Shown in pieces: positions 1 through 33,548 of a stretch of 33,548 nt of DNA. This DNA comes from Lentisphaeria bacterium (GTDB lineage: Bacteria; Verrucomicrobiota; Lentisphaeria; JABSQK01; CAJWLW01). The notes beneath the pieces are model-generated. The model did not search any database and had not been told where the DNA came from. It was given only the letters and a program-made list of their open reading frames with translations. Location of the stretch: contig JASLZG010000009.1 in the NCBI GenBank assembly GCA_030754995.1, forward strand, positions 1 to 33,548, given 5' to 3'. Position 1 is the stretch's first letter, and each line of letters opens with the position of its first letter. Position numbers and translations under genes: made by a program.

Positions 1-11
1 CTCGGCACAAA

Positions 12-683
12 TCAGTCGATCCGTTCCGCGGTGCCGCCGCAGCAGGCCTGGATCAGGCCGATCGCTTCGCCGGCAACCTGCTGTTGCCGTTCTGCGGACA
101 TCGCATCGGTGCTCTCGACGATCAGCAGCACCTCCTTGCTGGCGGCGGTGACCTTGCTGAACTCGCCCTGCACGACGTCCAGTCGGCAAATGACGCGATT
201 GTCCGCATCGACGTATCCGAATTCGCCCGCCGTCACCGGCTGCGGTTCCTCACTGCCGAGCGGAACAAACGTCTCACTGCCGTCGAACAACTGCAGGGTC
301 ACCGGCAGCGACATGGTTGCGAGATCGTGAGCCCCCAGGCTGAACAGGGTTCGCAGCGAAATCAGGTTGTAGGCATCGACGAAGTTGTTGATGCTCGGCA
401 GGCAGCCGCGTTTCAGAGCGTAGCGATACAGGTTGGGTATCGACGGCGGGTGCTTCTTCGGATTGACGCCGACGCTGCGAAACAGTTCGTAGAGCCGCGT
501 CAGTTCCGGGGTGGCGATCAACTCCTTGAGATCGGCGTAACGACCGCGTGCCTGCGCTGCCGCCGCTTCGATGTCCGCCTGCAGCCCGGCATTGGCCGGG
601 CCGATGGTGACGTCGCGAAAGACAACAGCGGTGGCGCGCAGGCCGAGGCGCAGACAGTCATCGGAAACTTCGAAGAGGCTCAC
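12..683 (-). CDS. B3/B4 domain-containing protein (PheT B3/4-like, tRNA-editing-like fold)
   Basis: 223-aa ORF; 'GVNPKKHPPSIPNLYRYALKRGCLPSINNFVDAYNLISL' is the hallmark of stand-alone B3/4 proteins. GTG start overlaps the purA stop (GTGA). Confidence 0.85.
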   Translation of the reverse strand: MSLFEVSDDCLRLGLRATAVVFRDVTIGPANAGLQADIEAAAAQARGRYADLKELIATPELTRLYELFRSVGVNPKKHPPSIPNLYRYALKRGCLPSINNFVDAYNLISLRTLFSLGAHDLATMSLPVTLQLFDGSETFVPLGSEEPQPVTAGEFGYVDADNRVICRLDVVQGEFSKVTAASKEVLLIVESTDAMSAERQQQVAGEAIGLIQACCGGTAERID

Positions 684-1960
684 TCCGAGCGATGGATCAG
701 CGCGTCACGGGCCGGGCCGACGGAAATCATCGTGATCGGCGCGGCGATCAGCGACTCGATCTTCTCGACGTAGTCGCGAGCGGCAGCTGGCAGTTCGTTG
801 TATTCACGAACCTCCGAGACATCCGACTTCCAGCCGGGCATCGTCTCGTACACCGGCCTGGCAATGTCCAGGGCACCGCCGACCGGAAAATCCGTGACCG
901 TCTCGCCGTTGACGTCGTAGGCCGTGCAGATCGGGATTTCATCGAGGTACCCGAGCACATCGACCAGTGACAGCACGACATCGGTGGCGGCTTGCAGCCG
1001 CACGCCGTACTTCGTGGCGACGGCATCGAACCAGCCGACCCGCCGCGGGCGTCCCGTGGTGGCGCCGTATTCGCCGGCGTCGCCGCCGCGCTCACGCAGC
1101 TCGTCGCCGTCTGCTCCCGGCAACTCAGTGACAAACGGGCCGGCCCCGACACAGCTCGAATATGCCTTGGTGACGGCGATGACCTTCTCGATGGCGTAAG
1201 GCGGCACGCCGGCCCCGACGCAGGCGTACCCCGCCAGTGTCGATGACGAAGTGGTGAACGGGTGGATGCCGTGTTCCGGGTCGCGCAAGGCGCCAAGCTG
1301 GCCTTCGAGCAGGATGTTCTTGCCGGCCCTGACCGCGTCGTGCAGCAGCACCGTAGTGTCGCAGATGTAGGAGGTCAACCGGGTGCTCAGCGTCGTCAGG
1401 TAGTCGATGATCGCATCGATCGACATGGGGTCCTTGCCGTAGAGCTCGGTCATCAGCGCGTCCTTGGCGGGCAGGGCGCGTTCGAGCTGGTTGCGCATGC
1501 GGTCAGGATCGGTGAGATCGGAGACGCGGATACCGACCTTCAGCGCCTTGTCGGCATAGAACGGGGCGATACCGCGCTTGGTGGAGCCGAAACTGGCGCC
1601 GGCGAGACGTTCCTCCTCGTAGCCGTCGAGCAGTCGGTGGTGCGGCAGCACGACCTGGGCGCGGTCCGAAACCTTCAGTTGCGGCTCGGGCACGTTGCGC
1701 TGCTGCAACTCGTCGAGCTCATCCCAGAAAACATCCAGGTCCAGCGCTACGCCGGGGCCGATCACGTTGGTGACACTGGGATAAAAGACCCCGGACGGCA
1801 GCAGGTGCAGGGCGAATTTGCCCTGCGGATTGATCACCGTATGGCCGGCGTTCGCCCCGCCTTGAAAGCGCACGACGAAGTCGGCATCGACGGCCAGCGA
1901 ATCGGTGATCTTGCCCTTGCCCTCGTCTCCCCAGTTACCGCCGGTGATGGCTGTAATCAT
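680..1960 (-). CDS. purA: Adenylosuccinate synthetase
   Basis: N-terminal 'GGNWGDEGKGKITD', 'RFQGGANAGHTV', 'EGQLGALRDPEHGIHPFTTSSST' and 'GATTGRPRRVGWFDAV' are PurA signatures. Confidence 0.97.
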   Translation of the reverse strand: MITAITGGNWGDEGKGKITDSLAVDADFVVRFQGGANAGHTVINPQGKFALHLLPSGVFYPSVTNVIGPGVALDLDVFWDELDELQQRNVPEPQLKVSDRAQVVLPHHRLLDGYEEERLAGASFGSTKRGIAPFYADKALKVGIRVSDLTDPDRMRNQLERALPAKDALMTELYGKDPMSIDAIIDYLTTLSTRLTSYICDTTVLLHDAVRAGKNILLEGQLGALRDPEHGIHPFTTSSSTLAGYACVGAGVPPYAIEKVIAVTKAYSSCVGAGPFVTELPGADGDELRERGGDAGEYGATTGRPRRVGWFDAVATKYGVRLQAATDVVLSLVDVLGYLDEIPICTAYDVNGETVTDFPVGGALDIARPVYETMPGWKSDVSEVREYNELPAAARDYVEKIESLIAAPITMISVGPARDALIHRSE

Positions 1961-2078
1961 CGGTGTCTCCTAATTAAGTCCGGGCGGTGACGATGCACCG
2001 CCTCCCGTAGCGGATCAAATACGTCCATGGCGGCAATCGCCGGATTCCGGCGATTGTGCCGTGCACAATATAGTGACG

Positions 2079-3533
2079 TCATCCGGCAAACCAAAATCGT
2101 TTGAAAACAACGGCCGTAGCCACCGCCAGGGTCAGCACCGCCGCCGCCGCAAAGACCCACGACTTGACACGCAATTGCACCGGCAAGGGCAACCGGCCGC
2201 GGGTGCAGCAGTACAGGCAGAACAGGGCGCTCATCGCCAGCGGAATGTAATAGCGCCCCTGGACGATCCGCATCTTCATTTCGCTGACGGTGACCAACAG
2301 CGCGTGCAGGACGAATACCGCCACCAGGAAAACGAACCCGGCGACCAGCCCGGGCCGGCCCAACGCCCTGGTCGTGGCGGCGGGTGCCGGTTCGGCCGCA
2401 ACCGCCACCAGCAGCATGACCAGGAAGGCGATCACGAAAAACATCGGCACCGGCGTATCCAGCCAGCCGAGGCGGCCGACAAACTGTCCGTACACCAGCG
2501 GCAGCGTCATGTTGTTGTAGATATTCTGCAGGTAAAAGAGCAGCGCACTCCACGGGCTGTCGATGATCGCACCGATGGCGTCCGGGCCGGCGGCCTGCAA
2601 ATGCGGCAATCCCGACTGGCGCACGATCAGCAGCCAGCCAGCCAGCAGTAGCGCGGCGGTGCCGGGTACGGCGATCATTGTCACGGCCCGCAGCCGGCGG
2701 TTTGCGAACTTCGCAGCTGGCAGCATCAGGCAGAGCAGACAGAGCGGCAGGTAGGCGATCTTGGCGACCGCAATGATGGCGGCCAGCACGGTCAGTTCAA
2801 CGATGGCCCGCCGGCCGACAGCCTGGCGGCTGTCGTCAAGCGTCAGCCGCAGGATTTTGGCAAGGAAAAGAAAGGCGGCCGCGTTGACGATGCTGTCCGC
2901 CCCCGGCGCCATCGCCTGCTGCATCGACATCGGCATCAGCGCCAGCAGGAACAGCGCCGGCTTGAGGACCGGCATCTGTTTGAGCGCCCACCAGACGATG
3001 GCCAGGTAGACGATGAGATTGGCGCCGCGGATCAGGTACAGCACGATGAGCACCGGCAGGTTCAGCGAATACCCGATGAAGCTGACAAGCGTCTGCGGCA
3101 GATACCCGATGAACGGGTAGTTGCAGGTATTGGAGAAGTCGTAGTATCGCGTACCGCCCTGACGCATCCGCACGTCGAAAGCCGCGACCAGCCGGGCCAG
3201 GTCCTGGGGGTTCGACTGTTTCGACGGGCTGGTGATGACGCTGATGTCACGCGCTGCGAGTTCCTCTTCGGTCCGGATCAGGGCGCCTGGCAGGACGGCG
3301 CCCGTGCCGGATTCGCCGGTAACCGGGCGGCAGCACAGACGCCCCTGGGCGAAGCTGATGGCGCGGTAAAAGTGATTGTACTCGTCCGGCGTCTGGAACG
3401 GCGGGACCAGGAGGATCCAGGCAACGCCGAACGCCAGGCCGATGCGCAGAAACAACCGGTGCCATTGCGTCTCTCCGGGCGATGCCGTTTCCAACTCTTC
3501 CTGCGAGCTTGCGGATTCGTGATTGTCGTTCAA
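2079..3533 (-). CDS. DUF2142-family polytopic membrane protein
   Basis: 'PPFQTPDEYNHFYRAISFAQG', 'GYLPQTLVSFIGYSLNLPVLIVLYLIRGANLIVYLAIVWWALKQMP' and many hydrophobic segments. The ORF track extends to 3722, but that overlaps the divergent DUF3127 gene; a TTG at 3533 (LNDNHESAS...) is the most plausible start. Confidence 0.75.
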   Translation of the reverse strand: MNDNHESASSQEELETASPGETQWHRLFLRIGLAFGVAWILLVPPFQTPDEYNHFYRAISFAQGRLCCRPVTGESGTGAVLPGALIRTEEELAARDISVITSPSKQSNPQDLARLVAAFDVRMRQGGTRYYDFSNTCNYPFIGYLPQTLVSFIGYSLNLPVLIVLYLIRGANLIVYLAIVWWALKQMPVLKPALFLLALMPMSMQQAMAPGADSIVNAAAFLFLAKILRLTLDDSRQAVGRRAIVELTVLAAIIAVAKIAYLPLCLLCLMLPAAKFANRRLRAVTMIAVPGTAALLLAGWLLIVRQSGLPHLQAAGPDAIGAIIDSPWSALLFYLQNIYNNMTLPLVYGQFVGRLGWLDTPVPMFFVIAFLVMLLVAVAAEPAPAATTRALGRPGLVAGFVFLVAVFVLHALLVTVSEMKMRIVQGRYYIPLAMSALFCLYCCTRGRLPLPVQLRVKSWVFAAAAVLTLAVATAVVFKRFWFAG

Positions 3534-3622
3534 GTTGTAGGGCGTGTGGTGACGAATAATGGAATGGCAACGCGGCGACGGTATTATATTGTCGGACCCG
3601 TTAAAGGCAAAGGAGAGTGCAC

Positions 3623-3988
3623 ATGGAGATCCAGGGACGCCTGCTGGAGGTCGGGGAAACCGTCGATGTTTCCGATCGCTTCCGCAAACGCGAGTTTGTT
3701 GTCGAGTACGCCGACAACCCACAGTACCCGGAGTACCTGAAGTTCGAGCTGGTCCAGGACAAGTGTACCATGCTCGACGACTACAATCCGGGCAGCGATG
3801 TTGTCGTGCATTTCGATCTGAAGGGTCGCAAATGGACCGACCCCCAGGGACAGGTGAAGTATTTCAATTCACTGCAGGCCTGGCGCCTGGCGCCTGCCGG
3901 CAATACCGGCCCGCCGCCGCCAATGCCCCCACCGCCCGACGATATGGGCGTTGAGGAGTTCGAGAATATCGACGACCTGAAGTTCTGA
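3623..3988 (+). CDS. DUF3127 domain protein (small OB-fold-like protein)
   Basis: 'MEIQGRLLEVGETVDVSDRFRKREFVVEYADNPQYPEYLKFELVQDKC...GRKW' matches DUF3127-type proteins; good SD (AAAGGAG) upstream of ATG 3623. Confidence 0.8.
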   Translation: MEIQGRLLEVGETVDVSDRFRKREFVVEYADNPQYPEYLKFELVQDKCTMLDDYNPGSDVVVHFDLKGRKWTDPQGQVKYFNSLQAWRLAPAGNTGPPPPMPPPPDDMGVEEFENIDDLKF

Positions 3989-4026
3989 GCCGGTAGCACG
4001 AAGCTTTTCGGGCCTGTGCTGCGTCG

Positions 4027-7000
4027 TCACCGCACTTCCAGCATGAAACTCTCCGAATGGCTGTTGAACTCCGGCGCGTACATGCACTGGATGTTGGCGA
4101 TGCCGCTCTGATACCTGCCCCGGTGCGCCACCCGCGTCGAATACTCGAAGACATACGTGCCCTTCGGCAGATAGTCGATAAAGAAGTGACTCGCCGTGTC
4201 GCGGGTGCTCTGGTAATACGCCAGCCCGTCCTGGTACCTGTACTTCGACAACACGTTCACCGGTTCCGTACCGGCCCCGCGCTGGTCCTTCAAGTGCACG
4301 TACTCCATGTCGCGGTCGACGCGCAGCACCAACCGCACCACCAGCTCGTCACCGACGCCGATGACCCCCTCTACCTTGTTCAGCACCGGCCCCTTCCCGG
4401 TGTTCTCCTTGATGTACAGCGCCTTCTCCAGCGTCAGCGGCGTCGCCGTGTGCGGCGTGATCTTGCGCATGTCCTCCATGTACTGCCAGTGGATGCTGCC
4501 CCAGCTCACACCCTCGTCGATCTTGGTCAGCGTGACTTCGCCCATTGCCGGCTTGACCTCAGCCCCGCCAAAACGCTCCTCGTAGAAGCCGGTGCCGGCT
4601 TCGACGTTTTTCGGCTCGATCGCGACGCCGGCCAATGCCACCGCCACCAGCTCGTCCGAGGCCAGCAGGTCGGTGCCGCGCAGCAGCATGGCGTACACCG
4701 CATCGGCGGTGGCGCGTGTCGTCTTCCAGTCGCGCGTTTGTTTCTGCTTGAGCAGCCAGACCTTGCAGTCCTCGACCGCCTTGTCGTCTTTGGCGACTTC
4801 GTCGAAGGCCTCGATCATCATCGCCTGGGTCTCGATCGGCGCCCGGTACCACCACCAGGAATGCTCGGTGTCGCGCCAGTACATGCCCATCTCCTCCTCG
4901 TTCACAGAATGCTCGTGGATCGATCGCATGATCTTCGCCGGGGTCCCTTTGCCCGCCCCGAACCGCTGCAGGCCAACCGCCAGGTGTCCTTGCGACAGGC
5001 GCGACACGGTCAGCCACTGTTTGCGTGCCTGCCCGAGAAAGTAGTCAACGGCCTCCTTCGCATTCGCCGCAATGACCTGGTCCTCGAGAAAGAAGCTGCG
5101 CCCGTAGATGTACAAGGCGATCGCCGGGCCCAGATTGTTGTTGTCAAGACGTTTGTCCCGCTTCAACTGCTGATATCTCTGGTTGATCGAGCCATCCAGA
5201 AAGTTGAGTGCCTTCAGCGCCGGCTTGACGTCGATGCGCTTGACGCCGAGATGGCGCAGCCGACCGTAGCCCGTAGTGATGTACAACGTGATGTAATGAT
5301 TCGACGGGCCGCCGGGGAACCAGCCCCACGAACCGTCGCCGCGCTGCATTTCCTCGAGCCGGCGCTGCTGCCCGCGGCGTTCGCGGTTGAGCCGATTCCT
5401 GTCGAACAGTATGCCGAGGTTGCGCCGCGCCTCGCTCTCGCTCCCGGCTTGGCGGACCCATGGGGTTTCCTCGAGCATCACGGCCTTGAGCTCGGCGTTT
5501 TTCTCCAGCGGGCTGTCGAGCGCCTCGGTCCCTTTCCACTGGTCGAAAATCCGCCGGATCTTCGGGTCGGAACTGGCGATGTGCGAAGCCAGGGCATTGG
5601 CGTACAAACGGTTGAACACCTGCTCGGCGCAGCCGTGCGGGTACTCCATCAGGTAGGGCAGAGCCATCACTGCGTACCACGCCGGCTGTGACACCATCTG
5701 CACCGTCAGGCTCTCGTGCCGGATCGTGTCGGAACCGCCGGAGGCCAGGAGTTTTTCGAACTTGAACGTCTTCTTGCCGGCGTCGCGGACCGGCAGCGGC
5801 AGCGATTCGGTGACCATGATGCGACGCGGCAGTACCGGCAGGTAGCCTTCCTCGCCGTCCGAAAGCTTGTTGGTCGCGGCCACGGCGGTGTAGCTGAGGA
5901 ACCCCTGGCCATCGGGCACCGCGAGCGCCCAGGAATACGTCCGCGACTCCTTGGCGGGAATGTCGAACCCCTTGTCGGTCCGCTCATTTCCCAGCGCTTG
6001 ATCGGCGGACTGCGTAGTTCTTGCGTCGGCCAGGGACAGGCGGACGGTGCCCTGCTGGCGGGTCGGTGACTGGTTGATCACCTTGACCGTGAACTCGAGC
6101 CTGTCACCCTCGCGCAGGAAGCGCGGCGGATTCGGCTGCACCATCAGGTCCTTGGCGGTGACCACGCTGTCCTGCAGGAAACCGCTGCGCAGCCCGGCAT
6201 CGTGCGCCAACGCCATGAACTTCCACTTGGTCAGAGCCTCCGGCATCTCGAACTCCAGCTTGACGCGACCCTCGCCGTCACTGATCAGGTGGGGGAAGAA
6301 GAAAGCGGTTTCCTGCAGGTTCCTGCGGGCCGTTACTTTGCCCAGGTCCGGTCCCTTCGGCGCGCCGCCGGCGGCGGCGGTCGGCGGCGCCGCCGGGTCC
6401 AGGGCAACAGCTCCGTCCTTTCGAGCTGCCTTCCCCTGGGCGAGCACGGTGCCGTCAGCCATTTCCATCCCATCGGCATCCGCCGCCATCTCCATCGACG
6501 CCATCGGTGCCGGGGCACTGCTTAAGCTGCGATATTCGACGACCCCGCCCCGGCGGCCGCCATAGCTGTGATAGAAGTTCCTGGTGACATCCGGGTGAAA
6601 GCCGCGATATCTGAGGTTGCCGTTTTTCCGGTGGCTCGGCCAGCGGCCCTGCAGACGATGCCAGGAAACAAGAAGGTTCTGAAACTGCGACTGCAGGCGT
6701 GACCGGTCATGCCGGAATACGCCGATGCTTTGCGCCCAATGATGCGGCAGATAGGCATCGAGCGATTCGTCGTAGAGCCCGGCGACCATCTCGGCCACCA
6801 CCTTTTCGGCGTCCGTCCCGGTGATTATCGCAGTCCAGGTTTCCTTTTCGGCCGGCCCGAGCTTCGAAGTGAAATGCTCCCACTTCACCTGGAGTTTCTT
6901 GTTGCTCCACGGCACCGTGACCGGGCGCACTGTTATGTAGCCCCGATTCTCCCGCACCATCGTAACGCGCACCGTGAAGCCACCGCGCATCTCCTCGGTC

Positions 7001-10000
7001 ACTGCCAGTTCGATGATCTCCTGGGTGAGTTGCGGGTCGGTCCAGAAACTCCGCAGAATCTTCTTGCGATGCTCGATCTCGATGTATGCCCGGGCCCGAT
7101 CGTAGCCGCTGCCCCACAGCGCCGTGAGGCTGTCACCCGGCTCAACCTGCCAAGTCGGTGCCGTGAGCAGGAATGGAATCTTCAGGTTGCACTTGGGCGC
7201 CTGCGGATCGAGCACCTGCAACGGCTGCAGAGCAGTGACCGGCTTGCCGAAACGATCAGTCGACTCCAGTTTGGCACGGTACAGCCCGGGCTCGAGCGCC
7301 ACCGAAAGCTCCGCCCCGCCCTCGGCATCCGTCGTGAACGGCCGTTCGGCGGCAACCTCGCCGACTGGCCAGGTGTTGGGATCGGCAAGGTCCGGCTCTG
7401 CCGCCTGCCCGGCCGGCGACGGCATGCGGCGATGCCGCTGCCAGCCTTGGGGCCGGGGACGCTGGACGGTTGCCGGCGCCTGCAGCCGGAAAATCCTGAC
7501 GGTACCCTCAGCCCTCTGGCCGACGCCATCAAGCGTGCGCGTACCGATCGTCAGCACCACGGGCTTGTCCTTCTCCTGCCACTGGCCGGTGCTGAGTGTC
7601 GCCTGCAGAGTGGTGTAGCCGACGTTGACGGTGCGGCTGGCGGAGCGTGTTTCGCCGGCGGTGTCGGTGACATCGGCGTCGACCGAGAAAGTGAAGGTCG
7701 GTTCGTCGGCCGCCGGCACCGTCCGGTCCGGCGTGGCATTGAAGGTGACCTTGAACGAGCCGTCGGTCTCGGTCCGCACGATCCCGTGGAGGATCTCCTG
7801 GCCGCCGGACTGCGGCGGCATCCACCAGCGATACCAGCCCCACCACGGCGGATACCGAACCTCACGCACGACGCGGTACTGCACCTTGGCGCCATTGACC
7901 GCGGCCCCGGTGTAGCTGATGGCATGTCCCGTGATGGTGACGCCGGCATCCAGCTTCGGGGCGGTTTCCGGCGGCTCGAGGGTGACCTCGAACTTCGGCC
8001 GCTTGTACTCCTCGACCGTGACGTTGGTAATGCCGTTGGGCTGACCCTCGACGGCGATCGACATGCGGCCCATCAGCCGATCGCGCGGCGCCGTGAAGCT
8101 GCCGGAAAACGAACCGTAATCGTTGGTGCGAAAGTCGCGGCGCTCAATTTCCTTGTGATTGACGTCGCGGAAAGTGACCATGAGCTTGCGGTTGTTGATG
8201 GTGCGGTACGCGTCTTTCCCTTGGTCCGAATATATGCAGATGCCCTTGAAACGGATCGTCTGTCCCGGGCGGTAGAGCGAGCGATCGGTGAAAAACATGG
8301 TGTGTTCCTGCGGCCGGACCGTCATCTCATAGGCGCGTGCCGAAAGGTTGTTGGTCGAAACACGATCGCCCTGGTGTTTCGCCACAATGACATGCGGCTG
8401 CGGGTTGATGGCCGCTTTGAAATAGCCGTTTTTGTCGGTGCGCACATCGCCCCCCGTCCGCTGCCAATTCCGGCGAACCCGGTGCCAGAACTGGACCTGT
8501 ACACCCTCGATCGGCTCGCCGCTGCGCGCCGCCAGCACGAAACCGCCGACCCGGTTCGATCCCTGTCGCGTTCGCGTGACGATCGCCAGGTCACTGACCC
8601 AGAAGCTGCGATAGTTCACGAAATTCCTCTCCTTCTGAAAATTCGGGGTGCAACTGGAGATGACGAAATAATGACCCTTCGCCAGGTCCCCGGGCACCTC
8701 GACCTGATGTTGCCGCAACTGATAATCGTCCGTCGGCGGCAGATCCACAGACCAGGATTTAACCGGCGGCATGCCGATCAGTTCCTGCTGTTGCCGGCGC
8801 GTCGCCAACTGATCGAGCGACCAGCTCCGTGAACTGAGCAGCTTGTTCCAGTCGTACGGCACGACGCGAAACCAGATCTTGTCGATGTTCTTGTAGCTGA
8901 CACTGACTTTCGGCCATGGCTCGTTCCACACCTGCTCGACCATCAGGTCGACCTGCTTCGCTTCGATGGTTTGGACCAGGTTGTGGCAGGAATTGCCGCC
9001 CGGGGTCTCCGGGTGTGCCCTGGCGCCGCGCGTCGCCAGCCGGTGGGCACCGGCGAAATCGCTGTCGTTCTGCAGGATCATCGCCCAGTGATGCAGCGCC
9101 CGGGCCGAGATGCGGTGGTCGGCCCACTGATCGACGAAGCGCTCGAGCGCGGCGATGTAGCGCTCTTTTTTGTCGGCGCCGTAGGCCTGGTTGTAGCCGT
9201 AGACCAGGCGGCCGAGGTCGGCATCGATGCGGGCGTCCGGGTTGGCGTCGCTCTTGTGGAAGCGCAGCACCTCCTGGTAGACCTGCAATGCCCTGACCTT
9301 GGTCGAGGTGTCGTCGGTGGTCTCGATCTGCCAGGCGAGGAAGTCGTCGAGCTTGTCGAAGACCGGGGTGTCGGCGGCGAGGTCGAAGGCGTCCTGGGCG
9401 CGGTTTCCCGCCTGCTCGCCGGCACTGTAAAAACCCAGGGCCTCAAAGGCCAGGAAATCGTAGAGGGTCGGGCGGAAGCTGTCCGGTGCATTGCCGGCGG
9501 TGAGCAGTTCCGTATAATCGGCGATCGGCATCTTCTGCAGGGTTTCGGCGGCCGCCAGGGCGGTTGAGAAATGCTTGTCGATCTCGGCCAGGATCGTTGC
9601 CAGGTCCCAGCTCATGATGTCGTTGCCGGCGGCTTCGCCGGTCTGCGTGCGCTGCATGAAGCGCCAGCGGTTCTGCTGGAAAAAGTGCCAGTACCAGTGG
9701 GCCAGAATAGTCTGGAGAATCGGCTTGACCTCGTCCGGCGCGTCTTCGATTTCGGCTTGGAGGTTGGCGATCTTCTCTTCCGCCTTGCCGCCCTGGATCT
9801 CGGTGTGGTGGCGGATCTTCTTGGTTATCGCCTTGACCGCTTCGGCATAGGCTTTGTCGGCCAGGGCACCTTCGACGATCGGTTCGAGCAGTTCCATGGC
9901 GGTTTTTGGCAGGCCGTTGGCTTCGGCTTCGGCGACGTCCTTCCAGGCCGCCGTGCGGTCGGCGGCAAAGGCGCAGTGGACGAGCAGGAACAGGGGTATG

Positions 10001-10020
10001 AAATAACGAATCATTGACAC
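4027..10020 (-). CDS. Alpha-2-macroglobulin family protein (large bacterial A2M, MG domains plus thioester)
   Basis: 1997-aa ORF with signal peptide (MSMIRYFIPLFLLVHCAFA); 'DRSLYRPGQTIRFKGI', 'NLQETAFFFPHLISDGEGRVKLEFEMPEALTKWKFMALAHD' and thioester-type motif 'YPHGCAEQVFNRLYANALA'. Confidence 0.95.
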   Translation of the reverse strand: MSMIRYFIPLFLLVHCAFAADRTAAWKDVAEAEANGLPKTAMELLEPIVEGALADKAYAEAVKAITKKIRHHTEIQGGKAEEKIANLQAEIEDAPDEVKPILQTILAHWYWHFFQQNRWRFMQRTQTGEAAGNDIMSWDLATILAEIDKHFSTALAAAETLQKMPIADYTELLTAGNAPDSFRPTLYDFLAFEALGFYSAGEQAGNRAQDAFDLAADTPVFDKLDDFLAWQIETTDDTSTKVRALQVYQEVLRFHKSDANPDARIDADLGRLVYGYNQAYGADKKERYIAALERFVDQWADHRISARALHHWAMILQNDSDFAGAHRLATRGARAHPETPGGNSCHNLVQTIEAKQVDLMVEQVWNEPWPKVSVSYKNIDKIWFRVVPYDWNKLLSSRSWSLDQLATRRQQQELIGMPPVKSWSVDLPPTDDYQLRQHQVEVPGDLAKGHYFVISSCTPNFQKERNFVNYRSFWVSDLAIVTRTRQGSNRVGGFVLAARSGEPIEGVQVQFWHRVRRNWQRTGGDVRTDKNGYFKAAINPQPHVIVAKHQGDRVSTNNLSARAYEMTVRPQEHTMFFTDRSLYRPGQTIRFKGICIYSDQGKDAYRTINNRKLMVTFRDVNHKEIERRDFRTNDYGSFSGSFTAPRDRLMGRMSIAVEGQPNGITNVTVEEYKRPKFEVTLEPPETAPKLDAGVTITGHAISYTGAAVNGAKVQYRVVREVRYPPWWGWYRWWMPPQSGGQEILHGIVRTETDGSFKVTFNATPDRTVPAADEPTFTFSVDADVTDTAGETRSASRTVNVGYTTLQATLSTGQWQEKDKPVVLTIGTRTLDGVGQRAEGTVRIFRLQAPATVQRPRPQGWQRHRRMPSPAGQAAEPDLADPNTWPVGEVAAERPFTTDAEGGAELSVALEPGLYRAKLESTDRFGKPVTALQPLQVLDPQAPKCNLKIPFLLTAPTWQVEPGDSLTALWGSGYDRARAYIEIEHRKKILRSFWTDPQLTQEIIELAVTEEMRGGFTVRVTMVRENRGYITVRPVTVPWSNKKLQVKWEHFTSKLGPAEKETWTAIITGTDAEKVVAEMVAGLYDESLDAYLPHHWAQSIGVFRHDRSRLQSQFQNLLVSWHRLQGRWPSHRKNGNLRYRGFHPDVTRNFYHSYGGRRGGVVEYRSLSSAPAPMASMEMAADADGMEMADGTVLAQGKAARKDGAVALDPAAPPTAAAGGAPKGPDLGKVTARRNLQETAFFFPHLISDGEGRVKLEFEMPEALTKWKFMALAHDAGLRSGFLQDSVVTAKDLMVQPNPPRFLREGDRLEFTVKVINQSPTRQQGTVRLSLADARTTQSADQALGNERTDKGFDIPAKESRTYSWALAVPDGQGFLSYTAVAATNKLSDGEEGYLPVLPRRIMVTESLPLPVRDAGKKTFKFEKLLASGGSDTIRHESLTVQMVSQPAWYAVMALPYLMEYPHGCAEQVFNRLYANALASHIASSDPKIRRIFDQWKGTEALDSPLEKNAELKAVMLEETPWVRQAGSESEARRNLGILFDRNRLNRERRGQQRRLEEMQRGDGSWGWFPGGPSNHYITLYITTGYGRLRHLGVKRIDVKPALKALNFLDGSINQRYQQLKRDKRLDNNNLGPAIALYIYGRSFFLEDQVIAANAKEAVDYFLGQARKQWLTVSRLSQGHLAVGLQRFGAGKGTPAKIMRSIHEHSVNEEEMGMYWRDTEHSWWWYRAPIETQAMMIEAFDEVAKDDKAVEDCKVWLLKQKQTRDWKTTRATADAVYAMLLRGTDLLASDELVAVALAGVAIEPKNVEAGTGFYEERFGGAEVKPAMGEVTLTKIDEGVSWGSIHWQYMEDMRKITPHTATPLTLEKALYIKENTGKGPVLNKVEGVIGVGDELVVRLVLRVDRDMEYVHLKDQRGAGTEPVNVLSKYRYQDGLAYYQSTRDTASHFFIDYLPKGTYVFEYSTRVAHRGRYQSGIANIQCMYAPEFNSHSESFMLEVR

Positions 10021-10211
10021 GAATCCCTCCGTTGGGTGGTTGGGGTATACAGTATAGACGTACGTGGGTGTATTTTCTTATGTATTAAAATTCAGATCGC
10101 CGTACTGGAACAACCCGCCTCCCGCGCCGCGGTCACCGGGGGTCTCCTTGTTTTCGGTAAAAACTGCAACATCTTCCGTTCGAGGCAACCCCACAACTAT
10201 CCGGATTCCAA

Positions 10212-11384
10212 ATGGAAATAACTGACGTCATCTGCCATGTCCTGCTGCTCCCCGATCTCCATGCCGAAGACACCGATGGGTCACAGGACGATATCGTCGT
10301 GGAGATCCACACCGACGAGGGTATTATCGGCATCGGCGAAAGCGACACCAATCCGTGGGGCGCCCGCGCCATCATCGAAAGCCCCACCATTCACACTATG
10401 GCACTGGGCCTCAAGGACGTGCTTATCGGCCAGGACCCGCTGCAGGTCGAGGCGCTTTGGGACCGCATGTACGTCGGCAGCATGCACTATGGCCGGCGCG
10501 GCCTCGGCATCAATGCGATCGGGGCGCTGGACATGGCGCTGTGGGATATCAAAGGCAAGGCGCTTGGCGTCCCGTGCTGGCAGCTGCTCGGCGGGGCGCA
10601 GCAGCCGGCCATCAAGCCCTACGCCTCATTGCAGCCACGCGGCAAGGATCTCGATTCGTACAGCAAGTCGCTGGCCGAATGGGCCGTGCGCGCCAAGGAA
10701 TACGGCTTCCCGGCGGCCAAGCTGGAGGTGACGCTGTCCGGGCCGTACGCCCACCACGGCCTCGACGAACCGGCAGAGTTGGTGCCCGAAGTTGTTCGCG
10801 TCTGCCGCGAAGCGGTCGGTCCGGATTTCGTGCTCATGGTGGACGTGCAATACACCTGGTCCGACGCAGGTGAGTGCCTGCAAACACTCAAGCGGCTGGA
10901 GGAATTCGATCTGTTCTTCATCGAGACCCCGCTGCAGATGGATGACATCGATGGCATAGCGTTCCTGCACGACAATCTCAATATCCGCATCGCCTACGGC
11001 GAGTGGCAGACAACACGGTTCGAGTTCATCGAGCTGATGGACCGCGGCAAGATCGACGTCGCGCAACCGGACGTCGGCCGCGTCGGCGGGCTGACCGAGG
11101 CGAAGCGCGTCTGTGACCTGGCGGCGGACCGCGACCGGTTGATCGTGCCGCATTGCTGGAAGTCCGGTATCGGCATTGCCGCCTCGGTGCACATGGCGGT
11201 CACTGCCCCGAACTGTGCCTACGTCGAGTACTTGCCGGCCGAGCTCTGCCATTCGGCGCTGCGCCGCGAGCTTGTAGGGGAAGAGTTGTGCATGGAAAAC
11301 GGCGTGATTCCGCTGCCGACCCAACCGGGGCTGGGTGTCGAGCTCAATCGCGACACCGTCGAGCGGCTGCGGTCACCGGTTTGA
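10212..11384 (+). CDS. Mandelate racemase / muconate lactonizing enzyme family protein (enolase superfamily)
   Basis: 'GINAIGALDMALWDIKGKALGVPCWQLLGG', metal-ligand sequence series 'MVDVQ', 'FIETPL', 'AYGEWQ', then 'DVAQPDVGRVGGLTEAKRV' and 'IVPHCW'. Confidence 0.93.
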   Translation: MEITDVICHVLLLPDLHAEDTDGSQDDIVVEIHTDEGIIGIGESDTNPWGARAIIESPTIHTMALGLKDVLIGQDPLQVEALWDRMYVGSMHYGRRGLGINAIGALDMALWDIKGKALGVPCWQLLGGAQQPAIKPYASLQPRGKDLDSYSKSLAEWAVRAKEYGFPAAKLEVTLSGPYAHHGLDEPAELVPEVVRVCREAVGPDFVLMVDVQYTWSDAGECLQTLKRLEEFDLFFIETPLQMDDIDGIAFLHDNLNIRIAYGEWQTTRFEFIELMDRGKIDVAQPDVGRVGGLTEAKRVCDLAADRDRLIVPHCWKSGIGIAASVHMAVTAPNCAYVEYLPAELCHSALRRELVGEELCMENGVIPLPTQPGLGVELNRDTVERLRSPV

Positions 11385-11507
11385 TGATCAAGGGATCGGG
11401 CAACGAAATCAGTGTTGTTGCCGCTGGCGCTGCCGGCACCGCACGCTGTTTCGAGCATACCAGTCTGATGCAAGGCCGGTGAGTCCAGACGTTCTACAAA
11501 GGAGATC

Positions 11508-13532
11508 ATGATGTCCGAAAATGATCCTTCCGGGTCGAGTCGACACGCCATGCTTAACAAGCAGGACGGCTGGTTCAGGTACTGCCGCCCTTACCTGGAG
11601 GAGTTGAATCCCAGGGATGACCTCGACCTGGCCACTTACGTGGGCGACATGGTCGCGCGGGCCAAGGGGTTCAAGGCCGATACCCTGGTGATGATGGCGG
11701 ACGACGGCGGTTATCCGCTCTTCCCGAGCGCCCTGGCCCCGATCAACTCCCATATCCACGGTCAGGACCTGTTGGGGATGATCGAACGGGAATGCCGTCA
11801 GGCGGAACTTCGGTTCGGCCTTGGTTTCCTGGGCGTGCACACAAACTCGCATATCGCGGCCACGCGTCCGGAATGGGCAATGCGCGACGAGAACGGCCAG
11901 ACCTACCCGTTCTTCCACACACACCTGATCTGCCTGAACTCGCCCTACACCCAGTACTACACAGACCTCATCGGGGAGGCGTTGGCACGGTACCCGGTCG
12001 ACTACCTCTACGTCGAGGGCGAGTATTTCTACATACAGGGCTGTCACTGTGCCTCCTGCAACGAGAAGTTCAAAACGATTTTCGGGAAGGATTTCAGCCA
12101 AGCCGAGCCGGCGGAGCTCCACACATTCCTGAACGACAGCGTGACTGCTTTCCAGGCTGCCGTGAAGGCGGTCGCCGATGCCGTGTCGCCGGAGACCGTG
12201 GTAGTCGGCACATCCTACCACTCGATGGACTGCTGCGACCTGGCCGCCTTCCCGAAATACACGGACATGGTGTCCATCGAGAATCAATGGGGGATCGGCC
12301 GGGCCCGCCCCTCCCTGCACCAGGTGGGCCTGGACATACTGCACCATCGGGCGATGTCCCGGAAACCGGTGTCCGGGACATGGTGGGCGAGTCACAATGT
12401 GGACTTGAACTACCACCAACGTTCCCCGACACACGCCAAGCTCACTTTCATGCAGACCCTGGCATACGGCGCGACGGTGCAACCCCACATTCAGACGGTG
12501 TTCGAGTTCGAGCCATCCCTGATACCGACGCTGACCGACCTCTTCTCCTGCGTTGAGCGCCTGCGCGACTACCTGCTGGACGCCGAGTTGCTGCCGTACA
12601 TCGCCATCGTGGACAGTCCGCAGGCGGCGGGCTACTGCACCGCGCTGATCGAACACCACCTGCCGTTCGACCTGATCGCGCCCGGGGAACTGGACCGGCA
12701 GCGGCTGGACGCCTATTGCGCCGTAATCGTCGGCAACGCGCGCACCCTGAGCGGGCAGGCGGTGAAGAATCTCGCTGCCTACATCGAGGCGGGAGGCGGC
12801 CTGGTGTGTGCGGGCCAGGTCAGTGCGGAGCTGGCGGCGCTGATCGGGCTGGAACTGGACGGCGAGATCGACAGCGGCCGCGACGAGCTGCCGCTCTACT
12901 ACCGATTCGAAACGGCAGCCGAGCCCTGGGGCGCCTGGGGCGGAAGGCTCCTGTCGTTCGGCTTTCCCTGCGCCCGGGTGCGGCCGTCCGCGGACTTTCG
13001 CGTCGAGGCCCAGATCATCGGCCTGGACACGGACAGGATGCACGAGGACCACATGGGCATCAAGCCGTATCCCGGCTCCCCGCAGGGCCCGATGGTGCTC
13101 ACCCGCCGTGTCGCCGATGGCCGGGTGCTCTATCTTGCCGGCGACTTGGCCGACAGCGCCGTGCCTGGAAAGACCGCCGATGCGGATGTGCTGGAGGTGT
13201 TGGCCAAGGCGGTGCTCTGGGCCGCCGCCGAGCCGCCGCCGATCACCACCAGCGCGCCGCCGTCGGTCGAGCTGGTGACGCACGTGAAACAGGACCGGAT
13301 GGCGATCTTTGTCCTCAACCAGACCATGAACCAGGTCGAGAACAACGACGTGATACGCTATGTCGTGCCCCTGCCGGACCAGGAGATCCGGGTGCGGGTG
13401 AAGGCACCGGTGCACACGGTGACGGCGATCAGCGGCCAGCCGGTTCGCCACGAAGTCGACGACGGCTGGCTGAGCGTTCGCGTGCCGAGGATCGACGAGT
13501 ACGAAGTGCTGCTGGTCGACCACACGGCATAG
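11508..13532 (+). CDS. Hypothetical glycosyl hydrolase-like protein (GHL6-type, with beta-galactosidase-trimerisation-like domain)
   Basis: 'YLYVEGEYFYIQGCHCASCNEKFKTIFGKDF' resembles the Cys-rich GHL6/GH42-like signature; later 'LPFDLIAPGELDRQRLDAYCAVIVGNARTLSGQAVKNLAAYIEAGGGLVCAGQ' is trimerisation-domain-like; strong SD (AAAGGAG). Confidence 0.75.
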   Translation: MMSENDPSGSSRHAMLNKQDGWFRYCRPYLEELNPRDDLDLATYVGDMVARAKGFKADTLVMMADDGGYPLFPSALAPINSHIHGQDLLGMIERECRQAELRFGLGFLGVHTNSHIAATRPEWAMRDENGQTYPFFHTHLICLNSPYTQYYTDLIGEALARYPVDYLYVEGEYFYIQGCHCASCNEKFKTIFGKDFSQAEPAELHTFLNDSVTAFQAAVKAVADAVSPETVVVGTSYHSMDCCDLAAFPKYTDMVSIENQWGIGRARPSLHQVGLDILHHRAMSRKPVSGTWWASHNVDLNYHQRSPTHAKLTFMQTLAYGATVQPHIQTVFEFEPSLIPTLTDLFSCVERLRDYLLDAELLPYIAIVDSPQAAGYCTALIEHHLPFDLIAPGELDRQRLDAYCAVIVGNARTLSGQAVKNLAAYIEAGGGLVCAGQVSAELAALIGLELDGEIDSGRDELPLYYRFETAAEPWGAWGGRLLSFGFPCARVRPSADFRVEAQIIGLDTDRMHEDHMGIKPYPGSPQGPMVLTRRVADGRVLYLAGDLADSAVPGKTADADVLEVLAKAVLWAAAEPPPITTSAPPSVELVTHVKQDRMAIFVLNQTMNQVENNDVIRYVVPLPDQEIRVRVKAPVHTVTAISGQPVRHEVDDGWLSVRVPRIDEYEVLLVDHTA

Positions 13533-13671
13533 GCTGACGCCGCTGATGCCAATCCGCGAAATCCGTAATCAACGCGGAATTTGAAATTGACACAAAGCGG
13601 GGCAACGGTAATGCCGAACGGAAAAATCGGCGTTACGCGCCGCAATTTGCTGTTGGGGACACATTTTCACC

Positions 13672-15666
13672 ATGCCAGACGATACACAGGATCTGCTCAA
13701 TGACCGTGTGTTGCGGCGCTCGAGACACCTCGAGTCGCGCGATGTGCCCGATGGCGTACAGCTGTTGAAGCAGACGCGGCTCGCCAACTACCTGGCACTC
13801 TCAGAGAAGCAGCAGGAGTTGTTTTCCGAGTTTGACGGTGAGCGCAACGTCCAGCAGATCCTGCACGAGCTTCTACGGAAACAGGAGCGGCCGAATCTGC
13901 GCAGCTTCTATGACTTCGTGGTGACTGCCACCGAGCGCGGCTTCCTGGTCCCCGCCGGCGACGAAGAAACACAGGATGCCGAATCGGCGCCCCTGCGGAC
14001 GTTGTCACTGCCGTTCGGCTGGGGCTTTGCAGCGGCGGTCATCCTCAGCGGCATCATGATTGCCGGGGGCATCTGCTTCATTAGCCAGGTCAGCCATACG
14101 ATCCCGTTGACTGCCGTGGACTGGCTTCTGGCACTGATCGTGATCAGTGTGGGCATGAGCCTTTCCGGCATACTTTCCGGCTTCGTATTGAAAGGATTTG
14201 CCCGGGTTGTTTATGGGCCGTCGCTCAACCTGAAACGGGTTATCCCGTACATCGCCGTGGATACCCGTGACGGCTTTATGGGTGGCCGAAAATGCGAAAT
14301 CGCGACCGCCCTGCAGGCTGGCGCCACACCGTTTTTGATCATCGTTGCCGGTGCCGTGCTTGACAACGGTGTTGTCGTATTCGCCGCGGTCCTCACGGCG
14401 TTCATTCTTCTCTGCCCGGTGGGCGCCACGCCCGGCGCCGATCTCATTCATGCGATTTTCCGCAAGCAGTATCGCTTGCGGCGCTTGTCGGCGCGCTTTC
14501 TCGGGCGGCGACTGATCGTGCAGTTGCGGCGCTTTGTCCCGGAGTTCTTTTCCCGGAAGAAAGACAAGGGCGAAGAAAACTACATGTTCGTATTCGTCAC
14601 CTGCACACTCATCTGGCTGGGCACGGCGCTGCAGTTCGGCGGTGACATCATTCGCAACAGCGGCAGTGTGCTGGTATGGGACCTGGAGCATGCGCCGGAG
14701 TTGTCACAGCGGCTGTTCGCCGGAGTATCCCTGGCAATCACCTTTATTCTCATCGCGGGGCCGCTGTTGTACCAGGTTTGGGTGGTTCTGCAGAATCTTT
14801 TTCAACTGCTGCGGCCACGGCTGTTTTCGACGGAGCGTCGCATCGCGAAGCGTCACCGGGCGCCAGAGTCGGAAGCGACGGTGGAGGAGGTGTTGTTGTA
14901 CCTCAAGGACAGCCTGTTGTTCGCCCAGCTTCCAGAGGAAGTCCTGAAAGCCGTGGCGGCCGCGATGACCCCGCTGGCGGTCGCGCCGGGGACGGAGGTG
15001 ATCCACCAGGGTGAATCCGGGCAGGCGCTGTACATGATCACCACCGGCCGGGCCCGCATTGAGCGCGAAGATGAGTTCGGGGAGAGTCGTGTTGTCGCCG
15101 CCATCGGGCCGGGCGATGTCTTCGGAGAGATCGCACTGATCGACAATATTCCCAGGACCAGCACGGTGGTCAGCAACACTCCTTTGACCCTGCTGCAGCT
15201 CGAACGCGCCGATTTCGAGCGCCTGGTCCTCGATCAACTTGGCGCCGAGACCGTTCGCACAACCATCCAGGTTTGCGGGTTTCTGCGCAAATGCGACATG
15301 TTCTCCGGCTGGCATAACCAGGCATTGATGTCGATCGCCCTGAAATTTAAGTTCCGCGACGTCGCCAACGACGAAAAGGTGATTGACGAGGACAGGGAGA
15401 ATGATCGGTTCTTTATGATCTACGAAGGTCAATTTCAGGTGAGTCGTGGCGGCAAGCCGATCGTCGCCCTCGGCGCTGGTGACTACTTCGGGGAGATCAG
15501 CCTGCTGCGCAATACGCCGGCGATCTCGAGCGTCGTGGCAGTTGAACCGTCACGGTGCCTGGTCCTGACGCGCGACGAGTTTCTCAACTTCGTCAGCCAC
15601 GATTTTCTCACCGGTTATGCAATCGAAGGGGAATTGGAACAACGCATGTCAGAGGCCGGCGTCTAA
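13672..15666 (+). CDS. Multi-domain membrane protein: PqqD-like N-terminus, M50-like TM region without HEXXH, two cyclic-nucleotide-binding-like domains
   Basis: N-terminal 'LSEKQQELFSEFDGERNVQQILHELL' is PqqD-like; TM core contains 'AVDTRDGFMGGRKCEIATALQAGATPF', like the M50 'YVDxSDAW...R...LAGP' segment; two CNBDs ('GPGDVFGEIALIDNIPRTSTVV', 'GAGDYFGEISLLRNTPAISSVV'). Confidence 0.7.
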   Translation: MPDDTQDLLNDRVLRRSRHLESRDVPDGVQLLKQTRLANYLALSEKQQELFSEFDGERNVQQILHELLRKQERPNLRSFYDFVVTATERGFLVPAGDEETQDAESAPLRTLSLPFGWGFAAAVILSGIMIAGGICFISQVSHTIPLTAVDWLLALIVISVGMSLSGILSGFVLKGFARVVYGPSLNLKRVIPYIAVDTRDGFMGGRKCEIATALQAGATPFLIIVAGAVLDNGVVVFAAVLTAFILLCPVGATPGADLIHAIFRKQYRLRRLSARFLGRRLIVQLRRFVPEFFSRKKDKGEENYMFVFVTCTLIWLGTALQFGGDIIRNSGSVLVWDLEHAPELSQRLFAGVSLAITFILIAGPLLYQVWVVLQNLFQLLRPRLFSTERRIAKRHRAPESEATVEEVLLYLKDSLLFAQLPEEVLKAVAAAMTPLAVAPGTEVIHQGESGQALYMITTGRARIEREDEFGESRVVAAIGPGDVFGEIALIDNIPRTSTVVSNTPLTLLQLERADFERLVLDQLGAETVRTTIQVCGFLRKCDMFSGWHNQALMSIALKFKFRDVANDEKVIDEDRENDRFFMIYEGQFQVSRGGKPIVALGAGDYFGEISLLRNTPAISSVVAVEPSRCLVLTRDEFLNFVSHDFLTGYAIEGELEQRMSEAGV

Positions 15667-15765
15667 CCTGGATTATGCAGGTTAACGGCGCGCCGCGGCA
15701 AAAACGAGGCCAATGGGGCGGAGTCAGCGAACGCTGACCGCCAAAGTGAACACTACGGTTCAATT

Positions 15766-16278
15766 ATGCTGATCAAACTGATAATGCTGTCCGCCCTCGG
15801 CTACCTGGGGTATGCGAACCGTTCCGTGATAGAGAACGCGCGATACACCTTCGACAAGATCAGGGGTGAGCAAATCACGTCGATTGAGATGAAGACAATT
15901 CGCAGAATCATCGTTTATTACCACACCGAGCATGAAACGCTGCCGAACCCGGCGAGCTTTACAAAGTTTCTCGAGGAGAACACCCGCGAAATGGCCGGCA
16001 AAGACACCAGGAAGAACGGTGTTGACATATGGGGTACGCCGTACGTCCTCGAGATCGAGAAAAAGGACTTCACTGTTTGCTCCGCCGGCGCCGATCAGCA
16101 ATGGAACACCGACGACGATATTCGCCTGGTCCAGGCAATAGATGGGGTGCGGAGTGTTGAACAAAGCCCGGAGAAAAAAGAGCGTCGCAAAACCGGTGAA
16201 CGCTCCAAAAAGAAAACCAAGGTGCGAAAGCTCTTGGGCACCGAGTGGAAACGCGGCAAGATCGGGTTTGATCGATAA
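15766..16278 (+). CDS. GspG/major-pseudopilin-like small protein
   Basis: 'NGVDIWGTPYVLEIEKKDFTVCSAGADQQWNTDDDIRL' matches the C-terminal T2SS GspG consensus (D.WG.PY...S.G.D...TDDDI); single N-terminal hydrophobic segment. Confidence 0.65.
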   Translation: MLIKLIMLSALGYLGYANRSVIENARYTFDKIRGEQITSIEMKTIRRIIVYYHTEHETLPNPASFTKFLEENTREMAGKDTRKNGVDIWGTPYVLEIEKKDFTVCSAGADQQWNTDDDIRLVQAIDGVRSVEQSPEKKERRKTGERSKKKTKVRKLLGTEWKRGKIGFDR

Positions 16279-16572
16279 CCGATTCGCAGAGATTCTCAAT
16301 GAGTTTTGGGAATTACCCTGCCGGTTCCCGGCTTGGATGAGTCATGTCCCGGCAGCACCGCCAGCCAGCAGTACTCGGCCTCCAGGCGTTCGGGGCCGGC
16401 CTCACACCTCCGCGCCACCTTCCGAGCCTCCAGTTGCCGTTGAAACTTCAACCTTGTACGTCGTGGCGTATCCGACGTTGATTATCGAGGATGCGCCATT
16501 GACAGGGGCGGGATCGGCAAAAGGCGTAAGCGGCTGAACGGCCACCGCCTCGCGATATTGCCGGCGGCCTGG

Positions 16573-17061
16573 TCAGGGTTGCCCGGACGGCTCGGAAGGG
16601 GTCGATGTTTTGCCGGCGCGGAAGGCCCAGATGTAACTGGTGACGGCGTGGACGCTTGGCGGATCGAGGGTGCGTTTCCAGGCAATCATCTGGGTGCGCT
16701 TGACGCCGTTGGAAACCAGGTCAAATGCTTCACGGTAAGCCGCGGCACTTTTCCACTCCGCCTGGTTGAGGGATGGACCGATGCCACCTACACCTTCAGC
16801 GCCATGGCAACTGAGGCAGTACTGCGTGTAGACACGCCGGCCAAGCGCCACTGTGTCGACGTTCGTGGAGGCGGCCTTGAACTGCTCGGGCGTCACCTCC
16901 CGCCACTGGTCCATCCTGCCCGATGAGTTGCTCATGGTCTGAAAAAACATCAGGCCGACCACGGCAATTGGCACCAGCGCCAGCACGACCAGCACGATAC
17001 GCTGGGCCAGGGACGACGTCGATGACGGTGAAGGAGAAGGATTTGTTTCCGGTTCTGCCAT
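16573..17061 (-). CDS. Membrane-anchored monoheme cytochrome c family protein
   Basis: 'VYTQYCLSCHGAEGVGGIGPSL' heme-binding CxxCH; distal 'KRTQMIAW' Met; N-terminal TM anchor 'IVLVVLALVPIAVVGLMFF'. ATG at 17061 (MAEPETN). Confidence 0.85.
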   Translation of the reverse strand: MAEPETNPSPSPSSTSSLAQRIVLVVLALVPIAVVGLMFFQTMSNSSGRMDQWREVTPEQFKAASTNVDTVALGRRVYTQYCLSCHGAEGVGGIGPSLNQAEWKSAAAYREAFDLVSNGVKRTQMIAWKRTLDPPSVHAVTSYIWAFRAGKTSTPSEPSGQP

Positions 17062-17214
17062 CGGTCCGGTGTGGTGTATCGGTGGAGGCGGTAAAACACC
17101 TGAGCTATCGCCCGCGGGAAATCCTGACACTGTTTGTGGACTACTCGGCCGGCGGCCGGAATCAACACCCTGCTTAGACGTCGTGAATCACCAGCGCGGA
17201 GGCTCGTGGTACTG

Positions 17215-18714
17215 CTAATTCCTCGGCAGCGGCAGGATGCGGACGAAGGCTTCAACAATGACAGCGTTGCCGGTGACGTTGCCGTCGAAGATGGCGGTGT
17301 TGTAGCCGGCGGCTTGCTGCGGGGTGGTGGGAGACTGCAGTCGCATCTCGCCGGTGTTCGAGCGCATCTGCAGCTCCTCTGCAACGACGTCGTCGAGGCT
17401 TGTCTCCAGGTCGCGGCCGACATCGATGAAGCCGGCGTCCGGTGTCACGATGAGACGCACCGTCTCGATGCCGGGCGGTCCGCTGGCGGCAAATTCGAAC
17501 GCCATGTCGCCGGGCGGAACGACCGTCGGCACGTTGGCCTTGAGATGGTTGAGGCCGGGCGCGTAGCGGTTGGGACAGATCTGCAGAACGTTGCCGACGG
17601 CATCGACATAGCGCAGAATGAAGCTGCAGTCCTGCGTCGCCAGCAGCGTGAAGGAAATACGCTCACCGTAGAACGGCTGGTGGCCGTGGGCGTGAACGTA
17701 GGCAGCATCGCGCAAGCCGGCGTTGGAGTCGCTGTAAAAGTAAACGCCCCCCAGTCCGTGGTTGGGTGTGATGCTGACGCGGAAGCCGTTTTCCGGCACG
17801 ACGGTTTCAGCCGTCGCCGGCAGTTCATAGGCGGCGGCGACCAGTTTTGAGAAGGTCGCATTAAGTACGGACGACAGATTGACGCTGTTGAGGTCGGCCT
17901 GGCCCATATCGGAGAGGTAGCCGCCGGCATCGATGTCGGAGATTGCTTCGAGGGCGGCGTTGCGCCCGTCGATCCACTCAAAGGCCTGGGCGTAATGCGC
18001 GAAATTGAGCAGCTGATACTGATCGGCCAGCAGCCGGGTACGGACCATTTCGCGCCAGCGCTCGAAGTAGCGGTCGAGGGTCGGGAGCTGTTCATCCTGC
18101 AGCTTGTCGACCATGTCCGCCAGGAACTCTGTCTTGACGTCGGCATAGTGCTTGAACAGCTGCACCTTGCCCTCTTCATCAAGCACTTTGGAGAGGCGTT
18201 CGGTCTGTGCGACCAGGTCATCACGCATGCCGACAAGATCGCGCTCCATGAGCTGGTTGAGTTCCGTGAGCCGGTCCTGCTCGGCGCTTGTCGCTTCGCC
18301 GAGTCGCCGGTAAAGGTCCTGGGCTGCCTCCAGGTCGCTTACCAGCGTGCGCTCGACGATAATCCGCTGCTGCAGAATCGCGATCACCTCCGGAAAACCG
18401 TCGCGGCGGCCATCGGCGCCTTCGGAGACAATGCGCTCGAGCTGCGGGGTGATATCGAGGCGGGCGTCCTGCAGCCGGTCCATGGAGCGGCGAATGCGGC
18501 GCATGACCTTGGCGAAGCGTTCCGAAAGTTCGGCAAGCCTGCTGCCGGAAGATTTTGCGGTGGGCGTCCCGGCAGCGTCTGCTTTCGTCTGCGCCGGCAG
18601 CGGATCGGCAGGTGCCATCAGGATGATCATGACCGGCAAAAGAACAGGCCATGGCAGGCGCCGGCAAGAAAATGCCGCGCGAGTCGCCGGAGGTTTTAGT
18701 CTGCTCTGCACCAT
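17215..18714 (-). CDS. Exported protein with helical N-terminal region and DUF4384-like C-terminal domain
   Basis: Signal-like hydrophobic N-terminus; C-terminal 'ERISFTLLATQDCSFILRYVDAVGNVLQICPNRYAPGLNHLKANVPTVVPPGDMAFEFAASGPPGIETVRLIVTP' follows the DUF4384 pattern (ORF track start 18759; internal ATG 18714 preferred). Confidence 0.6.
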   Translation of the reverse strand: MVQSRLKPPATRAAFSCRRLPWPVLLPVMIILMAPADPLPAQTKADAAGTPTAKSSGSRLAELSERFAKVMRRIRRSMDRLQDARLDITPQLERIVSEGADGRRDGFPEVIAILQQRIIVERTLVSDLEAAQDLYRRLGEATSAEQDRLTELNQLMERDLVGMRDDLVAQTERLSKVLDEEGKVQLFKHYADVKTEFLADMVDKLQDEQLPTLDRYFERWREMVRTRLLADQYQLLNFAHYAQAFEWIDGRNAALEAISDIDAGGYLSDMGQADLNSVNLSSVLNATFSKLVAAAYELPATAETVVPENGFRVSITPNHGLGGVYFYSDSNAGLRDAAYVHAHGHQPFYGERISFTLLATQDCSFILRYVDAVGNVLQICPNRYAPGLNHLKANVPTVVPPGDMAFEFAASGPPGIETVRLIVTPDAGFIDVGRDLETSLDDVVAEELQMRSNTGEMRLQSPTTPQQAAGYNTAIFDGNVTGNAVIVEAFVRILPLPRN

Positions 18715-18728
18715 GCGGCCACAACGAG

Positions 18729-19793
18729 CTACTTCTTTTTTACCTTGCCAAGGCGCCACTTCGTCCCGCCCTGTGTCATTTTGGTATTGTTGCCGTCGAT
18801 AAGAAAATCGGGACCTTTATCCGAGAATTTTTTTTCGGGGTCGTTACCGATAAGGAATTCCGAGCCGCGTTTGGCCAGGGGCGCATCCGAATCGGTGCCG
18901 GGGCGGGATTCATCGGTCGGCTCGGAATTCGAGCTCAGCAGGAAGTCCGGCACATATCGCGAATTCGGCAGCTCACTGCTCGAGGTGCCGTAGTAGTTCG
19001 TGGCGGCGGCGGCGACCGGTTCCAAATGCGCCGGCGGCGCCTGTGGCAGCAGCGGGCGTCGCGACAGGCCGGACGGCGCCTGGGCATAGGCTTCCCGATC
19101 AAACTTACGCAGCAGGTCGGCGATCTCCTGTTCGGCCACCCTCCTCCACTTGGTTTCGGGAAAGAGTTCGAGCACTTCACGGATGCCGGTGATCGCGTTC
19201 TGGTAATCGACACGCGAAGGTTGCGCCAGGTGCTGAATCTTTCTCGACGCGACAATTGCCGTCTCGAACGCCTTCAATTCCTCCACCTCTTCCACCGGCA
19301 GCCAGCGACCGCGGTGTTGCACGAGCCCGAGCGCTTCCTGGCGCTGCTTGAACGGGATCCAGTGGTTCTCGTGGAGGACATAGCCGCGGGCCTTGTTGCG
19401 AATGTTCTCGAGCTCCGGCCGTTCCCAGTCCTCGATCTCGAGAAACCCGCGGGCACTATAGGCATGCCTGAACAGGACCTGTGCCTGCGGGACCTGCCCA
19501 CGGTCGTACTGTGCCTGGGCCTCCTGCAAACAGCCGATCACCTGCTGTCGAATTTCATCGCGCAGCGGGCGCGGCAGGCCCTGGGCATCGAGCTCGTGCC
19601 ACCGGTAAAGTTTGCCTCCCTGCTTGCTGCGGAGGTACAACCCCTCGGGTTTGCGGCTGAACTTACCTTCCACCAACCGCCCGTCATGCAGGCGGAATGC
19701 GGTCGTCTGCACGACAATGCCGGCACCGCCGGAAACGGCGAAAATACACAACGCCAGCAGGGCGAGGGCAGTGTGTTTTTCGTAGGTCAGCAT
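18729..19793 (-). CDS. Exported protein of unknown function with C-terminal [PS][DE]FL[LI] motif repeats
   Basis: 354-aa ORF with N-terminal signal (ALALLALCIFAVSGGAG); middle region 'HENHWIPFKQRQEALGLVQHRGRWLPVEEVEEL'; C-terminal VPDFLLSSN / GSEFLIGND / GPDFLIDGN repeats. Confidence 0.65.
   Translation of the reverse strand: MLTYEKHTALALLALCIFAVSGGAGIVVQTTAFRLHDGRLVEGKFSRKPEGLYLRSKQGGKLYRWHELDAQGLPRPLRDEIRQQVIGCLQEAQAQYDRGQVPQAQVLFRHAYSARGFLEIEDWERPELENIRNKARGYVLHENHWIPFKQRQEALGLVQHRGRWLPVEEVEELKAFETAIVASRKIQHLAQPSRVDYQNAITGIREVLELFPETKWRRVAEQEIADLLRKFDREAYAQAPSGLSRRPLLPQAPPAHLEPVAAAATNYYGTSSSELPNSRYVPDFLLSSNSEPTDESRPGTDSDAPLAKRGSEFLIGNDPEKKFSDKGPDFLIDGNNTKMTQGGTKWRLGKVKKK
18786..18953 (-). 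repeat. Three degenerate copies of a [PS][DE]FL[LI]xxN peptide motif in the C-terminus of the 18729-19793 protein
   Basis: Read in translation: VPDFLLSSN, GSEFLIGND, GPDFLIDGNN, spaced about 17-29 residues apart. Confidence 0.7.
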
Positions 19794-20305
19794 GGATTGC
19801 CGAATTGTGTGTCTGAACAGCAGAACAGCGGTGGAGCTTCGACCAGCGGCATGGATGGAAATATACGGTCAAGCGTTTCTTCTGTCAACGGTTGTAGCGG
19901 TCGCACCGTGTCTGCCGCCACCGTCGGTGTCCTTTTCTTGGACGCGCATGAAGAGCGAACATTCATTTGACGAGGATCGCCGTGCCGTGGCAGGCAGGCA
20001 TTGCGCCGCATACGGGGAGGGGTGTACCTGTTGAAATTCATGAATTCAGGATTGTGACAGGCAATCATAATCTCCATGGGCAGTCGCCGGCCGCTCCGCC
20101 AATGGACCGGTGCGCCGGTCGATTTGGTTGTCCTTGCGATGCAGTGTGATTTCCCGGCGCCGTCATTTGCCCGCCGCACCTGCGAATTGACGTTTTTTTG
20201 TGCCCGGTGAATAAAACTGATGTTCCGCCGTCAAAAAGCTCGACAACTCACTCGCAGCCGCTCCCAGCGGCCAGCTACGATCAACCAGTCACTCACGGGG
20301 AACCC

Positions 20306-21397
20306 ATGAAGATGCACCTCTCGCTCACCTTCGGGACGCTGCTGCTCGTTGCTGCCACGGTACAGTCGGCGCGCATCGAAGATCTGCAGGATCAACTTGA
20401 GTTGCTCACCGACACCTTTCGACAGACGGCCCGGGGCGACAAGCACCTCAACGATCTGCGCGAGCAGATCATGACCGCCGAGGAGGTCGGGGCGCGCAAG
20501 GAGGCGTTTGACGAATACAAGGGCAAGCTCGCCGACCTGCTGGAGGCCCAGGACCGCTTAATGCAGCAGGTCAACGGGGCGCTCGCCACCGCCAGCGGCC
20601 TCAGCTTCGACAAGTCGCCGGATCTCGAACACATTCTCGACAGCTTCGACAGTGACCTGCGCGACATCGAGGGGTCACTGAAACTTCTCGAGGCCAGTTC
20701 GCTGGCAATGCGCCGGAATCAGGGATTCTCCAAGACCGGCGAGATCCTGGCCAAGAACCTGGCGCAGATGCGCAAGGCCTTCGCCGTCCTTATTCGCGAA
20801 CGCCGCGCCCTGCTCGATGAAGACACCGGCAAGTTCGACAAGGGCCATCTCGAAAGCTTTCTGGAGGCCCTGAGGATTTCCGCGGCGACGCGCCAGCAGA
20901 CGCTGTTCTTCGAATTCACCATGACCGCCCAGGCGGCACGTATCACCGACTACTACGATCAGTTGCGCGACCTTTACGCGACCCTGCTGCAGGGCAAGTC
21001 CTTCGCCATCTACATGCGCGACCTCGGCATCAGCAACCTCGAATCCACCAACTATCTGGCCGAGCTCAATGACATTCTCTCCGACGAAACCTTCGTGCTG
21101 CCCAATCCGGTCAATGACCTGGAGATCGAGAAAGTGCTCCTCGAGGTAAAGGACCTGGAAGAATTTTACCCGTATGAGCGCCTCGGCCGCAACTTCTATT
21201 TCGATCCACAACTCGACCAGTGGTACACACGGATGGAAAAGCGCCGTATTTACTGTCCGGTCGACGACGAAGCCGGTTCCGGAAAGTTCACCCGGATGCA
21301 TGCCGACGGCTTCTTTTACAGCCACGCACCGTGGTACGACCAGCCCCGGCAATTGACGTTCACCGAGGACTGGGTCGCCGAGGTCCAGGGCAACTGA
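20306..21397 (+). CDS. Exported helical protein of unknown function
   Basis: ATG at 20306 gives a signal peptide (MKMHLSLTFGTLLLVAATVQSA) and a long Glu/Lys/Leu-rich helical sequence; first gene of a co-directional cluster. Confidence 0.7.
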   Translation: MKMHLSLTFGTLLLVAATVQSARIEDLQDQLELLTDTFRQTARGDKHLNDLREQIMTAEEVGARKEAFDEYKGKLADLLEAQDRLMQQVNGALATASGLSFDKSPDLEHILDSFDSDLRDIEGSLKLLEASSLAMRRNQGFSKTGEILAKNLAQMRKAFAVLIRERRALLDEDTGKFDKGHLESFLEALRISAATRQQTLFFEFTMTAQAARITDYYDQLRDLYATLLQGKSFAIYMRDLGISNLESTNYLAELNDILSDETFVLPNPVNDLEIEKVLLEVKDLEEFYPYERLGRNFYFDPQLDQWYTRMEKRRIYCPVDDEAGSGKFTRMHADGFFYSHAPWYDQPRQLTFTEDWVAEVQGN

Positions 21398-21451
21398 GGC
21401 CGCCCCTTCCACCTTAATTCCAAGCCACCGACACCCACAAGGAGACCGATC

Positions 21452-22648
21452 ATGCAACGAATTCACCACCCCGCCCACCTGCTGCTCTGTGCCATGCTGT
21501 TCACTGCTGTCGTGACCAGCGCCGATGAATCGGAACGTCGCGTCGACGAGCTCAAGCTCAAGCAGTTCCAGCGTTCCGTCAAGATCGTCGAGGTTCATTA
21601 TACCGAGCTCGACGCGGCCATGGACACCCAGTTCGACAAGCTGGTCACCGACGCCCTGAACGGTGGCATACAGGATGATCAGGCGTATGTCGAACCCGTG
21701 GCGGACCTCGCCGAACGCATCCTCGAGGAGTTCGATGACCAGCTCAACGACTCCATGGTCGCACGACTGCGAAATACCCTGGCGCGGCAGGACAGTGAAT
21801 TCGCCGGGCACGTCAATGCCGTCATTGTCGAACGCAACCGCCTGGCCGCCGATCTGATCGAACCGGTCCGCGCCAGCTACACCGAACCGAAAGACGACGA
21901 GATCCCGGCCGAATTGACCCTCAAACTCTTTCAGACCCGCGCCGATGCGCTCGTCGACGAACTCATCGCCAACGGCGAGCTGCTCAAGCAGATAAGCATG
22001 GATCGTGATCGTATGGAGGACTTTCTGGCGGAAACCTCGCGCAAGATCTGGGTGTATGTCGATAAAGGCAGGAGGCGTCACTATCTGCCCGGTTCGCGCA
22101 AGGCGAGCCTGCAGAAAATCATGCGGAACTACTTGAAGAAGGGCAAATATTTCGACGCTGAAGAACCCCTGCGCCTGGCCTGCGACAAGTTCGGCAAGCG
22201 AGACAAGGACTCATCCCTGCACCTGCTGTACTCGTTTGTACTGCTGATCAACAAGAGTAACCCGGCGGCTGTCGAGAAAGGCTATATCGAGCTCGAAAAA
22301 GCGTTCGACAAACTGCACACCGAACGGCTGGCCTACAATATCGTCCGCGTCGGCGCGCGCCTCAACCGCCTCGACGTGCCGCGGCTCATGAAGCTCATCG
22401 ACCACGCCAGTTTCCGCGACGACTCCGCCGGGCTCGACAATTTGTACAACCTGGCCATGCACCAGTTCGTCAAGCACAATCGCCTCGACCAGGCGGTGGC
22501 GCTGTACGACCGGCTGCTCAAGGAAAAACGAACCCAATCACTGGCGCCGATCTTTTCCTTCCTCGTTCTCATGCATACCGGCGAATACGAACGCATCCAG
22601 GGCGAAGTCCAGGCCGACAGCCTCGAAGCCCTGACCGCGGCAGATTGA
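21452..22648 (+). CDS. Exported helical/TPR-like protein of unknown function
   Basis: SD (AAGGAG) before ATG 21452; signal peptide 'HPAHLLLCAMLFTAVVTSA'; C-terminal half alpha-solenoid-like ('LDNLYNLAMHQFVKHNRLDQAVALYDRLLKEKRTQ'). Confidence 0.7.
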   Translation: MQRIHHPAHLLLCAMLFTAVVTSADESERRVDELKLKQFQRSVKIVEVHYTELDAAMDTQFDKLVTDALNGGIQDDQAYVEPVADLAERILEEFDDQLNDSMVARLRNTLARQDSEFAGHVNAVIVERNRLAADLIEPVRASYTEPKDDEIPAELTLKLFQTRADALVDELIANGELLKQISMDRDRMEDFLAETSRKIWVYVDKGRRRHYLPGSRKASLQKIMRNYLKKGKYFDAEEPLRLACDKFGKRDKDSSLHLLYSFVLLINKSNPAAVEKGYIELEKAFDKLHTERLAYNIVRVGARLNRLDVPRLMKLIDHASFRDDSAGLDNLYNLAMHQFVKHNRLDQAVALYDRLLKEKRTQSLAPIFSFLVLMHTGEYERIQGEVQADSLEALTAAD

Positions 22649-22740
22649 GGGATTCGAACTATGACCACGGCCTTCACTGCCACATGACGGCCGGATTTTG
22701 GCGGGGACCGGGCAACGACCGATCCCCCGACACCTGCGCT

Positions 22741-22773
22741 GGCCGAAGGCCGACTGGCCGCCGAATGGCGGCC
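22741..22773 (+). promoter_or_regulatory. Two consecutive GC-rich stem-loops between the exported-protein genes and the ExbB-like gene
   Basis: GGCC-GAA-GGCC (22741-22751) followed by GGCCGCC-GAAT-GGCGGCC (22756-22773), read directly; no downstream U-tract. Confidence 0.4.
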
Positions 22774-22807
22774 GTGACCAACGGCAGCGTCAAACCTGGG
22801 GCCTTGT

Positions 22808-23584
22808 ATGCTCGCATGGGCAACTATCAACGTCGGTGATACACTCGACCTGGTCTGGTCGAGCCTCGGCGTTTTCCGATATCTGTTCGCCGTCGCCCTG
22901 CTTGCCATCGCGGTCTTTCTATTCCGCGGCTGGCGCGAGCTTGGTCGCGCCGCCTGCCCCTTCGATCTTGCTTATCCTCTCGATAATGGGACGCGCAGCA
23001 ACCTCTGGCAGCTGGTACACCATGGCATGGCGTCGGCACAGGTGCGCGGCCTCTTTTTTGCCGGTGACGAAACGACCGGGAGCAACCTGTTCTACCAGTA
23101 TCTCGTGCGTTTCGGCAGCCGCGACTGCCAGGCGCCGTTGTCGCCGTCGCTGTTGCAAGGCACCGAGGAGTCATACCGCCTGCTGCAGATCCGCAACGTC
23201 TCGGTTTCCGCCCGGTTCCTGGCGGCGCTGCTGCCGGCGATCGGCCTGCTCGGCACCCTGATCGGCATGTTCAATGCCTTCTTCGGCACCGACTTCACCG
23301 AAGGCACCGAGCTCGCCACCACCATGCAGCAGCTCATGCAGAATTTCGCCCTGGCTTTGTTCACGACGATCGCTGCGGTGATCCTCAAGATCGGGGTCGA
23401 CCTGTTCAATCACTTCACCCTCGAGACGCATATTGACCGGACACGCGGTGATGTCGCCAAACTGCGGTCGGTACTGCAGGACCTGCTCAGCCAGTCCGAA
23501 CCTCGACCGGCAGGCGCCCCCGCCCCGGCCGAGGGCTGCAGCGGCAACGGTGGCTCACCTGGACTGATTGCCGGCAATGATTGA
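22808..23584 (+). CDS. MotA/TolQ/ExbB proton-channel family protein
   Basis: Three TM segments; 'VSARFLAALLPAIGLLGTLIGMFNAFFGTDFTEGTELATTMQQLMQNFALALFTTIAAVILKIGVDLFNHF' is a clear MotA/TolQ/ExbB core. Confidence 0.88.
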   Translation: MLAWATINVGDTLDLVWSSLGVFRYLFAVALLAIAVFLFRGWRELGRAACPFDLAYPLDNGTRSNLWQLVHHGMASAQVRGLFFAGDETTGSNLFYQYLVRFGSRDCQAPLSPSLLQGTEESYRLLQIRNVSVSARFLAALLPAIGLLGTLIGMFNAFFGTDFTEGTELATTMQQLMQNFALALFTTIAAVILKIGVDLFNHFTLETHIDRTRGDVAKLRSVLQDLLSQSEPRPAGAPAPAEGCSGNGGSPGLIAGND

Positions 23585-24083
23585 ACAACCACAAATCTAC
23601 GCCGACGACCTGCTCGACGGCTTGCAGGGTGAACCGGTCCGCGGCGCCTCGAGCACCGAGGACTTCTGGATGTTCTTCTCGTTCGCCATGATCCTGCTGG
23701 TCTTTGTGCTGATGAATTATGTCAGCTACCTCTACTCGATGGTCGTCAATCCGCCGGAGCAGATCGCCACCGTCGACATCAGCGCCGTCGCCGATGCCGA
23801 CGTCGCCGATATCCGTATCTACGTGCGCCACGACAGCGGCGACGTTTATTTCACCTTTGCCGACGACGAGCATGCCAGGCTCGATGCCGTCGCCCTGGCA
23901 GCCGGGCTGCGCCGGCGCCTCAGCCTGGTCGATAGTGAGAAAGATGTACGGGTGTTTGTGCACGCCCCCGGCGAAATCCTCTATCAGCATGTTTTCGACG
24001 CCAGCTTCTCCGCCTGGCAACTCGACGATGCGACCATGGCCCGGCGCCTCGACGTGCATCTGGTCTACGAAGAAACCCCGTGA
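23577..24083 (+). CDS. ExbD/TolR-like protein
   Basis: Small protein with one TM preceded by an acidic residue ('STEDFWMFFSFAMILLVFVLMNYV') and a periplasmic alpha/beta domain ending 'DVHLVYEE'; ATG 23577 overlaps the ExbB-like stop by 8 nt. Confidence 0.65.
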   Translation: MIEQPQIYADDLLDGLQGEPVRGASSTEDFWMFFSFAMILLVFVLMNYVSYLYSMVVNPPEQIATVDISAVADADVADIRIYVRHDSGDVYFTFADDEHARLDAVALAAGLRRRLSLVDSEKDVRVFVHAPGEILYQHVFDASFSAWQLDDATMARRLDVHLVYEETP

Positions 24084-24135
24084 CGCGAGGCTCTCCGAGG
24101 CAGCGCCTTCTTGAAATCCGAAATCGGAGTGAATC

Positions 24136-25152
24136 ATGAAACTGAAACGATCCATCATCACGGTAGCCACGGTCATCGTTCTGATCGTCGGCGCCATATT
24201 TGTTACCATCGGCCTGCAGCAACCGTCGTTGTCCGTGGAAGGGTTGCCGAACGGCATCGATGCCGGGGCACCCTTCATCGGCAAGCTTATCGTAGTCAAC
24301 CCCAGGCACTACGTCATCGACGTCAGCAGCAGCCGGGGCGATCTCGAAATCGACCCGGAGAGTTTTCAGATTCGCTGGCCATCGCCGCCGCCGGGCAGTT
24401 ACAACGTGGCCTTCACACTGCATCGCAAGCAGGGCGACCGCCGTACTGTCGTCGACGAGAAGATCTGGCCGGTCCTCGTCGCCGGCAACATCCCTGGCAA
24501 GAGGCCGCCGGAACCCGAAAACATTGTTGCGGACACCGCAGGTCCGCCGGCTACAGACACGATCGGGCCGGCACCGCCGCCGGCCGCGGTCGAACCGCCA
24601 CCGACTGCCGTCGAGCCTCGACCAGCACCGCCGGTCGAGCCGGCAACCGGTCCGGGATCGACTGCGGCAGTTGAACCAGTGCCGGTTCAGCCGATGACAC
24701 TGACGCGCACCGTCGGTAAACTGCCGGATGAAGTGAGCGTCAGCCTGCCCAACGGGCAACAGGTCTTCGGCCGCGGCCGCCCCGGCAACTGGACACCGCG
24801 CCAGGTGTATCTGCGCGGGCTGTTGAGCCAGGTGCGTTATGTCTACGATTTCCCGGATGACCCGGTTCAGGCCGATGCCGATGTCGGTGTCCTGCTGCAG
24901 CTCGGTGCGGGGCTTGCCGATACCGAGGGCCCGTTCACGATCGCGCTGAATGACCGCGGTCGGGCTGCCATGCAGCGCCGCAAAACCGTGAGTTTGCGCT
25001 TGCCGGCCGAGTTGTGGGGGGCTGTCCTGCGGACCACGAACGTCGTCGCAGTAGTTAATCACGGCCGCGTCCGCTGGCGTCTGGCCGCCTACGAGCCGCG
25101 GTCCGGTGCGTACGCGGTGGTCGTTGGGTCGGGCGATATCCAGAGACAGTGA
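24136..25152 (+). CDS. Single-TM periplasmic protein: Ig-like domain, Pro-rich linker, novel C-terminal domain
   Basis: N-terminal TM (IITVATVIVLIVGAIFVTIGL); 'LPNGIDAGAPFIGKLIV...FQIRWPSPPPGSYNVAFTLH' Ig-like; Pro-rich 'GPAPPPAAVEPPPTAVEPRPAPPVEP'. Confidence 0.7.
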   Translation: MKLKRSIITVATVIVLIVGAIFVTIGLQQPSLSVEGLPNGIDAGAPFIGKLIVVNPRHYVIDVSSSRGDLEIDPESFQIRWPSPPPGSYNVAFTLHRKQGDRRTVVDEKIWPVLVAGNIPGKRPPEPENIVADTAGPPATDTIGPAPPPAAVEPPPTAVEPRPAPPVEPATGPGSTAAVEPVPVQPMTLTRTVGKLPDEVSVSLPNGQQVFGRGRPGNWTPRQVYLRGLLSQVRYVYDFPDDPVQADADVGVLLQLGAGLADTEGPFTIALNDRGRAAMQRRKTVSLRLPAELWGAVLRTTNVVAVVNHGRVRWRLAAYEPRSGAYAVVVGSGDIQRQ

Positions 25153-25153
25153 C

Positions 25154-26623
25154 ATGCTGCGGTCGCAGACATTCCGTGGTGCTGCCGTCTGCCTCATCCT
25201 CGCGCTCCTGGTGGCGCTCGTCGCCCATCTCCTGCGGCATCCGCAGGCGGAGCTTGAGCTGCCGGCGAAGGCGCCCGAGCTGGTCCTGAACCTCCCCGGC
25301 CGTATCCAGGCGGGTGTGCCCTTTGCCGGTACCGCGAAAGTCACCGGCGGCCGGCTCCGGCGCCCGGCTTGCTCACGACCGGACATTCAGTTTCGCAGCG
25401 ACGGTGTGATCGCCTGGGCACAGCCGTTGGCGGGGATGTACGAGATTACTTTCACGGTCGCGGGCAGTGGTGAACCGATGACCGCAAACTGGCAGGTGAC
25501 AGTTTTCGAGCCGCCGCCGAAGAAGGAGCGCCCGAAAGTCGTGCGGCTCGCGGCGCTGCAGCGGCCGCCGCCGCCGGAAGAGCAAACCGAGCCGCACCGG
25601 CAACCGCCACCGCCGCGCCGGGAGCCGCCACCGCCCACCGAACCGGCGCCCCGGCCGCCGCCTGTTGCCGTTGAGCCGGCGCCACAGCCGGCGGCCCCCG
25701 TCGACGCGGCCAGGCGCGCCGCTTATGCCCGGCACCAGGCGGCGTTGGCCGCTGCCAAGGCCGCTCGCGAGGCGGCGGCGAAGAGGGCCGAAGAGGCTCA
25801 GGCCCGGGCTCTCGCCAAGGCTGAAGAGGCGCGCCTGAGAAAGGCAGCACTGGAAAAGGCGGCACAGACCGAGAAAAACGCCATGCGTCAGGCCGAGCTG
25901 AGGCGCCAGGCGGAGTTGCAGGCAGCGCGAGAAACGGAGCAACGCCGGCGCCTCGAGGCACTCCGGAAGGAGCGGGCCCGGCAGGTCGAGCTGGAACGGC
26001 AACGGCAGGCGCAGCACGCCGAAGAGGCCGGCGAACGACAACGCCGGCAAGCAGAAGCGCGGCGGCAGGCCGAGGCGGAACAGGCACAGCGTGATGCTGT
26101 GGACTCCGCCGTCCGGGAACCGCTAGATTTTTCCAGTTACGATTTCATCCTGCGCCAGGCGGCTTTTTCCGATTTCATGGACATTGCGGCGGCCAACGGC
26201 ATTCGGGTGTTTTTCCTGACGATCACCCAGGGCCGCCTCGACGCGGCCCGGGAACCGTACGCCGTCATCGGTGCCAATGGCGACGTGCCGGTCGTGGAGG
26301 TCAGCAGTTATGAAGCGATCAAGGCGTTGTTCGAAGGACGTTACAACCGCAAGTACGTGCGGGTGGCGCAAATCAGCGCGGACCGGGACTGGTCGTCGAT
26401 CAACCGTCGGCTGCGCGACGATCTTGGGACCAGTGCCGACTACAGCCTGATCGCGTTTTTTCCGAATTCATTCATCGTGGCGCTGGACCATGCGTCGCGG
26501 GCCCACTATCGGGAGCGGCGGACCGACCCGGCCTTGCCTTTCGAGAAAGGCGCCGGCGCGATTGTCTTCACGGTGCACAAGCCGGACCTTATCGAGATCC
26601 TGAAAATGGACAATGTGAAGTAG
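25154..26623 (+). CDS. TolA/TonB-like single-TM protein: Ig-like domain, Pro-rich linker, long Ala/Glu/Arg coiled coil, novel C-terminal domain
   Basis: ATG 25154 one nt after the previous stop; TM 'AAVCLILALLVALVAHLL'; Ig-like domain paralogous to the upstream protein; Pro-rich; 'AALAAAKAAREAAAKRAEEAQARALAKAEEARLRKAALEKAA...' coiled coil. Confidence 0.75.
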   Translation: MLRSQTFRGAAVCLILALLVALVAHLLRHPQAELELPAKAPELVLNLPGRIQAGVPFAGTAKVTGGRLRRPACSRPDIQFRSDGVIAWAQPLAGMYEITFTVAGSGEPMTANWQVTVFEPPPKKERPKVVRLAALQRPPPPEEQTEPHRQPPPPRREPPPPTEPAPRPPPVAVEPAPQPAAPVDAARRAAYARHQAALAAAKAAREAAAKRAEEAQARALAKAEEARLRKAALEKAAQTEKNAMRQAELRRQAELQAARETEQRRRLEALRKERARQVELERQRQAQHAEEAGERQRRQAEARRQAEAEQAQRDAVDSAVREPLDFSSYDFILRQAAFSDFMDIAAANGIRVFFLTITQGRLDAAREPYAVIGANGDVPVVEVSSYEAIKALFEGRYNRKYVRVAQISADRDWSSINRRLRDDLGTSADYSLIAFFPNSFIVALDHASRAHYRERRTDPALPFEKGAGAIVFTVHKPDLIEILKMDNVK

Positions 26624-26687
26624 TTTGGATGATACAGGTCGAGGGGATTGTCTTTTCCGACAACATCCGTGCATGGGAGAACAGAAG

Positions 26688-27515
26688 CTACTGGGAGCGC
26701 CACTGCTTCAGGCGCTCGATAATGAAGTCGACAGAGGCGCGGTGGGCTTCCTTGCCGTTCCCCTCGACCTCGAGCGCCGGGCCGCATTCGAAGTGCAGGT
26801 CGAGCGACGGGTCGATTGGCCCGATGTCCTTGATCAACCGGCCCTTGGCGAGAAATTCCGTGCGCAAAGCGATCGGTACGATGGGTGCGCCGGTACCGCG
26901 CGCCAGCTTGGCACCAAGGGAATTGAAGGCGACCGGATCGACCTCGAGACTGCGGGTATGCTGCGGGAACAGCAGCACAGATTTGCCCGCCTCGAGTCGG
27001 GCGCGCCCTTCGGTCAGCACCGTCTTGAGGTCTTCCCTGGCATTGGCGCGCGCGACGACGATGGGGTCTAAGCCGTTCAGAACCTTGCCCAGGACCGGGT
27101 AGTTCATGAGGCTGGACTTGAGCACGAACGAGAATGGCTTGAACGGTAGAATCATCCCGGGCAGGACCATGGTTTCGAATGAGCTGATGTGGTTGGCGAC
27201 GATGACGGCCGGGCCATCGACCGCTTCGAGATGCCGGAACCTGGAGATATGGCACCGGCACCCCGCTGTTTCGGCAAGCAGCAGGACACGCCGTCCGTGC
27301 TCTGCTGCCGCATACCGGTCCAGGACATTGTCCTTTACCTTGGAAGAAACGCTGAAAAGTGTCGCAAGCATCCGGGTGTGGAACCAAACCGCGTTCAACG
27401 GTCCCAGGCGACTGGCAAAACCGGCCCGGCCCGGTGGTGTGGTGTACTCATGGCGGATCGCTTCGGTGAATTCGGCAAAGGTCATGGCGGTGGAATGAAT
27501 ATCGGGGTTTTTCAA
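26688..27515 (-). CDS. 1-acyl-sn-glycerol-3-phosphate acyltransferase-like (PlsC superfamily)
   Basis: 'AVIVANHISSFETMVLPG' (NHxxxxE variant of NHxxxxD), 'SSLMNYPVLGKVLNGLDPIVVAR', 'LLFPQHTRS', 'GAPIVPIAL'. Confidence 0.85.
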   Translation of the reverse strand: MKNPDIHSTAMTFAEFTEAIRHEYTTPPGRAGFASRLGPLNAVWFHTRMLATLFSVSSKVKDNVLDRYAAAEHGRRVLLLAETAGCRCHISRFRHLEAVDGPAVIVANHISSFETMVLPGMILPFKPFSFVLKSSLMNYPVLGKVLNGLDPIVVARANAREDLKTVLTEGRARLEAGKSVLLFPQHTRSLEVDPVAFNSLGAKLARGTGAPIVPIALRTEFLAKGRLIKDIGPIDPSLDLHFECGPALEVEGNGKEAHRASVDFIIERLKQWRSQ

Positions 27516-27665
27516 AGCGTCAGTGATAAGGGATGAGGAATATTCTACTCGTCAGCGGTCCTTGAATCAATTCGATGAAGCGACGGTGATGAGCCGTTGC
27601 ACATGGGCAAGGCTAATCCTATATTCGATGTTTGCGAATCACTGAATCAACCCGGAGCACCTGAG

Positions 27666-28241
27666 ATGGTGGGTAAGTGGGTGTTGACAATTATAGCGGT
27701 CATTGGGCTGGCATTTGCTGCCGCAGCCGAAGAGGAGCTCCATTCGGAGTTGCCTTCCCAAGAAAAACCGCAAAGTCCACCTTTGGCGGCAGCCGAAGAG
27801 AAGGTCCATTGGGAAACCGACTACGACGTGGCGCTGGCAAAGGCCGAGGCGACCGGGCGCTTTGTATTCATGAACTTCACCGGTTCCGACTGGTGCATCT
27901 ACTGCATGGTGATGGACAAAAAATTCTTCAGGCACAAAGAGTTCATCAAGTTCGCCGCCGACTTTTTCGTATGCCTTGCGGTCGACTTCCCAAGGTTCAA
28001 GGAGCAGGACGAGGAATTGAAGAAGTTCAACAAGGAGATGGCGCAGAAACACCTCGTACGTGGCTATCCGACAATTATCATCACCGACGACAGCGGCAAG
28101 GCGATCGGCCGCTCCGGTTACAAGCGGGGCATGGACGGCGCCCAGTACGTCGAACACCTGACGGCGCTGCTGGGCCGCGCCAATCTCACCGAACCAAAGC
28201 CGCCGCCGCCGGAAAACATCTATGAAGATGACCTTGACTGA
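27666..28241 (+). CDS. Exported thioredoxin-like protein
   Basis: Signal peptide (MVGKWVLTIIAVIGLAFAAAA), 'FVFMNFTGSDWCIYCMVMDKKFF' CxxC thioredoxin motif, 'GYPTIIITDDSGKAIGRSGY'. Confidence 0.88.
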   Translation: MVGKWVLTIIAVIGLAFAAAAEEELHSELPSQEKPQSPPLAAAEEKVHWETDYDVALAKAEATGRFVFMNFTGSDWCIYCMVMDKKFFRHKEFIKFAADFFVCLAVDFPRFKEQDEELKKFNKEMAQKHLVRGYPTIIITDDSGKAIGRSGYKRGMDGAQYVEHLTALLGRANLTEPKPPPPENIYEDDLD

Positions 28242-28390
28242 TCACTTCATACCGTACAGGTGGCGTGCCGCAGATGGTTGCGCGTGGCCTCAAGGCCCTG
28301 CCGCCGGTAAAACGGAAATTTGCCCGGGCCCGCACTGAGCCGGCCTGTCCCAGGCGTACGGCCTGCATGGTGTCGACGCGAGACGGCAGG

Positions 28391-29284
28391 TTATTCGTCC
28401 CCGACAATTATATCGCGACCAAACGTCAACTCGCGACCCGCGCGCTTCCTGACAACTGATTCGGCCTGCCGCTCAATGACGGTGCGCAGGTCGGCGAACA
28501 GCACGAAGTTGGAATTCACCCTCTCGTCACTGGTCCACTTTTCGCCTTGGACGATCGTAGCACCTCCCGTGACGACGAAAAAACCGCCTGGCTTGAAGTA
28601 TTCGATATGCTGGCCGACAAGATAATCGGCCGAATCGGTGACCGGATCGACCCAGCGCAAAACGGCCGGGTTGCCGGCCATGTGTATGCTGTCCTCGGGT
28701 GAAACCTGGAAGGATCGGTCGCCGGCCATGATGAAATTCTCGGCGAGTGGCAGCTGCTTCGTTTCCAGCGGAACCACGGTGTTGTGTGCGTCGTGGCGAT
28801 AACGGGCAGTGATGCCTGCTTCGCCGCCGCCGTAGACAATGAAAAAGTCACCGGACGCGGCAATAATTCGATCGACACCGCCGCTGACGATCACGTCCGG
28901 AATCGTGGCCTGCCAATCGGCAAAGAACGTATACAGCTCGCCGTCTTCTATTGACCACATGACATTGCCGGTCATCTCCGGTGCGTCGGCTTCCATCTGG
29001 CCGTCGAGACCAACGATTCCGACTTTCACCGAGATCGTGCCGATGCCCCCCTCCTGCAAATCGAGAACGACGAATTTCTGCTTGCCGGTGACACCATATC
29101 GCGGCCGCTCCTCCCAAACGCCTATGAGGTCGACCGTAAGATTCTCGACCCGCTCGTCGAGACTTTCGATCGTCTGTTTCTGCCCGCTGCCGCAGCCACA
29201 CAGCAGCAGCGCCAGCGCCAATGCCGAGGCAGCGGCATGGCGGCAGGTGCGACGATACGGCCGTGACTTCAATATTTGACTCAT
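28391..29284 (-). CDS. Putative lipoprotein of unknown function
   Basis: ATG at 29284 gives 'MSQILKSRPYRRTCRHAAASALALALLLCGCGSGQ' (lipobox-like LCGC); ORF track start at 29758 is too far upstream and overlaps the divergent gene. Confidence 0.6.
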   Translation of the reverse strand: MSQILKSRPYRRTCRHAAASALALALLLCGCGSGQKQTIESLDERVENLTVDLIGVWEERPRYGVTGKQKFVVLDLQEGGIGTISVKVGIVGLDGQMEADAPEMTGNVMWSIEDGELYTFFADWQATIPDVIVSGGVDRIIAASGDFFIVYGGGEAGITARYRHDAHNTVVPLETKQLPLAENFIMAGDRSFQVSPEDSIHMAGNPAVLRWVDPVTDSADYLVGQHIEYFKPGGFFVVTGGATIVQGEKWTSDERVNSNFVLFADLRTVIERQAESVVRKRAGRELTFGRDIIVGDE

Positions 29285-29371
29285 AAGATGGGTATGCGGT
29301 ATGGGCCGGCGTGTGAAATGCCAATTCGGCATTCCTAAAAGGTAGCACAAGCAACCCTCGCGTGCTATCGT

Positions 29372-29381
29372 CCCCCCCCCC
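29372..29381 (+). repeat. C10 homopolymer tract in the intergenic region upstream of the isomerase-like gene
   Basis: Direct read: 'atcgtcccccccccctgact' with 10 consecutive C; 31 nt before the ATG at 29412. Confidence 0.85.
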
Positions 29382-29411
29382 TGACTACAACATCTTTGGA
29401 GGCGAGTGTCT

Positions 29412-30828
29412 ATGGCTGCGGCAAATATGAAAATCGGGTTCATTCCGGCCAATCGCGGTTTCTTCAGCAGCGAGCTGGCGGCGGCGATGCGATCAGAAAC
29501 CATCGACGTCATGAGGCAACTGGCGCTCGACCCCGTGGTGCTCGAAGACGGCCAGTCAAATCTTGGCTGCGTCGAGACCCGGCAGGAAGCTGAGGCCTGC
29601 GCCCAGTTGTTCCGCGAGCAGGAAGTCGAGGGCATCGTCATCGGTGCCGTCAATTTCGGCGACGAGCAGGCCGCGGCCCTGGCGGTGAAGCAAGCAGGGC
29701 TGAACGTACCGGTATTGATCTTCGGCTGCCAGGAAGAACACGCGCTGACACCCGGCATGAGCCGTCGCGATGCCTTCTGCGGGCTGCTCAGTATCGGTGA
29801 GGCACTGCGCCAGATCGGTTTTACCTACAGCGTGGGGCAACGGCCGGTCTGCTTTCCATCCGATCAGGCCTTCCGCGACGACCTCGACTGGTTTGTCCGC
29901 GTTTGCCGGGTCGTCAACGGCATTCGCAAGGCGCGCTACGGCCAGATCGGAGCGCGGCCAGACGCCTTCTGGACCTGCCGCTTCGATGAGAAACGTCTGC
30001 AGCGGCTCGGTCCGACTACCGTCACGCTTGATCTCTCCGAAGTATTCGGCGGTGTCCGTGCCATCAGCGACGATGATGCCGAAGTCCGCGGCCTGATCGA
30101 ATCGATCGCCGATTACGCTGATTCGTCGAAAATGGCGGAGGCAGGCGGAAAACGATCTCGACGCGTTCGCTGTGCAGTGCTGGACCAGTATCCAACGCCA
30201 CTACGGTGTCTGCGCCTGCACCACCATGAGCCGTTTCACCGATACGCTCACCCCGGCAGCCTGCGAAGCGGATATCATCGGCACGCTCTCGATGCATGCG
30301 CTGCAATTGGCCAGCGGCAAACCCGCTGCCCTGGCAGACTGGAACAATCTGCACAATGACGACGACGACCTCGTCAATATCTGGCATTGCGGTGTGTTCC
30401 CGAAGAGCTTTGCCAAGGAGCAGCCGCGTCTGGCATCGCACGACATCCTGTTGACTGCCGGCATCGCGGCCGAAAATCAGGTAGAGGGCGTCGTCGAACT
30501 GCAAATGAAAGCGTCGCCGGTCACTTTGAGCCGGATCACGCAGGACATCGACGGCGGCTGGCAGGCGCTGATCGCTCAAGGTCAAATCGAGGACAATCCG
30601 GCCAGTACATCGGGTTCGTACGGATGGTGCCGCATCGAAGATCTGCAATGGCTGTATCGCAACGTCGTGCTGCAGCGCTTCCCCCACCACGTGGCGATCA
30701 CCCCGGCGACTATCGGCAACGTGCTGTGGGAAGCCTTCGGCAATTACCTTGGCTTCGACGTTTTCCATACCCGCCAGGCGACACCCGGTCAGTATCAGGC
30801 CGCTATGCCGTTCAACCAGGCGCCATAA
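29412..30828 (+). pseudogene. L-fucose/L-arabinose isomerase-like protein, reading frame disrupted near 30147
   Basis: Frame 1 (29412 to about 30147) gives 'MAAANMKIGFIPANRGFFSSELAAAMRSE...SKMAEAG'; the continuation 'ENDLDAFAVQCWTSIQRHYGVCACTTMSRFTD...NDDDDLVNIWHCGVFPKSF' lies in another frame. Removing one G at 30147-30148 restores a single about 470-aa ORF. Confidence 0.75.
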
Positions 30829-30829
30829 C

Positions 30830-31600
30830 ATGGCAAACGAATTCGCAACCCAGCTTTGGCAAGCCCGCCTGCAGGGGACGCAGGTCGATGTGCAGGCGGT
30901 CGAGCTGCCACAGACAGTCGACGAAGCCTACGATGTGCAGGCGGCAATCACCAGGCTGTCGGAGGCAACGACCATCGGCTACAAAGTCGGATTGACGACG
31001 GCGGCGGCCATGGCAGCGTTCGGAATGACGGATTCGATGTTCGGACCGATCTACGAGCAGTTCCTTTACGACAGTGGCGATGCCGCGCCCTGTAAACACC
31101 CGGTGTTGCTGGAGACCGAGGTGCTCGTGGCCCTGGGACAGGACCTGCCGCCACGACCGGAGCCTTATACCGCGGCGGATATCGCCGCCGCAACCTCGTG
31201 GATCGCAACGGGGTTCGAGCTGGTCGCCTGCCGGTTGAGCGAGAAACTGCCGGAACTGCCGCACCTGGCGATCGCCGACAGCGGGTTCAACGACGGTCTC
31301 GTCATCGGTGACCGGACGGACGATTGGTCAGCCCTCGATCTGTTCCGTACGCCCGTGAGCCTGACGATCAACGGTGCCGAGAAAGACCGCGGGCACACGG
31401 GAGTCTCCCTCTACGGCGAGCCGTTTGCCGTCGCAGCCTGGCTGGCGAATCACCCTGTGCTCGCCGCCACCGGCCTGGCTGCCGGAGCAATTGTGGCGAC
31501 CGGAACCTGCACCGGGATGGTGCCCGTTGGCCCCGGCGATACCGCTCACGGCGTGATCGATGGTTTAGGGGAAGTGACAGTGAATTTCGTCGCTGCCTGA
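30830..31600 (+). CDS. 2-keto-4-pentenoate hydratase / fumarylacetoacetate hydrolase-type protein (MhpD-like)
   Basis: 'TIGYKVGLTTAAAMAAFGMTDSMFGPIYEQFLYDSG', 'LETEVLVALGQDLP', 'IADSGFNDGLVIGD', 'GVSLYGEPFAVAAWLANH', 'GTCTGMVPVGPGD'. Confidence 0.9.
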   Translation: MANEFATQLWQARLQGTQVDVQAVELPQTVDEAYDVQAAITRLSEATTIGYKVGLTTAAAMAAFGMTDSMFGPIYEQFLYDSGDAAPCKHPVLLETEVLVALGQDLPPRPEPYTAADIAAATSWIATGFELVACRLSEKLPELPHLAIADSGFNDGLVIGDRTDDWSALDLFRTPVSLTINGAEKDRGHTGVSLYGEPFAVAAWLANHPVLAATGLAAGAIVATGTCTGMVPVGPGDTAHGVIDGLGEVTVNFVAA

Positions 31601-31633
31601 GCGCTGCGCAAAAATGCCACGAGACCTCCGCGC

Positions 31634-31650
31634 CCGGGCACTCAGCCCGG
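31634..31650. terminator. Possible hairpin between convergent genes
   Basis: CCGGGC-ACTCA-GCCCGG perfect 6-bp stem between the convergent hydratase and apt genes; no U-tract. Confidence 0.3.
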
Positions 31651-31711
31651 CCAAGACCGCTGGAAGCCTCTCCAGTTTCTGCCTACCCTGTGTTCCTGCA
31701 GCACGGCCCGG

Positions 31712-32239
31712 TCAATCGCTCACCTCGATCAAGGAATTCACCGTGTAGCCGTCGAGCTTGTCACGACCGTTGAGAAATGACAGCTCAATGACAAACTCCA
31801 GCGCGATGATGCGGGCGCCGATCTTTTCGATCAGGTCCGCCCCCGCCCTCGCGGTGCCGCCGGTCGCCAGCAGGTCGTCGACAATCAGCACCCGGTCACC
31901 AGCGGACACCGCGTCGATATGGATCTCCACCGCCGCCGATCCGTACTCGAGTTCGTACGATACCGAGTACGTTTTCCACGGTAGCTTGCCTTGCTTGCGC
32001 ACCAGTGAAATCCCACAACCAAGCTTGTATGCCAGGGCCGAGCCGAAAATGAAGCCGCGTGCATCGATCACGACGATCGAGTCGATCTGCTGATTCTCGT
32101 AGCGCGCCCCGATAATGTCGATCACTTCCGCAAACAACGCACCGTCCTGCAGGATCGGTGAAATGTCCTTGAACATGATCCCCGGCTTCGGAAAGTCAGG
32201 AATGTCGCGTATCGCTGCTGTCAATGTCTCAAGACTCAC
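31712..32239 (-). CDS. apt: Adenine phosphoribosyltransferase
   Basis: 'IRDIPDFPKPGIMFKDISPIL', 'DSIVVIDARGFIFGSALAYKL', 'VRKQGKLPWKT', PRPP-binding 'RVLIVDDLLATGGTARAGADLI'. Confidence 0.97.
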   Translation of the reverse strand: MSLETLTAAIRDIPDFPKPGIMFKDISPILQDGALFAEVIDIIGARYENQQIDSIVVIDARGFIFGSALAYKLGCGISLVRKQGKLPWKTYSVSYELEYGSAAVEIHIDAVSAGDRVLIVDDLLATGGTARAGADLIEKIGARIIALEFVIELSFLNGRDKLDGYTVNSLIEVSD

Positions 32240-32717
32240 GATTGCCTCCCCGCTTGTTTCCAGGGCGCATCGTCGTTCCGCCGACGATCAATTTGACATC
32301 CTTGATGCGGCCGGCGCTGAGACGCGTGACCGCGTCAATCATCTGCTGCCGTACCCCGAAACTCTGGATGTGATAGCGGAATGCGGCGTTGAAGACTTCC
32401 ACATGCAGAACATCACCTTCGATCCGCCGCGGCACCGCCTGCTCCGCGGTCGTTTCATCGACGATACTGTCCCATTGATCGACGATGGTGCGCATCAACA
32501 CTTGCTCATCGCCACCCATTTCAGCCTTGAGCGCGTCGATCAATCCGCCAATCCCACGTGCTGCGGGTTGTTGCGACTCCACCTCTCGATCAGCAAGCTC
32601 CTCACCGTACCACTCCCGCAAGAGCCGTTCGCGCGACCGCATTTTGGCGGGCCGCGGCCGACCGAAATTGATGCGGCTGGTGCTGCGATAGTTGAGATTG
32701 TCGTCGGAGTCAGGCAT
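32229..32717 (-). CDS. DUF721/DciA-like protein
   Basis: 'LMRTIVDQWDSIVDETTAEQAVPRRIEGDVLHVEVFNAAFRYHIQSFGVRQQMIDAVTRLSAGRIKDVKLIVG' follows the DUF721 pattern; overlaps the apt start by 11 nt. Confidence 0.75.
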   Translation of the reverse strand: MPDSDDNLNYRSTSRINFGRPRPAKMRSRERLLREWYGEELADREVESQQPAARGIGGLIDALKAEMGGDEQVLMRTIVDQWDSIVDETTAEQAVPRRIEGDVLHVEVFNAAFRYHIQSFGVRQQMIDAVTRLSAGRIKDVKLIVGGTTMRPGNKRGGNRES

Positions 32718-32759
32718 ATTGCGTCACGTCACTTAATTCACGTTAATTCGCGGTCCACG

Positions 32760-33446
32760 ATGAAAGTTAAGATCACCTCACGACTCGACGATGTCAATCG
32801 ACGGATTGCGGCGCTGGCAACAACTGCCGGCCGCGACCCGGAAAACGTGCGCCTGATCGCGGTCAGCAAAACGATAGACTGCGATCGTATCCGCGAGGCC
32901 TACGATGCCGGGCAACGCCGCTTCGGTGAGAACCGAATTCAAGAGTTGGTGGAGAAAGCCGCGGTGCTGCCAAGCGATATCGAGTGGCACGTTGTCGGCC
33001 ATGTGCAACGCAACAAAGTGCGTCCCGCCGTGCAGCACAGTTACCTGATTCACTCGGTCGACTCCCTGCAAATGCTGCAGCGCATCGATAGTATAGCGGG
33101 CGAGCTGGGCAAGGTGCAGAACATCCTGCTGCAGGCGAACTTCATCGGCGAGGCAACAAAGTCCGGGCTTTCCGAGACCGCCCTCGAAGAACTCGCCGTG
33201 GCAGTGGGCGACTGTAGCAACGTCGCGTTCCTCGGCTTCATGACCATGGCACCGTTCGGAGTGGCTGCGGAAACCCTTGCCGAAGTTTTCGGCGGGCTGC
33301 GTGACTTTCGCGACCGCCTGGCCGCAACCCATGGCCTGCCTTTGCGCGAGTTGTCAATGGGCATGTCCGACGACTACCAACACGCTATCGCGCACGGCGC
33401 AACCCTCGTCCGGGTCGGCACCGCGATCTTCGGGAAACGGTTATAG
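32760..33446 (+). CDS. yggS: YggS-family PLP homeostasis protein
   Basis: 'VRLIAVSKTIDCDRIREAYDAGQRRFGENRIQELVEKA', 'IEWHVVGHVQRNKVR', 'LSMGMSDDYQHAIAHGATLVRVGTAIFG'. The ORF track start at 32115 is an upstream read-through; ATG is at 32760. Confidence 0.95.
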   Translation: MKVKITSRLDDVNRRIAALATTAGRDPENVRLIAVSKTIDCDRIREAYDAGQRRFGENRIQELVEKAAVLPSDIEWHVVGHVQRNKVRPAVQHSYLIHSVDSLQMLQRIDSIAGELGKVQNILLQANFIGEATKSGLSETALEELAVAVGDCSNVAFLGFMTMAPFGVAAETLAEVFGGLRDFRDRLAATHGLPLRELSMGMSDDYQHAIAHGATLVRVGTAIFGKRL

Positions 33447-33548
33447 GATTTCAATCAACTTCATGCCGCGGCACACCGAAGCTGTCGGGCAATTTTTACC
33501 GTGCGGATGCCCCAGGCCCACCAGCGGCGAGACCAGATCATGACAGGC

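Follow-up and report, generated by a model that had tools for sequence, protein, structure and literature searches.

The window, by which we mean the whole stretch of DNA analysed, is a 33.5-kb contig (C527) of a 4.94-Mb source genome that is 84% complete and distributed over 527 contigs. It carries six genes that run in the same direction on the forward strand: g1 (20306-21397), g2 (21452-22648), g3 (22808-23584), g4 (23577-24083), g5 (24136-25152) and g6 (25154-26623). All six ORFs have a coding-type codon bias, with a GC content of 75-79% at the third codon position. An 8-nt overlap between g3 and g4 points to co-translation of the two, and g5 and g6 are separated by 1 nt; the other intergenic gaps measure 54 nt (g1-g2), 159 nt (g2-g3) and 52 nt (g4-g5). 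The ORF coordinates thus bear out the co-direction, order, overlap and 1-nt gap reported in a preliminary description of this DNA, and the hydrophobicity of the sequences makes visible the exported N-termini that it had ascribed to g1 and g2 as well as the single transmembrane (TM) segments of g4, g5 and g6. That description had passed over three points, namely the uncharged TM helix of g4, the paralogy of g5 and g6, and two divergent genes, m1 and m2, on the reverse strand (17215-19793). Family scans of the proteins against Pfam, NCBIfam, PADLOC and PDB sequences gave matches above cut-off only for g3 and for the DUF4384 domain of m1.

We found that g3 matches PF01618 with an E-value of 1.8e-7 (31.4 bits against a cut-off of 22.9), which bears out its proposed role as a channel subunit of the MotA/TolQ/ExbB family. 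Its nearest solved relative among PDB sequences is TolQ (1.5e-6), in a match that reaches upstream of TM2, and hydrophobic segments near residues 20-38, 131-155 and 177-200 correspond to three TMs. In an alignment with the ExbB proteins of the source genome and their relatives, g3 retains Thr150 of the GLLGT motif and Thr186/187 of TM3 in the family columns. The PDB sequence match pairs Thr150 with ExbB position 148, and Thr187 would, in our reading of the family alignment, correspond to ExbB Thr181; both Thr148 and Thr181 of ExbB have been described as essential (PMC12905483). Judged by its sequence, g3 can be placed firmly as a genuine MotA/TolQ/ExbB protein. TM3 of g3 also holds Lys194 and Asp198, in columns where 21/21 relatives covering them have small, hydrophobic or uncharged polar residues; one row at a contig end and one misread-frame row, which was not an ExbB, were left out of this count. 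A helical wheel puts residues 194 and 198 at -20 and +20 degrees relative to Thr187, on the same face as the threonine. The pair is situated toward the presumed cytoplasmic end of TM3 and could be no more than a structural salt bridge. The ZorAB proteins of Zorya defence were considered as relatives and rejected: instead of a full-length match, ZorA reached only 10-14 bits with g3, within the TM2-TM3 core that they have in common, and nothing matched g4.

The protein encoded by g4 resembles ExbD and TolR in size, position and topology only. Neither PF02472 in Pfam (at E 0.1) nor an ExbD model in NCBIfam (at E 0.05) matched it, and a local ExbD profile, built from 36 sequences matched in the collected loci, gave 5.2 bits with all filters off. 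For comparison, two ExbD proteins of the source genome and one of a related MAG scored 61-84 bits in Pfam. The TM helix of g4 spans residues 30-54; because residues 30-60 hold no D, E, K, R or H, the TM Asp of ExbD is missing in any alignment. Glu28 and Asp29, the acids closest to the helix, are located at what is presumed to be its cytoplasmic edge. Of the ExbD profile sequences, 35/36 show a simple TM-Asp pattern. AF2 predicted, with low confidence (mean pLDDT 56), a TM followed by a beta-beta-alpha-beta-beta order, and a Foldseek search with this low-confidence model returned no match. ExbD and TolR consist of a brief cytoplasmic N-terminus, a single TM and an alpha/beta domain of about 110 aa in the periplasm, an order with which this prediction would be compatible. 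An ExbD-type partner may thus still be a fit in size, in position, in its overlap with g3 and in the order of predicted elements. The earlier assignment stands for size, position and topology and falls short on the ExbD model match and the TM Asp. As a separate observation, a TonB-type cluster of Lentisphaerae (L109, JAAZKQ010000039.1) contains at 982-1536 a genuine PF02472 ExbD (2.3e-17) in which Asn replaces the TM Asp (LVAILNLFFILLIFFLI); its ExbD relatives in the loci L106-L108 retain Asp.

Downstream of g4, the products of g5 and g6 share a three-part layout of an N-terminal TM, a Pro-rich or helical linker and a further 150-170 residues. g5 has a TonB-like architecture, with a TM, an Ig-like domain, a Pro-rich linker and a C-terminal domain that has no assigned family; the architecture of g6 is TolA-like, with a TM, an Ig-like domain, a Pro-rich stretch, a predicted helix (184-320) and a putative C-terminal alpha/beta domain, likewise with no assigned family. 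The first 100 residues of the two proteins are related (62 aa at 34%, E 5e-4; 0/300 shuffles), and in this N-terminal comparison g5 scores 73, against 49 for the best of 721 ORFs outside the g5/g6 locus. The tails showed no detectable relation to each other (26/300 shuffles). By this similarity, g5 and g6 are N-terminal paralogues that have the TM and the Ig-like domain in common and differ in their tails. The g6 helix is predicted to run continuously over 137 residues (AF2, pLDDT mostly 81-96) and would measure about 20 nm if extended, by arithmetic from its length; the tail behind it falls below pLDDT 50, and outside the helices the AF2 models of both g4 and g6 are of low confidence (mean pLDDT 55-56). 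A match of g6 to the TolA model (23.6 bits) was below cut-off and confined to the low-complexity middle.

In TonB, the residues of the SHLS docking motif are spaced as S-x3-H-x6-L-x3-S. Neither g5 nor g6 shows this pattern within its first 60 residues. Searched by sequence, the two tails gave no Pfam match at E up to 10, TonB_C/TolA and vWA models included, and no convincing match among PDB sequences. The earlier proposal of an ExbB/ExbD-powered cluster with two transducers holds in that a channel of the ExbB family precedes single-TM proteins of TonB/TolA-type architecture; the ExbD identity, the TM Asp and SHLS were not found. Elsewhere, directly behind an ExbB-ExbD-ExbD set, lies a TM-anchored protein (L042:13387-15033) in which, judged by eye, an alpha-toroid (terpene-cyclase-like) domain seems to replace the TonB tail.

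The two remaining forward genes encode exported helical proteins. g1 (363 aa) is mainly helical and presumed periplasmic, with an N-terminal signal-like stretch, and reached no family above the Pfam cut-off. g2 (398 aa) has a weakly TPR/PPR-like C-terminal half, for which PPR/TPR models stayed below cut-off (best E 0.002-0.005). On the reverse strand, m1 (17215-18759; start GTG at 18759 or ATG at 18714) encodes a helical protein with a C-terminal DUF4384 (PF14326, 2.1e-14), and m2 (18729-19793), recognised as an ORF with codon bias, lies upstream of m1 in the divergent pair and encodes an apparently exported or anchored protein for which a Pfam search gave no match. By the look of their N-termini, m1 and m2 would be exported too. 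A sigma-70-like promoter in front of m2 (19860-19888, reverse strand) agrees with 11/12 consensus positions, a consensus match only and at chance level, as 2 such sites were found in the region vs 1.6 expected. The local alignment of m1 with g1 scored 74-75 vs 38-42 for shuffles, and 0/300 and 0/1000 shuffles reached the score; because long coiled-coil proteins score equally high, the homology is only tentative, and m1 is possibly a relative of g1 and a divergent member of the locus. Farther along the reverse strand, positions 4027-10020 of the window encode a bacterial alpha-2-macroglobulin of 1997 aa with bMG10, A2M and MG2 domains.

We also surveyed the other motors of the source genome, in which PF01618 has eight matches: g3, two adjacent ones on contig C93, and one each on C76, C92, C137, C267 and C339. 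The C93 locus (L030, G000:C93; 6687-9787) is a textbook arrangement of DUF3450, TtpC-like ExbB, ExbB and ExbD, and C76 carries an ExbB/ExbD pair with a weak TonB_C match nearby. Across the genome, PF03544 matches only on C526 and C76. On C339 (L035; 1259-2429), two ExbD-like single-TM proteins that have no Pfam matches follow an ExbB-like gene, one with the TM Asp (LGALVDII) and the other with Ser in its place (MPFLSIML). PF00593, the one receptor model used, detected no TonB-dependent receptor in this 84%-complete genome, of which ~16% may be missing; three control genomes were positive.

Outside the locus, no convincing relative of g1, m1, the g5 tail, the g6 tail, a combined g1+m1 profile or an Ig-like profile was found in 198 genomes of the same class, and a search for g4 across the phylum (388 genomes) likewise gave no convincing relative. 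Within the loci collected on account of an ExbB gene, g2 had a single weak match, to a TPR protein of generic kind. The relatives of g3 in the genomes searched were generic ExbB matches only. Genome-wide, viral and plasmid scans likewise gave no relatives of the tested proteins beyond candidates that we rejected. Among these, G001:C313 is a generic TPR-ExbB-ExbD-ExbD-ExbD locus, G087:C326 was a weak 13-bit match, and the TonB-type clusters L106-L109 share only a generic ExbB similarity; judged by eye, the match in G140:C210 sits in a metallo-beta-lactamase-like protein, and those to the Ig-like domain in G043 and G041 in glycosidase-like proteins. Because the genomes searched include five others of the same order and none of the same family, this rarity partly reflects sampling. 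The preliminary description had pointed to a neighbourhood search for conserved co-occurrence of the six families; the genomes searched yielded no homologous locus by which conservation of the neighbourhood could be shown.

The reading that we tentatively prefer, with a probability of about 0.4, is a divergent motor of the MotA/TolQ/ExbB type with two force-transmitting arms and a relocated ion site. In such a machine, g3 would form a pentameric inner-membrane channel with g4 as a helix pair inside its pore. The duplicated g5 and g6, whose tails have diverged, would attach to this motor through their TM helices, span the periplasm by means of the Pro-rich linker and the ~20-nm helix, and work on proteins of the envelope, among them g1 and g2 and perhaps also m1/m2. 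Because the TM of g4 has no acidic residue, the ion-binding site may have moved to Lys194/Asp198 in TM3 of g3, much as GldL, not GldM, carries the essential acid. The gene order, the family of g3, the missing TM acid of g4, the Lys/Asp pair and the paralogy of g5 and g6 can be read from the DNA; from these we infer how the parts would assemble, pass ions and dock, and what g1 and g2 would do. The more specific version, with the ion-binding carboxylate transferred to the Lys/Asp pair and the TonB-like and TolA-like paralogues both driven at once, is quite unlikely in this full form. The motor reading is favoured by the family and pore threonines of g3, its overlap with g4, the Lys/Asp pair on the threonine face, the paralogy of g5 and g6 and the long TolA-type helix. 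Against it stand the failure of any model to recognise g4 as ExbD, the missing Asp, SHLS and known C-terminal domains, the low confidence of the AF2 models and the possible salt bridge; nor did any homologous locus turn up to link the six genes to one another or to attest conservation of Lys194 and Asp198.

Alternatively, ion coupling might have been lost and the complex might merely anchor two long periplasm-spanning proteins, as a passive scaffold in the inner membrane. A g4 TM devoid of any charged residue and the absence of SHLS in g5 and g6 speak for this account, and the Asn in the genuine ExbD of the related Lentisphaerae locus L109 indicates that loss of the acid occurs in the lineage. 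However, g3 retains pore threonines that a dead scaffold need not keep and has gained a new Lys/Asp pair in TM3, and we consider such a scaffold unlikely. An Asp-bearing ExbD helix could instead be supplied in trans from another locus, with g4-g6 as the transducers or accessory subunits of a motor that is shared or heteromeric. The source genome would have the means for this mixed assembly, with seven other MotA/ExbB matches, several accompanied by genuine ExbD genes, and with the C339 locus, which pairs an Asp-bearing ExbD-like protein with a Ser-bearing one; yet the g3/g4 overlap points to a dedicated pair, the other loci are all off contig C527, and several of the other channels have ExbD partners of their own, which makes this arrangement distinctly improbable. 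We favour the two-armed motor with a relocated ion site over both the ion-dead scaffold and an ExbD supplied in trans.

The extent of the unit is a further question, and its answer is compatible with any of these readings. The 159-nt gap before g3, the lack of a conserved neighbourhood that would link g1 and g2 to the motor, and the lack of a family assignment for either protein would suit a functional unit of g3-g6 alone, with g1 and g2 as mere same-direction neighbours. We regard this as rather unlikely, since all six genes are co-directional with short gaps elsewhere and the DUF3450-ExbB-ExbB-ExbD locus of the same genome has an exported helical protein before its motor. This DUF3450 gene on C93 provides a precedent for the g1/g2-before-motor layout. 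The two loci are alike in their succession of an exported helical protein, a channel and an ExbD-type partner; on C93, however, Pfam identifies DUF3450 and ExbB and the local profile identifies ExbD, and no genes like g5 and g6 were seen in this TonB2-type locus.

Compared with ExbB-ExbD-TonB and TolQ-TolR-TolA, the cluster shares an ExbB/TolQ-family channel with both pore threonines, an ExbD-size single-TM partner next to it, and proteins with a TM, a linker (Pro-rich as in TonB, a long helix as in TolA) and a further C-terminal region. It differs in that g4 has neither the TM Asp nor an ExbD profile match, that g5 and g6 have neither SHLS nor a TonB_C/TolA tail, that an Ig-like domain and two tandem transducer candidates are added, and that no PF00593 receptor was detected. 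Transducers with non-TonB C-terminal domains have already been described in PVC bacteria (PMC12204202), and the cluster is therefore not a categorically new system. The vWA force transducers described there resemble g5 and g6 in their TM, Pro-rich or disordered linker, non-TonB tail, adjoining tolQ-like gene and TPR-type neighbour, and one class of them occurs in heterologous pairs; unlike the present proteins, which no vWA model matches, they end in von Willebrand A folds, and many of the TolA-like ones have SHLS and the in-pore type has Asp, neither of which is found here (PMC12204202). The suggestion of a separate envelope system keeps its force in that the cluster lies apart from the other motor loci of the genome and PF00593 yielded no receptor, and loses some of it to these published transducers.

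If the relocation is right, the closest parallel would be GldLM of gliding and type IX secretion, in which the essential acid, E49 of GldL, lies in the channel subunit and not in the pore helix (PMC8986121). GldL, however, has no obvious sequence homology to the MotA/ExbB family (PMC9389320), whereas g3 belongs to it, and the acid of g3 is located in TM3, is paired with a Lys and is known from one sequence. In the motors of ExbD, TolR and MotB, as reviewed in the literature, the conserved ion site is a single Asp in the pore helix. A natural ExbB-family complex that has no pore-helix Asp would either have lost its ion coupling or have its ion site in another place, and each outcome would help to test what the mechanism cannot do without. 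With a TonB-like and a TolA-like protein in tandem, the cluster also adds an architecture to the force transducers that are emerging in the PVC group.
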